64,000 nt of DNA from Pseudomonas sp. SST3 (lineage in GTDB: Bacteria > Pseudomonadota > Gammaproteobacteria > Pseudomonadales > Pseudomonadaceae): the NCBI RefSeq assembly GCF_003325755.1, contig NZ_QORI02000004.1, forward strand, positions 186,001 through 250,000. The letters are read 5' to 3'. Position numbers and translations under genes: made by a program. Shown here one piece after another: positions 1 through 64,000 of this stretch. The notes beneath the pieces are model-generated. The model saw only the letters and a program-made list of their open reading frames with translations. It did not search any database and was not told the DNA's origin. The stretch's first letter is position 1, and each line of letters begins with the position of its first letter.

Positions 1-409
1 TAACCGGAACCACACCGAGGTCGATTAGCGTGCGCAGCGTACTCCGCGCGTTGAGATAACGCTTGCGGTCCGACAGATCATCGTGGGTCACCAGAACCTG
101 AGCGGTCTGCTGATCGCAGCGCCCAAAACTGGCCTCCCAAGCACGAATGAGGCCCATCTGCCCCACCGCAGCAGCAGCCTGCAACTCGTGAACGGCCTTG
201 GGCCGTGCCGTCCAACCGAGGCGGCTCATGCCGGCCGCAACCGCACCGGACGAGACCAGCACCAACTCGACCCCGACCTGCCGCAGCGCCACCATCTGAT
301 CAACCCAGACCGCCATTGCCGCCTGATCGAGGCCGCGGCCGTCAGCCGTCAGCAAAGCACTGCCGATTTTCACCACCCAGCGCCGCGCGCCGCTCACCTT
401 GTCCCGCAT
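1..409 (-). CDS. proB: Glutamate 5-kinase, N-terminal part (cut by window edge)
   Basis: ProB phosphorylates L-glutamate with ATP to gamma-glutamyl phosphate, the first step of proline synthesis. Only the N-terminal 136 codons are in the window; the C-terminal part lies beyond base 1. Visible signatures of the amino-acid kinase fold are [11 protein letters not shown] near residue 10, the [12 protein letters not shown] loop near residue 50, and the [10 protein letters not shown] stretch followed by [11 protein letters not shown]. The ATG is the complement of 407-409. It follows obgE in the same direction with about 106 bp between them, the usual obgE-proB order in pseudomonads. The absence of a PUA domain here is only due to the cut. 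Confidence 0.93.
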
Positions 410-515
410 CGATCCCGCCTTCTATCCCATATCCGGCCAAACCAGGTCGACGAGCAGCAGACGAGCCAGCCCAACGACCACCCACCTACAGCTACGCAAC
501 TACGCGAACAAGCCC

Positions 516-1760
<1,245 letters not shown>

Positions 1761-1860
1761 TTAAGAAACAAGAAACGTAAGGGTCTTGCAAAAAAACCCA
1801 GCGAAAACTGAATGAGCACCGAGCAGTTCTTTGCAAGAGCCTCACAGGATACAGAAACAA

Positions 1861-1888
1861 AAAAGCCCCGTCGCATGACAGGGCTTTT
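1861..1888 (-). terminator. Rho-independent terminator after rpmA
   Basis: An inverted repeat with arms AAAAGCCC and GGGCTTTT plus an inner GTC/GAC pair lies 16 bp beyond the rpmA stop codon. Read on the minus strand it ends in a run of T, as expected for an intrinsic terminator of the rplU-rpmA transcript. Confidence 0.8.
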
Positions 1889-1903
1889 CCAGCAACGCCG
1901 CAG

Positions 1904-2161
1904 TTAGGCTGCGACGACGCTCACGTAGCGACGGCCGAAAGCGCCCTTCACTTCAAACTTGATCACGCCTTCCACTTTCGCGAACAGGGTGTGATCCTTG
2001 CCCATACCAACACCGTAACCGGCATGGAACTGGGTGCCGCGCTGACGCACGATGATGTTACCGGCCTTGATGGCCTGGCCGCCGTACATCTTCACGCCAA
2101 GACGTTTGGCTTCTGAGTCGCGACCGTTGCGGGTAGAACCGCCAGCTTTTTTGTGTGCCAT
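1904..2161 (-). CDS. rpmA: Ribosomal protein bL27
   Basis: Large-subunit protein bL27, whose N-terminus reaches the peptidyl-transferase centre. The 85-residue length is typical. It begins [19 protein letters not shown] with the conserved KKAGGS N-terminus and the GVKMYGGQ motif. A TAGGAG site precedes the ATG. It is 34 bp downstream of rplU in the same direction, so they form the standard rplU-rpmA operon. Confidence 0.98.
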
Positions 2162-2195
2162 GAGTTCAATACTCCTATAAGGGGATTCAGGCCGA

Positions 2196-2507
2196 TTAGC
2201 CCTGAATACCGGTGATTTTGACCTCAGTGAACCACTGACGGTGGCCCTGACGCTTCATATGGTGCTTACGGCGACGGAATTTGATGATGGTGACTTTGTC
2301 GTGACGACCTTGAGCGATCACTTCAGCAGTGACCTTGGCACCATCAACCACCGGAGCGCCGATTTTGACATCATCGCCGTTGCCGATCAGCAGAACGCGG
2401 TCAAAAGTGACTGCTTCGCCAGTGGCAACTTCGAGTTTTTCAATCTTGAGGTATTCGCCTTCGGCGACCTTGTATTGCTTGCCGCCGGTAACGATAACTG
2501 CGTACAT
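2196..2507 (-). CDS. rplU: Ribosomal protein bL21
   Basis: Large-subunit 23S rRNA-binding protein, 103 residues, the normal length. It starts [14 protein letters not shown] and ends with the [15 protein letters not shown] basic region and ITGI. An open frame continues upstream to 2732, but the ATG at 2507 with CGGAG 8 bases before it matches the family N-terminus, so the extension is not coding. The gene is divergent from ispB; the 248 bp between them must hold both promoters and the rplU leader. Confidence 0.97.
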
Positions 2508-2755
2508 CTGTGTATCTCCGTTGATCCTGCTCACCCAGCGCTTAAGTGAAATAGTTAGTGGCTGGCATGGCTGCTCGGGGCCGGAAGGGACGCCCTTGCA
2601 ATTGCGTAAGGCAGGGAAATGCCCAGGGGGAAAGTTCAGGGTCCGCGATTGTACGCATCCACCAGAGTCGGCGCAATAGCCGCCAGGCCTCGCCTTGACA
2701 GTGCCTGACCCGCCCCATAGCATGCCGCGCAATCTCCGAGGAGTACTCGTCGCCG

Positions 2756-3724
2756 ATGCAACCCCAGGCCTTTTACCAAGTAGTAGCTGAAGATTTTGCC
2801 GCCGTTGACGGCATCATCCGCAATCAGCTGACTTCCCGCGTACCGCTGGTGGAAAAGATCGGGGACTACATTACCTCGGCCGGCGGCAAACGCCTGCGCC
2901 CCTTGCTGGTATTGCTCAGCGGCAATGCGCTGGGACTCAAGGGAGAACAACTGCGCCTGCTGGCAGCCATCATCGAATTTCTGCACACCTCGACGTTGCT
3001 GCATGACGATGTAGTCGACATGTCGGGCATGCGTCGCGGCCGCTCAACAGCGAACGCCCTGTGGGGCAACGCGCCCAGCGTGCTGGTCGGCGACTTCCTT
3101 TATGCGCGCTCGTTCGAAATGATGGTCGACCTGGGCTCGATGCCGGTCATGCGCATCATTTCCCAGGCCACCCGAGTGATCGCCGAAGGCGAAGTACTAC
3201 AGTTGTCCAAGGTGCGCGACGCCAGCACCACCGAAGAAATCTACATGGAAGTGATCCGCGGCAAGACAGCCATGCTCTTTGAGGCCTCAACGCACAGCGC
3301 CGCTACCCTGGCCGGCGCCAGCGACGAGCAGCGCGAGGCGCTGCGGACCTTCGGCGATTATTTGGGTATCGCATTCCAACTGGTCGATGATCTGCTCGAC
3401 TACCAGGGCGATGCCGAAACCTTGGGCAAGAACGTAGGGGATGACCTGGCCGAGGGCAAACCAACGCTGCCACTGATCTACACCATGCGCGAAGGCACAA
3501 AGGAACAAGCCGCAGTGGTGCGTCAGGCCATCCAGAAAGGCGGTATCGAAGATCTAGAAAGCATCCGCAGCGCCGTGGAAGCGTCCGGCGCACTGGAATA
3601 CACCGCCCGCCTGGCTCGCGAATATGCCGATCGCGCCATCGCTTGCCTGGAACTCATTCCGGCCAACCGTTATCGCGACGCTCTGGTGGAGCTCAGCCGC
3701 TTCGCTGTTGCCCGCACTCACTGA
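2756..3724 (+). CDS. ispB: Octaprenyl/polyprenyl diphosphate synthase
   Basis: Trans-prenyltransferase that elongates farnesyl diphosphate with isopentenyl diphosphate to make the ubiquinone side chain. The 322-residue protein shows both aspartate-rich motifs: [14 protein letters not shown] near residue 83 and [11 protein letters not shown] near residue 210, plus GGKRLRPLL and GKTAMLFEA. The start ATG has GAGGAG upstream, though the spacing is long (about 12 bases). It is divergent from rplU, the conserved order in Pseudomonas. The side-chain length it makes cannot be read from sequence. Confidence 0.95.
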
Positions 3725-3857
3725 GTCAGCCTCTCTGGCCGAAGGGTGCAATTGCGCGCTCTTCAGCCCTATATCCCCTCCCCGCTTCAGCCTCCCATTA
3801 ACACCAGCTCGACCACCCTTGATCGGCGCTGAGGATTTTCGTGCTTGCATGTTTGCA

Positions 3858-3876
3858 AATAACAATTATTCTCATT
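3858..3876. promoter_or_regulatory. Candidate Fur box
   Basis: The complement strand reads AATGAGAATAATTGTTATT, close to the Fur 19-bp consensus (inverted AATGATAAT-type half sites around a central base). It is an A+T-rich island in GC-rich DNA and ends 23 bp before the ATG of the small gene at 3900. Similarity judged by eye only; binding is inferred. Confidence 0.55.
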
Positions 3877-3899
3877 AAGGAGACCAATTGGAGGCGAGT

Positions 3900-4127
3900 A
3901 TGACTTATTTGATCGATGCCTGGCTGGACCGCCCGCAACCCTACCTGCGGATACTTGATCGAAATACCGGTGCGGTGTGCATTTCGCTGGAGGGCGAGGC
4001 CCTGGATGAGCTTCGCGACCAAGGAGATCTGGACTTGCAGGAGCTGAGCACCAGCGAACCCTATGTGCTCAAGGAACAGGTACGCAACCTGTTCCTGTTC
4101 TGCTATGCCCGAGCATTGCGCCCGTAG
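3900..4127 (+). CDS. Small conserved hypothetical protein, probably iron-regulated
   Basis: A 75-residue acidic protein (MTYLIDAWLDRPQPYLRI...) that takes the position of P. aeruginosa PA4570 between ispB and fklB. I recognise no catalytic domain, membrane segment or cysteine pair that suggests a cofactor. ATG 3900 is preferred over the upstream TTG at 3888 because GGAGG lies 5 bases before it. The Fur-like site just upstream suggests induction when iron is scarce; the function is unknown. Confidence 0.75.
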   Translation: MTYLIDAWLDRPQPYLRILDRNTGAVCISLEGEALDELRDQGDLDLQELSTSEPYVLKEQVRNLFLFCYARALRP

Positions 4128-4136
4128 CGATCACTC

Positions 4137-4754
4137 TTACAGAACGGCCAGCAGCTCGACGTCGAACACCAGCACACTGTGCGGTGGGATGCTACCGACG
4201 CCCTGCGCGCCGTAGGCCAGTTCGCTCGGCACATAGAGACGCCATTTGCTGCCCACACCCATCAGTTGCAAAGCCTCGGTCCAGCCGGCAATCACACCGC
4301 CAACCGGGAATTCGGCCGGCTGGCCACGCTGATAGGAACTGTCGAACACGGTGCCGTCGATCAGCGTGCCGTGATAATGGGTACGCACCTGATCTTCAGC
4401 GGTCGGCTTAGCACCTTCACCCGCAGCCAACACTTCATACTGCAGACCCGACGCCAAGGTAGTAACCCCTTCGCGCTTGGCATTCTCGGCCAGGAACGCC
4501 TTGCCTTCACCCGCGGCAGCTTCAGCCTTGCGCTGCGCTTCAGCCTGCATGCGTTCGCGAATGACCGCAAAGCTGGCGTTCAAGTCTTCCGGGCTGACCT
4601 GGCTGGCAATACCGCCAAAGGCGTCACGAATACCGGCGATCACCGCGTCCAGACTGATGCCCGGCGGCGGATTCTCGCGCAGCTGGTCACCCAGCTGGCG
4701 GCCGATGCCATAGCTTACGCGCGTTTCATCGGTGGATAGGTTGAGGTCGGTCAT
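4137..4754 (-). CDS. fklB: FKBP-type peptidyl-prolyl cis-trans isomerase (FklB-like)
   Basis: Proline isomerase/chaperone with an N-terminal dimerisation domain (about residues 1-95, with YGIGRQLGDQL) and a C-terminal FKBP domain (about 110-205). Conserved FKBP features are VRTHYHGTLIDGTVFDSSY, PAEFPVGGVIAGWTEAL and a WRLYVPSELAYG stretch, with a typical FDVELL ending. No signal peptide is seen, so it is likely cytoplasmic. It converges with the small gene at 3900; the stop codons are 9 bp apart. The paralogue (FklB versus FkpA-like) is assigned from the missing signal sequence. Confidence 0.9.
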   Translation of the reverse strand: MTDLNLSTDETRVSYGIGRQLGDQLRENPPPGISLDAVIAGIRDAFGGIASQVSPEDLNASFAVIRERMQAEAQRKAEAAAGEGKAFLAENAKREGVTTLASGLQYEVLAAGEGAKPTAEDQVRTHYHGTLIDGTVFDSSYQRGQPAEFPVGGVIAGWTEALQLMGVGSKWRLYVPSELAYGAQGVGSIPPHSVLVFDVELLAVL

Positions 4755-4894
4755 GCCTGCGCTCCGGGGTAAAAAAGGGCCGACAGCCTAGCACAGGCAA
4801 GCCTCGATCACTGATCCGTCGTCCAGTGGCGCTGTGAGCCGCGACGGCCCGCTCGCAGTACGAGAGCAGCTCAGCGGCACTACCGACGGCAAAA

Positions 4895-5383
4895 TCAGTG
4901 CTTGGTGAGCTTATCCAGATAGCCCATGGCAAAAGCGGAGAAGACGAACGTCAGGTGAATGATCACGTACCACATCAGCTGCTCGCTCTCGAGCTGCTGA
5001 GCATCCATGAACATGCGCAGCAGGTGGATCGACGAAATCGCCACGATCGAGGCCGCGACCTTCATTTTCAATGAGCCGGAGTCCATTTTGCCCAGCCAAT
5101 CGAGCTTTTCCTTGCCTTCGTCGACGTTGAGCTGCGAGACGAAGTTCTCGTACCCGGACAGCATGACCATCACCAACAAACCACCCACCAGCGCCATGTC
5201 GATCAACGACAGCAGCTTGAGGATCAGATCGCCTTCGCTCAAGGAAAGTACGGCTGGGAGGATGTGCCAGATCTCCTGGAAGAATTTGATCGCCAGCGCC
5301 AGCAGGGCGAATGCCAGGCCGAAGTAGATAGGCGCCAGCAACCAGCGCGCGGCGTACATGGCGTTTTCGATGAGGCGTTCCAT
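4895..5383 (-). CDS. UPF0114 (YqhA-type) inner membrane protein
   Basis: A 162-residue integral membrane protein of the UPF0114/TIGR00645 family, of unknown function. It starts [20 protein letters not shown], the family hallmark, and has about four hydrophobic segments (near 15-35, 55-80, 110-128 and 137-155) with a soluble loop, [17 protein letters not shown]. It is one of a run of minus-strand genes, with 140 bp to fklB, so co-transcription is uncertain. Confidence 0.88.
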
Positions 5384-5472
5384 CTGTTCTCACTATGAGG
5401 TGAATACCGGCACGCGAGTATACGCAGCACCGCGGAGTCTTCAAGAAGGCTCCTGTGGCAGCATGTTTTCCT

Positions 5473-5481
5473 TGTGGATAA
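5473..5481 (-). other. DnaA-box consensus match
   Basis: TGTGGATAA, the complement of the perfect DnaA box TTATCCACA, in the intergenic space between the UPF0114 gene and the small gene at 5550. The match is exact; occupancy is inferred. See the paired box at 5962. Confidence 0.4.
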
Positions 5482-5549
5482 GAAAACGAGGCATCGCACC
5501 ACATCTGCCGAATCGGCTCGTGCGCCCAGCGCGGAAGCGAGCTTCGCTA

Positions 5550-5885
5550 TCAGGTCTTGGATTGCCAGCCGCCGAGATAACGAGCCTGGTTGGCGTTGAT
5601 CTTGCGCAGCTCCGCCTGCATATGCAGTTGCCAGATCGAGGGCGAGCCGGATTCGCTATAACCCTGTCCATACAGATTGGTGGCAATTGCCTTCAGCACC
5701 GATTCGGCCTCTCGAGGGCCGTGGAATGGGCCCTGCGCCTTGATCGCAGTCGGCTGGCCGGTATCGATACCGGCCGCACAGAGCAACGTCCACAAGCCAT
5801 TGCCGCCAGCTAGTGGGCGGATGACACATTCAATACGGGTAACCAGGCCCAGACACTGGCGGTTCAGACAGAGAGTGTGAGACAT
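5550..5885 (-). CDS. Conserved hypothetical protein (PA4575-like position)
   Basis: A 111-residue protein starting MSHTLCLNRQCLGLVTRIEC. The open frame goes on to 5957, but the ATG at 5885 gives a compact start right after the intergenic DnaA-box region. It has no clear membrane segment, four cysteines (one pair close together near residues 6 and 11) and a C-terminal part rich in polar residues. It sits between the UPF0114 gene and the Lon-like protease, as the corresponding small gene does in P. aeruginosa. I do not recognise a family and assign no function. Confidence 0.7.
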   Translation of the reverse strand: MSHTLCLNRQCLGLVTRIECVIRPLAGGNGLWTLLCAAGIDTGQPTAIKAQGPFHGPREAESVLKAIATNLYGQGYSESGSPSIWQLHMQAELRKINANQARYLGGWQSKT

Positions 5886-5961
5886 GACGGCGATCCTCGC
5901 GCTAGGTTGCGCACCGTCGTTCTGGGTGAACGAGCGGGCCAACCTGTTTATCCCCAAAAGT

Positions 5962-5970
5962 TGTGGATAA
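5962..5970 (-). other. DnaA-box consensus match with an imperfect neighbour
   Basis: A second exact TGTGGATAA (TTATCCACA on the complement) just upstream of the hypothetical gene, with TTATCCCCA (one mismatch) at 5948-5956. Two perfect boxes within 500 bp, and none found elsewhere in the window by eye. Confidence 0.4.
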
Positions 5971-6059
5971 CCATGTGGACAGAGAGTGGGAACTCTCTTC
6001 CATTGCAGACCTGCCGCCGTCCGTATCGTTCCGTCCAGTTATTGCTCAATGCAGAGCCG

Positions 6060-8510
6060 CTAGCCCTGCTCGGTTCCCTTCGCCTGTGCCGCCGCCAGTA
6101 CCTCCTCGGGAGAGGCTGCATCGCTTCGATGATCATCCTCGAGTTCGATCTCAGCGATATCACGCAAACGTTCCACCACCCGGGCGTTGACGCTGCCTTT
6201 GGGGAACTGGCCATTCTCGTCTGCAGCCCCTACCGGCTCGCCCACCAGCAGCGACAGCGCCTCATCCACATGACGGACCGCGTAGATGTGGAACCGCTCC
6301 TGGCGCACGGCGTCCAGCACGCGCTCGCCGAGCATGAGCGTGGTGACGTTAGCGAACGGAATGATTGCGCCCTGCTCTCCGGTCAGGCCGCGAGCTTCGC
6401 AGAGGCGGAAGAACCCTTCGACCTTCTCGTTGACACCGCCTACCGCCTGCACCTCACCGAACTGATTGATCGAACCGGTGATGGCGAAACACTGCTTCAA
6501 CGGCGTGCGCGAGATGGCTGAGATCAGGGCGCAGCATTCGCCCAGCGAGGCACTGTCGCCGTCGACATAGCCGTAGGATTGCTCCAACGCGATGCTGGCG
6601 GAAATTTCCAAAGGGAATTCCTGGGCGTAGCGGCTGCCGAGAAAGCCGGTCAGGATCATCACGCCCTTGGAGTGAATCGGTTGGCCGAGGTTGACCTCAC
6701 GCTCGATGTCGACAATCCCCGAACCACCCGGATAGACGGTAGCGGAAATACGCGCAGGCATACCGAAGGCCGAATCACCGACTTCAAGCACGGTAAGGCC
6801 GTTGCACTTGCCGATCGCCGCGCCTTCGCTGTCGATGAGGATGACTCCGGCGAGGATATCTTCGAGGATGCGCGCCGAGACGCGCCCGGTACGGGTGGCC
6901 TTGGCCTTCAGGGCCCGCTCGATATGGCCGACGTCGGTCACCTCATCCTTGGCCAGCTGGCGGATGAAATCGGCTTCGCTAACCAGTTGGAATAGATCGC
7001 CAATGCGCGCCGACAGGCGCCCTTGATGCTCGGCCAACCGCGCACTGTAAGTTGCCAGACGCGCCACCGCGGCCGCGGTCAGAGGCGCCATGCCCTCTTC
7101 CGAGGTGCGGGTCTTCATCAGCTGGGCGAACTGCTCGAGACTGTCTTCGGCCAGCGGAATCTCTTCATCGAAGTCCACCAGCACACGGAACATCTCCTGG
7201 AAGTCCGGATCGAGATCTTGCAGCGTGTAGTACAGCTGCCTTGAACCGATGATCACCACCTTGACGTTGAGCGGAATGACTTCCGGGTTCAAGGTCACGG
7301 TGGCCAGGCGCCCCAGCTCTGCCAGCGGCGATTCCATCTTCAGTTTGCGCGATTGCAGAGCACGCTTGAGTGCCTCCCAGACGAAGGGTTCGCTGAGCAT
7401 CTTCTCGGCCTCGAGCATCAGGAAGCCGCCATTGGCGCGATGCAGCGCGCCGGGACGCAACTGGCGATAGCTGGTGTAGAGCGCACCCTGATCGGTGCTG
7501 TATTCGATGCGGCCGAACAGGTTGTCGTAGGTCGGGTGCGGCTCGAAGACTACCGGCGCACCGCCATCCAGCGGATGCCCCACCACCAGACTCGGGCTGT
7601 ACTGTTCCTCCAGCAGCTGGCGGGTCTGGGCATCTGGGCGATTCTCGTCGACCAGCTGCTCAACCACCGTCTTCAACAGGTTGACCTGCACCGCCTGCAG
7701 GTAGGACTCGATGCCGGCATTCTCTCCATACTTTTCCGACAGCGGAGCCAGCAACGGCTGCAGGGCCTGACTGATGGTTTCGTCATTGAGCTGACGCAGC
7801 TGATTGCTCGATTCGCGCTTCCACTGTGGCAGGCTGGCGAGCCCTTCATTCAGATGCACTTCCAGCGCGGAAATATCTTCGTGGTAACGCTCGCGATCCG
7901 CCTCCGGCAGCTGCGCAAATTCAGCCTCGTCCATCGATTTGCCATCCTTCATCGGCGTGAACGCGATGTTCGTGCTGTCGCGGTAGAGCGCAATTTCCTT
8001 TTCCAGCGCGAGCTTCTCGATGACATCCAGCGCCTTGTCGTAGCGCTGATTGAAGGCGCGATCGATGGCGCTCTTCTTTTGCTGGAAGCTCGGGTGCTCG
8101 AATACAGCCGGAAAGGTCGCCATCAAGTTGTCGATCAGCTTCCCAATGTCGGCGATGAACTCAGCGGCGCCGCCCTGCGGTAACTCCACCACACGCGGCT
8201 CCCGCGGCTCGTCGAAATTGTTCACGTATAACCAGTCCGACGGCGTATCCAGGCGCTTGCCTTCGGCCTTGAGGTAACGTCGCACGAACGAGAAGCGCCC
8301 CGTGCCCGGCTCCCCCATCACGTAGACGTTGTAGCCGGGACGTGGCATCGCCACACCGAACTGTAGCGCCTCGACAGCTCGCTCCTGGCCGAGCACACCG
8401 AGAAATGGCTCCAGCTCATCGGTGGTCTTGAAGTCGAACTGGCTGGGTTCGAAGGGACGGGTCAGCGCTTCGGGCGCCAGGCGCAGGCCTGCAGCGACAG
8501 TTTCGGGCAT
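6060..8510 (-). CDS. Lon-like ATP-dependent protease (AAA_32 / Lon S16 family)
   Basis: An 816-residue Lon-related protease. After an N-terminal region comes a nucleotide-binding motif, GEPGTGRFSF (about 66-75), in which the usual Walker lysine is arginine. The Walker B-like strand reads GGFLMLEAEKM. The C-terminal S16 peptidase domain has the serine in GDSASLGECC (near 650) and the lysine in GGVNEKVEGFF (near 695), so the Ser-Lys dyad is intact. ATG 8510 is chosen because the peptide from there (MPETVAAGLRLAPE) fits the family. It occupies the place of P. aeruginosa PA4576 and is distinct from classical Lon. Substrates are unknown. Confidence 0.88.
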   Translation of the reverse strand: MPETVAAGLRLAPEALTRPFEPSQFDFKTTDELEPFLGVLGQERAVEALQFGVAMPRPGYNVYVMGEPGTGRFSFVRRYLKAEGKRLDTPSDWLYVNNFDEPREPRVVELPQGGAAEFIADIGKLIDNLMATFPAVFEHPSFQQKKSAIDRAFNQRYDKALDVIEKLALEKEIALYRDSTNIAFTPMKDGKSMDEAEFAQLPEADRERYHEDISALEVHLNEGLASLPQWKRESSNQLRQLNDETISQALQPLLAPLSEKYGENAGIESYLQAVQVNLLKTVVEQLVDENRPDAQTRQLLEEQYSPSLVVGHPLDGGAPVVFEPHPTYDNLFGRIEYSTDQGALYTSYRQLRPGALHRANGGFLMLEAEKMLSEPFVWEALKRALQSRKLKMESPLAELGRLATVTLNPEVIPLNVKVVIIGSRQLYYTLQDLDPDFQEMFRVLVDFDEEIPLAEDSLEQFAQLMKTRTSEEGMAPLTAAAVARLATYSARLAEHQGRLSARIGDLFQLVSEADFIRQLAKDEVTDVGHIERALKAKATRTGRVSARILEDILAGVILIDSEGAAIGKCNGLTVLEVGDSAFGMPARISATVYPGGSGIVDIEREVNLGQPIHSKGVMILTGFLGSRYAQEFPLEISASIALEQSYGYVDGDSASLGECCALISAISRTPLKQCFAITGSINQFGEVQAVGGVNEKVEGFFRLCEARGLTGEQGAIIPFANVTTLMLGERVLDAVRQERFHIYAVRHVDEALSLLVGEPVGAADENGQFPKGSVNARVVERLRDIAEIELEDDHRSDAASPEEVLAAAQAKGTEQG

Positions 8511-8782
8511 TGGTAATCCTTGCTGAGGTGGCCTGATGGCCACGATTGATGCCGCCATTCTGGCGATGCCTCTATCAGCCTGCAAGGCTCGGCAAGGCGA
8601 CGCATGGCGGATTGCCAATCGGAGCCTGTCGTCACCGTGTGACGGCGGCCTGAACCGGCGGTCGGTGCCAGACAGTCACGACCAACGGTAGCGTGCAAAG
8701 CCTGGCTGCGCGGCAACGTGCCTGATGAACGAGTGGCCGCACGTCGTCCCTCCGGCTTGCGGCAAAGACCGTAGGAACAGGT

Positions 8783-9303
8783 AGGCGCCGGATCATCGAT
8801 GTGGAGCGTGAAGCGCTGCTCGTCGTCTGCATCGCTCTGGAAAGCCTCGGTGAACCATACGCGGTGCAGGCGTTTTCGGGCGAAGGCCCGGACGCCGTGA
8901 TCGTGCGACAACTGAAACGCTTCGACGAACCCTTCAGCCATGCCGTGGCCCTGCACATCAGCGCGCTCAGGCCGGAACATTACACCCGCGCCGGCGCAGC
9001 CATTCGTCATGCGAGCAGCGAGCTACTGCAACAAGCCGCCACGCATCGACTGCTGCTACTGCCCTCCGACGGCAAGCCGAACGACAAGGATGAGTATGAG
9101 GGTCGCTACGGCGTGGAGGATATGCGTCAGGCCGTAACCGAAGCCAAACTGCAGGGCATTCAACGTTCTGCCTGACCATTGATCGCCAGGCCGCCGACTA
9201 CCTGCCGAAGGTTTTCGGCGCCCAACAATACGCCTTGCTGCCCAGGCCGGAGCTACTGCCAAGCGTATTGCTGGAATGGCTCAAGCGACTGCTCGCGACC
9301 TGA
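8783..9303 (+). pseudogene. norD: Truncated, frameshifted norD remnant (VWA domain)
   Basis: NorD is a von Willebrand A-domain protein needed to activate nitric oxide reductase. Only the C-terminal part is present: RIIDVEREALL, FDEPF, RAGAAIRHAS, LLLLPSDGKPNDKDEYEGRY and, in another frame, FCLTIDRQAADYLPKVFG. The metal-binding DxSxS at the start of the VWA domain is missing, and a stop (8726) precedes the homology in that frame. Near 9165 the frame changes, as if one base were lost between CAACG and TTCTGCC. It lies between the divergent Lon-like gene and mscL, with no other nor gene nearby. This is a gene relic, not a functional NorD. Confidence 0.75.
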
Positions 9304-9352
9304 TCAGAAACAGGGCCTTTGTAATCAAACTCCAGTTGAACACTGCCCAGAT

Positions 9353-9763
9353 TCAGGGCCGGTTTTGTGCCCGCAACGCATCGCGAATCTCGGTGAGCAA
9401 CACTTCCTCCTTGCTCGGCGCTGGCGGTGCAGAAGGAGCCTGCGCCTCCTTGCGCTTCAGGCTATTGATGCCTTTCACGGCAAGGAAGATGGCGAAGGCG
9501 ACGATGATGAAGTCGAACAGCGTCTGCAGGAAACTGCCATAACTCAAGGTCACTGCAGGCGTATCGCCAACCGCCTGCTTGAGCACGATCGACAGATCCG
9601 AGAAATCCACCCCACCGATCAACAGGCCCAACGGCGGTGTTACCACGTCGGCGACAAATGACGAGACGATCTTGGTAAACGCCGCGCCAATGATGATGCC
9701 AACGGCCATGTCGATTACATTGCCCCTGACTGCAAACGCTTTGAATTCACTGATCATGCCCAT
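9353..9763 (-). CDS. mscL: Large-conductance mechanosensitive channel
   Basis: Inner-membrane channel that opens on membrane tension and releases solutes during osmotic downshock. The 136-residue length is normal. It begins [22 protein letters not shown] and has the TM1 motif [23 protein letters not shown] and TM2 around [18 protein letters not shown]. The C-terminal helix ([13 protein letters not shown]) is present. In this window it is adjacent to the norD relic and the YdcH-like gene. Its role fits the osmolyte theme of the right half, but the position is simply the usual pseudomonad one near radA. Confidence 0.96.
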
Positions 9764-9969
9764 CTGAGAATATCCCGTTCAATTGAAGGTACGGCTGGAG
9801 GGCCGGCCGTATGGCTCGGTGATTATAGGCATAGGCAGCGCCAACCGCCGCGCCAGACGGCTTGATGACGAGCGGGAGGTGGCTTCAGCCGATCTTGATC
9901 GCGGTCAAAAGGAAATGAAGAGGCGCGCCGCTAAGGTACAAGCCTTCAGAAACAGCCCGGAGCAACACC

Positions 9970-10239
9970 ATGCAGGTTGAACATCAAGCGCTCGTCAAAG
10001 ACTTTCCCGAGAAGCAAGCACAGCTGTCGAAGCTGCGTCAGCAGAACCCGTCTTTCGCCAGCAAGACCGACGCTTATGAAGCGCTGGACCAGAAAATACG
10101 CAGCGTCGAAGCGGGTGCGGTAACGCTGGATGACGAGGCACTCAGCGCACTCAAGCAGGAACATCTAACACTCAAGAACGACATCACCCGCGAACTCAAG
10201 CACGCAAGCGGTAGCTGCTGCGGCGGCTGTGGCGGCTGA
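9970..10239 (+). CDS. YdcH/DUF465 family small coiled-coil protein
   Basis: An 89-residue, mostly helical protein. It carries the DUF465-like pattern HQALVKDFPEK...FASKTDAYEALDQKIR...LKQEHLTLKNDI. It ends SGSCCGGCGG, a cysteine-glycine tail that could bind metal or form disulfides; that is inference. GGAG lies 7 bases before the ATG. It stands alone between mscL and the CopD-like gene, both on the minus strand. The function of the family is not known. Confidence 0.8.
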   Translation: MQVEHQALVKDFPEKQAQLSKLRQQNPSFASKTDAYEALDQKIRSVEAGAVTLDDEALSALKQEHLTLKNDITRELKHASGSCCGGCGG

Positions 10240-10411
10240 TCTGACTCATGTTCATCACGTCCCGCAGCTGCACGCCAGATAGCCGATGGGGTCGCGGGAC
10301 GAATGATGAATGCATCGAAATGTTCTCGATCCTGCGCCTCGGTCTCACCCGCTTTTTTGCAATCGCTCGCCTCCGCTCCTCCGCTTCAGCCGCACCTCAA
10401 CGATCGTTCAT

Positions 10412-10846
10412 TTAGAACAACCCGCCGAATCTGAAACCCGAACCGACCCACGCAAACGCCACGGCTGTCAGCGTGATGAGGACGATATGCACGCCCAGCT
10501 GCGGCAACCGCTGTGCATCCAGCTTCGGAATAATCGCCAGCCGCGCATGAACGCCGAGCACCGCCGTGAACGCCAGCAAGACCAGCTTGGCCTGAACCAG
10601 ATGGGCGATGGGCGAATCGCTGAACCACTGCGAATGCGGCAACCATTTACCCGCCAACCAGACGCCGGTAACGATCTGGAGTAGCAAAGCCGGAATGCCG
10701 GCCCGTTCGTAGAGCTGCTCGAATGCGCGCACCGGCTGCACATCGCGCCTTCGCAAGGCACCGGGCAGCACACTGAACAGCAGCACCAGATGACCGCCAA
10801 CCCAGACACTGGCGCCCAACAGGTGCAGGAATAATAAATGGCGCAT
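10412..10846 (-). CDS. CopD-like / DUF2269-type membrane protein
   Basis: A 144-residue protein with four predicted membrane segments (near 3-25, 50-68, 82-103 and 118-138). The first, LLFLHLLGASVWVGGHLVLL, has the histidines and the WVGGH motif of CopD and related heme- or copper-associated membrane domains. AGGAG lies before the ATG. It is divergent from radA. It could be a stand-alone CopD-type protein; no copA, copB or copC neighbour supports a copper role here. Confidence 0.75.
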   Translation of the reverse strand: MRHLLFLHLLGASVWVGGHLVLLFSVLPGALRRRDVQPVRAFEQLYERAGIPALLLQIVTGVWLAGKWLPHSQWFSDSPIAHLVQAKLVLLAFTAVLGVHARLAIIPKLDAQRLPQLGVHIVLITLTAVAFAWVGSGFRFGGLF

Positions 10847-10962
10847 GGGGCTGACTCCTGTTCGATTTGTTTACAGTCTGGCGGCTTGTGTAGCGCTTGT
10901 GGCTGATGTCGATCAAGCCAGCCGTTATCATGCGACTCCATTCGTCCAACGCGGAGTTCCCC

Positions 10963-12324
<1,362 letters not shown>

Positions 12325-12357
12325 GACGACAGGCTGCGTCGACGTGGCAAGCGCTTG

Positions 12358-12738
12358 TTAGCTTGCCTCGTCGCCCTCCCCTAGCGCCGCTAGTTCGCGC
12401 TCGAGCAAGGCTTCATCGCCCAGGTTGAGCTCGACCAGCCGTCGTAGGTGGCTGATGGAATCGACGTCGATATGCCGGCACACCAGACCGATCAGCCCAC
12501 CCTCTCGATGGGCCATTTCTACCGACATGCGTACCTCGGCGTCATCCGCGAGTCGTATCCGTGCTTCGAACGGCTGGGCGGGGTCGGCATCCCAGTCCGC
12601 CGGACGATGCACCAGCAAGCCCTTCAGCGACAGGTCATGCAATTCGACGGGCCAGTGACGTGCGCCCTGAGCCAGCTCGGTTTCGGCATCAAAGGCAAAG
12701 CGCTGGAAACGCCGGCGATCGCTGCTTGTGTCGTTCAT
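12358..12738 (-). CDS. PilZ-domain c-di-GMP receptor (PA4608-like)
   Basis: A 126-residue single-domain PilZ protein. The c-di-GMP motif RRRFQR lies near the N-terminus and the second motif, DLSLKG (D/NxSxxG), follows near residue 38. The ending [24 protein letters not shown] matches my recollection of PA4608, which sits beside radA in P. aeruginosa. ATG 12738 is chosen over the one at 12747 because GGGAG lies 8 bases before it. It probably acts as an effector of c-di-GMP; its partner is unknown. Confidence 0.88.
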
Positions 12739-12800
12739 CAGAACCACTCCCGGGAAATTCTCGTTTTTTAACTATAGGTCAAGCGTTTGCCAGGCCATGG

Positions 12801-13268
12801 TCAGAGCCAGCGCCGTACGCGCCGCCGGTAGCTCCGGTACTCATCGCCGAACAATCGGGTCAACAAGTGCTCCTCGTGGCCGATCACCGTGCGCTGCATG
12901 CAGTAGATCAGTAAAGGCAGCAATAGCCAGGGCCAGAGACTGCCCAGCAATAGCCCGATACCGCAATAGACCAGCGTATCGGCAAGATAGATCGGGTTGC
13001 GTGAGAAGCGGAAAGGGCCGGTCTGCAGCAAACTGCTCGGCTTACCGTAAGGGTTGATAGTGGTGCGATGGCCAAACATCGCCAGCGCCGCCCAGAGCAT
13101 CAGCACAATGCCGACCGCAATCGAAACCCAGCCGGCATACTGCAACAGCTCGTGCGCTGGCAGGTCGAGAGGCATCCACTGCCCCAACCCCCAGGCGATA
13201 GCCACGAAGACCAGGTAGATCAGCGGCGGCGGCAGGATCACACCGGAAGATTTGGCAGACATTGGCAT
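12801..13268 (-). CDS. Isoprenylcysteine carboxyl methyltransferase-family membrane protein
   Basis: A 155-residue membrane protein with three to four hydrophobic helices. It has the ICMT/phospholipid methyltransferase-like signature GPFRFSRNPIYLADTLVYCGIGLLLGS and the C-terminal HEEHLLTRLFGDEYRSYRRRVRRW. The substrate is unknown; bacterial members are not known to modify prenylated proteins. It lies upstream of the PilZ gene on the same strand with about 60 bp between, so they could be co-transcribed. The exact ATG (13268 or 13262) is not settled. Confidence 0.85.
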   Translation of the reverse strand: MPMSAKSSGVILPPPLIYLVFVAIAWGLGQWMPLDLPAHELLQYAGWVSIAVGIVLMLWAALAMFGHRTTINPYGKPSSLLQTGPFRFSRNPIYLADTLVYCGIGLLLGSLWPWLLLPLLIYCMQRTVIGHEEHLLTRLFGDEYRSYRRRVRRWL

Positions 13269-13380
13269 GGTCCATAGGCGATTCGATTGAAGGCATCCTA
13301 CAGAAGCCCGGGACGATGCGTCTGCCCAGTCAACTGTCAGCAGTCAAACGGTCGATCGGCTGCGCAGCGCAGGGCGTCCG

Positions 13381-14019
13381 CTAGTGCTGGCCCGGCGACC
13401 ATCCATGAATCATGGCGTGTTTCATCAGGTCGGCGGGCCGGTCGATATCGAGCTTGCGGCGAATGCTCAGCCGATGGGTTTCGACCGTGCGCACGCTGAT
13501 TTGGAGCGCGCGCGCCATGGTCTTGTTGTTGTGACCTTGAGCCAGCATCAACAACACCTCTCGCTCACGTGGGGTCAGCTCACGCTCCTCGGCGCCGCGG
13601 CTGGCCAGCTTCTCGGCGATCCCTTCGCTGTAGTAGGTGCCGCCAGCGGCAATGGCCTCGATGGCGACGATGATTTCCCGCGACGGCGCGTCCTTGAGTA
13701 CATAACCGCGTGCGCCGACCCTCGCCGAGGTATTCACGTACTCCTGGTTGTCGTACATGCTCAGGATCAGTACGCGAATATCAGGAAACTCCTCACGCAG
13801 GGACTGGGTCAGCTCGAGCCCGTTGATGTCTTTCAGACCGATGTCCATCAGGACCACATCTGCCGGCACGCGGCGCAGCAGCTCGATCGCCTCGGCGCCA
13901 CCGCCGGCCTCGCCGACTACATCCAGTTCGGGTACGGCCATCAGCAGCGCGCGGATGCCGTCCCGAACCAAGGCATGGTCGTCGATCAGTACCACCTTGA
14001 TGCAAGTTTGCGGGTTCAT
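13381..14019 (-). CDS. NarL/LuxR-family response regulator
   Basis: A 212-residue response regulator. The receiver domain (about 8-125) has the acidic pair DDHALVRDG and the phosphorylation site in VLMDIGL. The LuxR helix-turn-helix (about 145-205) has the ELTPREREVLLMLAQGHNNKTMARAL and SVRTVETH motifs. It is the obvious partner of the histidine kinase encoded just upstream at 14222-15574, but a 172-bp palindromic element separates the two genes. The regulated genes cannot be told from the sequence. Confidence 0.92.
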   Translation of the reverse strand: MNPQTCIKVVLIDDHALVRDGIRALLMAVPELDVVGEAGGGAEAIELLRRVPADVVLMDIGLKDINGLELTQSLREEFPDIRVLILSMYDNQEYVNTSARVGARGYVLKDAPSREIIVAIEAIAAGGTYYSEGIAEKLASRGAEERELTPREREVLLMLAQGHNNKTMARALQISVRTVETHRLSIRRKLDIDRPADLMKHAMIHGWSPGQH

Positions 14020-14048
14020 TGAGCGAGCCTCTTATTATTGGAGATCCA

Positions 14049-14220
14049 TAGGGTCAGTTGCCGTTTCGCCGCGGCCGCGACGGAGCCGGTTTTCGCGCGA
14101 GACAAGGCACGAGTCGCGCAGTTTGGTCACTCCAAATAAGCGACGAGAAACGCAATATCGCGCGAAAACGGCCCGTCCCTCCGGGTTGCGCGGCTCGCAG
14201 CGAAACGGCAACAGACCCTA
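14049..14220. repeat. 172-bp MITE-like palindromic element
   Basis: The two ends are near-perfect inverted repeats: TAGGGTCAGTTGCCGTTTCG at 14049 and its counterpart CGAAACGGCAACAGACCCTA at 14201-14220. Inner arms also pair (CGGTTTTCGCGCGA against TCGCGCGAAAACGG), so the whole element could fold into one long hairpin. It has no coding capacity. It begins one base after the kinase stop codon and ends 30 bp before the regulator ATG. Confidence 0.75.
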
Positions 14221-14221
14221 G

Positions 14222-15574
14222 TCATCCGGCCCGTGCCGGCAAGGTAACGTCCAGTTCGGTTCCGCCGGCAGCCGAAAGCAGACTGAAACGCCCGCCGAAG
14301 TGCTCTACCCGCTCACGGATATTGCGCAAACCGATACCGCCGCCCCCGATGTTGTCGAGCTGTCGCGGGTTGAAGCCGACGCCGTCATCGCGGACCCGCA
14401 GACGCACCGATGCATCGTCACCCTCCAGGCTGATGCGAACCGACCGTGCCGCCGCGTGACGTTCGATGTTGGTCAGCGCTTCTTGCAGAACCCTGAACAG
14501 CGCAACGGCCACCGAATCCTCCGGGTCGCCGCCGCTAAGGTCATTGCTGTATAGCATCTTCAGTCCGCTTCGCTGTTCGAACTCGGCCACAAGCTGGCCA
14601 ACTGCCGCCGACAACCCCAGAGTGTCGAGCAGCGACGGATGCAGATCATGGGAGATCCGTCGTACCTCGCCAATCGCTCCGGCAAGCCGCTCGGTTCCGA
14701 GATCCAGGGTTTCCAGCGCCTTGGGATTTCCGCTGACGAGCTGATGGCTGGCCAGCTCGAACTGAAACTTGATCGACACCAGCAGCTGACTGATGCCGTC
14801 ATGCAGCTCCCGGGACACCCGCGAGCGCTCCTCTTCCTGCAAGCTGACGATACGCTGGGTCAACGCCTGCAGTTTGCGATCCGCCAGTCGGCGCTCGCTG
14901 ACGTTCAGTGTCAGACCACTGGCGAAGACCAGCAGCACCGCGACCAGGGCCACGCCGGTGATCGCCAGCATGGTGGTGTGGATACCGCCGGATACCTCTT
15001 CGTGGACCTTCAGAATCGCCTGATCGACATCCTCCAGATAGAGCCCGGTGCCGAGCATCCAGCCCCAGCGGTCGAGCATTACCACATACGCGAGTTTCGC
15101 CGCGAATTGCCCAGAAGAAGGTTTCTGCCAGGTGTAGCGCTGAAAGCCCTGGCCGCTTCTTGCGCTCTGCATCAAAGCCTGGATCACGGGCAACCCGTTC
15201 GGGTCGGTCATGTCCCACAAATTCTGCCCCACCAGCTCGGGCTGCCGCGGGTGCATCAGGTTGCGTCCGTTCTGGTCGTACACAAAGAAGTAGCCATCGC
15301 TGCCAAAGCTGAATCGGCTCAATGCCGCGAGGACCTTCTGCTTGGTCTCTTCGTCGTCCAGACCGCTGTCATAAAGCGGCGCGATGATGCTGGTGGCCAT
15401 CTCCACGTAGTGCTTCAGCTCAGCCTGCTTGCTCGCCAGGATACTGGCCTCGATCAACTGCGCCTGCTGCTCGCCCAGCCGCTGGTTCTGCACGATGACC
15501 AACGCGCAGACAACCGCCACGGCCAACAGCAATGGCAGGATACTCAGTGCGGCGATTTTATGTCTGAGCTGCAT
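14222..15574 (-). CDS. Cache-domain sensor histidine kinase (HisKA_3 type)
   Basis: A 450-residue membrane kinase. A first hydrophobic helix (about 8-28) is followed by a periplasmic single-Cache sensor domain (about 30-190, with GYFFVYDQNGRNLMHP and WGWMLGTGLYL), a second membrane helix (about 200-222), the HisKA_3 phospho-acceptor ELHDGISQLLVSI, and an HATPase domain (RVRDDGVGFNPRQ, GGGIGLRNIRERVEHFGG). The ATG at 15574 has AGAGG upstream; an upstream in-frame ATG at 15601 is less likely. The Cache domain suggests a small-molecule signal such as a carboxylate (inference). It pairs with the regulator at 13381. Confidence 0.9.
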   Translation of the reverse strand: MQLRHKIAALSILPLLLAVAVVCALVIVQNQRLGEQQAQLIEASILASKQAELKHYVEMATSIIAPLYDSGLDDEETKQKVLAALSRFSFGSDGYFFVYDQNGRNLMHPRQPELVGQNLWDMTDPNGLPVIQALMQSARSGQGFQRYTWQKPSSGQFAAKLAYVVMLDRWGWMLGTGLYLEDVDQAILKVHEEVSGGIHTTMLAITGVALVAVLLVFASGLTLNVSERRLADRKLQALTQRIVSLQEEERSRVSRELHDGISQLLVSIKFQFELASHQLVSGNPKALETLDLGTERLAGAIGEVRRISHDLHPSLLDTLGLSAAVGQLVAEFEQRSGLKMLYSNDLSGGDPEDSVAVALFRVLQEALTNIERHAAARSVRISLEGDDASVRLRVRDDGVGFNPRQLDNIGGGGIGLRNIRERVEHFGGRFSLLSAAGGTELDVTLPARAG

Positions 15575-15623
15575 CGAGCCTCTTCGGGACGAAATGTCCA
15601 CTAACCGGGCGTTGCAAAATTAA

Positions 15624-15655
15624 CCCAGGCGACTTGGCTGATTATCTAGCCTGGG
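15624..15655. other. Intergenic hairpin CCCAGGC/GCCTGGG
   Basis: An inverted repeat with arms CCCAGGC and GCCTGGG lies between the kinase start and the glyA terminator. An A-rich stretch follows on the plus strand. It could be a second terminator arm or a leader structure of the kinase transcript; nothing decides this. Confidence 0.35.
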
Positions 15656-15665
15656 CAAAAACGAA

Positions 15666-15689
15666 AAAGCCCGGCATTGGCCGGGCTTT
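15666..15689 (-). terminator. Rho-independent terminator after glyA
   Basis: A strong hairpin AAAGCCCGGC-ATTG-GCCGGGCTTT lies 19 bp past the glyA stop codon. On the minus strand it is followed by a T-rich run, so it ends the glyA transcript before the kinase gene. Confidence 0.85.
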
Positions 15690-15707
15690 CGCTGCTGCTA
15701 GGCAATA

Positions 15708-16961
15708 TTACTTCCCGTAAACCGGGAACTTGGCGCAGACGGCTTCGACCTTGGCGCGCACCGCCTCGACCACCGACTCATCGCCCATCTTGTCGAGGAT
15801 GTCGCATATCCAGCCCGCCAGGTCGCGGCACTCGGTCTCGCCGAAACCGCGGGTAGTGACGGCCGGGGTGCCGATACGCAGACCGGAGGTGACAAACGGG
15901 GAGCGCGGATCGTTCGGCACGCTGTTCTTGTTCACGGTGATGTGCGCATTGCCCAAGGCCGCGTCGGCATCTTTGCCGGTGATGTCCTGCTTGATCAGGC
16001 TGAGCAGGAACAGGTGGTTCTGCGTGCCACCGGATACCACGTCAAAGCCGCGCTGAATGAACACGTCGGCCATGGCCTGAGCGTTCTTCACCACTTGCTG
16101 CTGGTAGGCCTTGAATTCAGGCTGCAGCGCTTCCTTGAAGCACACCGCCTTGGCCGCGATGACATGCTCCAGCGGGCCACCCTGGGCACCGGGGAATACA
16201 GCCGAGTTCAGCTTCTTCTCGATGTCGGCGTTGGCGCGCGCCAGGATCAGGCCGCCGCGCGGGCCGCGCAGGGTCTTGTGGGTGGTGGTGGTAACGACGT
16301 CGGCGAACGGTACCGGGTTCGGGTAAACGCCAGCAGCAACCAGACCGGCGACGTGCGCCATGTCGACGAAGAGATACGCACCGACCTTGTCGGCGATCTC
16401 GCGGAAGCGGGCAAAGTCCAGCACCTGCGAATAGGCGGAGAAGCCGGCGACGATCATCTTCGGCTTGTGCTCGACGGCCAGGCGCTCGACTTCGTCGTAG
16501 TCGATCAGGCCTTGATCGTTGATGCCGTACTGCACGGCGTTGTACAGCTTGCCGGAGGACGACACGGAAGCGCCGTGGGTCAGGTGGCCGCCGTGGGCCA
16601 GGCTCATGCCGAGGATGGTGTCACCGGCACTGAGCAGGGCGAGGTAAACCGCGGCGTTGGCCTGGGAGCCGGCATGCGGCTGAACGTTGGCGTAATCGGC
16701 ACCGAACAGTTCCTTGGCGCGATCGATGGCCAGCTGCTCGACCACGTCGACATGCTCGCAGCCGCCGTAGTAACGCTTGCCCGGGTAGCCTTCAGCGTAC
16801 TTGTTGGTGAGTACCGAACCCTGGGCTTCCATTACCGCCGGACTGGTGTAGTTCTCCGAGGCGATCAACTCGATGTGGTCTTCCTGACGCTTGGCTTCCT
16901 GCTCCATGGCAGCGAAGAGATCGGCGTCGAAACGGGCGAGGGTCAAATCACGGCTGAACAT
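15708..16961 (-). CDS. glyA: Serine hydroxymethyltransferase (housekeeping copy)
   Basis: PLP enzyme that interconverts serine plus tetrahydrofolate with glycine plus methylene-THF. The 417-residue length is standard. Conserved parts are [20 protein letters not shown], the [14 protein letters not shown] region with the PLP-binding lysine, and NGSVP-type [13 protein letters not shown]. The ATG at 16961 is set by the family N-terminus [12 protein letters not shown]; the longer open frame to 17102 is not coding. It has its own terminator and stands apart from the betaine genes, unlike the second copy at 26336. It occupies the place of P. aeruginosa glyA3 (PA4602). Confidence 0.96.
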
Positions 16962-17135
16962 GGTTGGCAGTCCCCTGAGAATCAGCTGGCGGTAAAAAAA
17001 GAGAGGCGCGGATTCTACCTCATCCGCCCGAGTGCGGGTATGAGACGTGGTCATGTGCAACATGAACGCAAGCTGCAAGCGAATCGGCGCGAGGCTTGTC
17101 ACCTAAGATAGCGACGGTTCTGCCTAGCCTGCGCC

Positions 17136-20004
17136 TTAGCGCAGGCGGTTCGACACTGCCTCTTCCAATTGATCCGCCGGCACCGGGCGGCCGAGATAGA
17201 ACCCCTGCACCTCATCGCAGCCATGCGCCTGAAGAAAATCCAGCTGCGCCTGGGTTTCCACGCCCTCGGCAATCACTGACAGCCGGAGGCTGTGCGCCAT
17301 GGCGATGATCGCCTGGGCGATCTGCGCGTCCCGTTCGCCCGCAGGCAAACCATCGACAAAGCTGCGATCGATCTTCAGCACATCAATGGGGAACTGCTTG
17401 AGGTAGTTCAGCGAAGAGTAGCCTGTGCCGAAGTCGTCAATGGCGATCGAAGGTCGAGCCGCTTCAGCGACTCGAGAATACGCATCGCCTCGCCGACATC
17501 CTGCATCAGGATGCTTTCGGTCAGCTCCAACTCGAGACAACCGGGCGCGATGCCGCTGGTCTGCAAGATAGCCGCAATGCGCTGACCGAGCCGGCCAGCG
17601 GCGAATTGCCGGGCGGAGAGATTCACCGAGACTTTCGGCACAAACGGCCCTTGCGCCTGCCAATGAGCCATTTGTCGGCAGGCCTCGCCTAGCGCCCAGT
17701 CACCGACTTCGACCACCAGCCCCAGCTCTTCCAATGCTGGGATGAAATCGCCCGGCGGAACCAGGCCACGACTCGGATGCTGCCAACGCAGCAGCGCTTC
17801 GACACCCGTCAATGTTCGACCATCGGCGAGAAACTGCGGCTGGTAATGCAGCACGAACTGCTGCTGCTCGAGAGCATGGCGCAGGTCGTTTTCCAGCTCC
17901 AGGCGCTCCAGTGCACTGGCGTTCATTTCAGCCTGGTAGAACTGGAAATTGTTCTTGCCGCGCTCCTTGGCGTGATACATCGCCGTATCTGCGTTTTTCA
18001 TCAGCTGGCTGAGGTCATCCCCGTCCTGAGGGCTGAGGGCGATACCAATGCTGGCGGTGACGAAGAACTCACGACCTGACAACACGAATGGCTCGCTCAG
18101 GCTCGCTAGGATGCGTTCAGCGACGTGAATTGCGCGGGTCAGGGCCTCGTCGCGGTCACCGCTGGGGTGCAAGAGAAAGGTGAACTCATCACCGCCCATG
18201 CGCGCCACCGTATCGTCCTCATCGACGCATGAGGCCAGCCGCATGGCGACATCTTTGAGCATTCGATCACCTGCCGCATGGCCGAGCGAATCGTTGATCG
18301 GCTTGAAGCGATCCAGATCGAGAAACATCAGCACTACCCAGCTTCCGCGTCGTGCGGCCAGCTGCAGACTGTTGTGCAGACGGTCCTGAAACAGCGTCCG
18401 GTTCGGTAGCTGGGTCAGGCTGTCGTAGTAGGCCAGCCGATGAATGCGTTTCTCGCTGGCTTTGCGCTCGCTCATATCACTGAAGAAGCAGACGTAGCTG
18501 ACCAGGTCACCGTCGGCGTCGCGCACTGCGGTAATACCAATCCAGCACGGGAAAGCTTCTCCATCTTTGCGCTTGAGCCAGAGTTCACCTTCCCATTTGC
18601 CAACCTCGAGGATCTGGTTTCGCACGAACGACATCTGGTTGGCTTGCTGGCGATCCGCACTGAGCGTGGTCGGCTGTTCGCCCACTATCTCGGCGCTCGC
18701 GTACCCGGTGATGCGCTCGAACGCATCGTTGACCTGGACGATGTTGCCGTCCGGATCGGTGACCACGATGGCAGCCGTGGAATGGTCGAACACCGTCGCC
18801 GCGCGGCGCAGCTCTTTTTCCGCCTGGCGCTGGTTGCTAATGTCGCGACCGATGCACAAGGCGCCTCCGAAACGGTTGTTCTCGTTCCAGATCAGCGTGA
18901 TGCGCAACTCGATTGCCACTGGCCGACCGTCCGCAGCAACGCAGTCAAAGTACAGCGTCTCGCCTTGCAGGCGCTGTCCAAGTTCCGTGAGCGCTGCCAG
19001 ATTGAACGAGGCCTTGCGTACCCTGCGCATCAAATCGTAGAAGCGCGCGGCCTGGCGTGGTTTCGTCACGACCCGATCGAGTCCGTGGCGCATCGTCCAC
19101 TCCGGACTGTAACCGAACACGGTCTGCACTGACGGGCTGACATAGTCGATGTGAACCGAGCTGTCCGTGGTGAAGATGACATCCTGCAGACTGCGGCCAG
19201 CATTCGATAGCGCCGCTCACTTTCACGCAGCGAGTGGCTGTGTTCGATATTCGCAGTGACGTCACGGGCCACGCCGATCAGCCGCCATACTCGCCCATGA
19301 TCGTCGCGCGACAGCACCTGCTCGCGAATGCTGAACCAACGCCAACTGCCATCCCGGTGGCGCCAGCGCAGCAGCGACTCCTGGCCCACCCCCTCGCGCA
19401 TCGATTTGCGCAGTGACAGCAGGCGCCAGATATATTCCTGCTCGTCGGGGTGGCTGATGCGTGCCCAGAAAGCGTTGCCGTCCTCCCCGCGCTCCTCTTC
19501 GCTGTAGCCCAGCCGGGAGGCGAGATTGCTGTTGCTGAAAACCAGACTGCCGCTCTGGATATCCTGAACGTACAGCGTGTCGGGCACCGCTCTCAGCACC
19601 TCGGACCAGAAGCGCTCGCGCTCTTCCAGCGCAGTCTGCGTCAGGTGTTCGCGTGTGATGTCACGCATGACCCAGACGAAGCCCGAGGGCTGCACCTCAT
19701 TTTTCAGACGCAACGCTCGGCGGGTCACAGCATAGAGGTGTCGCTCGCCATCCTGCAGCAGACTCACCGGGTCAAGGACGATATCGGCCTCGGCGTTACT
19801 GGCGTCGAACGCTTGCCGCCCCAGCGATGGCAATAATCGTTGCAGGGAATACCGAGACAAATCGCGCTGGCTCAAGTCGAACATCGCCGCGGCAGAACTG
19901 TTTATGTACTGGAGCCGACCGGAAAAACCAGTAATGAGGATACGCTCCTCAACGGCATCCAGCGCCGTAGCCGAATAGCGCCATGCCTGCCAATGCGGCT
20001 CCAA
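17136..20004 (-). pseudogene. PAS-GGDEF-EAL protein gene with two frameshifts (MorA-like position)
   Basis: Together the frames encode a cyclic-di-GMP protein of about 955 residues: four PAS/PAC regions, a GGDEF domain (RMGGDEFTFLL, intact) and an EAL domain (GVEALLRWQHP, intact; then IDDFGTGYSSLNYLKQFPIDVLKID). The reading frame breaks near 19190-19196, where LQDVIFTTDSSVHIDYVSPSV continues in another frame, and near 17450, where AMRILESLKRL moves to SIAIDDFGTG. Each break fits loss of one base. The 5' end is also unclear: the first candidate start is TTG at 20004 with no good ribosome site. Its place between glyA and ettA is that of morA in P. aeruginosa, but it is shorter. Pseudogene or sequencing errors. 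Confidence 0.7.
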
Positions 20005-20324
20005 ACGTCGCGGCAGCAGAAACCGAGCAACTGCCTTGGTGAGGGAGTGGCCAAACCTGGCGATCGCCCGGGCGATGCGTGCATAGCTGGTGCGGATCGG
20101 TGTCGGCCAAAACGGATCGGACCCTAGTACTGAGCGATAGCCTTGTAGCTGACGCGTGGTAGCGCAAAGAATGCCTCGTCGTAAGGCAAAATGCCATCAC
20201 ACCAAAACCATTCCCCTGGTTTGCCCTGCCTGTTTCATTCCGGTAGCTTTGCCCAATTGTTTTGACCCGTCCAACGCGACGGGTTTCGTCCTTTCCTTTT
20301 TCTTTGTCGCGGGCATTCGTCTCC
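20005..20324. other. Divergent intergenic region before ettA
   Basis: These 320 bp lie between the doubtful 5' end of the minus-strand PAS-GGDEF-EAL gene and the ettA ATG. The minus-strand frame stays open from 20004 back to about 20190 without ATG or GTG, so part of it may be coding if the start is unusual or another frameshift exists. Otherwise I see only presumed promoters. Confidence 0.4.
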
Positions 20325-21992
<1,668 letters not shown>

Positions 21993-22035
21993 CGGAGCCG
22001 AAAACGGCACCGCAAGCGCCGTCAGGTCACCGACG

Positions 22036-22058
22036 AACCCCGCCCATAAGGCGGGGTT
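22036..22058 (+). terminator. Rho-independent terminator after ettA
   Basis: Hairpin AACCCCGCC-CATAA-GGCGGGGTT followed by TCGTTTT, 44 bp past the ettA stop codon. Confidence 0.85.
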
Positions 22059-22215
22059 TCGTTTTCAAGGGCGTTCGTTTCGTCGGCTGGTACGCTTGTT
22101 GATCGTTCAGCCTGGAGGCGCGTCCCGGCAATCGGACATAAAGCGTAACGCCTGTGCTAAACCGGCGACACGGGCAGTTTTCTTTACTAACAAGGGTGAC
22201 CATCCAGGAATGCGG

Positions 22216-22737
22216 CTAGCGCTGCTCGGGTCCTGCTGAGTCTCTTCCCGGTGCCAGGGCCTGAACGATCTGCTCGACGATCTCGTCCGGCGTGTTGCGA
22301 ATATCAACGATCAGCGCCTCATCCTCCGTTGGCGGCTCGAGGTTGGCCAGTTGATCGCCCAGCAGCGAAGACGCGAAGAAATGTCCACGACGGTTGCCAA
22401 CGCGCTCGGCCAACACCTCACGGGGGCCATGCAGAAAGACCAGCCTCACGTTCCGGATGCCACCACGCAGCAATTCGCGATATCGCCGCTTGAGCGCCGA
22501 GCAGGCGAACACATGATTCCCGCCCTGACGCGCCTGTTCGACAATTGCTTCATGCATCGCCTGAAGCCAGGGCTCACGATCTGCATCGTCGAGCGCGACC
22601 CCGGCAGCCATCTTCGCCTTGTTGGCGGGTCCGTGATACTCATCGGCATCCGAAAACCCGCACCCCATGCGGCTGGCCAGCAGCTCGCCAATTGTCGTTT
22701 TGCCACTTCCGGACACGCCCATGATGACGACGATCAC
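22216..22737 (-). CDS. gntK: Gluconokinase
   Basis: Phosphorylates gluconate to 6-phosphogluconate with ATP. The 173-residue protein has the P-loop GVSGSGKTT near the N-terminus, DADEYHGPANKAKMAAGVALDD, CSALKRRYRE and FLHGPREVL, all typical of GntK. GTG 22737 is preferred because GAAGAGG lies 5 bases before it; GTG 22743 and ATG 22722 are alternatives. It is downstream of gbcA in the same direction with 256 bp between and no functional link. No gluconate transporter or GntR regulator is in the window. Confidence 0.92.
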   Translation of the reverse strand: MIVVIMGVSGSGKTTIGELLASRMGCGFSDADEYHGPANKAKMAAGVALDDADREPWLQAMHEAIVEQARQGGNHVFACSALKRRYRELLRGGIRNVRLVFLHGPREVLAERVGNRRGHFFASSLLGDQLANLEPPTEDEALIVDIRNTPDEIVEQIVQALAPGRDSAGPEQR

Positions 22738-22947
22738 TTGCACCTCTTCGTTGCAGCCATTCGGGGTCGGGGGATGACGCGCGTTCGAACACCCGCGCGA
22801 CCATCTGGCGCGGATGACCCGCACTTCCCACTTCGGTCATGTGGATGTATCGAAGTTCCTCGTCCGAGGTTTCACAACGTGTCGCGGCGCTGGATCCGAG
22901 CGGCATCGACAGGCACTCGATGACGCTCTCATGCGGTTCAGCAAGAG

Positions 22948-22978
22948 GCGACGCACCCACGTCTGATGCGGGTGCGCC
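22948..22978 (-). terminator. Possible terminator hairpin after gbcA
   Basis: GCGACGCACCC and GGGTGCGC can pair just beyond the gbcA stop codon (22994). There is no strong T run on the minus strand, so it may be a stem-loop without full terminator activity. Confidence 0.4.
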
Positions 22979-22993
22979 GAATGCCTCATCGGA

Positions 22994-24283
22994 TCATTGG
23001 CTGATCTGTCTGAGATAGGGCGCTGGCGCGGCGCCGAGGTTGTGTAGCATGCGCTCGCTATACCAATCGATGAAATTGACCACGCCGAACTCGTAGGTCT
23101 TCGAATACGGCCCGGGCTGATAGGCGGTGGAATTGATTCCACGCTGGTTCTCTTCGGCGAGGCGGCGGTCCTGGTCGTTGGTGGCGTCCCAAACCTTGCG
23201 CAGGTTTTCCACCGAGTAGTCGACGCCCTCCACCGCGTCCTTGTGCACCAACCATTTGGTGGTGACCCGGGTTTCCTGAGCGCTTACCGGCCACACTGTG
23301 AAGACGATGATGTGATCGCCCATGCAGTGGTTCCAGGAATGCGGCAGATGCAGGATACGCATCGAGCCGAGCTCGGGGTTCTTGATCCGCCCCATCAGCT
23401 TTTTCGAGCCCAGCTGACCGTCCATGGTCATCGATACGGTGCCTTTGAGCAGCGGCATGCGCACGATACGGTTGCGCAGTCCGAAGCTGGCGTGAGCGTA
23501 GGGAATCTGCTCGGCATCCCAGGCGGCGGCCGATGCGGCAACATGGTCCTTGAATTCCTGACTGGCGCGTGGATCGGTAACGTCGTCCCATTCCAGCAAC
23601 GACTTGAGCAGCTCCGGGTGCGCGCCGTTGCAGTGGTAACACTCGCGATTGTTTTCCAGCACCAGCTTCCAGTTGGCCTTCTCCACCAGGGTGCTCTGCA
23701 CCGCCACCTTGGTGTTCTCCATGTCGTACGGTTCCATGTAGTGCGTCAGGGTCGCGAGGAAATCGTCGATGGCTGGCGGGTTCTCGGCAAGGGAAATGAA
23801 GATGTAGCCGCCCGCCGTCTTGCACTGCACGGGCTTCAAGCCGTATTGGTTCATGTCGAAGTCGGCACCCATCTCGGTGCCAGCGAACAACAAGCGACCG
23901 TCCAGTTCGTAGGTCCACTGGTGATAGGGGCAAACCAGCTTGGCGACCTTGCCCTTGTCGCTGGTGCACAACCGCGAGCCGCGATGGCGGCAAACGTTAT
24001 GAAAGGCATGCACCACGCCTTCGGAACCACGGATGACCAGAATCGGGTTATCGCCGATCTGTAGCGTCAGGAAATTGCCCTTGGCGGGGATCTCGCAGGT
24101 CATGCCTGCAATCAGCCACTCCTTATGGAAGATCTCCTGCATATCCAGCTGGAACAGGCGCTCATCACTGTAGAAGGGCTGCGGAAGGGAAAACGTAGGC
24201 TCGCGGGTCTGCAGCATCTCGGCCGTCGCCGTGCGCGCGGCTTCGAGCGGATCGCCCAGGCTCAGGGTGAAAGTGGCATCCAT
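22994..24283 (-). CDS. gbcA: Glycine betaine demethylase, Rieske oxygenase subunit
   Basis: Oxygenase part of the GbcAB system that removes one methyl group from glycine betaine as formaldehyde, giving dimethylglycine. The 429-residue protein has a Rieske [2Fe-2S] site, CRHRGSRLC with CPYHQW (about 97-120), and the mononuclear iron site starting NNRECYHCNGAHPE (about 210). The rest matches the ring-hydroxylating alpha-subunit fold. GAGGAG precedes the ATG. It is divergent from the reductase gene gbcB, as in P. aeruginosa PA5410/PA5411. GbdR is the known activator in that species. Confidence 0.95.
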   Translation of the reverse strand: MDATFTLSLGDPLEAARTATAEMLQTREPTFSLPQPFYSDERLFQLDMQEIFHKEWLIAGMTCEIPAKGNFLTLQIGDNPILVIRGSEGVVHAFHNVCRHRGSRLCTSDKGKVAKLVCPYHQWTYELDGRLLFAGTEMGADFDMNQYGLKPVQCKTAGGYIFISLAENPPAIDDFLATLTHYMEPYDMENTKVAVQSTLVEKANWKLVLENNRECYHCNGAHPELLKSLLEWDDVTDPRASQEFKDHVAASAAAWDAEQIPYAHASFGLRNRIVRMPLLKGTVSMTMDGQLGSKKLMGRIKNPELGSMRILHLPHSWNHCMGDHIIVFTVWPVSAQETRVTTKWLVHKDAVEGVDYSVENLRKVWDATNDQDRRLAEENQRGINSTAYQPGPYSKTYEFGVVNFIDWYSERMLHNLGAAPAPYLRQISQ

Positions 24284-24677
24284 CGGTTACTCCTCAAGCC
24301 GGCCGCGCCCTGACGGGCATCTATGGCTGGCGACAAAATGGCTATACGGGTGCTACGCAAGGGGTGCCGGACGACCTCCAGTCACCGGGAGGAAAAGCGA
24401 CTCCTACGAGATCTCCTCCCTTGTTCGGCTGCGACCGAGTGTGTCCCGGTGCAAATGGAAAACCTTATCTATGGGCGACAGCCGCACATCCGTTACCGAC
24501 GCCGGAACGCCCGTGTAACAGGACTGGTCGCGATAAGCATGCCGATGTCGCGGATAGGTAAGTGGGCACCGAGAGCGTTGCGCACAATTCTGCGCCAGAA
24601 GGGCCGCACATCAATTCAGTTGCAGCCCTGCAGACGGGCCTGGAAGGGCCGTAGTAGCCAGCGCAATCGAGGTGAGC
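24284..24677. promoter_or_regulatory. Divergent gbcA-gbcB promoter region
   Basis: These 394 bp separate the two halves of the demethylase system and must hold both promoters. ATGGCT is directly repeated at 24323-24328 and 24338-24343, a 15-bp period placed 40-60 bp upstream of gbcA. An AraC-family protein such as GbdR could bind such a tandem site, but I have not matched it to a published motif. The rest shows no gene. Confidence 0.4.
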
Positions 24678-25778
24678 ATGTCCAGCAATTTCCTCAATCC
24701 GGTCAATACCCAGACATGGACCAACGGCCGCCATCTGGTGCGCTGCGTGAAGGTGATCCAGGAAACCTGGGACGTGCGCACCTTCTGCTTCATGTCCGAT
24801 CAGCCGATCATGTACTTCTTCAAGCCGGGACAGTTCGTCACCCTGGAACTCGAAATCGACGGCCAACAGGTGATGCGCTCATACACCATCGCCAGCTCGC
24901 CCTCGGTGCCCTACAGCTTTTCGGTGACGATCAAGCGCATCCCCGGCGGCAAGGTCTCCAACTGGCTACACGACAACCTCACCGAAGGCGACCAGTTGCC
25001 GGTACACGGTCCGGTCGGGCTGTTCAACGCCATCGATTTCCCCACGGATAAGGTCCTGTTTCTTTCCGGTGGCGTCGGCATCACCCCGGTAATGTCGATG
25101 GCGCGCTGGTTTTTCGATACAAACGCCAATGTCGATATGACCTTCGTACACAGCGCGCGCTCGCCCAAGGACATCATCTTCCACCGCGAGCTGGAACACA
25201 TGGCCTCGCGGGTCAACAACTTCAGCCTGCACATCATCTGTGAGCGCCATGGCATGGGCGAGGCTTGGGCCGGTTACCGCGGCTACCTTGACCAGCGCAT
25301 GCTGGAGCTGATCGCGCCGGATTTCGCTGACCGGGAGATCTTCTGCTGCGGACCGACTCCGTATATGAATGCTGTCAAGCGACTGCTGAGCGCCAATGGC
25401 TTCGACATGCAGCGTTATCACGAGGAGTCCTTCGGTGCGACCCCGGCAGACGTGCGCGAAGACGTCAAAGAGCTGGCCGAGCTGGCCGCCGGCGCACCCG
25501 ATGTGCCGCTCGCAGACCTTAATCAGGTGGAGTTCACCGCGACCGGCAAGAGCATCCGTGTCGGCCCAGGAGACACCGTCCACTCGGCTGCCGCGCAGCT
25601 CGGCCTGCATATTCCCAAAGCTTGCGGCATGGGCATCTGCGGCACTTGCAAGGTAATGAAGACCGCCGGCGAAGTGTCCATGGAGCACAACGGCGGCATC
25701 ACCGACGAAGACGTCGCAGAAGGCTACATCCTGTCGTGCTGCAGCGTACCCAAGGGCGACGTGGTCATCGATTACTGA
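24678..25778 (+). CDS. gbcB: Glycine betaine demethylase, ferredoxin reductase subunit
   Basis: Electron-transfer partner of GbcA. The 366-residue protein has an FAD-binding domain (RSYTIASSP near 75), an NAD-binding domain (LFLSGGVGITPVMSMARW, IFCCGPTPYM) and a C-terminal plant-type [2Fe-2S] domain with CGMGICGTCK and the later CCS (about 315-355). ATG 24678 is preferred to the GTG at 24672 because of the GAGGTG site before it. It should pass electrons from NAD(P)H to the GbcA Rieske centre. It stands alone on the plus strand, 557 bp before glyA2. Confidence 0.95.
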   Translation: MSSNFLNPVNTQTWTNGRHLVRCVKVIQETWDVRTFCFMSDQPIMYFFKPGQFVTLELEIDGQQVMRSYTIASSPSVPYSFSVTIKRIPGGKVSNWLHDNLTEGDQLPVHGPVGLFNAIDFPTDKVLFLSGGVGITPVMSMARWFFDTNANVDMTFVHSARSPKDIIFHRELEHMASRVNNFSLHIICERHGMGEAWAGYRGYLDQRMLELIAPDFADREIFCCGPTPYMNAVKRLLSANGFDMQRYHEESFGATPADVREDVKELAELAAGAPDVPLADLNQVEFTATGKSIRVGPGDTVHSAAAQLGLHIPKACGMGICGTCKVMKTAGEVSMEHNGGITDEDVAEGYILSCCSVPKGDVVIDY

Positions 25779-26335
25779 ATCGTTCAATCCCCCGCACACC
25801 CGGCTGCCCTAGCCAGCCGGGCACGCTTCCGATCCGCCTTTTGGCAGCCGCTCGACCCGCCAGCACATGAGCCTCAGCCGCAAACGCCCTTGCGGCGCCA
25901 TTCGTAACTGAGACGTGAAGCCTCACCTACGTTCGGTGTATGCGGATTCATTGGAGGACAGGCCTGTTCTCAATCGCTGATTGAAAGCCTGCTTCGCAAG
26001 CGCTCGCCCTGGCGAAAGCCATGCCAATTGGGACCCGTGGAGTGGCTTCAGTCACGAAGCGGCGTCACGACCAACTCCCGGCTGAGGCCGTTCCCAACAC
26101 CAAATCATGCGACTCACGCGAAGGGAGAACGCCTACCTGCTGGCGCGCGCTGACGGCGCTGAGTGAGGCCGCCCGCACGCCGATTCCGATAACGACGAAG
26201 CATGTCGCAAACGAACTCTCACGAGGCGCAGGCAGGCATCTTCCCGGCAAGGCCCGGCCATACCATCGCATCCAGACAGACAGACCAAAGCCTTCACCGA
26301 GGCGAGTGGCGCATCCGCGCCTTTAGGAGATCGAG
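25779..26335. other. 557-bp intergenic region before the sox operon
   Basis: I find no convincing gene: the open frames here show neither codon bias nor family similarity. TTTAGGAG just before 26336 is the ribosome site of the next gene. The space probably holds the operon promoter and a leader. I checked for a glycine-riboswitch core (the paired GGAGA/CTCTGG pattern) by eye and did not see it. Confidence 0.5.
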
Positions 26336-27589
<1,254 letters not shown>

Positions 27590-27592
27590 TTC

Positions 27593-27654
27593 GTAGGGTG
27601 GAAGGCGCTGTTTCCTTCCACCGCAAACCGGTGGATCGATAACCGGCGATCCAC
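27593..27654. repeat. TAGGGTGGA-type repeat, copy a (partial)
   Basis: CGTAGGGTGGAAGGCGC starts 4 bases after the glyA stop codon. It holds CCTTCCACCG, GGTGGATCGAT and GATCCAC like the other copies, but the final CCTACG end is missing. Confidence 0.6.
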
Positions 27655-27710
27655 TTTGCGAGTCGCATTGCGTCACCGCTTCGAGGCGGTCGTTTTTCAG
27701 GAGCATTTAT

Positions 27711-28961
27711 ATGCAACGTTATTCCGGCTTCGGCCTGCTCAAGCACTCCTTCAGCCATCATGAAAACTGGCAGCGCATGTGGCGCAATCCCACGCCCAAA
27801 CCGGTGTATGACGTGGTCATCGTCGGCGCTGGCGGCCATGGCTTGGCCACTGCTTATTACCTGGCGAAAGAGTTCGGCGTGAAGAACGTCGCGGTGATCG
27901 AGAAGGGCTGGCTGGGTGGCGGGAACACCGCGCGCAACACCACCATCGTGCGTTCCAACTATCTGTGGGACGAATCGGCGCAGCTCTACGAGCATGCAAT
28001 GAAACTGTGGGAAGGCCTGTCCCAGGACATCAACTACAACGTCATGTTCTCCCAGCGCGGCGTGTTCAACCTGGGCCACACCCTGCAAGACATGCGCGAC
28101 ATCGAGCGTCGGGTCAGCGCCAACCGCCTCAACGGTGTCGACGGTGAAGTGGTCGACGCCAAGCAGGTGGCGGAGATGATCCCCTACCTGGACTGCTCGA
28201 AGAACACCCGCTACCCGATTCTCGGCGCCTCGCTACAGCGCCGCGGCGGCGTCGCCCGTCACGACGCAGTGGCCTGGGGCTATGCCCGCGCCGCCGATGC
28301 CATGGGCGTCGACCTGATCCAGCAAACCGAAGTGACCGGCTTCCGCAAGGAAAACGGCGTTTGCATCGGCGTGGAGACCAATAAAGGCTTTATCGGCGGC
28401 AAGCGTGTTGGCGTGGTCACGGCCGGTAATTCCGGGCATATGGCCAAGCTCGCCGGCTTCCGCCTGCCCCTCGAGTCCCACCCGCTGCAGGCCCTGGTAT
28501 CCGAGCCGATCAAGCCAATCATCGACACCGTGATCATGTCCAACGCGGTGCATGGCTACATCAGCCAGTCGGACAAGGGCGACCTGGTCATCGGCGCCGG
28601 CATCGACAGCTACAACGGCTACGGCCAGCGCGGCTCCTACCCCACCATCGAACACACCCTGCAGGCCATCGTCGAGATGTTCCCGGTGCTCTCGCGGGTG
28701 CGCATGAACCGCCAGTGGGGCGGCATCGTCGACACCACCCCGGACGCCTGCCCGATCATCGCCAAGACCCCGGTGAAGAACCTGTTCTTCAACTGCGGCT
28801 GGGGTACCGGCGGCTTCAAGGCTACCCCGGGTTCGGGTCATGTGTTCGCCGCCAGCCTGGCCAAGGGCGAGATGCACCCGCTGGCCAAGGCGTTCTCGAT
28901 TGAGCGCTTCCACAACGGCGCCTTGATCGACGAACACGGGGCGGCCGGGGTCGCGCACTGA
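27711..28961 (+). CDS. soxB: Sarcosine oxidase, beta subunit
   Basis: Catalytic subunit of heterotetrameric sarcosine oxidase, which demethylates sarcosine to glycine. The 416 residues start with a family-typical MQRYSGFGLLKHSFSHHENW. The FAD site DVVIVGAGGHGLATAYYLAKE is near residue 35, and RRGGVARHDAVAWGYARAAD carries the histidine region where FMN is bound covalently in this family. CAGGAG precedes the ATG. It is followed by soxD after 55 bp. Confidence 0.96.
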   Translation: MQRYSGFGLLKHSFSHHENWQRMWRNPTPKPVYDVVIVGAGGHGLATAYYLAKEFGVKNVAVIEKGWLGGGNTARNTTIVRSNYLWDESAQLYEHAMKLWEGLSQDINYNVMFSQRGVFNLGHTLQDMRDIERRVSANRLNGVDGEVVDAKQVAEMIPYLDCSKNTRYPILGASLQRRGGVARHDAVAWGYARAADAMGVDLIQQTEVTGFRKENGVCIGVETNKGFIGGKRVGVVTAGNSGHMAKLAGFRLPLESHPLQALVSEPIKPIIDTVIMSNAVHGYISQSDKGDLVIGAGIDSYNGYGQRGSYPTIEHTLQAIVEMFPVLSRVRMNRQWGGIVDTTPDACPIIAKTPVKNLFFNCGWGTGGFKATPGSGHVFAASLAKGEMHPLAKAFSIERFHNGALIDEHGAAGVAH

Positions 28962-28969
28962 TTTTGGCC

Positions 28970-28990
28970 CCCTCTCCCGACGGGAGAGGG
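28970..28990. repeat. Perfect hairpin between soxB and soxD
   Basis: CCCTCTCCC-GAC-GGGAGAGGG forms a 9-bp stem with a three-base loop, 9 bp beyond the soxB stop. It has no T run. It may stabilise the soxB mRNA 3' end or set the subunit ratio; it also resembles a common pseudomonad intergenic palindrome. Confidence 0.6.
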
Positions 28991-29016
28991 AGGATGGTTT
29001 TCTGGAGGTACCGAGC

Positions 29017-29343
29017 ATGCTGCATATCTTCTGCCCTCACTGCGGCGAACTGCGTTCCGAAGAAGAGTTCCACGCCGGCGGCCAGGCGCACATCCCGCGC
29101 CCGCTCGACCCGAACGCCTGCACCGACGAGGAGTGGGGCGAGTACCTGTTCTTCCGCGACAACCCGCGCGGCATCCACCACGAACTGTGGATTCACGCGG
29201 CGGGCTGCCGCCAGTACTTCAATGTCACCCGTCATACGGTGAGCTACGAAATCCTCGAAACCTACAAGATCGGCGAGCGGCCCAGCGTGACTGAGGCTCC
29301 GCTCGCTGCGAAGAAGGCTGTCGACCAAGGAGTAACGGCATGA
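29017..29343 (+). CDS. soxD: Sarcosine oxidase, delta subunit
   Basis: Small zinc-binding subunit of sarcosine oxidase, 108 residues. Zinc ligand candidates are CPHCGELRSEEEF near the N-terminus and IHAAGCRQYFNVTRHT near the middle. GGAGG lies before the ATG. Its stop codon overlaps the ATG of soxA (4-bp overlap), consistent with translational coupling and equal subunit supply. Confidence 0.95.
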   Translation: MLHIFCPHCGELRSEEEFHAGGQAHIPRPLDPNACTDEEWGEYLFFRDNPRGIHHELWIHAAGCRQYFNVTRHTVSYEILETYKIGERPSVTEAPLAAKKAVDQGVTA

Positions 29344-32300
29344 GCCAGGTCAATCGTCTTTCCCAGGGCGGTCGTATCGACCGCAGCCAGCCCCTGACCT
29401 TCAGCTTCAACGGCGAAACCTATCAGGGCTTCGCCGGTGACACCCTGGCCGCCGCGCTGCTGGCCAACGGTGTCGATGTGGTCGGCCGCAGCTTCAAGTA
29501 CTCGCGACCACGCGGCATAGTCGCCGCCGGCGCCGAGGAACCCAATGCCGTGCTGCAGATCGGCGGCAGCGAAGCCACACAGATCCCCAACGTGCGCGCT
29601 ACCCAGCAAGCACTTTACGCCGGCCTGACCGCCAACAGCGTGAACGGCTGGCCGAGCGTCAACACCGACCTGATGGGCATTCTCGGCAAGGTCGGCGGTG
29701 GCATGATGCCGCCCGGCTTCTACTACAAGACCTTCATGTATCCGCAGAATCTGTGGCTGACGTACGAGAAGTACATTCGTAAGGCCGCAGGCCTGGGCCG
29801 CGCGCCTAAGGAAAACGACCCGGACAGCTACGACTACCTGAACCAGCACTGCGACGTATTGGTGGTCGGCGCTGGCCCGGCCGGTCTGGCCGCGGCCCTG
29901 GCTGCCGGACGCAGTGGCGCACGGGTAATTCTGGCCGACGAACAGGAAGAGTTCGGCGGCAGCCTGCTCGCCACCCGCGAGACCCTCGACGGCAAGCCCG
30001 CCGCCGACTGGGCCACCAAGGTCATGGCCGAGTTGGAGAACATGCCGGAAGTGACCCTGTTGCCGCGCGCTACCGTGAACGGCTACCACGACCATAACTT
30101 CCTCACCATCCATCAGCGCCTGACTGACCATTTGGGTGAAGTTGCACCCATGGGGCCACTCGGTCAAAGACTCGTACGCCAGCGCATGCATCGCGTACGC
30201 GCCAAGCGCGTGGTACTGGCCACCGGCGCCCACGAGCGCCCACTGGTTTATTCGAACAACGACGTGCCGGGCAACATGCTTGCCGATGCGGTATCCACTT
30301 ATGTGCGCCGTTACGGCGTGGTGCCGGGCCGCCAGCTGGTGTTGTCGACCAACAATGATTACGCCTACCGGGTGGTGCTCGACTGGCTCGACGCCGGCCA
30401 TCAGGTGGTCGCCGTCGCCGATGCGCGCAGCAATCCACGCGGTGCCTGGGTCGAGGAAGCGCGCCGGCGTGGCGTACGCGTTCTTTCAGGCAGTGCGGTG
30501 GTCGAAGCGCGCGGCAGCAAGCGGGTTACCGGTGCACGCATCTGCGCCATCGATCTTGCCAGCCATAAAGTCACCAGCTCCGGCGAAGTGATCGACTGCG
30601 ACCTGATCGTCAGCTCCGGCGGCTACAGCCCGGTGGTCCACCTGGCCTCGCACCTCGGTGGCCGTCCAACTTGGCGTGAAGACATTCTCGCCTTCGTCCC
30701 CGGCGAAGGCTTCCAGAAGCGCCTCTGCGCCGGCGCGGTGAATGGCGTGTTCGCCCTCGGCGACGCCCTCGCCGACGGCTTCGAGGCCGGCGCCATGGCC
30801 GCCGCCGAGACTGGCTTCAAGGCGGTCACCGGCACCCTGCCGAAGGTTGAGCAACGCCTCGAAGAACCCACCGTCGCGCTGTTCGAGGTGCCCCACGACA
30901 AACCCACGGCGCGTGCACCCAAGCAGTTCGTCGACCTGCAAAACGACGTCACTGCCGCCGGCATCAAGCTGGCCACGCATGAAGGCTTCGAGTCGGTCGA
31001 GCACGTCAAGCGCTATACCGCGCTGGGCTTCGGCACCGATCAGGGCAAGCTGGGCAATATCAACGGTCTGGCCATCGCCGCCCATTCGATGGGCATCAGC
31101 ATCGCGCAGATGGGCACCACAATGTTCCGCCCGAACTACACCCCGGTGACCTTCGGCGCCCTCGCCGGCCGTCACTGCGGTGAGCTGTTCGAGGCCAAGC
31201 GCTACACCGCCATGCACGCCTGGCACCTGCAGAACGGCGCCGAGTTCGAGGACGTCGGCCAGTGGAAGCGTCCCTGGTACTTCCCCAAGAAGGGCGAAGA
31301 CCTGCACGCCGCCGTGGCTCGCGAGTGCCTGGCCGTGCGCAACGCGGTGGGCATCCTCGACGCCTCGACCCTGGGCAAGATCGATATCCAGGGTCCGGAT
31401 GCGCGCGAATTCCTCAATCGCGTCTACACCAACGCCTGGACCAAGCTGGACGTGGGCAAGGCGCGCTACGGGCTGATGTGCAAGGAAGACGGTATGGTCT
31501 TCGACGACGGGGTAACAGCCTGTCTGGCCGACAACCACTTCCTGATGACCACCACCACCGGCGGCGCCGCACGGGTGATGGAATGGCTGGAGATCTACCA
31601 TCAGACCGAGTGGCCGGAGCTGAAGGTGTACTTCACCTCGGTTACCGACCACTGGGCGACCATGACCCTGTCCGGCCCCAACAGCCGCAAGCTACTGGCC
31701 GAGCTCACCGACATCGATCTGGACAAGGAGGCCTTCCCGTTCATGAGCTGGAAGGAAGGTCAGGTCGGTGGCGTGCCGGCGCGGGTGTTCCGCATCTCGT
31801 TCACCGGTGAGCTGAGCTACGAAGTCAACGTCCAGGCTGACTACGCCTTGGGCGTCTGGGAAAAGATCATCGAAGCCGGCAAGAAGCACGGCCTGACGCC
31901 TTACGGCACCGAGACCATGCACGTACTGCGCGCAGAGAAGGGCTTCATCATCGTTGGCCAGGACACAGACGGCTCGGTCACCCCGGACGACCTGAACATG
32001 GGCTGGTGCGTCGGGCGCACCAAACCCTTCTCCTGGATCGGCTGGCGCGGCATGAACCGCGAGGACTGTCTGCGCGAGAACCGCAAGCAACTGGTCGGCC
32101 TCAAGCCGGTCGATTCGACCAAGGTTCTGCCGGAAGGCGCACAGTTGGTGTTCGACCCGAAACAGCCGGTTCCGATGAGCATGGTCGGTCACGTCACCTC
32201 CAGCTACATGAGTGCGGCGATGGGTTACAGCTTCGCCATGGCCGTGGTCAAGGGTGGCCTCAAGCGTATCGGCGAACGGGTATTCGCGCCTCTGGTGGAT

Positions 32301-32372
32301 GGCAGTGTGATAGAGGCTGAGATTGTCAGCTCGGTGTTCTACGACCCGAAGGGCGAGCGGCAGAACGTTTAA
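29340..32372 (+). CDS. soxA: Sarcosine oxidase, alpha subunit
   Basis: Large subunit, 1010 residues, the normal size. The N-terminal ferredoxin-like domain (about 15-100, no Fe-S cysteines needed) is followed by a dinucleotide-binding domain with DVLVVGAGPAGLAAALAAG (about 175) that binds NAD+. The C-terminal half (about 610-1000) is a GcvT-like folate domain, with MFDDGVTACLADNHF and ISFTGELSYEVNV, that catches formaldehyde as methylene-THF. Start overlaps soxD. The two-subunit shuttling is known for the family; no key residue seems missing. Confidence 0.97.
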   Translation: MSQVNRLSQGGRIDRSQPLTFSFNGETYQGFAGDTLAAALLANGVDVVGRSFKYSRPRGIVAAGAEEPNAVLQIGGSEATQIPNVRATQQALYAGLTANSVNGWPSVNTDLMGILGKVGGGMMPPGFYYKTFMYPQNLWLTYEKYIRKAAGLGRAPKENDPDSYDYLNQHCDVLVVGAGPAGLAAALAAGRSGARVILADEQEEFGGSLLATRETLDGKPAADWATKVMAELENMPEVTLLPRATVNGYHDHNFLTIHQRLTDHLGEVAPMGPLGQRLVRQRMHRVRAKRVVLATGAHERPLVYSNNDVPGNMLADAVSTYVRRYGVVPGRQLVLSTNNDYAYRVVLDWLDAGHQVVAVADARSNPRGAWVEEARRRGVRVLSGSAVVEARGSKRVTGARICAIDLASHKVTSSGEVIDCDLIVSSGGYSPVVHLASHLGGRPTWREDILAFVPGEGFQKRLCAGAVNGVFALGDALADGFEAGAMAAAETGFKAVTGTLPKVEQRLEEPTVALFEVPHDKPTARAPKQFVDLQNDVTAAGIKLATHEGFESVEHVKRYTALGFGTDQGKLGNINGLAIAAHSMGISIAQMGTTMFRPNYTPVTFGALAGRHCGELFEAKRYTAMHAWHLQNGAEFEDVGQWKRPWYFPKKGEDLHAAVARECLAVRNAVGILDASTLGKIDIQGPDAREFLNRVYTNAWTKLDVGKARYGLMCKEDGMVFDDGVTACLADNHFLMTTTTGGAARVMEWLEIYHQTEWPELKVYFTSVTDHWATMTLSGPNSRKLLAELTDIDLDKEAFPFMSWKEGQVGGVPARVFRISFTGELSYEVNVQADYALGVWEKIIEAGKKHGLTPYGTETMHVLRAEKGFIIVGQDTDGSVTPDDLNMGWCVGRTKPFSWIGWRGMNREDCLRENRKQLVGLKPVDSTKVLPEGAQLVFDPKQPVPMSMVGHVTSSYMSAAMGYSFAMAVVKGGLKRIGERVFAPLVDGSVIEAEIVSSVFYDPKGERQNV

Positions 32373-32384
32373 GGCATGACCCTT

Positions 32385-32442
32385 TAGGAGCAGCTTGCTG
32401 GCGAATGGTCTCGACCCGTGACCGCCAGCAAGCTGGCTCCTA
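32385..32442. repeat. REP-like palindrome between soxA and soxG
   Basis: TAGGAGCAGCTTGCTGGCGA and CGCCAGCAAGCTGGCTCCTA face each other, the classic Pseudomonas REP pair. It separates genes of one enzyme complex and could affect soxG mRNA levels. Confidence 0.75.
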
Positions 32443-32475
32443 CGGTGTCCGACGAAACAGAATGAGAGAGCGCCC

Positions 32476-33105
32476 ATGACCGCAGTGAACGTTTACAAAC
32501 AACGCCCGGACAATCTCGAGGGGCAATCGCCGCTGCACCACGCCGGTCTCGCCGAGCTGGTCGGCAAAGGTCGCAGCGGCGCCGGCATACGCCTGCGTGA
32601 AAAGAAGCTGCGCGGTCACCTGACCCTGCGCGGCGACGCCGATGATCCGGCCTTCGCCAAGGGTGTACACGAGGCCCTCGGGCTGCAATTACCCGTCGCG
32701 CTGACGCTGGTGGCTGAGGGCGAAACCTCCCTGCAGTGGATGGGCCCGGATGAATGGTTGCTGATCGTCCCGCAGGGCGAGGAATTCACCACCGAACGGC
32801 GACTGCGTGACGCCTTGGCGGGGCAGCATATCCAGGTGGTCAACGTCAGCGGCGGGCAGACCCTGCTCGAACTCAGTGGGGAAAAGGTCCGCGAGCTGCT
32901 GATGAAGTCGACCTCCTACGACGTGCATCCGAGCAACTTCCCGGTGGGTAAAGCGGTGGGCACCCACTTCGCTAAGAGCCAGCTGGTGATCCGCCACACC
33001 GCCGAAGACGTCTGGGAACTGGTGGTGCGGCGCAGTTTTGCCGACTACATCTGGCTATGGCTGCAGGACGCCAGTGCCGAGTACGGGCTGGCAATCGAGG
33101 CGTGA
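32476..33105 (+). CDS. soxG: Sarcosine oxidase, gamma subunit
   Basis: Fourth subunit of sarcosine oxidase, 209 residues, related to the folate-binding GcvT fold. Family features are SPLHHAGLAEL, LQWMGPDEWLLI, GQTLLELSGEKVRELL and KSQLVIRHT...WELVVRRSFADYIW. GAGAG lies before the ATG. It is 104 bp after soxA, more than usual, owing to an inserted REP palindrome. Confidence 0.95.
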   Translation: MTAVNVYKQRPDNLEGQSPLHHAGLAELVGKGRSGAGIRLREKKLRGHLTLRGDADDPAFAKGVHEALGLQLPVALTLVAEGETSLQWMGPDEWLLIVPQGEEFTTERRLRDALAGQHIQVVNVSGGQTLLELSGEKVRELLMKSTSYDVHPSNFPVGKAVGTHFAKSQLVIRHTAEDVWELVVRRSFADYIWLWLQDASAEYGLAIEA

Positions 33106-33106
33106 G

Positions 33107-33190
33107 CGTAGGGTGGACGACGCCTTGTTCGTCCACCGTCGTACAGCAAAGGTGGATGGGTGAAGCATCAGCCACGCACCCCACCCTACG
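33107..33190. repeat. TAGGGTGGA-type repeat, copy b (complete)
   Basis: CGTAGGGTGGACGACGCCTT ... CACCCCACCCTACG gives complementary ends in the soxG-purU gap. The inner part includes AAAGGTGGATGGGTGAAGC, similar to copies d and e. Confidence 0.7.
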
Positions 33191-33211
33191 TGCCCAGACT
33201 GGGAGATAAAC

Positions 33212-34069
33212 ATGAGCCGAACCCCCGATACCTGGATCCTCACAGCACACAGCCCGAGCCTGCTTGGCACGGTCGACGTGGTGACACGCTATCTGTTCGA
33301 GCAGAACTGCTACGTCACCGAGCACCACAGCTTCGATGATCGCCTGGTGAGCCGTTTCTTTATCCGGGTCGAATTTCGCGCACCCGCCGGCTTCGACGAG
33401 GGAAGTTTCCGGGCCGGGTTGATCGACCGTGCCGCGCCGTTCGACATGCATACCGAGCTGACACCACCGGGCTACCGGCCCAAGGTAGTGATCATGGTCT
33501 CCAAGTCCGATCACTGTCTGAACGACCTGCTCTATCGTCAGCGCATCGGCCAGTTGCCGATGGATATCGCCGCCGTGGTCTCCAATCACCCGGACCTCGA
33601 GCCCTTGGCGCGCTGGCATGCCATCCCCTACTACCATTTTCCGCTCGATCCTCAGGACAAGCCGGCGCAAGAGCGCAAGGTGCTACAGGTGATTGAGGAC
33701 AGCGGCGCGGAACTGGTGATCCTGGCGCGCTACATGCAGGTTCTCTCACCCGAGTTGTGCCGCACCCTGGACGGCCGAGCCATCAACATTCACCACTCCC
33801 TGCTGCCCGGGTTCAAGGGCGCGAAACCCTACCACCAGGCGTACCAGAAGGGCGTCAAGCTGGTCGGCGCCACCGCTCACTTCATCAACAACGACCTCGA
33901 CGAGGGCCCGATCATTGCCCAGGGCGTCGAGCCGGTGGACCACACCCACTACCCCGAGGACCTGATCGCCAAGGGCCGTGACATCGAATGCCTGACTCTG
34001 GCCAAGGCGGTCGGCTATTTCCTCGAACGACGCGTGTTCCTTCACGCCAACCGAACGGTGGTGTTGTAG
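33212..34069 (+). CDS. purU: Formyltetrahydrofolate deformylase
   Basis: Hydrolyses 10-formyl-THF to formate and THF. The 285-residue protein has an N-terminal ACT domain (about 8-85) and a C-terminal formyl-transferase-like domain with NIHHSLLPGFKGAKPYHQAY and the catalytic aspartate in NDLDEGPIIAQ. GGGAG lies before the ATG. In this operon it likely recovers THF as C1 units from sarcosine accumulate (inference from context). P. aeruginosa has a copy at the same place (PA5420). Confidence 0.96.
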   Translation: MSRTPDTWILTAHSPSLLGTVDVVTRYLFEQNCYVTEHHSFDDRLVSRFFIRVEFRAPAGFDEGSFRAGLIDRAAPFDMHTELTPPGYRPKVVIMVSKSDHCLNDLLYRQRIGQLPMDIAAVVSNHPDLEPLARWHAIPYYHFPLDPQDKPAQERKVLQVIEDSGAELVILARYMQVLSPELCRTLDGRAINIHHSLLPGFKGAKPYHQAYQKGVKLVGATAHFINNDLDEGPIIAQGVEPVDHTHYPEDLIAKGRDIECLTLAKAVGYFLERRVFLHANRTVVL

Positions 34070-34090
34070 CCCCGATAGCACTTCGCATTT

Positions 34091-34148
34091 GTAGGAACCA
34101 GCCTGCTGGCAATCAAACCACCAGCGGATCGCCAGCAAGCTGGCTCCA
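34091..34148. repeat. REP-like palindrome between purU and fdhA
   Basis: GTAGGAACCAGCCTGCTGGC and GCCAGCAAGCTGGCTCC are inverted, the same family as the element at 32385 with a few changes. Confidence 0.7.
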
Positions 34149-34289
34149 GAAACACGGCATACGCCCTAACCATAAAAGCGGCTTGGCACTGCGTTCGGCA
34201 AGCCAGCCAGGCCGCAACTGACAGCTCCACTACAAGCCCGCGCGGCCTCCGCCGCGCCTTGTATTCACAAAAACAAAGGAGAAAGGCAG

Positions 34290-35489
34290 ATGGCTGATAA
34301 TCGTGGCGTCGTTTACCTCGGCGCAGGCAAGGTCGAAGTGCAGAGCATCGACTATCCGAAAATGCAGGACCCACGCGGACGCAAGATCGAACACGGTGTA
34401 ATCCTGCGCGTCGTTTCCACCAACATCTGCGGCTCCGACCAGCACATGGTCCGCGGACGCACCACTGCACAGACCGGCCTGGTGCTCGGCCACGAGATCA
34501 CGGGTGAAGTGATCGAGAAAGGCAGCGACGTCGAAAACCTGCAGCTTGGGGATCTCGTCTCGGTGCCCTTCAACGTCGCCTGTGGCCGCTGCCGCTCTTG
34601 CAAGGAACAGCACACCGGCGTCTGTCTGACGGTCAACCCGGCGCGCGCCGGTGGCGCCTATGGCTATGTCGACATGGGTGACTGGACTGGTGGCCAGGCC
34701 GAGTACGTGCTGGTGCCCTACGCCGACTTCAACCTGCTCAAGTTGCCCAATCGCGACAAGGCGATGGAGAAGATCCGCGACCTGACCTGCCTGTCCGACA
34801 TCCTGCCCACCGGCTATCACGGCGCGGTCACCGCAGGCGTGGGCCCAGGTAGCTCGGTGTACATTGCCGGTGCCGGTCCGGTCGGTCTCGCCGCGGCGGC
34901 TTCCGCGCGGCTGCTAGGTGCGGCGGTGGTCATCGTCGGCGACGTCAACCCGGTACGCCTGGCCCACGCCAAAGCCCAGGGCTTCGAGATCGCCGATCTG
35001 TCCCAGGACACGCCCCTGCACGAACAGATCGCTGCCCTGCTGGGCGAGCCGGAAGTGGACTGCGCCGTTGACTGCGTGGGCTTTGAAGCACGCGGGCACG
35101 GCCACGACGGCGTCAAGGCCGAAGCCCCGGCTACCGTGCTCAACTCGCTGATGGGCGTGGTGCGCGTGGCAGGCAAGATCGGTATTCCCGGCCTGTACGT
35201 GACCGAAGATCCAGGCGCCGTCGATGCCGCCGCGAAAATGGGCAGCCTGAGCATTCGATTTGGTCTGGGCTGGGCCAAGTCTCACAGCTTCCACACCGGC
35301 CAGACCCCAGTCATGAAATACAACCGCGCCCTGATGCAGGCCATCATGTGGGACCGCATCAACATCGCCGAGGTGGTCGGCGTACAGGTGATCAGCCTGG
35401 ACGATGCGCCCAAGGGTTACGGCGAGTTCGATGCCGGCGTGCCGAAGAAATTCGTCATCGACCCGCACCGGATGTTCAGCGCCGCCTGA
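34290..35489 (+). CDS. fdhA: Glutathione-independent formaldehyde dehydrogenase
   Basis: Zinc NAD-dependent alcohol-dehydrogenase-family enzyme that oxidises formaldehyde to formate, here released by GbcAB, DgcAB and sarcosine oxidase. The 399 residues include CGSDQHMVRGR (catalytic zinc), GHEITGEV, the structural zinc lobe CGRCRSCKEQHTGVC, and the nucleotide site GAGPVGLAAAASARLLGA (about 193). AAAGGAG lies before the ATG. It is the last gene of the glyA-sox-purU-fdhA run and is followed by a terminator. Confidence 0.96.
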   Translation: MADNRGVVYLGAGKVEVQSIDYPKMQDPRGRKIEHGVILRVVSTNICGSDQHMVRGRTTAQTGLVLGHEITGEVIEKGSDVENLQLGDLVSVPFNVACGRCRSCKEQHTGVCLTVNPARAGGAYGYVDMGDWTGGQAEYVLVPYADFNLLKLPNRDKAMEKIRDLTCLSDILPTGYHGAVTAGVGPGSSVYIAGAGPVGLAAAASARLLGAAVVIVGDVNPVRLAHAKAQGFEIADLSQDTPLHEQIAALLGEPEVDCAVDCVGFEARGHGHDGVKAEAPATVLNSLMGVVRVAGKIGIPGLYVTEDPGAVDAAAKMGSLSIRFGLGWAKSHSFHTGQTPVMKYNRALMQAIMWDRINIAEVVGVQVISLDDAPKGYGEFDAGVPKKFVIDPHRMFSAA

Positions 35490-35843
35490 ACGGGAATGTG
35501 AGCTACATCATTGCGTGTGGCGCTGGCAAATTCACCTAGCCTCCGGATTGCCAATGTTGGAGCTTTCCGACTCCCCTTCGAGTTGAAGACGAACCCGCCG
35601 CTCTGGCGGGTTTCGTTTTTTCAAAAGCTGCTTTGTGCGCTCCGCCTTGTGACCCGTCCATGGTTCATCGACAGGCCTAAGTCAGCATTCGCCGCGGGTC
35701 GCGCCTCCCACGACAAGTGGCCCGGCTTAGGCTTGGCAGGGCGTTTCTGATTTATAGGAGGCCCACCCTTGGGGAAGCTTTGGCTTTGGCTTTTTTTGTC
35801 AGCGGTCCGAGAGAAGCCCTCCGGCTCCAGGCTAATGCCAGGC
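35490..35843. other. Intergenic region after fdhA
   Basis: These 354 bp contain the fdhA terminator and an A+T-richer stretch around 35770-35800 with GGCTTTGGCTTTTTTTG. I see no gene. The convergent genes fdhA and cdhB end at the two sides. Confidence 0.5.
35592..35613 (+). terminator. Rho-independent terminator after fdhA
   Basis: Hairpin AACCCGCC-GCTCT-GGCGGGTT followed by TCGTTTTTTC. It closes the glyA-soxBDAG-purU-fdhA transcript. Confidence 0.85.
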
Positions 35844-36308
35844 TCAACCCGGCAGCCCTATGGCCCGTCCGACATGGATGGGCCTGGGCAGACCATTCTG
35901 AGCCTCCTGTAACGCCTGCACCTGGGCCAGCACCGCGTCATCGAAGGGTGCCGAGCGTCCAGCGTGGCGATCGATGTTCATCAACATCTGCTCATTGGCC
36001 GCCAGCAGCTGTTCATCGCCGGGCCGATAAAGGCCGTGGTAGACATGCAGGCGTTTGCGATCGTGGGCCACCAACTGGGTGCGCACCTCGACCTCGGCAC
36101 CGAGCTTGACCTCGGCCAGATAGTTCAGGTGGCACTCGAGGGTGTACAGCGTATGACCGCTGCGCTCACGCCCGGCCTGATCGAGGCCGATATGCTCCAT
36201 CAGTGCATCGGTGGCGTAGCTGAAGATCAGCAGGTAGAAGGCGTCACGTAGATGATCGTTGTAATCGACCCACTCGGGCAGGATGGGGGTGCGATAGGTG
36301 TTGAGCAT
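35844..36308 (-). CDS. cdhB: Hotdog thioesterase, probable betainyl-CoA thioesterase
   Basis: A 154-residue hotdog-fold thioesterase with the family motif WVDYNDHLRDAFYLLIFSYATD and HLNYLAEVKLGAEVEVRTQL. ATG 36308 is chosen because AAAGGA lies upstream and the family N-terminus begins LNTYRTPI; the frame to 36401 is not coding. It directly follows the 3' end of a carnitine dehydrogenase gene, as in the P. aeruginosa carnitine locus, where such an enzyme releases glycine betaine from betainyl-CoA. Here the rest of the carnitine pathway is missing, so its present role is uncertain. Confidence 0.7.
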   Translation of the reverse strand: MLNTYRTPILPEWVDYNDHLRDAFYLLIFSYATDALMEHIGLDQAGRERSGHTLYTLECHLNYLAEVKLGAEVEVRTQLVAHDRKRLHVYHGLYRPGDEQLLAANEQMLMNIDRHAGRSAPFDDAVLAQVQALQEAQNGLPRPIHVGRAIGLPG

Positions 36309-36397
36309 GCTGATGTGTGTCCTTTGGCAGAGCCAGGCTGGTCGAGACCATCGCCAGTTATCGAGTTGGCGAGTGCCCGACCGTTGAGCTGGCACGT

Positions 36398-36694
36398 TCA
36401 TTCATAGAAAGCGAAACCATGTTGCGCCTTGGTCGTACTGATAGCACCGAGCACGGCCAGCAGCCAGTCGTCGCGGAAGCGCTCGAGCTCGAGCTCGGCA
36501 ATGCTGCGTTGACCCTGCTGCTCGCCAGTGCCCTCGACCACGCTGTCGATCAGCGACTCGGTTAGCTCAGGGGCTTTCAGGTAGCTCCAAGGCAGCTCCA
36601 GGGCCGGACCGAACTGCGTCATGAAGTGGCGCATGCCCGCATCGCCACCGGCCAGAGTGTAAGTCAGGAGGCTACCCATGAACGACCAGCGCAA
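36398..36694 (-). pseudogene. cdhA: 3' fragment of L-carnitine dehydrogenase
   Basis: The frame [21 protein letters not shown]...[10 protein letters not shown] matches the C-terminal 98 residues of CdhA, which oxidises L-carnitine to 3-dehydrocarnitine. The NAD-binding N-terminal two thirds are gone: upstream (about 36700-36780) the in-frame sequence ([14 protein letters not shown]) no longer looks like the family, and no start codon or ribosome site is seen. It is oriented into cdhB, so the two are the stump of a carnitine operon cut off about 36.7 kb. It is not functional as a dehydrogenase. Confidence 0.8.
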
Positions 36695-36883
36695 GCCGGC
36701 ACCAGAATTGCCCGGCCATTGCTCGTTGAGCCCGCCGATCGGCGCTATAGCACCCGGAGAACCGGACCTGACGTTTTAAGCAATACCCCAGTCGTTTTTG
36801 CATCGGGACGACATCCCCCCCAGGGATAAGCTGCCGCAAAGCGTCGACAAAAGATTCGATGCGCCGCACTGGGGAGTGACCTG

Positions 36884-37861
36884 ATGAGCCCAACCGAACT
36901 GCACGCCGACAGCATCGTCATTGATGGTCTGATTATCGCCAAATGGAACCGCGAACTCTTCGAGGACATGCGCAAGGGCGGCCTGACCGCCGCCAACTGC
37001 ACCGTTTCGGTATGGGAAGGTTTCCAGGCCACAGTCAACAACATCGCCGCCAGCCAGAAGCTTATCCGCGAGTGCAGCGACCTGGTGATGCAGGTGCGCA
37101 CCACCGCCGATATCCGCAAGGCCAAGGAGCTGGGCAAGACCGGCATCCTGTTCGGCTTCCAGAACGCCCATGCATTCGAAGACCAGATCGGCTACGTCGA
37201 GGTGTTCAAGCAGCTGGGCGTCGGCATCGTACAGATGTGCTACAACACCCAGAATCTGGTCGGCACCGGCTGCTACGAGCGCGACGGAGGCCTGTCCGGC
37301 TTTGGCCATGAAATCGTCGCCGAAATGAACCGCGTCGGCGTTATGTGCGACCTCTCCCACGTCGGCAGCAAGACCAGCGAAGAAGTCATCCTGGCGTCGA
37401 ACAAGCCGGTCTGCTATTCGCACTGCCTGCCTTCCGGCCTCAAGGAACACCCGCGCAACAAGTCCGACGAAGAATTGAAGTTCATTGCCGACCATGGTGG
37501 TTTCGTCGGCGTGACCATGTTTGCGCCATTCCTCGCCAAGGGCATCGACTCGACCATCGACGATTATGCCGAGGCCATCGAATACGTGATGAACATCGTC
37601 GGCGAGGATGCCATCGGCATCGGCACCGACTTCACCCAGGGTCACGGCCAGGATTTCTTCGAGTGGCTGACCCACGACAAGGGCTACGCCCGCCGCCTGA
37701 CCCGCTTCGGCAAGATCGTCAACCCGCTGGGTATCCGTACCGTCGGCGAGTTCCCCAACCTCACCGAAACCCTGCTCAAGCGCGGAATGCCTGAGCGCAC
37801 CGTGCGCAAGGTCATGGGCGAGAACTGGGTGAGGGTTCTTTCCGATGTCTGGGGCGAATGA
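36884..37861 (+). CDS. Membrane-dipeptidase-like protein with missing zinc ligands (PA5396-like)
   Basis: A 325-residue member of the renal dipeptidase (amidohydrolase) fold. The later metal histidines are kept (CDLSHVG and CYSHC), as is GIGTDF. But the usual HxD at the start reads VIDGLIIAKWN, and the bridging glutamate position reads GFQNAH. It therefore may bind one or no metal and may not be a peptidase. GGGGAG lies before the ATG. In P. aeruginosa the homologue is PA5396, next to dgcA/dgcB. Its function in betaine breakdown is unknown. Confidence 0.8.
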   Translation: MSPTELHADSIVIDGLIIAKWNRELFEDMRKGGLTAANCTVSVWEGFQATVNNIAASQKLIRECSDLVMQVRTTADIRKAKELGKTGILFGFQNAHAFEDQIGYVEVFKQLGVGIVQMCYNTQNLVGTGCYERDGGLSGFGHEIVAEMNRVGVMCDLSHVGSKTSEEVILASNKPVCYSHCLPSGLKEHPRNKSDEELKFIADHGGFVGVTMFAPFLAKGIDSTIDDYAEAIEYVMNIVGEDAIGIGTDFTQGHGQDFFEWLTHDKGYARRLTRFGKIVNPLGIRTVGEFPNLTETLLKRGMPERTVRKVMGENWVRVLSDVWGE

Positions 37862-38054
37862 TGAATACCTCCGGAGCCTACTGCGCACACCGATAGCCGC
37901 GTCGCGTCCTCGCGACAAGCTCGCCGTACATGCGTACTGCTCTCGCCTGTCGCTGCGGGTCTCCTTGCTCTCGGCGTGCTCGCTACGGCTCCACAGGCAT
38001 CCATCCGCGCTTTTCTAATACGCAAGACACCATCTAATTCCGGAGCTTGAACAC

Positions 38055-38585
38055 ATGTCCACACACGCCCCTGAAATGCCCATCCAGGTCGACGACGAAA
38101 CCGGCGTCTGGACCACCGACGCGCTGCCGATGCTCTACGTGCCCCGGCATTTCTTCGTCAACAACCACATCGGCATCGAGGAAGTACTCGGCGCCGAAGC
38201 CTATGCCGAGATTCTCTACAAGGCCGGCTACAAATCGGCCTGGCACTGGTGCGAGAAGGAAGCCGAATGCCATGGCCTGGTCGGCGTGGAAGTCTTCGAG
38301 CATTACATGAAGCGCTTGTCCCAGCGCGGCTGGGGCCTGTTCAAGATCCAGGCGATCGACCTGGACGCCGGCACCTGCGAAGTACGTCTGGACCACTCGG
38401 CCTTCGTTTACGTCTACGGCAAATGCGGGCGTCCGGTGGATTACATGTTCACCGGCTGGTTCGCCGGCGCCATGGACCAGATTCTCCAGGCGAAGGGCAG
38501 CAGCATCCGCACCGTCGCCGAGCAGGTCTATGGCGCGTCGCAGGAAGGCCACGACCACGGCTTGTTCCGCGTTAAACCACTCTAA
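38055..38585 (+). CDS. DUF5943-type protein of the dimethylglycine locus (PA5397-like)
   Basis: A 176-residue protein with no membrane segment. It resembles the V4R/4-vinyl-reductase fold seen in small-molecule-binding proteins (WHWCEKEAECHGLVGVEVFEHYMKR, CEVRLDHSAFVY, FTGWFAGAMDQIL). Several cysteines and histidines (WHWCEKEAECH, CG near residue 125) could hold a ligand or metal. CCGGAG lies before the ATG. It lies between the dipeptidase-like gene and dgcA, the same order as in P. aeruginosa PA5396-PA5398. No function is assigned. Confidence 0.75.
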   Translation: MSTHAPEMPIQVDDETGVWTTDALPMLYVPRHFFVNNHIGIEEVLGAEAYAEILYKAGYKSAWHWCEKEAECHGLVGVEVFEHYMKRLSQRGWGLFKIQAIDLDAGTCEVRLDHSAFVYVYGKCGRPVDYMFTGWFAGAMDQILQAKGSSIRTVAEQVYGASQEGHDHGLFRVKPL

Positions 38586-38605
38586 AAACAACTTCAACCG
38601 TGATC

Positions 38606-38725
38606 GAAAACGTAGCGAGCGAAGCGTAGGCAAGGCGGAGGCAAAGCGAAAAGCGGAGTTTACTGTTGTAAATGAGCATTTTCGCTTCTGCCTCCAACGC
38701 CGCATAACCGAGCGCAGTAGTTTTC
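38606..38725. repeat. 120-bp palindromic repeat before dgcA
   Basis: Outer arms GAAAAC and GTTTTC and inner arms GGCGGAGGCAAAGCGAAAA against TTTTCGCTTCTGCC make a long imperfect hairpin centred on GTTTACTGTTGTAAA. It ends 13 bp before the dgcA ATG, so its stem lies next to the ribosome site. Confidence 0.65.
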
Positions 38726-38738
38726 AGAGGATGCCGCC

Positions 38739-40799
38739 ATGGCTTTCGAAGCAATGTTCCAACCCATCCAGATCGGCAAGCTGACCATCCGCAACCGCGT
38801 GATCAGCACTGCCCATGCCGAGGTCTATGCCACCGACGGCGGCATGACCACTGAGCGCTACGTGAAGTACTACGAGGAGAAGGCCAAAGGCGGTATCGGC
38901 CTGGCGATTTGCGGCGGCTCTTCCGTAGTGGCCATCGATAGCCCTCAGCAGTGGTGGAGTTCGGTGAACCTGGCCACCGACCGGATCATCCCGCATTTCC
39001 AGAATCTGGCCGACGCCATGCACAAGCATGGCGCCAAGATCATGATCCAGATTACCCACATGGGCCGCCGCTCCCGCTGGGACGGCTATCACTGGCCGAC
39101 CCTGATGTCGCCGTCCGGTGTCCGTGAGCCCGTGCACCGGGCCACTTGCAAGACCATCGAGCCGGAAGAAATCTGGCGGGTGATCGGCAACTATGCCCAG
39201 GCCGCGCGCCGCGCCAAAGAAGGCGGGCTGGACGGCGTTGAGCTGTCCGCCGTGCACCAGCACCTGATCGACCAGTTCTGGTCGCCACGGGTGAACAAGC
39301 GTACCGACGAATGGGGTGGCACCTTCGAGGGGCGCATGAAATTCGGCCTGGAAGTGCTCAAGGCCGTGCGCGCCGAGGTGGGTGACGACTTCTGCGTCGG
39401 CATGCGCATCACCGGTGACGAGTTCCACCCTGACGGCCTCACCCATGAGGACATGAAAGAGATCGCCAAGTACTACGATGCGACCGGCATGCTCGACTTC
39501 TTCGGCGTGATCGGCTCGGGTTGTGATACCCACAACACGCTGGCCAACGTGATCCCGAACATGAGCTACCCGCCGGAGCCCTTCCTGCATTTGGCTGCCG
39601 GGATCAAGGAGGTAGTCAAGGTTCCGGTGCTTCACGCACAGAACATCAAGGATCCCAACCAAGCCTCGCGCATCCTCGAAGGCGGCTACGTGGACATGGT
39701 CGGCATGACGCGGGCGCATATCGCCGATCCACACCTGATCGCCAAGATCAAGATGGGCCAGGTTGACCAGATCAAGCAGTGCGTCGGCGCCAACTACTGC
39801 ATCGACCGCCAGTACCAAGGCCTGGACGTGCTCTGCATCCAGAATGCCGCGACCAGCCGCGAATACATGGGCTTGCCACATATCATCGAAAAGACCACCG
39901 GACCCAAACGCAAGGTGGTGATCGTTGGCGGCGGCCCGGGCGGCATGGAAGCGGCACGCGTTGCTGCAGAGCGCGGCCATGACGTTACCCTTTTCGAGAA
40001 AAAGGACAGCCTCGGCGGGCAGATCAGCATTGCTGCCAAGGCGCCCCAACGTGACCAGATGGCCGGCATCACTCGCTGGTTCCAGCTTGAACTGGCGCGC
40101 CTGAACATCGACCTGCGCCTGGGTACCGGTGCGGACGTAGCCACCATCCTCGACCTGCGCCCGGACATCGTAGTGCTGGCCAACGGCGGCCATCCGTTCA
40201 TCGAACAGAACGAGCACTGGGGCGCTGAAGAAGGCCTGATCGTCAGCAGCTGGGATGTGCTCGATGGCAAGGTCGCACCCGGGAACAACGTCCTGGTCTA
40301 CGACACCATTTGTGAATTCACCGGCATGTCAGTGGCTGACTTCATCGCTGAGAAAGGTGCGAAGGTTGAAATCGTCACAGACGACATCAAACCCGGTGTG
40401 GCCGTTGGAGGTACGAGCTTTCCGACTTACTACCGCAGCCTTTACCCCAAGGAAGTGATCATGACCGGCGACATGGTGCTGGAGAAGGTCTACCGCGAGG
40501 GTGACAAGCTGGTGGCGGTGCTGGAGAACGAATACACCGGCGCCAAGGAAGAACGGGTGGTCGATCAGGTGGTGGTGGAAAACGGCGTGCGGCCGGACGA
40601 GACGCTCTACTACGCGCTCAAGGAGGGCTCGCGCAACAAGGGGCAGATCGACGTCGAGGCGCTGTTCGCCATCCAGCCACAACCCTGCCTGTCGGAGGCC
40701 GGCGATGGTTACCTGCTGTTCCGCATCGGCGACTGCGTGGCCCAGCGCAACACCCATGCAGCGATCTACGACGCGTTGCGGATCTGCAAGGACTTCTGA
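38739..40799 (+). CDS. dgcA: Dimethylglycine dehydrogenase, flavin subunit DgcA
   Basis: A 686-residue protein of the trimethylamine dehydrogenase/2,4-dienoyl-CoA reductase family. The N-terminal FMN TIM barrel (about 1-350) is followed by the [4Fe-4S] cysteines in CVGANYCIDRQYQGLDVLC (about 348-366) and an FAD/NAD domain, KVVIVGGGPGGMEAARVAAE (about 392). It should demethylate dimethylglycine to sarcosine and release formaldehyde. GAGG lies before the ATG. It is paired with dgcB and the ETF genes downstream. Confidence 0.93.
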   Translation: MAFEAMFQPIQIGKLTIRNRVISTAHAEVYATDGGMTTERYVKYYEEKAKGGIGLAICGGSSVVAIDSPQQWWSSVNLATDRIIPHFQNLADAMHKHGAKIMIQITHMGRRSRWDGYHWPTLMSPSGVREPVHRATCKTIEPEEIWRVIGNYAQAARRAKEGGLDGVELSAVHQHLIDQFWSPRVNKRTDEWGGTFEGRMKFGLEVLKAVRAEVGDDFCVGMRITGDEFHPDGLTHEDMKEIAKYYDATGMLDFFGVIGSGCDTHNTLANVIPNMSYPPEPFLHLAAGIKEVVKVPVLHAQNIKDPNQASRILEGGYVDMVGMTRAHIADPHLIAKIKMGQVDQIKQCVGANYCIDRQYQGLDVLCIQNAATSREYMGLPHIIEKTTGPKRKVVIVGGGPGGMEAARVAAERGHDVTLFEKKDSLGGQISIAAKAPQRDQMAGITRWFQLELARLNIDLRLGTGADVATILDLRPDIVVLANGGHPFIEQNEHWGAEEGLIVSSWDVLDGKVAPGNNVLVYDTICEFTGMSVADFIAEKGAKVEIVTDDIKPGVAVGGTSFPTYYRSLYPKEVIMTGDMVLEKVYREGDKLVAVLENEYTGAKEERVVDQVVVENGVRPDETLYYALKEGSRNKGQIDVEALFAIQPQPCLSEAGDGYLLFRIGDCVAQRNTHAAIYDALRICKDF

Positions 40800-40816
40800 C
40801 CTTCCAGCCCAGGCCC

Positions 40817-40905
40817 TGTAGGAGCGAGCGGGACGGTTGTCCTTGCTCGCGATGGCTGACGGAACACGTCGTCGGCACCGCCATCGCGAGCAGCCTCGCT
40901 CCTGT
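40817..40905. repeat. REP-like palindrome between dgcA and dgcB
   Basis: GTAGGAGCGAGC...TTGCTCGCGATGG and CCATCGCGAGCAGCCTCGCTCCT form an inverted pair of the second Pseudomonas REP flavour (GCGAGC core). Confidence 0.75.
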
Positions 40906-40961
40906 GCAGGCCTTGGCCAGTTGGCGCTTTCTGAGTTTCGATGCGTTCGCTAGGAGCCATC

Positions 40962-42950
40962 ATGCTAGACACCCTACTCCCCATCCTGCTGTTCGCCGCC
41001 CTCGGCCTCGCCGTGCTCGGCGCCGGCAAGCGCTTCGCCATGTGGCGTCGCGGCCGGCCCTCGAAGGTTGACTGGCTTGGCGGCCTGCTGAAGATGCCGC
41101 GACGCTACCTGGTCGATCTGCACCACGTGGTCGAGCGCGACAAGTACATGTCCAAAACTCACGTCGCCACGGCTGGCGGCTTTGTGCTGGCCGCGCTGCT
41201 GGCGATCATCGTGCATGGTTTCGGCCTGCAGAACCGGATTCTCGGTTTCGCACTGCTAGCGGCCTGCATATTGATGTTCGTCGGCGCGCTGTTTGTCGCA
41301 AAGCGCCGCCGCAACCCGCCGGCGCGGCTGTCGAAAGGGCCCTGGATGCGCCTACCGAAAAGCCTGCTGATGTTCTCGTTCAGCTTCTTCATCGCCACCC
41401 TGCCGGTGGCCGGCATCCTGCCGCAGGACTTCGGCGGGTGGATACTCGCCGCCGTCCTGGCTGTGGGCGTGGCCTGGGGTGTGTCCGAGATGTTTTTCGG
41501 CATGACCTGGGGCGGGCCGATGAAGCACGCCTTCGCCGGCGCGCTGCACCTGGCCTGGCACCGCCGCCCGGAGCGATTCCGCAACCCCCACAATGCCAGC
41601 GCGGCGCGCTCCAGCGGCTTGAAAGCCCTTGATCTGGACGATCCGGACGCACCGCTGGGTGTGGAGAAACCCAAGGATTTCACCTGGAACCAGCTGCTCG
41701 GCTTCGATGCCTGCGTGCAGTGCGGCCGCTGTGAGGCGGCCTGCCCGGCTTTCGCGGCGGGCCAGCCGCTGAACCCGAAAAAGCTCATCCAGGATATGGT
41801 CATCGGCCTCGCGGGCGGCAGTGACAAGGGTTATTTCGGCAGCCCCTACCCGGGGATTCCGGTCGGCGAGCACGGTGGTAACCCGCACCAGCCCATCGTC
41901 TTCGCCGAAGGCAAGGGGTTGGTCGAAGCTGAAACCCTATGGTCCTGCACCACCTGCCGCGCCTGCGTCGAGGAATGCCCGATGATGATCGAGCACGTCG
42001 ATGCCATCGTCGACATGCGCCGCCATCTGACCCTGGAAAAAGGCGCCACACCAAACAAGGGCGCCGAGGTGCTGGACAACCTGATCGCCACCGACAACCC
42101 CGGCGGTTTTACCCCAGGTGGCCGACTGAACTGGGCGGCTGACCTGAACCTGCCGTTGATGAGCGAAAAGAAAGAGACTGAAGTGCTGTTCTGGGTCGGT
42201 GATGGCGCCTTCGACATGCGCAACCAGCGCACCCTGCGCGCGTTCGTCAAGGTGCTGAAAGCCGCTAACGTCGACTTCGCCGTGCTCGGCCTTGAAGAGC
42301 GTGACAGCGGCGATGTGGCGCGCAGACTGGGCGACGAGGCAACCTTTCAACAACTGGCCAAGCGCAATATCGCCACCCTGGACCAGTACCGTTTTCAGAC
42401 CATCGTCACCTGCGATCCGCATAGCTTCCACGTACTGAAGAACGAGTACGGCGAACTGGGAGGCCGCTACGAAGTGCTGCACCACAGCACATACATCGCC
42501 ACCCTCATCGCCCGTGACCAACTGAATCTTGGCAAGCACCAAAGCGCCAGCGTGACGTACCACGACCCCTGTTACCTGGGCCGCTATAACGGCGAGTACC
42601 AGGCGCCGCGTGCCGTGCTCAAGGCCATCGGCATCGAGGTGAAGGAGATGGCCCGCTCCGGCTTCCGTTCGCGCTGCTGCGGCGGTGGCGGTGGCGCGCC
42701 GATCACCGACATCCCGGGCAAGCAACGCATTCCCGACATGCGCATGGAAGACATCAAGGAGACCGGAGCTGAGCTGGTGGCGGTCGGCTGCCCGCAGTGC
42801 ACCGCCATGCTCGAAGGCGTGGTCGAACCGCGCCCACAGATCAAGGACATCGCCGAGCTGGTGGCGGACGTGTTGATCGAAAGTGCGCAAGCCCCAGCAA
42901 GCACACCCCCGGCGGTGAAGCGTGAGAAGGTCGTGGAGATGCATTCATGA
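40962..42950 (+). CDS. dgcB: Dimethylglycine catabolism membrane iron-sulfur protein DgcB
   Basis: A 662-residue protein. Several N-terminal membrane helices (about 1-20, 65-90, 125-180) precede two [4Fe-4S] motifs, CVQCGRCEAACP and CTTCRACVEECP (about 243-340). Later come two CCG-type domains, the second with CCGGGGGAP. This is the plan of heterodisulfide reductase D-like proteins, which pass electrons to quinones. It probably carries electrons from DgcA through the ETF pair to the membrane (inference). ATG 40962 has AGGAG upstream; the one at 40941 is less likely. Confidence 0.92.
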   Translation: MLDTLLPILLFAALGLAVLGAGKRFAMWRRGRPSKVDWLGGLLKMPRRYLVDLHHVVERDKYMSKTHVATAGGFVLAALLAIIVHGFGLQNRILGFALLAACILMFVGALFVAKRRRNPPARLSKGPWMRLPKSLLMFSFSFFIATLPVAGILPQDFGGWILAAVLAVGVAWGVSEMFFGMTWGGPMKHAFAGALHLAWHRRPERFRNPHNASAARSSGLKALDLDDPDAPLGVEKPKDFTWNQLLGFDACVQCGRCEAACPAFAAGQPLNPKKLIQDMVIGLAGGSDKGYFGSPYPGIPVGEHGGNPHQPIVFAEGKGLVEAETLWSCTTCRACVEECPMMIEHVDAIVDMRRHLTLEKGATPNKGAEVLDNLIATDNPGGFTPGGRLNWAADLNLPLMSEKKETEVLFWVGDGAFDMRNQRTLRAFVKVLKAANVDFAVLGLEERDSGDVARRLGDEATFQQLAKRNIATLDQYRFQTIVTCDPHSFHVLKNEYGELGGRYEVLHHSTYIATLIARDQLNLGKHQSASVTYHDPCYLGRYNGEYQAPRAVLKAIGIEVKEMARSGFRSRCCGGGGGAPITDIPGKQRIPDMRMEDIKETGAELVAVGCPQCTAMLEGVVEPRPQIKDIAELVADVLIESAQAPASTPPAVKREKVVEMHS

Positions 42951-42977
42951 GCAGGCGCCATTTTTTGCGATACCAAC

Positions 42978-43050
42978 CTGCAGCGAGCTTGCTCGCGAAA
43001 CGCCCGGACTTCCGCACTAACCCGTTCGCAAGCACGCTCGCGCTCAGGGA
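42978..43050. repeat. REP-like element between dgcB and etfA
   Basis: CAGCGAGCTTGCTCGCGAA and TTCGCAAGCACGCTCGCGCT are inverted relative to each other. Same family as the dgcA-dgcB element, less perfect. Confidence 0.6.
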
Positions 43051-43077
43051 AAGCGCCCCGAACCAGGAGGCCCTGTG

Positions 43078-44301
43078 ATGAACATCATCCGTCGCGATCC
43101 CCGCGCCGAGTGGATCGCCCGCAACCGCCTGCATCCGTTGCACACAGCGATGCAGACCAAAGGCGAGACGAGCTGGATGGGTCCCAACGGCGTCATTCGC
43201 AAGAATCCCCACGCCGTCGGTTTTATCGGCCCCAACGGGATCAAGCGCATTGACCGCAGCGGTGCCCAGCAAGGCGGCAGCAACAAGGGCGCCGTGACCA
43301 GGGAAGCGCTGCAACTACCGTTGCATCGCATCGAGCAGCCGAGCTTTCACATCGTCGTGGTGCCGGACATGCTAGGTGGCCGACTCTCCAGCCACGACCG
43401 CGACCTGCTCGGTCTGGCGCGCAAACTGGCAGGGGCCGAAGGAGCGGTACTGGCGGTGCTGTTCGGCGACTACAAGGAAACCGCCCTGGACACGGCCGGC
43501 GTGGACCGCCTGCTGCATCTCGAAGGCAGTGAGTACGAAGGCTACGCGCCGGAGCAACGCCTGCAGGCTTTGGTTGCCGTCGAACATCATTTCAAGCCAC
43601 GTCACTGGTTGGTACCCGACAGTCGTGGCGGCGGCGCTGAGCTTGGCCGCCGTCTGGCTGCGAAGCTGGACGAGCGCCCGGCTACACGTGTCTGGCAGGT
43701 GGACGAAGCCCGTTGCACCGGGCGCGCCGGCGCGGGCCGCGAAGACCTGCAGCGGCCGTTGCCGAAGCTGATCCTGGCCGCCGCCGAGTGCGCCGAACCC
43801 GTCGCCGAGACCCGCCACGAAGTGCTGCCGGTGGAGTTGCAGGTCGTCGTGGCCCGTAGCCTGCCGCGGCTCGAAGATCTCGGCCCGGTTGCCGTCGATC
43901 CCGCGCAGATACCCATGGCCGAATCGGAATTCATCCTCTCCGGCGGCAACGGCGTGAAAGATTGGGACCTGTTCCACCGCGCCGCGCAGGTGCTAGGCGC
44001 CACCAAGGGGGCCTCTCGGGTCGCGGTGGACGATGGCTTCATGCCGCGTCACTGCCAGGTCGGCGCAACTGGTACCTGGGTCACAGCGCGGGTCTATCTG
44101 GCGGTCGGGATCTCCGGCGCCATCCAGCATCTGCAGGGTATCGGCGCCTGCGACAAGGTGGTGGCAATCAACCTGGATCCGGGCTGCGACATGATCAAAC
44201 GCGCGGACCTGTCGGTCATTGGCGATTCGGCGGCGATTCTCCAGGCGCTGATGGAGCGGGTCGCCACCTATCGCCAGGGAGGACAACGCGATGCCGCGTG
44301 A
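43078..44301 (+). CDS. Electron transfer flavoprotein alpha subunit of the dgc locus
   Basis: A 408-residue ETF-alpha homologue. The C-terminal FAD domain is clear: ILSGGNGVKDWDLFHRAA, VAVDDGFMPRHCQVGATGTWV, LYLAVGISGAIQHLQGI and KVVAINLDPGCDMIKRADLSVIGD. An N-terminal extension of about 95 residues (MNIIRRDPRAEWIARNRLHP...) is unlike the housekeeping EtfA. AGGAGG lies before the ATG at 43078; GTG 43075 overlaps. It is presumably the electron acceptor for DgcA or sarcosine oxidase rather than the general fatty-acid ETF. The corresponding gene in P. aeruginosa is PA5400. Confidence 0.88.
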   Translation: MNIIRRDPRAEWIARNRLHPLHTAMQTKGETSWMGPNGVIRKNPHAVGFIGPNGIKRIDRSGAQQGGSNKGAVTREALQLPLHRIEQPSFHIVVVPDMLGGRLSSHDRDLLGLARKLAGAEGAVLAVLFGDYKETALDTAGVDRLLHLEGSEYEGYAPEQRLQALVAVEHHFKPRHWLVPDSRGGGAELGRRLAAKLDERPATRVWQVDEARCTGRAGAGREDLQRPLPKLILAAAECAEPVAETRHEVLPVELQVVVARSLPRLEDLGPVAVDPAQIPMAESEFILSGGNGVKDWDLFHRAAQVLGATKGASRVAVDDGFMPRHCQVGATGTWVTARVYLAVGISGAIQHLQGIGACDKVVAINLDPGCDMIKRADLSVIGDSAAILQALMERVATYRQGGQRDAA

Positions 44302-44306
44302 ATGCC

Positions 44307-44380
44307 TAGGGTGGCCGCCGTTGTTCGCAGCCACCATCACCACGTCTCGGTGGATCCATGAAGTGCGATTCACCCTACGG
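44307..44380. repeat. TAGGGTGGA-type repeat, copy c
   Basis: TAGGGTGGCCGCCGTTG...CACCATCACC...GATTCACCCTACGG. The 3' end lies 10 bp before the ATG of the ETF-beta gene and abuts its GGAG ribosome site. Confidence 0.7.
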
Positions 44381-44390
44381 AGCACCCGTG

Positions 44391-45164
44391 ATGAATGACC
44401 TGAATGTTATCGCCCTGGTTTCCGTGGGCGCTCACCCGACCTCGGGGCGAGCCCGCCGCGCCGAACAGGATGCGCGTGCCGTCGAGTTGGGCTTGCGCCT
44501 GGCGGGCGAGCGACTGCAGCTGGTGCATGCCGGTGCCCCCGAAGAAGAGGCACTGCGCGGCTACCTCGGCATGGGTCTGGCGGAACTGACTGTGCTTAAA
44601 CAACCCTCCGGGGCCGACGCCCTGCCCGTGCTCGCTGACTACCTGGCAAACGCAGGCGCCCAGATGGTGCTGACTGGAAGCCAGGCCGAAACGGGCGAGG
44701 GCTCGGGCATGCTGCCCTACCTGCTGGCCGAGCAACTGGGCTGGCCACTGGTGGTCGGTCTGGCCGAAGTGGAGACAGTCGAAAACGGTAGCGCACTGGT
44801 ACTGCAGGCGCTGCCACGGGGTCAGCGACGCCGGCTGAAGGTGCGCCTGCCGTTTCTCGCCAGCATCGACAGTGCAGGCCCACCGGCACGGCAAAGCGCG
44901 TTCGGGCCAGCCCGCCGTGGCGAAATCAGCGCCGAAGCGGTCCCCGTGATCGAAGACGAGCTGTTCGCCGAGGCGCAGCTGCAACCTGCGCGCCCACGCC
45001 CCAAGCGGCTCAAGGTCATCCATGGCAAGACCGCCGCTGATCGCTTGAAAGCCGCCACAGCCAAGGCGTCCGGCGACGGCGGACAGGTGCTTCGGGATCT
45101 GTCGCCGGAAGCCGGCGCTGAGGCTATCTTCAACTTGTTGCGCGAGGAAGGTGTGCTGCGCTGA
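44391..45164 (+). CDS. Electron transfer flavoprotein beta subunit of the dgc locus
   Basis: A 257-residue ETF-beta family protein. Recognisable features are IALVSVGAHPTSGRARRAEQDA, the long helix DALPVLADYLANAGAQMVLTGSQAETGEGSGMLP split by loops, and RRLKVRLPFLASID. The 3' part (KTAADRLKAATAKASGDGG) is low-complexity. ATG 44391 is chosen since the peptide MNDLNVIALV fits the family; 44358 runs through the repeat. It is the partner of the ETF-alpha gene upstream. The two genes are kept apart by an inserted 74-bp repeat. Confidence 0.85.
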   Translation: MNDLNVIALVSVGAHPTSGRARRAEQDARAVELGLRLAGERLQLVHAGAPEEEALRGYLGMGLAELTVLKQPSGADALPVLADYLANAGAQMVLTGSQAETGEGSGMLPYLLAEQLGWPLVVGLAEVETVENGSALVLQALPRGQRRRLKVRLPFLASIDSAGPPARQSAFGPARRGEISAEAVPVIEDELFAEAQLQPARPRPKRLKVIHGKTAADRLKAATAKASGDGGQVLRDLSPEAGAEAIFNLLREEGVLR

Positions 45165-45207
45165 GCGCAGTGACCCGTCTCGCATCGAAGCCAAAGGAGC
45201 AAACGCG

Positions 45208-45453
45208 ATGATGCATGCCGATCTGATTGACCAGGACGATTTTCGTGATCGCCTCGTGTCGCTGGGCTTTGAGATACCCAGTGGCGTTACCGCCGAGCAG
45301 GCCTGCGAACGGGCTGTCAGCGGCCTCTCTCAGGAACGCGCGCAGGCACTGCGCCGATTGGTCGAGGAACTCCTCGGCGGCTCCGCAACCCTGCTGCCCG
45401 CGGTGCGTGAAGCCATCAGCAGAAAGTTGCTCCCGGCATTGGTGCGACCGTAG
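45208..45453 (+). CDS. Small conserved protein downstream of the dgc ETF genes
   Basis: An 81-residue acidic helical protein, MMHADLIDQDDFRDRLVSLG. It has no membrane segment or metal motif. AAGGAG lies 8 bases before the ATG at 45208, and the gene continues the dgcA-dgcB-etf direction after 43 bp. It has the size and place of the small genes following the P. aeruginosa ETF genes (PA5402 region). No function is assigned; it might be an assembly helper, which is a guess. Confidence 0.6.
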   Translation: MMHADLIDQDDFRDRLVSLGFEIPSGVTAEQACERAVSGLSQERAQALRRLVEELLGGSATLLPAVREAISRKLLPALVRP

Positions 45454-45742
45454 TACAACGCAGGGGCGGATGACGTTCCGTTCTGAAGCACGTCGCGCTT
45501 GCTCATGCGACGCGAGATGACGTCTCGCGTCGCATGAAGACGTGAGCGTTATCGTTCTGGATCAAGGCAGGCTAACGGGCCTGCCCCGCCCACTTGCGGC
45601 CCGGGAAACCTGTGGCTATCGGGCCAGCACCCGTCCTAGACGCTGCACTGGCCCAATCGGCGTTCATCAGGCTTCCATCAACCCTACGCTGGGTCGGTCT
45701 GGGCCAGGCGCTCATCAGCCTGGCCAGAACGTCTATCGTCGA

Positions 45743-46840
45743 TCAGATGCGCACGCTGGCGAAGGTCGACTCACCCTGGGCCCGTTGCAACGCGGCCATG
45801 ACGGCTGGGTGTTTGCGGACTTCATCAGGGCGAGGAATCAGCGCGACCACCTGCCCCGAGTGCTGACCCGAGCGCTCGTCACGCGGTGGAATGCCGAAGA
45901 ACTCGCGGTAGCACTTGGAGAAATGCGGGGTCGAGACGAAGCCGCACACCGAGGCCACTTCGATGATCGACATGGGCGTCTGCTTGAGCAGCTGGCGGGC
46001 ACGTATCAGCCGCAGCTTGAGGTAGTAACGCGACGGCGAGCAGTGCAGGTACTTTTGAAACAGCCGCTCGAGCTGGCGTCTCGACACGTTGACGTAACAC
46101 GCCAGTTCGTCCAGGTCGATCAGCTCTTCGAGGTTGGCTTCCATCAACGCCACGATTTCCAGCAGCTTCGGCTGGTTGGTGCCCAGCATGTGCTTGAGCG
46201 GCACCCGCTGGTGGTCCTGTTCGTTGCGAATGCGCTCGCACATGAACATGTCCGAGATCGCCGCGGCCAGTTCACGTCCATGCTGCGCGCCGATCATATG
46301 CAGCATCATATCCATCGGGGCGGTGCCGCCGGAGGCGGTATAGCGATTGCGATCGATGGAGAACAGCCGGGGCGTCACCGTCGCACGAGGAAAGGCTTCC
46401 TGCATCGCCGCGAGACATTCCCAATGCACGCTGCAGTCGTAGCCATCGAGCAACCCGGCCTTGGCCAGCGCCCAGCTACCGGTACACACCGCCCCCATCT
46501 GACGACCATGGCGGGCTTGCGCCTGCAGCCAGTGAAGATGCTCGCGGGTCGCGCTGTGTAGGATATCCACCCCGCCGCAGACGATCACTGAATCAAGGCT
46601 GGGCGCCGTAGCGAAGCTGGCATCCGGCGTGATCTGCAGCCCGTCACTGGCCATTACCGGTTGCCCAGCATGGGTCAACGTGAACCAGCGATACAGCTCT
46701 TTGCCGGAAAGCTGGTTAGCCATGCGCAGCGGCTCGACGGCCGAAGCCAGGGAGATCAGGGTGAAGTTATCCAACAGCAAAAAGCCGATGGTCTGCGGGA
46801 GCCGATTCGGGGGCTGCGACCCGGGGTTGATCTGTGACAA
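45743..46840 (-). CDS. gbdR: AraC-family regulator GbdR
   Basis: Activator of glycine betaine and dimethylglycine breakdown genes in Pseudomonas. The 365-residue protein has an N-terminal glutamine-amidotransferase-like domain (about 15-195, with VCGGVDILHSA and GAVCTGSWALAKAGLLDG) and a C-terminal AraC DNA-binding domain (about 225-325, LACYVNVSRRQLERLFQKYL and ASVCGFVSTPHFSKCYREFFG). The start is TTG at 46840 with GAGG 8 bases upstream; no ATG fits. The upstream region carries a BetI-like operator at 46950. Its neighbour sdaB has the same order in P. aeruginosa (PA5379/PA5380). Confidence 0.95.
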   Translation of the reverse strand: MSQINPGSQPPNRLPQTIGFLLLDNFTLISLASAVEPLRMANQLSGKELYRWFTLTHAGQPVMASDGLQITPDASFATAPSLDSVIVCGGVDILHSATREHLHWLQAQARHGRQMGAVCTGSWALAKAGLLDGYDCSVHWECLAAMQEAFPRATVTPRLFSIDRNRYTASGGTAPMDMMLHMIGAQHGRELAAAISDMFMCERIRNEQDHQRVPLKHMLGTNQPKLLEIVALMEANLEELIDLDELACYVNVSRRQLERLFQKYLHCSPSRYYLKLRLIRARQLLKQTPMSIIEVASVCGFVSTPHFSKCYREFFGIPPRDERSGQHSGQVVALIPRPDEVRKHPAVMAALQRAQGESTFASVRI

Positions 46841-47242
46841 TGACGGATCCTCACGCTTAGCAATATTGATGAGCCTTGGATGGCCCTTTTCTTATTTTCC
46901 GGCGTGTAACGGCGCCGGGTTTTGCAGATATCAAGGCAAACCGCATGCCTATATTGATTGGATGTTCAATAAAAGCCGGCAGCCCGCCAAAACGGCCCTG
47001 CGGCAAGCGCTGGGGCCCGCAGAAAAAACTTGCTGTATCGGGCCGGCACGCCTGCTTTTGGCAGGGGCTGAGCACTTTGGTAGCAATGCCCGGCGTGTCG
47101 AGCGCGAAACTCGGGTAGAAAAAAACCGGCGGTAACAAAAAGCGGTAACAGGCAAGGGCCGGAACCGGCCGGCGCTGCGCCCGCTCACCCGAAGAACGCA
47201 CCACAAAGATCCCGTGCATCGGTACCAACGCACGGATCTGGG
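46841..47242. other. Region between gbdR and sdaB
   Basis: 402 bp that hold the gbdR promoter region and the sdaB 3' flank (both genes run on the minus strand). It includes the BetI-like site at 46950 and a GGCCGG/CCGGCC inverted repeat near 47157. No coding frame is convincing. Confidence 0.5.
46950..46973. promoter_or_regulatory. BetI-operator-like palindrome upstream of gbdR
   Basis: Half sites TATATTGATTG and GTTCAATAAA match the operator before betI (55300-55323) at 20 of 24 positions, with the same spacing. It lies 110 bp upstream of the gbdR start. BetI binding here is inferred from this match. Confidence 0.6.
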
Positions 47243-48619
47243 TCAGCACTCGATCGCGTTGACTGCAAGGCCGCCACGGGACGTTTCCTTGTACTTGTCA
47301 TGCATGTCCGCGCCGGTATCACGCATGGTGCGGATGACTCGATCCAGTGAGATGAAGTGCTCGCCGTCCCCACGCAATGCCATCTGTGCCGCATTGATTG
47401 CCTTCATCGCAGCGATGGCGTTGCGCTCTATGCAGGGCACCTGCACCAGGCCGCCGACCGGGTCGCAGGTCAGCCCGAGGTTATGCTCCAAACCAATCTC
47501 GGCGGCATTCTCGAGTTGCTCGGGCGTCGCGCCCAGAAGCTCTGCCAAACCAGCTGCCGCCATGGCGCACGCGGAACCGACCTCGCCCTGACAGCCCACC
47601 TCAGCGCCGGAAATCGACGCGTTCTTCTTGCAGAGAATGCCAACCGCCGCCGCCGCGAGAAGGTAATTGACCACATCGTCATCGCAGGCTTGCGGGTGGA
47701 ATTTCATGTAGTAATGCAAGACCGCCGGAATGATGCCCGCCGCGCCGTTGGTGGGTGCGGTGACCATCCTCCCGCCCGCCGCGTTCTCCTCGTTCACCGC
47801 CAGCGCAAACAGATTCACCCATTCCATTGCGCTCATGGTCGAACCGATGACATTCGGCTTGCCCAGCTCCAGCAGATTGCGATGCAACCTGGCGGCACGT
47901 CGACGGACATTCAGCCCGCCGGGCAACACGCCTTCATGGCGCAGACCATTGGTTACGCACTGTTGCATCGCTTGCCACAGGCGCAGCAGGCCGCTGCGGA
48001 CCTCCGCCTCACTACGCCAGGCCGTTTCATTAATCATCATCAGTTCGCTGACACGCAGCTCATTGCGCTTGCACAGCTGCAGGAGCTCGACCGCACTGGA
48101 AAAGTCATAGGGCAACGCGGTGTGATCCTGATCCAGCTGACCGGCTGCCGCCTGCTCGGCGTTGACCACGAAGCCGCCGCCGACGGAGTAATAGGTGTCC
48201 TGAAAAAGCTCGCCGGAATGCCCTTGCGCGATGAAGGTCACGGCGTTGGGGTGGTAGGGCAGGTTCTCCTCAAGCAGGAGCAGATCTTTCGCCCAGTCGA
48301 ATGCGATCGGCCAGTGACCATCGAGCCGCAGCTGCCCACTGGAGCGAAGTGCCGCGATGCGCGGAGCGATCTGCTCCGGATCGATGAGGTCCGGCCGTTC
48401 GCCCATCAGCCCCATCAGTACAGCGTTATCGGTACCGTGCCCGACCCCGGTCGCCGACAGCGACCCATACAGACGCACCTCTACGCGCCACACACGTTCC
48501 AGCAGCTTGCGTTCGCGCAGCGCACCGACAAACAGCGCGCCGGCGAGCATGGGTCCAACGGTATGCGAGCTGGAGGGCCCGATGCCGACTTTGAAAAGAT
48601 CGAATACGCTGATCGCCAC
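47243..48619 (-). CDS. sdaB: L-serine dehydratase (Fe-S)
   Basis: Deaminates L-serine to pyruvate, the last step of the betaine route in this window. The 458-residue protein has the SSSHTVGPM substrate motif near residue 15, the SDH beta domain, and the cysteines of the oxygen-labile [4Fe-4S] cluster in the GAEVGCQGEVGSACAMAAAG and LTCDPVGGLVQVPCIERN regions. GTG 48619 has GGAG upstream; the frame back to 48700 lacks family residues. It is downstream of gbdR in the known P. aeruginosa order and is a likely GbdR target. Confidence 0.95.
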   Translation of the reverse strand: MAISVFDLFKVGIGPSSSHTVGPMLAGALFVGALRERKLLERVWRVEVRLYGSLSATGVGHGTDNAVLMGLMGERPDLIDPEQIAPRIAALRSSGQLRLDGHWPIAFDWAKDLLLLEENLPYHPNAVTFIAQGHSGELFQDTYYSVGGGFVVNAEQAAAGQLDQDHTALPYDFSSAVELLQLCKRNELRVSELMMINETAWRSEAEVRSGLLRLWQAMQQCVTNGLRHEGVLPGGLNVRRRAARLHRNLLELGKPNVIGSTMSAMEWVNLFALAVNEENAAGGRMVTAPTNGAAGIIPAVLHYYMKFHPQACDDDVVNYLLAAAAVGILCKKNASISGAEVGCQGEVGSACAMAAAGLAELLGATPEQLENAAEIGLEHNLGLTCDPVGGLVQVPCIERNAIAAMKAINAAQMALRGDGEHFISLDRVIRTMRDTGADMHDKYKETSRGGLAVNAIEC

Positions 48620-49608
48620 GCTGAACGCTCCACAGGATGCCCCAAGACAGGGAGCATGATCATCGTTTTGCCTGCGAAAAGAAGTCTGGCACCGACGCAC
48701 TCATGTCCAAATCCGTCAGCCCAGCCGCCGTGGACTTCAGGCAGCGACGACGGGCTGCCCCCGGCGCTGTTACGAGCGGAAGAACATCGTGCACAGCCAC
48801 TCAATTTCAGTGGTGCCGCTCCGGACAAATGACGTATCGGATTCGGGCAGGAATTCGCGCATCACACCTGTCGCTTTTGCCCCGCAGTTGCGCGCTTACC
48901 TTGAATGTCTTCAGGCGTTGTCGCCGGGCCAACGAAGCTCCCGAAACGGAACAAAAAACTTCTCAATGACATTCAAACTCTGGTTAATCAGCCCATCCTC
49001 ATGATTTTTTTTCACGTTGCCGCTGATGGCGCCAGGCCACGGCACAGCGATCTATCCGCGCATTTGCTGGAGTACAACTATGCCCAACGAAGAAACCCAG
49101 CGGTGCCATGATGAATTTTTTTCTGTTATGGTTTTTTTAGGCATACATGTCGCCGCTCAGTACGTGAGCGTCGCAACCCGACAATCGCAAGCGCCAAAGG
49201 GGAATATCGTTAAGTCATGTTTATCCGAAGTCGCCAGGTCAGCACAGGTCCTGGCAACGCCGAATGCCTTGCGCAGATGAACCCCCAGCCGTCCAGCAGA
49301 ACGGCTGTACATAACAATAATAGGTAGCCGGTTCAGCCCCTATGGAGCGGCGACCACGATTGGCTTGCTAGTACTGCCAGAGGACCAAAGCAGCACAGCG
49401 GTGAATGACAGAACGTAGGAATCGGCCGATACGCGAGATGAACATTCAGCTCGCCTGCAGAGCCGCGGCCCGTCGAGTCCCGCCGCACCGCGTCCGCCCG
49501 AAAATATGTCAACCCATAAGCCATAGCAGTTGGCACTAGCCGGCAGCGCTGCAAGGCGCTTGCGGCCTCGTTTAGCTGATCTGGATGTCTACTGAGGGGA
49601 ACCATCCC
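48620..49608. other. 989-bp region between sdaB and the ABC transporter
   Basis: No gene is convincing in 48620-49608. The open frames are short and lack pseudomonad codon bias. Two A+T-rich runs, near 49000 and 49115-49140 (ATGAATTTTTTTCTGTTATG), stand out from GC-rich surroundings. A GCCGTC/ACGGCTG hairpin lies at 49286-49307. GGACAAATGACGTATCGG at 48823 resembles the CGACAAAATGGCTATACGG upstream of gbcA. Divergent promoters for sdaB and the transporter are expected here. Confidence 0.45.
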
Positions 49609-50805
49609 ATGCGGTCTGGAAAAATCGTCGTCGAGAACCTTTACAAGGTCTTCGGCCCGCAGGAACAAGAAGCCATCGCCCTGCTCAAGCAAGGCTGGAG
49701 CAAGGACAAGATTCTCGCCGAGCGCGGTGCGGTCATCGGTGTGAGTGATGTTTCGTTCAGTGTCGAGGAAGGTGAAATCTTCGTCCTGATGGGCCTGTCC
49801 GGCTCCGGCAAATCCACGCTGATACGCCTGATCAACCGCCTGATCGAGCCCAGCGCCGGAGACGTCTTCATCGATGGGCAGAACGTTGCGAAACTGCCCC
49901 ACTCACAACTCATCGACTTGCGTCGTCGCGACATGAGCATGGTTTTCCAGTCCTTCGCACTGATGCCGTCGCGCTCGGTGCTGGACAACGCCGCCTTCGG
50001 CCTGGAGGTCGCCGGCGTCGGTCGTCGAGAACGAGAAGAGCGCGCCATGACGGTGCTCACGCAGGTCGGTCTCGACACCTTCGCGCAGAAGTATCCGCAC
50101 GAGCTGTCCGGCGGCATGCAGCAGCGCGTCGGCCTTGCCCGTGCGCTGGCGGTGAACCCTTCGATGATCATCATGGACGAAGCCTTTTCCGCCCTCGACC
50201 CGCTCAAGCGCCGGGAGATGCAGGACGTCTTGCTGGAGCTGCAAAAGACCCATCGACGCACCATCATCTTCGTCTCCCATGACATCGAGGAAGCCATGCG
50301 CATCGGCAACCGCATCGGCATCATGGAAGGCGGCAAGCTGGTTCAGGTCGGTACGCCGCAGGAGCTGATCGACAACCCCGCCAGCAGCTACGTGCGCAAT
50401 TTCTTCGAAACCGTCAACACGACCCGTTACCTCACCGCCGGCCAACTCAAGGCCGACAGCGTTCCGCTCTATGTGCACAACGGCAAGGCGCCGGACGCCC
50501 TGCAGGTCTGTCAGGAGTTGCAAGCGATGGACAAGCACTACGCCTTCGTCGTTGACGAGGACAAGAAATTCCGCGGTTCGATCAGCCTGGAACGCATCGC
50601 TCTGCTGGTCGAGAACGGCCAGACCTGCGCCCTCGAGGCGGACGTGTTGAAGCAGATTGATCCCCTGACCGAAGACCAGCCACTCGACCAGGTGATCGAA
50701 CGCCTGGTGGATAACGAAGGGCCTATGCCCGTGGTGGACAGCCAAGGGTTCTACGCGGGCGCCATCAGCAAAGGCCGCCTTCTGACTCGCCTGCAGGAGG
50801 AATGA
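49609..50805 (+). CDS. cbcV: Choline/betaine ABC transporter ATPase (CbcV-like)
   Basis: ATP-binding subunit of a ProV/OpuAA-type quaternary amine importer, 398 residues. It has Walker A GLSGSGKST, the signature ELSGGMQQRVGLARALA and Walker B MIIMDEAFSALDP. The C-terminal CBS domains (about 275-395, HYAFVVDEDKKFRGSISLE and GPMPVVDSQGF) are known osmosensor modules in OpuA. ATG 49609 has GAGGGG upstream; ATG 49585 is an alternative. It is the first gene of the cbcVW transporter and overlaps or nearly overlaps the permease gene. Confidence 0.93.
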   Translation: MRSGKIVVENLYKVFGPQEQEAIALLKQGWSKDKILAERGAVIGVSDVSFSVEEGEIFVLMGLSGSGKSTLIRLINRLIEPSAGDVFIDGQNVAKLPHSQLIDLRRRDMSMVFQSFALMPSRSVLDNAAFGLEVAGVGRREREERAMTVLTQVGLDTFAQKYPHELSGGMQQRVGLARALAVNPSMIIMDEAFSALDPLKRREMQDVLLELQKTHRRTIIFVSHDIEEAMRIGNRIGIMEGGKLVQVGTPQELIDNPASSYVRNFFETVNTTRYLTAGQLKADSVPLYVHNGKAPDALQVCQELQAMDKHYAFVVDEDKKFRGSISLERIALLVENGQTCALEADVLKQIDPLTEDQPLDQVIERLVDNEGPMPVVDSQGFYAGAISKGRLLTRLQEE

Positions 50806-50807
50806 TC

Positions 50808-51695
50808 ATGAGCAAAGAACTCGATCTGGGGAGCTGGGTCAACGACGTCGTCCAGCACCTGCTGGAGAACTACAGCGGCGCCTTCGATAGCCTGGGCAGT
50901 GTGGTCAGCGGATTTTCCGAAGGTATCGAAGCATTGCTGATGCTGCCGCCGGCCTGGCTGCTCATCGCCATTTTCGTCGGCCTTGGGCTGTGGCGCATCG
51001 GCGCCCGGTTCGCCGTCTTTACCGCCGTATCCTTCATTCTCATCGTGCTCACCGGCTTCTGGGAGCAGACCGTGGTGACCCTCGGCCTGACCTTTTCCGC
51101 CACGCTGATCAGCCTGGTCCTGGGCGTTCCGCTGGGTATCTGGTCGGCTCGCAGCGAACGCGTGGCCATGATCACCCGCCCGATCCTGGACTTCATGCAG
51201 ACCATGCCGGCATTCGTCTACCTGATTCCGGCGGCGATGCTGTTCGGCCTCGGTCGCGTACCCGGCATCATCGCCACGGTGATTTTCGCCATGCCGCCAG
51301 CGGTGCGCCTGACCAACCTGGGCATCCGCCAGGTCAACAAGGAGATCGTCGAGGCCGGACAATCCTTCGGCTGCAACGCCCGGCAGCTGCTGTTCAAGGT
51401 GCAGTTGCCCAACGCAATGCCGTCGATCATGGCTGGGGTCAACCAGACCATCATGATGGCGCTGTCGATGGTGATCATCGCCTCGATGGTCGGCGCTGGC
51501 GGTCTGGGCAACGACGTGCTGGCCAGTATCCAGCGACTGGACATCGGCCTCGGTTTCGAAAGCGGCATGGCCGTGGTGCTGCTGGCAATCATCCTCGACC
51601 GCATCACCGAAAGCTTCGGTACTGCCAAGCGGGCCACGCAGAAAGCTGCCTGGTACACCTGGGTGAGCACCAAGCTCAGGCTGCAGCGCCAGTAG
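50808..51695 (+). CDS. cbcW: Choline/betaine ABC transporter permease (CbcW-like)
   Basis: A 295-residue inner-membrane protein with about six helices. The permease signature VEAGQSFGCNARQLLFKVQLPNAMPSI includes the EAA loop that docks the ATPase. AGGAGG lies 8 bases before the ATG at 50808; the overlapping ATG at 50802 is too close to that site. It probably forms a homodimer with the CbcV ATPase. Four bases past the cbcV stop keep the pair translationally coupled. Confidence 0.93.
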   Translation: MSKELDLGSWVNDVVQHLLENYSGAFDSLGSVVSGFSEGIEALLMLPPAWLLIAIFVGLGLWRIGARFAVFTAVSFILIVLTGFWEQTVVTLGLTFSATLISLVLGVPLGIWSARSERVAMITRPILDFMQTMPAFVYLIPAAMLFGLGRVPGIIATVIFAMPPAVRLTNLGIRQVNKEIVEAGQSFGCNARQLLFKVQLPNAMPSIMAGVNQTIMMALSMVIIASMVGAGGLGNDVLASIQRLDIGLGFESGMAVVLLAIILDRITESFGTAKRATQKAAWYTWVSTKLRLQRQ

Positions 51696-51727
51696 ACCAT
51701 CACGAACCGTAGACACAGGGATTTACG

Positions 51728-52672
51728 ATGAATACGTTCAAGAAGATCACGGGTATCGGACTGTTCTCCTGCGCATTGATGCAGAACGCATGGGCGCAGG
51801 AGCCAGCCAGCTGCGAGAAGGTGCGCTTCGCTGAGATCGGCTGGGCGGACATCGCCGCCACCACAGGCGTGGCGATGGTGCTGTCCGAAGGCCTGGGCTA
51901 CGACCCAAGCAAGGTGATGGCCTCGGTACCGATCGCCTTCACCGGCGTGAAAAACAAGCAGATCGATGCCTTTCTCGGATACTGGTCGCCCTCCATGGAC
52001 GCGGTCATCGAGCCCTTTACCAAGGATGGCGGCGTCAAGGTGCTCGAGTCGCCGAATCTTGAGGGCGCCAAATACACCCTGGCGGTGCCGACCTACGCGG
52101 CCGAAGCAGGGCTGAAGAGCTTCCAGGACATCGCCAAGTTCGAAGACGAGCTGGGCGGCAAAATCTACGCGATCGAGCCGGGTAACGACGGCAACCTGCT
52201 GATCGAAAAGATGATCAAGAGCGACCAGTTCGGCCTCGGTGATTTCCGCATGGTCGAATCCAGCGAAGCCGGCATGCTGGTTCAGGTGCAGCGCGCGATC
52301 AGGAAGAAAGAGCCAGTGGTGTTCCTCGGCTGGGCTCCACACCCGATGAACGCCCAGTACGACCTGACCTATCTGGCTGGTGGCGATGAGGTGTTCGGCC
52401 CCGACTACGGTGCCGCCAAGGTATTCACCGTGGTGCCGCCGGATTATCTGGAACGCTGCGCGAATGTCGGCAAATTGCTGCAGAACCTGCAGTTCACCGT
52501 CCCCATCGAGAGCGAGCTGATGAGCATGGCGCTCGAACGCGACGATCCGCAGACCGTGGCGAAAAGCTGGATCAAGGCCAACCCGGCCATCCTCGAGCAA
52601 TGGCTGGCGGGCGTGACGACCTTCGATGGCCAGGATGGCGTTGCCGCCGTGAAGAAATTCGTCGGTCTCTGA
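51728..52672 (+). CDS. cbcX: Choline-type substrate-binding protein (CbcX/ChoX-like)
   Basis: A 314-residue periplasmic binding protein with a signal peptide ending NAWAQ (about 23). The mature part fits the OpuAC/ChoX fold (AEIGWADIAATTGVAMVLSEGLGYDP, DAFLGYWSPSMD, KEPVVFLGWAPHPMN), with aromatic residues that form the cage for a quaternary ammonium group. It is 32 bp downstream of cbcW and delivers substrate to it. Similarity to the binding protein at 59554 is high, so both probably bind choline. The symbol follows position. Confidence 0.85.
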   Translation: MNTFKKITGIGLFSCALMQNAWAQEPASCEKVRFAEIGWADIAATTGVAMVLSEGLGYDPSKVMASVPIAFTGVKNKQIDAFLGYWSPSMDAVIEPFTKDGGVKVLESPNLEGAKYTLAVPTYAAEAGLKSFQDIAKFEDELGGKIYAIEPGNDGNLLIEKMIKSDQFGLGDFRMVESSEAGMLVQVQRAIRKKEPVVFLGWAPHPMNAQYDLTYLAGGDEVFGPDYGAAKVFTVVPPDYLERCANVGKLLQNLQFTVPIESELMSMALERDDPQTVAKSWIKANPAILEQWLAGVTTFDGQDGVAAVKKFVGL

Positions 52673-52934
52673 CCGCTTGAAGGCACTCAGGCAACGCAGG
52701 GCCGGGCAAGGATAGCCAGCAGGCCCGTCCCGGCCTGTGCCCGAGACGAGTCTGCCGCCCAGCCGCAACACAACCGATCACATTTCATTTTCGCCGGTGC
52801 GCAAGCAGAACCAGCGCGCCGAACCGTGCATGGGATTTCGCTCAACCGCTGAAATCCCTGCAACAAACCGCAGTCCTCGCAGAACGGGACCACGGTCGGC
52901 ATCACTGCCATATCCTGACATGGAGCTATAACGC

Positions 52935-53789
52935 ATGAGTCTATTCAAGCACCTTCTTTGTGGTCTCGGCGCCGCCAGCATGGCGCTCGGCATGGCCACC
53001 AGCATGGCGGCGGACAAGCCCGAGCTGAAAATCGGCTACGTAAACGGCTGGGACGATAGCGTCGCCGCCACCCACGTGGCAGGCGAGATTCTCGAAAGCA
53101 ACCTGGGCTATACCGTCAAGCTGCAACCGGTCGAGCCGGCCATCATGTGGCAGGGCGTCGCACGCGGTGATCTCGACGCCACGCTCTCCGCCTGGCTGCC
53201 CGCCACCCATGGTGAATACTTCGAAAAGCTGAAGGATAAAGTCGTGGTGCTCGGCACCAACTACGAAGGCGCCAAGATCGGTCTGATCGTACCGGACTAC
53301 ATGGATGCCAAAAGCATCGCCGATCTCGACCAGCACAGCGAAGCACTGGGTGGCAAGATCACCGGCATTGATGCCGGAGCCGGCGTGATGCGCCGCACCG
53401 AAGATGCCATCGAGCAATACGATCTGGACATCCGGCTGATGGCCAGCTCGGGCCCGGCAATGACCACCGCGCTGACCCGTGCGGAAAAGGCGAAGGAGCC
53501 CATCGTCGTCACCGGCTGGATCCCGCACTGGATGTTCGCCAAATGGAAGCTGCGCTTCCTGGATGATCCGAAGAAGGTCTTCGGCGATGACGAACACGTC
53601 GACACGGTCGCCAACCCGGCCCTGGCCAGCAAGGCTCCCGAGGCCGAGGCCTTCCTGAAGAAATTCAGCTGGAACGCCGAAGAAGTCGGTGAAGTGATGC
53701 TGGCTATCCGCGACGGCGCCAAGCCGGACGCTGCCGCTCGCGAATGGGTCAAAAACAACCCGGAACGCGTCGCCGGCTGGCTCGAATAA
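52935..53789 (+). CDS. OpuAC-type glycine betaine binding protein
   Basis: A second periplasmic binding protein, 284 residues, with a signal peptide ending SMAAD (about 26). It has KIGYVNGWDDSVAATHVAGEIL, the binding-site region GDLDATLSAWLPATHG and VVTGWIPHWMFAKWK, closer to OpuAC/ProX (glycine betaine) than to ChoX. TGGAG lies before the ATG. It has no transporter of its own and starts 262 bp after the choline-type protein, so it may share the CbcVW core. The substrate is inferred from sequence class. Confidence 0.85.
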   Translation: MSLFKHLLCGLGAASMALGMATSMAADKPELKIGYVNGWDDSVAATHVAGEILESNLGYTVKLQPVEPAIMWQGVARGDLDATLSAWLPATHGEYFEKLKDKVVVLGTNYEGAKIGLIVPDYMDAKSIADLDQHSEALGGKITGIDAGAGVMRRTEDAIEQYDLDIRLMASSGPAMTTALTRAEKAKEPIVVTGWIPHWMFAKWKLRFLDDPKKVFGDDEHVDTVANPALASKAPEAEAFLKKFSWNAEEVGEVMLAIRDGAKPDAAAREWVKNNPERVAGWLE

Positions 53790-53871
53790 CCATCGATCCC
53801 CCTACACCCTATCTCTCCCACCCCGACCGCGCCCTTTGGCGGGCGCCGCTCGAAGCCATGGAGTCGTGCGC

Positions 53872-55172
53872 ATGCGTGTAATCAAGTGGAGCACCCTGGC
53901 GCTGGCCGTCACCGCCGCCGTCAACCAGCTGGCCGTGGCCAGCGAACAGTCGGAAGCCGCCGACTTCGTCGACGACAGCAACCTGACGCTGCTGAACAAG
54001 AACTACTACTTCGCCCGCGACAACCATGCGCCTGGCGCCGATCCGAGCCGCATCGAAGAGTGGGCTCACGGCATGCTGCTCACCTATGAGTCCGGATTCA
54101 CCCAGGGCCCCGTCGGCTTCGGCGTCGATCTCCATGCCGGTGGTGCCATCAAGCTAGACAGCGGTCGCGGCACCAGCGGCACCGGCCTGTTACCGGTGGA
54201 CAGTGACGGCCGCGCCGCCGACGAGCTCGGGTTCGCCGGAGGCGCCGTCAAGCTGCGCATCTCCAATACCACGCTCAAGTACGGTGACCTGACCCCTACC
54301 GCCCCGGTCTTCTCGCCGGGCACCGGGCGCATTTTTGCCAGCACCGCCAACGGCTTCCAGCTGATCTCTGGCGAAATCGAGCGGCTGACGGTCGATGCCG
54401 GCTACTTCACCTCGATTCGTGATCGCAACCGCTCGGTCAATCGAGACGGCGAAATCACCCTGGTCTATGCCGGCGCCATCGACTCGGAAACCGTCGGCTA
54501 CCTGGGCGGCACCTACCAGCTCACCGACAGCCTCAGCGCCACACTCTATGGCTCCAAATACGAGGATGTCTGGACCCAGTACTACGGCAACCTGAACTAC
54601 GCATTGCCACTCGCCGAAAACCAGGCGTTGACCTTCGACTTCAACGTCTACGACACCCGGGACGAGGGTGCAGCGCTGGCCGGCGACATCAACACCACGG
54701 CCTGGTCGCTGGCTGCTGGCTATTCGATCGGCGCCCATACCTTCACCCTCGCCCACCAGCAGGTGAACGGCAACTCGCCCATGGACTACATCAGCATAGA
54801 CGGCACCAACGCCGGCGACTCCATCTACCTGGCCAACTCCTCGCAATGGTCCGATTTCAACGCGCCCGGCGAGCAGTCCATGCAAGCCCGCTACGACCTC
54901 GACATGGCGGCCTACGGCGTGCCTGGCCTGAGTCTGATGGCCAGATAGATATCGACGGCGCGAGCGTCGACCCCAACGGAGCCTACGCCTACTACGCCGG
55001 AGCCGCCGGCAAGGGCAAAGAGTGGGAGCGCGACCTTGAAGCCAAGTACGTCGTTCAGGATGGCGGCCTCAAGGACCTGTCCCTGCGCGTGCGCTACGCC
55101 ACGGCACGCGGATTCGCTGGTGATATCGACGAGCTGCGCGTGATCACCGAGTATCCGCTGGATATTCTCTGA
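53872..55172 (+). pseudogene. OprD-family outer-membrane porin gene with a frameshift
   Basis: Frames from 53872 and to 55172 together encode an OprD-like porin of about 430 residues: signal peptide ending VAVAS (about 23), the NYYFARDNHAPGADPSRIEEWAHGML start of the barrel, and the C-terminal VRYATARG...RVITEYPLDIL. In frame 1 translation stops at 54946 (ARLSLMAR then TAG); the rest continues in another frame from DIDGASVDPNG, which fits a lost base near 54945. ATG 53872 has GGAG upstream. It is next to betaine uptake genes and may have let quaternary amines through the outer membrane. Real pseudogene or sequence error is not decided. Confidence 0.75.
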
Positions 55173-55299
55173 TCGGCAGCGGGCGGGTGCTCGCGCACCT
55201 GCCCGCCACCGCACAGCCCGCTTGCGCCGGCGGCTGTGTCCGCCCGTCCGTCATCGCTGATCACACGACACCGGCATGCGCAATAGCGACAACTGGCCC

Positions 55300-55323
55300 T
55301 TTATTGATTGATCGTTCAATAAA
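55300..55323. promoter_or_regulatory. BetI operator upstream of betI
   Basis: A near-perfect 24-bp palindrome with arms TTTATTGA and TCAATAAA around TTGATCG. It lies 49 bp before the betI ATG, the site expected for auto-repression of the betIBA operon by choline-responsive BetI. Confidence 0.75.
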
Positions 55324-55371
55324 AAATCCCTAGGCTGGTCGCCAGTCAAACCCTGACCGGAGCCCCCCTTC

Positions 55372-55965
55372 ATGCCCAAGGTTGGAATGCAGCCCATCCG
55401 GCGCAAGCAACTGATCCACGCCACGCTCGAAGCGGTGGATCAGGTCGGCATGAGCGACGCCAGTATCTCGATGATCGCGCGTCTGGCAGGTGTCTCGAAC
55501 GGCATCATCGCGCACTACTTTCAGGACAAGAACGGCCTGCTCGAAGCCACCATGCGACACCTGATGAAAGCGCTCAATCAGGCCGTTCGTATACGCCGCG
55601 AGGCGCTTACCGACGACAGTCCGCGCGCGCACCTGAAGGCGATCATCGAGGGCAACTTCGACGATAGCCAGGTGAACGGACCCGCGATGAAAACCTGGCT
55701 GGCGTTCTGGGCGTTCAGCATGCATCAACCCTCCCTGCACCGGTTGCAGCGGATCAACGACTGCCGCCTGTATTCCAATCTCTGCTGCGAGTTCCGCCGC
55801 GTTCTGCCGAAGGAGCAGGCACGCTCGGCTGCGCGAGGCATGGCGGCATTGATCGACGGCTTGTGGTTGCGCGGCGCGCTGGCCAGCGACGACTTCGATA
55901 TCGAACAGGCATTGCAACTGGCCTATGACTACCTGGATCAGCTACTGACCAAGCAGGTGCACTGA
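55372..55965 (+). CDS. betI: Choline-responsive TetR-family repressor BetI
   Basis: Repressor of the choline oxidation genes, released by choline. The 197-residue protein starts [22 protein letters not shown], the BetI N-terminus, with the TetR helix-turn-helix [27 protein letters not shown] (about 30-57). The C-terminal ligand domain is intact. GGAG lies before the ATG. It is first in betI-betB-betA, the usual Pseudomonas order, with the palindrome at 55300 as operator. Confidence 0.96.
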
Positions 55966-55998
55966 TCCCCTTCTTCACTACGCACCGCGAGGATGACC

Positions 55999-57471
55999 AT
56001 GCCCCGTTTCGAACAACAGAAACTCTACATCGATGGCCGCTATACCGAGGCCACTAGCGGCGGCACCTTCGAGACCGTCAATCCAGCGACCGGCGAAGTG
56101 CTTGCCGAGCTCCAGCGCGCGTCGCGGGACGATGTCGATAAAGCTGTCGCCAGCGCCACCGCGGGACAGAAGGTCTGGGCCGCGATGACCGCCATGCAGC
56201 GCTCGCGCATCCTGCGCCGAGCGGTCGACATCCTGCGCGAACGCAACGATGAACTGGCCGAACTGGAAACCCTCGATACCGGCAAGCCGCTGGCGGAAAC
56301 CCGCGCAGTGGATATCGTGACCGGGGCCGATGTGCTCGAATATTACGCCGGGCTGATCCCGGCCATCGAAGGCGAGCAGATCCCGTTACGCGATACCAGC
56401 TTCGTCTATACCCGCCGCGAGCCGCTGGGTGTGGTGGCCGGGATCGGTGCCTGGAATTACCCGATCCAGATTGCCCTATGGAAGTCCGCACCGGCATTGG
56501 CGGCCGGCAACGCGATGATCTTCAAGCCCAGTGAGATGACGTCCCTGAGCACCCTGAAACTGGCCGAGATTTACACCGAGGCTGGCGTGCCGGATGGCGT
56601 ATTCAACGTGCTCACCGGCAGCGGTCGGGAAGTCGGCACCTGGCTTACCGAGCATCCAGGCATCGAGAAGATTTCCTTCACCGGCGGCACCAGCACCGGC
56701 AAGAAGGTCATGGCCAGCGCGTCCAGCTCCTCGCTCAAGGATGTGACCATGGAGCTGGGTGGCAAGTCGCCGCTGATCATTTTCGAGGACGCCAATCTCA
56801 ACCGTGCCGCGGACATTGCGGTCATGGCCAACTTCTTCAGCTCTGGCCAGGTCTGCACCAATGGCACCCGCGTATTCATCCATCGCTCTTTGCAGGCGCG
56901 GTTCGAAGCCAAGGTGCTCGAGCGGGTAAAACGCATCCGCCTGGGCGACCCGCTGAACGCGGAAACCAATTTCGGCCCCTTGGTGGGCTACGCACACATG
57001 GACAGCGTGCTCGATTACCTCGAGTCGGGCCGGGCGGAAGGGGCACGTCTGCTTTGTGGCGGCGCAAGGGTGACCGACGGTGAATACGCCAAAGGTGCCT
57101 ATGTCGCGCCAACCGTGTTCAGCGATTGCCGCGATGACATGCGCATCGTGCGCGAAGAGATCTTCGGGCCCGTCATGAGCATTCTGATCTTCGATGACGA
57201 AGCGGAAGTGATCCGCCGCGCGAACGACACCGAGTACGGCCTCGCTGCCGGCGTGGTGACCAACGACCTGGCCCGCGCCCACCGTGTCATCCATCAGCTC
57301 GAAGCGGGCATTTGCTGGATCAATACCTGGGGCGAGTCGCCCGCTGAGATGCCGGTCGGCGGCTACAAGCAATCCGGTGTCGGCCGTGAGAACGGCCTGA
57401 CGACCCTGGCGCATTACACCCGCACAAAATCGATCCAGGTCGAACTGGGCGATTTCGCCTCGGTGTTTTAG
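55999..57471 (+). CDS. betB: Betaine aldehyde dehydrogenase
   Basis: NAD(P)-dependent enzyme that turns betaine aldehyde into glycine betaine, 490 residues, the normal length. The catalytic glutamate is in [12 protein letters not shown] (near 251) and the catalytic cysteine in [12 protein letters not shown] (near 285). The Rossmann motif [11 protein letters not shown] is present. ATG 55999 has GAGG upstream and the family start [16 protein letters not shown] 55993 is too close to that site. It follows betI after 33 bp. Confidence 0.97.
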
Positions 57472-57561
57472 AAAACAGCCACGAGCTGCAAGGCAGCCGG
57501 CGCTGCTCACGCCTTTTCTCGACGGCGTGACGGCTGCCGCCTTCGTCCAGAGGATCTGACT

Positions 57562-59286
57562 ATGGAATTCGACTACATCATCATCGGTGCTGGCTCGGCC
57601 GGTAACGTTCTGGCAACCCGCCTGACCGAGGACGCCGATGTCAGCGTGCTGCTGCTCGAAGCCGGAGGTCCCGACTACCGGATGGATTTCCGTACCCAGA
57701 TGCCCGCCGCGCTGGCCTTTCCGCTGCAGGGGCGGCGCTATAACTGGGCCTACGAGACCGATCCCGAGCCGCACATGAACAATCGCCGCATGGAGTGCGG
57801 TCGGGGCAAGGGCCTGGGCGGCTCGTCGCTGATCAACGGCATGTGCTACATCCGAGGCAACGCCATGGACTACGATGGCTGGGCCAAGGCGCCCGGTCTG
57901 GAAGACTGGACCTATCTCGACTGCCTGCCCTATTTCCGTAAAGCCGAGACACGTGACATCGGCCCCAACGACTACCATGGCGGCGACGGCCCGGTGAGCG
58001 TGACCACGCCCAAGCCCGGCAACAATCCCTTGTTCCGCGCCATGATCGAGGCCGGCGTACAGGCCGGCTATCCGGAAACCGACGACCTCAACGGTTATCG
58101 CCAGGAAGGCTTCGGCCCGATGGATCGCACGGTCACGCCCAAGGGGCGTCGCGCCAGCACCGCGCGTGGGTATCTGGACATGGCCCGTGGCCGACCGAAC
58201 CTGACCATCGTGACCCATGCGCTGACCGATCGCATCCTGTTCAGCGGCAAGCGGGCCATCGGTGCGGCTTACCTGCATGGCAGCAGCGACACGCCAGTGA
58301 TCGTCCATGCCCGGCGTGAAGTGCTGCTGTGCAGTGGCGCCATCGCCTCGCCACAGATCCTGCAGCGCTCTGGCGTCGGCCCGGGCGCGCTGCTGCGCGA
58401 ACTGGGCATCCCGATCGTCCACGATCTTCCAGGCGTCGGGGCCAACCTGCAGGATCACCTGGAGATGTACCTGCAGTACGCCTGCAAACAACCGGTTTCG
58501 CTCTACCCTGCGCTGCAGTTGCATAACCAGCCTCTGATCGGCGCCGAGTGGCTGTTCCTGGGCAAGGGCATCGGCGCCAGCAACCAGTTCGAGGCGGGCG
58601 GGTTCATTCGCTCGCGCGCCGAGTTCGAGTGGCCGAACATCCAGTACCACTTCCTGCCGGTGGCGATCAATTACAACGGCAGCAACGCGGTAAAGGAGCA
58701 CGGCTTCCAGGCCCATGTCGGTTCCATGCGCTCGCCCAGCCGCGGGCGTGTACATGCCCGCTCGCGGGACCCGCGCCAGCACCCGAGCATCCTGTTCAAC
58801 TACATGTCGTGCGAGCAGGATTGGCAGGAGTTCCGCGACGGCATCCGGATCACCCGGGAGATCATGGCGCAATCGGCACTGGATCCCTATCGCGGCCGAG
58901 AACTGAGTCCCGGCGCCAACATCGACAGCGATGCCGAGCTGGATGAGTTCGTCCGCCAGCACGCCGAAACCGCCTTCCATCCGTCCTGCTCCTGCAAGAT
59001 GGGCGAAGACGAGATGGCCGTGGTCGACGGCCAGGGCCGGGTGCACGGCCTCGACGGGCTACGGGTGATCGATGCCTCCATCATGCCGCTGATTACTACC
59101 GGCAACCTCAACGCGCCGACCATCATGATGGCCGAGAAACTCGCCGACCGGGTTCGCGGGCGCACGCCGTTGCCGCGCAGCACCGCGCCGTATTACGTCG
59201 CGGGATCCGACCCGGTGCGCAACGCGGCGCAGACACAGCCGGCAGCCGCGCAGAAGGCGCAGAAGGCGCAAAGCGTTCAAGTCTAG
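57562..59286 (+). CDS. betA: Choline dehydrogenase
   Basis: FAD-dependent GMC oxidoreductase that oxidises choline to betaine aldehyde and can continue to betaine; it is membrane-associated. The 574 residues show the ADP-binding motif [18 protein letters not shown], the GMC signatures [20 protein letters not shown] and [15 protein letters not shown], and the active-site [14 protein letters not shown] lies before the ATG. It is the last gene of betIBA, 90 bp after betB, and is followed by two copies of the TAGGGTGGA repeat. Confidence 0.97.
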
Positions 59287-59296
59287 GGGGCCGATA

Positions 59297-59384
59297 TAGG
59301 GTGGATGATGCTCTGTTCATCCACCTGTGCCACCGCTCGGTGGAGCGCCACCCGGTGGATCGGTGAAGCGTGATCCACCCTACC
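59297..59384. repeat. TAGGGTGGA-type repeat, copy d
   Basis: TAGGGTGGATGATGCTCTG...GTGATCCACCCTACC. Complete outer arms and an inner CACCGCTCGGTGGAGCGCC. It starts 10 bp after the betA stop codon. Confidence 0.75.
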
Positions 59385-59440
59385 AAGCTCTTGCATGTGC
59401 GCACTTAGGAATCAGGCGACGCTCAACCAAACGTCATGGC

Positions 59441-59543
59441 GTAGGGTGGATGACGCTTTTTTCATCCACCTTTGGCACCGCTTGGTGCAGCGCCACCCGG
59501 TGGAGCGCCACCCGGTGGATCGGTGAAGCGTGATCCACCTACG
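59441..59543. repeat. TAGGGTGGA-type repeat, copy e
   Basis: GTAGGGTGGATGACGCTTTT...GTGATCCACCTACG, with the internal GGTGGAGCGCCACCC unit duplicated. It ends 10 bp before the stop of the ChoX-like gene on the other strand. Confidence 0.75.
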
Positions 59544-59553
59544 AAGCTAAACC

Positions 59554-60489
59554 TCAGAGCGAGGCCTTCACCGCCGCTAGCCCATCTTCACCCTCGCGGG
59601 TTGTGACGCCTTGCAACCAGCCTTCGAGCACCTCGGGATGGGCCTGTATCCAAGCCTTCACCGCCGCCTCGTTGCTGGCGTTTCTGGCCAGCACCTCGTC
59701 CATGATGGCGTTCTCCATGTCCTGGGTGAATTTCAGATTGGAGAGCAGCTTGCCGACATTCGGGCACTGCGCAGCATAGCCCTTGCGCACCAGCGTATTG
59801 ACCGTCCCGCTTTCGCCGAAATAAGCCTCGCCGCCCTTGAGATACTTGATGTCGTGTTGCACGTTCATCGGGTGCGGCGTCCAGCCGAGAAAGACCACGC
59901 CCTTGTCCCGCTTAACTGCCCTGCCGACCTGCACCAGCATTGCCTGCTCGCTGGACTCGATCAACTTCCAGTCGCCAAGACCGAATTCATCGTTAGCGAT
60001 CATTTTCTGGATCGTCAGGTTCGCTGGCGCACCGGCGGCAATCCCGTAAATCGTCTTGTCGAACAGATCGGCGTGCTTGTCGAGATCCTCGAAACGCTTC
60101 ACGCCGGCATTCCAGACCGAAGTCGGCACCGCCAGGGTGTACTCGGTGCCGGTCAGGTTCACGCTGTGCTCGTCGATCTCACCGGTGGCCACGAACTTGT
60201 CGTAGTTGTCCTGTTGCGCCGGCATCCAGTTGCCGAGAAAGACATCGACCTGATCCTTGGTCAGCCCGGCGAAGATGATCGGCACGCCCAGCGTCATGAC
60301 CTGCGGCTTGTAGCCGAGGCCTTCGAGCAGCAGGCTGGCGATGCCATTGGTTACGGCAATGTCGCTCCAGCCCGGATCACCCAGGCGCACCGTGGCGCAC
60401 TGTTTGTCTTCGATCACGCCCTGCGCCTGGAGACTCGTGGCGGCCAGCAACACGCTACCGGCCACAACCGCATTTATTGTTTTTCTCAT
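59554..60489 (-). CDS. Choline-binding protein (ChoX-like) beside betC
   Basis: A 311-residue periplasmic protein, signal peptide ending SLQAQG (about 22), with DPGWSDIAVTNGIASLLLEGLGYKP, DVFLGNWMPAQQ and GVVFLGWTPHPMN of the ChoX class. It is 70 bp downstream of betC in the same direction, so the two probably share a transcript. No ATPase or permease gene is near, so it is likely to use the CbcVW core or a distant one. ATG 60489 has AAGGC upstream; the frame to 60531 is an extension. Confidence 0.85.
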   Translation of the reverse strand: MRKTINAVVAGSVLLAATSLQAQGVIEDKQCATVRLGDPGWSDIAVTNGIASLLLEGLGYKPQVMTLGVPIIFAGLTKDQVDVFLGNWMPAQQDNYDKFVATGEIDEHSVNLTGTEYTLAVPTSVWNAGVKRFEDLDKHADLFDKTIYGIAAGAPANLTIQKMIANDEFGLGDWKLIESSEQAMLVQVGRAVKRDKGVVFLGWTPHPMNVQHDIKYLKGGEAYFGESGTVNTLVRKGYAAQCPNVGKLLSNLKFTQDMENAIMDEVLARNASNEAAVKAWIQAHPEVLEGWLQGVTTREGEDGLAAVKASL

Positions 60490-60559
60490 GTCCGTCTGCC
60501 TTCTCTCTATTCGAAAGGATTCCGTAAACACGGCCTGGTTGCTGCCGTGCCGTGATGAT

Positions 60560-62080
60560 TCAGGGTCTAGGGTAGCGGGCCTGACGCTCGAGATCGTCCA
60601 GGTCGATGTGGTTGCGCATGTACTGCTGGCTGGCGTCCACCCAGGGCTGATGATCCCAGCTGGTCAGCTTGCCCAGGCTCAGCGCTTCGCTGACCAGACG
60701 CCGCCGGCGCTGGCTGGCAAGCACCTGGTCATGGATCGCCCGCATGTCCCAACGTTGCCGCGCTTCGGTCAGAAAGGCTTCGGCGAGCGCCTGGTGATCG
60801 GCCGAACCGACAAGGTTCTCGCGCTCCAGCGGGTCGTTGACCAAATCGAACAGCAGGCACGGATCCTGTTCCGAATAGATGAATTTGTAGGCCCCGCGGC
60901 GGATCATCATCAGAGGGCTGGTGGTGCCTTCGGCCATGTACTCGCCGATCACTTCGTCATGGCCTTCGTGGCCGGTCAGGTGCGGCAGCAGCGAGCGGCC
61001 ATCGAGCGGCAGGTTGGCCTCCAGCGTGCCGCCGGCCAGCTCGACCAGGGTCGGCAGCAGGTCGGCGGTCGATACCGAGGCGCTGACGCGGGCCGGATCG
61101 ATGCCGGGTGCGTGGATGATCAGCGGCACACGAGCCGCCATTTCGAACCAATGCATCTTGTACCAGAGCCCGCGCTCGCCCAGCTGGTCGCCGTGGTCGC
61201 CGGAAAACACCACGATGGTGTCTTCGGCCAGACCGCACGCTTCAAGCGTCTTCAACAGCTTGCCGACGTTGTCATCGATATAGCTGCACGCGCCGAAGTA
61301 GGCGCGCCTGGCATCCTTGATTTTCTGTTCGGGTAGTGACTTGCCCCACAAGTCGATGACCTTTAGCAGGCGCTGCGAGTGGGGGTCCTGTTCATCCTGG
61401 GCGATATCCTGGCGCGGCAGCGGGATGTCTTCGTCCCGGTAACGGTTCCAGTACTCCTCGGGGATGGTGTAGGGATCGTGAGGGTGGGTCATCGACACCG
61501 TCAGGCAGAACGGCTTGCCATCTTCCGCGCGAACGAAGTCGTAGAGGTACTGTTGCGCCTTGAATACCACCTCCTCATCGAAATCCATCTGGTTGGTGCG
61601 CACGCTGGGCCCTGCCTGCAGCACCGAAGACATGTTGTGGTACCAGCTCAGGCGTACGTCCGGTTCGTCCCAGTTCACCGCCCAGCCGTAATCGGCCGGG
61701 TAGATATCACTGGTCAGCCGCTCCTCGTAGCCATGCAGCTGGTCCGGTCCGCAGAAGTGCATCTTGCCGGACAGTGCAGTGTGGTAACCGAGCCGGCGCA
61801 GGTAGTGCGCGTAGGTCGGCACATCGGCAGGAAAGTCGGCGGCATTGTCGTAGGCGCCGATCCTGCTGGGCAGCTGGCCACTGACGAGAGTGAAGCGCGA
61901 CGGCGCGCAGAGCGGGCTATTGCAGTATGCCGAGTCGAACACCACGCCTTCGGCCGCCAGACGCGAAAGGTTCGGCAATTTGATTGGCGATGCCGGGTCA
62001 TGCATCGGCAGGATTGGCGCGGCCATCTGATCGGCCATGATGAACAGTATGTTTGGGCGCTTCATATCCGAGTGGTCCAT
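60560..62080 (-). CDS. betC: Choline-sulfatase
   Basis: Hydrolyses choline-O-sulfate to choline and sulfate. The 506-residue protein is a type I sulfatase. The signature LCAPSRFTLVSG (about 57-68) carries the cysteine that becomes formylglycine, and FIMADQM and HGDQLGERGLWYK give metal and sulfate ligands. The start is ATG 62080 or ATG 62065 (MKRPNILFIMADQM, closer to relatives). No formylglycine-generating enzyme gene is in the window; it must be elsewhere. It is divergent from the LysR gene at 62177. Confidence 0.93.
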   Translation of the reverse strand: MDHSDMKRPNILFIMADQMAAPILPMHDPASPIKLPNLSRLAAEGVVFDSAYCNSPLCAPSRFTLVSGQLPSRIGAYDNAADFPADVPTYAHYLRRLGYHTALSGKMHFCGPDQLHGYEERLTSDIYPADYGWAVNWDEPDVRLSWYHNMSSVLQAGPSVRTNQMDFDEEVVFKAQQYLYDFVRAEDGKPFCLTVSMTHPHDPYTIPEEYWNRYRDEDIPLPRQDIAQDEQDPHSQRLLKVIDLWGKSLPEQKIKDARRAYFGACSYIDDNVGKLLKTLEACGLAEDTIVVFSGDHGDQLGERGLWYKMHWFEMAARVPLIIHAPGIDPARVSASVSTADLLPTLVELAGGTLEANLPLDGRSLLPHLTGHEGHDEVIGEYMAEGTTSPLMMIRRGAYKFIYSEQDPCLLFDLVNDPLERENLVGSADHQALAEAFLTEARQRWDMRAIHDQVLASQRRRRLVSEALSLGKLTSWDHQPWVDASQQYMRNHIDLDDLERQARYPRP

Positions 62081-62176
62081 GTCTGTTTTTTATGCGAGAT
62101 TGCTTCGAACACAGTCTGGACCCTGAAACGCTGCGGTAAACCCGGCTGCAGGATATGCCTAGGATAAGTACAGCTA

Positions 62177-63091
62177 ATGCGTAATCAGATCGACAAAATC
62201 TCCCTTGATGCGCTACGGGTATTCGAATCCGCCGCTCGCCTGCAGAGCTTCACCGCCGCAGCGCTGGAACTGGGGAGCACGCAACCGGCGATCAGTCAGC
62301 AGATTAAGCGTCTGGAGCACCAGCTGGCGGCCCGTCTGTTCGACCGTGTCTACCGCGGCATCGTCCTCACCGAGGCCGGCGAGCTGCTACTGGGCTATGT
62401 CCAGCAAGGTCTGGGCACGCTCGACGCCGGCATCGCCGCGGTCACTGCAAAGCAGCAGCATGAGGTGCTCCAGGTCGCCACCGACTTCGCCTTCGCCGCG
62501 TACTGGCTGATGCCGCGTCTGGAGCGCTTCCATCAACTTCATCCCGAGGTGGATGTCAGCCTGGTGACCAGCGAGCGCGGCTTGGGTGCGCTGCCATCGG
62601 AGACCGACGTGGCCATCGTCTTCGGCGACGGTCGCTCCAAACATGGCGAGGCGCACCTGCTGTTTCACGAAGAGGTCTATCCGGTCTGCAGTCCGCGGTT
62701 GCTCAAGGAGCAGACCGCGCCGCTGTCGCCGACCGCACTGGCGCGGCTGCCGCTGCTGCATTTGCGCCCGGAGAGCCGCTCGCGCTGGCTCGACTGGAGC
62801 AGCCTGTTTCGCGCGCTGGGGATCGCCGAGACACCCGGCTCGGGCATGTTGCGCTTCGACAATTACACACTATTGATTCAGGCGGCAATCGCCGGCCAGG
62901 GCGTCGCCATCGGTTGGCGCCATCTGGTCGATGATCTGATAGCCCAAGGCCTGCTTTGCCGCGTTTGCACGACAAGCGTGAAAACCGAGTTCGGCTATTA
63001 CGTGGTGCTTCCTGAACGGAAACGGCGCCAGCGCCTGATCGGCACCTTCGTGACCTGGCTCCAGACCGAGCTGGCCGACAACCAGCCTTGA
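62177..63091 (+). CDS. LysR-family regulator of choline-sulfate use
   Basis: A 304-residue LysR regulator. It has an N-terminal HTH (AARLQSFTAAALELGSTQPAISQQIKRLEHQL, split over about 20-50) and a two-lobed ligand domain (about 92-295). It is divergent from betC with 96 bp between, the usual place for a LysR regulator acting on its neighbour. Choline-O-sulfate or choline is the likely signal (inference). Confidence 0.88.
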   Translation: MRNQIDKISLDALRVFESAARLQSFTAAALELGSTQPAISQQIKRLEHQLAARLFDRVYRGIVLTEAGELLLGYVQQGLGTLDAGIAAVTAKQQHEVLQVATDFAFAAYWLMPRLERFHQLHPEVDVSLVTSERGLGALPSETDVAIVFGDGRSKHGEAHLLFHEEVYPVCSPRLLKEQTAPLSPTALARLPLLHLRPESRSRWLDWSSLFRALGIAETPGSGMLRFDNYTLLIQAAIAGQGVAIGWRHLVDDLIAQGLLCRVCTTSVKTEFGYYVVLPERKRRQRLIGTFVTWLQTELADNQP

Positions 63092-63290
63092 ACCTCGAAA
63101 TTCAGCGGTCAACCACCCGTCGGAACCGCACCGAGCAAGCCCCGATACGCTGCCCGAAACGCAGCGAATCTGCACCATCGGAGTGCTTTGCTCGCTAAAA
63201 CGCACTATCGCAAGGCAAATGCGCTTTGCTAGAGTCGGCGGCCCTATCATTTTTTCATGACCGCTAATCGCGGTAATCGAGGCCTTTTAA

Positions 63291-64000
<710 letters not shown>

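What the first reader, a model, noticed from the sequence alone, without database searches (positions are those of the whole stretch)
46950..46973. A BetI-like operator upstream of gbdR links choline sensing to betaine breakdown
The palindrome before betI (55300-55323) and the site at 46950-46973 agree at 20 of 24 positions, with both half sites TTGATTG and GTTCAATAAA at equal spacing. In the literature I know, BetI controls choline uptake and oxidation, and GbdR senses the product, glycine betaine. A BetI site 110 bp before gbdR would let choline directly prime the downstream activator. No other good copy is seen in the window.
Basis: partly seen in the sequence, partly recalled or inferred. 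Interest (0 to 1): 0.7.

Follow-up and report, generated by a model that had tools for sequence, protein, structure and literature searches.

The report
BetI choline switch on gbdR promoter
The short DNA palindrome in front of gbdR looks like a real docking site for the choline-sensing repressor BetI, placed right against the gbdR promoter; this control is already published for Pseudomonas aeruginosa, so it is an ordinary conserved switch, although one related group of bacteria seems to have lost it.

Summary
The two sites agree at 20 of 24 positions, nothing else in the window matches, and 100 shuffles give none. The gbdR site matches the palindrome between betI and betT of E. coli at 19 of 20 positions. 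A matrix trained only on sites before betI finds a site before gbdR in 78 of 80 sequences. Its core ends 2 or 3 bases before the -24 GG of a sigma-54 promoter in 78 of 80.

BetI repression of gbdR without choline is reported for P. aeruginosa (Sanchez 2017, title seen only; restated in a review, passages).

BetI binding was not tested here.

The parts
46952..46971 (-). BetI operator core at gbdR (TATTGA-N8-TCAATA)
   Evidence: Exact half-sites; 19 of 20 identical to the E. coli bet palindrome; matrix score 28.2
46936..46949 (-). sigma-54 promoter of gbdR: -24 GG at 46948-46949, -12 GC at 46936-46937
   Evidence: GGCATGCGGTTTGC on the minus strand; the strict motif is present in 80 of 80 gbdR upstreams
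47069..47085 (-). conserved block, probably a site for an enhancer-binding protein (inference)
   Evidence: 1.58 bits per column in 51 non-redundant upstreams, against 0.38 in the spacer 46990-47060
47132..47150 (-). two tandem TGTTAC units that resemble CbrB subsites but do not fit the full consensus
   Evidence: GTAACA at 47132 and 47145 on the plus strand; consensus in PMC8871633, passages
45743..46840 (-). gbdR
   Evidence: NF052371, 648 bits
55302..55321 (+). BetI operator core before betI
55372..55965 (+). betI, the repressor
   Evidence: TIGR03384, 260.7 bits; first 60 residues 45 of 60 identical to E. coli BetI and 55 of 60 to that of P. aeruginosa PA7
55993..57471 (+). betB, betaine-aldehyde dehydrogenase
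   Evidence: NCBIfam TIGR01804
57562..59286 (+). betA, choline dehydrogenase
   Evidence: NCBIfam TIGR01810

Best explanation
46952-46971 is a BetI operator that lies directly against the sigma-54 promoter of gbdR. Without choline, BetI sits there and keeps sigma-54 polymerase from using the promoter. Choline releases BetI, so betIBA and gbdR are freed together; activators that respond to carbon or nitrogen shortage (CbrB, NtrC), bound upstream, then fire the gbdR promoter, and GbdR waits for the betaine made from choline. Shown here: the operator sequence, its match to the betI and E. coli sites, the promoter motif and their near-fixed spacing across relatives. Taken from literature on P. aeruginosa (passages): repression by BetI without choline and control by RpoN, CbrB and NtrC. 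Inferred: that this holds in the window's organism, and that repression works by blocking the polymerase.
For: Only two matches in the window, none in shuffles. 19 of 20 identical to the E. coli bet palindrome. Matrix trained on betI sites only: 78 of 80 gbdR upstreams reach 10, a score that 2.3% of block-shuffled upstreams reach. Strict sigma-54 motif in 80 of 80 upstreams, with the operator core ending 2 (59) or 3 (19) bases before the -24 GG. In 298 family genomes the exact composite occurs in 125, all of which have GbdR and BetI over the cut-offs. Published repression of P. aeruginosa gbdR by BetI (PMC10418997, passages).
Against: No binding data here. The gbdR core is a weaker palindrome (12 of 20 symmetric) than the betI core. 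17 of 47 betI upstreams had no site within 3 mismatches of the seed, so the matrix rests on 30 upstreams, 10 different sequences. Some gbdR sites that pass are weak (L022, L028, L037; shuffle fractions 0.01-0.02). The operator is missing at gbdR in ten genomes that have BetI. The CbrB-like units do not fit the full consensus.
Confidence: 0.85

Rival explanations
1. BetI binds the site but does not act by blocking the polymerase: it hinders DNA looping between the upstream activators and the promoter, or only fine-tunes gbdR.
For: The operator lies between the conserved upstream block at 47069-47085 and the promoter, so a looping effect is possible.
Against: The operator core ends 2 or 3 bases before the -24 GG in 78 of 80 upstreams, closer and more constant than a looping effect would need.
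Confidence: 0.25
2. The site is bound by another regulator than BetI, for instance another TetR-type protein.
For: A 2026 paper reports that PvrA, a TetR-type regulator, binds the gbdR promoter of P. aeruginosa (PMC13415123, passages).
Against: The PvrA motif given there (CGGTCA / TGACCG) is different from this site. The site matches the sites before betI and in the E. coli bet region.
Confidence: 0.05
3. The resemblance is chance, or the AT-rich palindrome is just part of the sigma-54 promoter.
For: It lies beside the promoter in 78 of 80 upstreams.
Against: No matches in 100 shuffles. Ten genomes keep the strict promoter without the palindrome, so the promoter motif does not need it.
Confidence: 0.02

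Closest known systems
BetI control of gbdR in Pseudomonas aeruginosa (Sanchez et al. 2017, Microbiology 163:1343; title seen in reference lists, paper not held)
   Same: Same gene, repressor, sigma-54 promoter and starvation activators, as restated in PMC10418997 (passages). P. aeruginosa PA7 (L050) has the operator 2 bases before the -24 GG.
   Different: The window is from a Stutzerimonas-like organism. I could not see where that paper places the BetI site or how it explains repression.
BetI operator between betI and betT of E. coli
   Same: 19 of 20 bases identical to the gbdR site; choline-responsive BetI.
   Different: E. coli BetI is listed as a single-target regulator of betIBA/betT (PMC8249747, passages); none of 14 control genomes, E. 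coli among them, has a GbdR over the cut-off.
BetI site before betT1 in Pseudomonas synxantha 2-79
   Same: Reported as similar to sites in P. aeruginosa, E. coli and Ensifer meliloti (PMC12442406, passages).
   Different: A transporter promoter, not gbdR.

Membership tests
BetI operator | Sequence like sites before betI and in the E. coli bet region | tested here: met
   Matrix score 28.2, E. coli site 29.4; 19 of 20 identical to E. coli
BetI operator | Conserved at the same gene in relatives | tested here: met
   78 of 80 upstreams; 152 of 167 readable gbdR genomes of the sample (125 exact composites; 27 by matrix)
BetI operator | A BetI with a conserved DNA-binding region in the same organism | tested here: met
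   BetI at 55372-55965; first 60 residues 45 of 60 identical to E. coli
BetI operator | Bound by BetI and released by choline | not testable with these tools
   Needs gel shift or footprint
sigma-54 promoter | GG-N10-GC with the GGCAYR-N4-TTGC core | tested here: met
   46936-46949; 80 of 80 upstreams
CbrB binding site | TGTTAC-N12-14-GTAACA-N15-19-GTAACA (PMC8871633, passages) | tested here: inconclusive
   Two tandem units at 47132 and 47145, wrong spacing for the full consensus

The most novel reading that the evidence does not exclude
The BetI-gbdR link is an old wire of the family that has been cut in one lineage: ten genomes, three of which I placed in a GbdR tree beside P. luteola and P. 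duriflava, keep the sigma-54 promoter and a perfect operator at betI but have no operator at gbdR. There the activator of betaine breakdown should be primed by starvation alone, without choline. Choline-gating would then be an evolvable setting that decides whether betaine is kept for osmoprotection or eaten.
Probability: 0.6. Interest if true: 0.4.

Novelty: already known. Interest (0 to 1): 0.22.

Why it matters
It supports that one repressor couples choline oxidation to the activator of betaine breakdown in most gbdR-bearing genomes sampled from the family, with an operator placed against a sigma-54 promoter. The genomes that lost only the gbdR operator give a natural comparison for asking what choline-gating of gbdR is good for.

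Tried and rejected
Extra BetI-like sites (up to 3 mismatches) in five relatives' genomes: 19 hits, the betI and gbdR sites included, against 3 for the reversed control pattern. I looked at three that lie away from bet and gbdR. In PA7 one overlaps the 3' end of a TetR-type ORF and in S. zhaodongensis one has no obvious target; I treat both as chance. In S. azotifigens one with a single mismatch lies inside a predicted ORF upstream of what looks (by recall) like a glucose-6-phosphate dehydrogenase gene; I leave it open.

A test of 'gbdR without betI means no operator' could not be made: the only such genome of the 298 (G249) has gbdR at a contig edge. A first sigma-54 scan used a pattern one base short and was replaced. 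Plasmid search with the intergenic region: no match. PDB search with BetI gave only distant TetR relatives. The label 'no operator' on the GbdR tree is not significantly clustered (6 changes, shuffled mean 7.2, 83 of 500 shuffles as low), so the absences as a whole need not be one event.

Dropped before counts: L003 (upstream missing); L003 and L013 (79 aligned, 51 kept under 85% identity); 17 of 47 betI upstreams with more than 3 mismatches, and the window's own, in training the matrix. The shuffles move two-base blocks, not a strict dinucleotide shuffle.

Full report
What is there. The window carries a choline-betaine cluster of a Stutzerimonas-like organism (GbdR 93% identical to that of S. 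zhaodongensis): gbdR at 45743-46840 (-), a serine dehydratase at 47243-48700 (-), choline/betaine ABC transporter genes at 49585-52672 (+), and betI, betB and betA at 55372-59286 (+). They are the only matches in the window to TATTGATTGNNNGTTCAATAAAA with up to 3 mismatches, and 100 shuffles gave none. The gbdR site differs from the palindrome between betI and betT of E. coli K-12 at 1 of 20 bases.

Is it a BetI operator? I looked for sites before betI, using the window's betI site as seed: 30 of 47 upstreams, the window included, have one within 3 mismatches; the other 17 do not. The 10 different sequences from these relatives gave a matrix that has seen no gbdR site. It was run over the 400 bases (fewer at contig ends) before gbdR in 79 relatives and the window (L003 dropped, no upstream DNA). 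78 of 80 score 10 or more, a score that 2.3% of block-shuffled upstreams reach; the two failures are P. luteola (L046) and P. ovata (L070). In P. ovata no good site is seen before betI either (best 8 mismatches), whereas P. luteola has a good one there (1 mismatch). The E. coli site scores 29.4 on this matrix and the window's gbdR site 28.2.

A strict sigma-54 motif (GGCAYR-N4-TTGC) occurs once in each of 80 gbdR upstreams; in all, it occurs only 88 times in 3.18 million strand-bases of these sequences. Offsets from -3 to 14 were allowed, and the 20-base operator core fits best ending 2 bases (59) or 3 bases (19) before the -24 GG in 78 of 80; the other two are L029 (a palindrome in a shifted register, 6) and L070 (4, poor fit). 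In the window: operator 46952-46971, -24 GG at 46948-46949, -12 GC at 46936-46937, gbdR start at 46840. In an alignment of 51 non-redundant upstreams, high conservation falls on the promoter (1.64 bits per column), a block at 47069-47085 (1.58), the operator (1.31) and the GCGTGAGG stretch just before the start codon, which I take for the ribosome-binding region, against 0.38 in the spacer 46990-47060. The upstream block is probably the site of an enhancer-binding protein; that is inference. Two tandem TGTTAC units at 47132-47150 resemble CbrB subsites but do not fit the published consensus.

Across the family. In 298 genomes drawn from the family of the nearest relative's genome, the exact composite (TTGA-N8-TCAA, 4-5 bases, sigma-54 motif) occurs in 125, 127 hits in all, with one hit for the reversed control pattern. 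BetI is over its cut-off in 175 and GbdR in 168. All 125 composite genomes have both (lists typed). I compared coordinates for 22 of the 125: in all 22 the composite lies 94 to 356 bases before the GbdR match. Two genomes (G029, G148) have a second hit that I did not follow. Of the 43 gbdR genomes without an exact composite, one is unreadable (contig edge, G249). Of 29 that I fetched as L095-L123, all keep the strict promoter with 2 to 4 half-site mismatches of 12 beside it, and 27 score 10 or more by the matrix somewhere in the fetched stretch; the other two score 7.5 and 9.0. Ten have the promoter but no operator (below). The last three (G006, G007, G200) show no strict promoter motif, one of them a relaxed match. 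In G006 betI and gbdR are divergent neighbours, and a good site (score 27.0) lies between them, nearer betI. So 152 of 167 readable gbdR genomes carry the operator by these measures.

A lineage that cut the wire. Ten genomes (G010, G027, G041, G052, G064, G072, G080, G088, G110, G124) keep the strict sigma-54 promoter at gbdR (10 of 10) and a perfect TATTGATTGAACGTTCAATA before betI (10 of 10, score 38.4), but the best score anywhere in the scanned gbdR upstream is -2.8 to 5.7. BetI and its operator persist while the operator at gbdR is gone. A GbdR tree holds three of the ten (L131-L133): they stand together (100/100) beside P. luteola and P. duriflava (95/86). P. duriflava still has the site (score 15.9) and P. 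luteola a degraded one (3.2). That all ten are one clade is inferred from their near-identical upstream sequences. Absences over the whole tree are not significantly clustered (83 of 500 shuffles as low), so other absences are separate events or noise.

What is known. A review says that gbdR of P. [quoted passage not shown] 2017, whose title names sigma-54, NtrC/CbrB, IHF and BetI. I saw that title in reference lists; the paper itself is not held, so I do not know where it places the BetI site. A 2011 review already noted a high sigma-54 score before gbdR (PMC3170909, passages). A 2026 paper reports PvrA binding at the gbdR promoter through another motif (PMC13415123, passages). E. coli BetI is listed as a single-target regulator (PMC8249747, passages). 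A BetI site before betT1 is noted in P. synxantha (PMC12442406, passages). Full-text searches for BetI with GbdR (11 papers listed), BetI with 'gbdR promoter' (1 paper) and BetI site, box or operator (3 papers) listed nothing by title or abstract on loss of this operator. I opened passages of only some of these, and most subscription papers are outside the library.

Verdict. The finding is real and, on this evidence, correctly read, but the regulatory link is already published. What is added here is the near-fixed placement against the sigma-54 promoter over the family and its loss in one group. BetI binding, choline release and the blocking mechanism in the window's organism remain untested.

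Noticed in passing
window 53836-55172 (+): An OprD-family porin gene before betI is split over two reading frames: 53836-54948 covers profile positions 1-323 and 54846-55172 covers 327-394 of 394. It may be broken or a sequencing error; described only.
   Followed up: partly
window 60560-62080 (-): A choline sulfatase gene (PF00884, PF12411) lies in the same cluster, with a choline-binding protein at 59554-60531 (-) beside it.
   Followed up: no
window 52935-53789 (+): An additional choline-binding-like protein after the transporter genes, well below the family cut-off (163.6 bits, cut-off 379).
   Followed up: no
L018 1779 and 2555: In P. toyotomiensis a site with 5 mismatches to the seed lies just before betI and a closer one lies beyond the gene; L017, L019, L020, L023, L026, L027, L030 and L039 show a like pair. 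betI and another choline gene may have separate operators.
   Followed up: no
L013 9610; genome G177: Operator and sigma-54 promoter lie about 369 bases before gbdR in P. segetis and 356 before the GbdR match in G177, against about 100 in most; an insertion seems likely.
   Followed up: no
genomes G029 and G148: A second hit of the operator plus sigma-54 pattern away from gbdR, alike in both genomes; target gene not looked up.
   Followed up: no
L001-L080: The closest match to the window's CbcV is about 81-95% identical in some loci but only about 37-48% in the P. aeruginosa and P. fluorescens-like loci, so two types of transporter ATPase seem to occupy this cluster.
   Followed up: no
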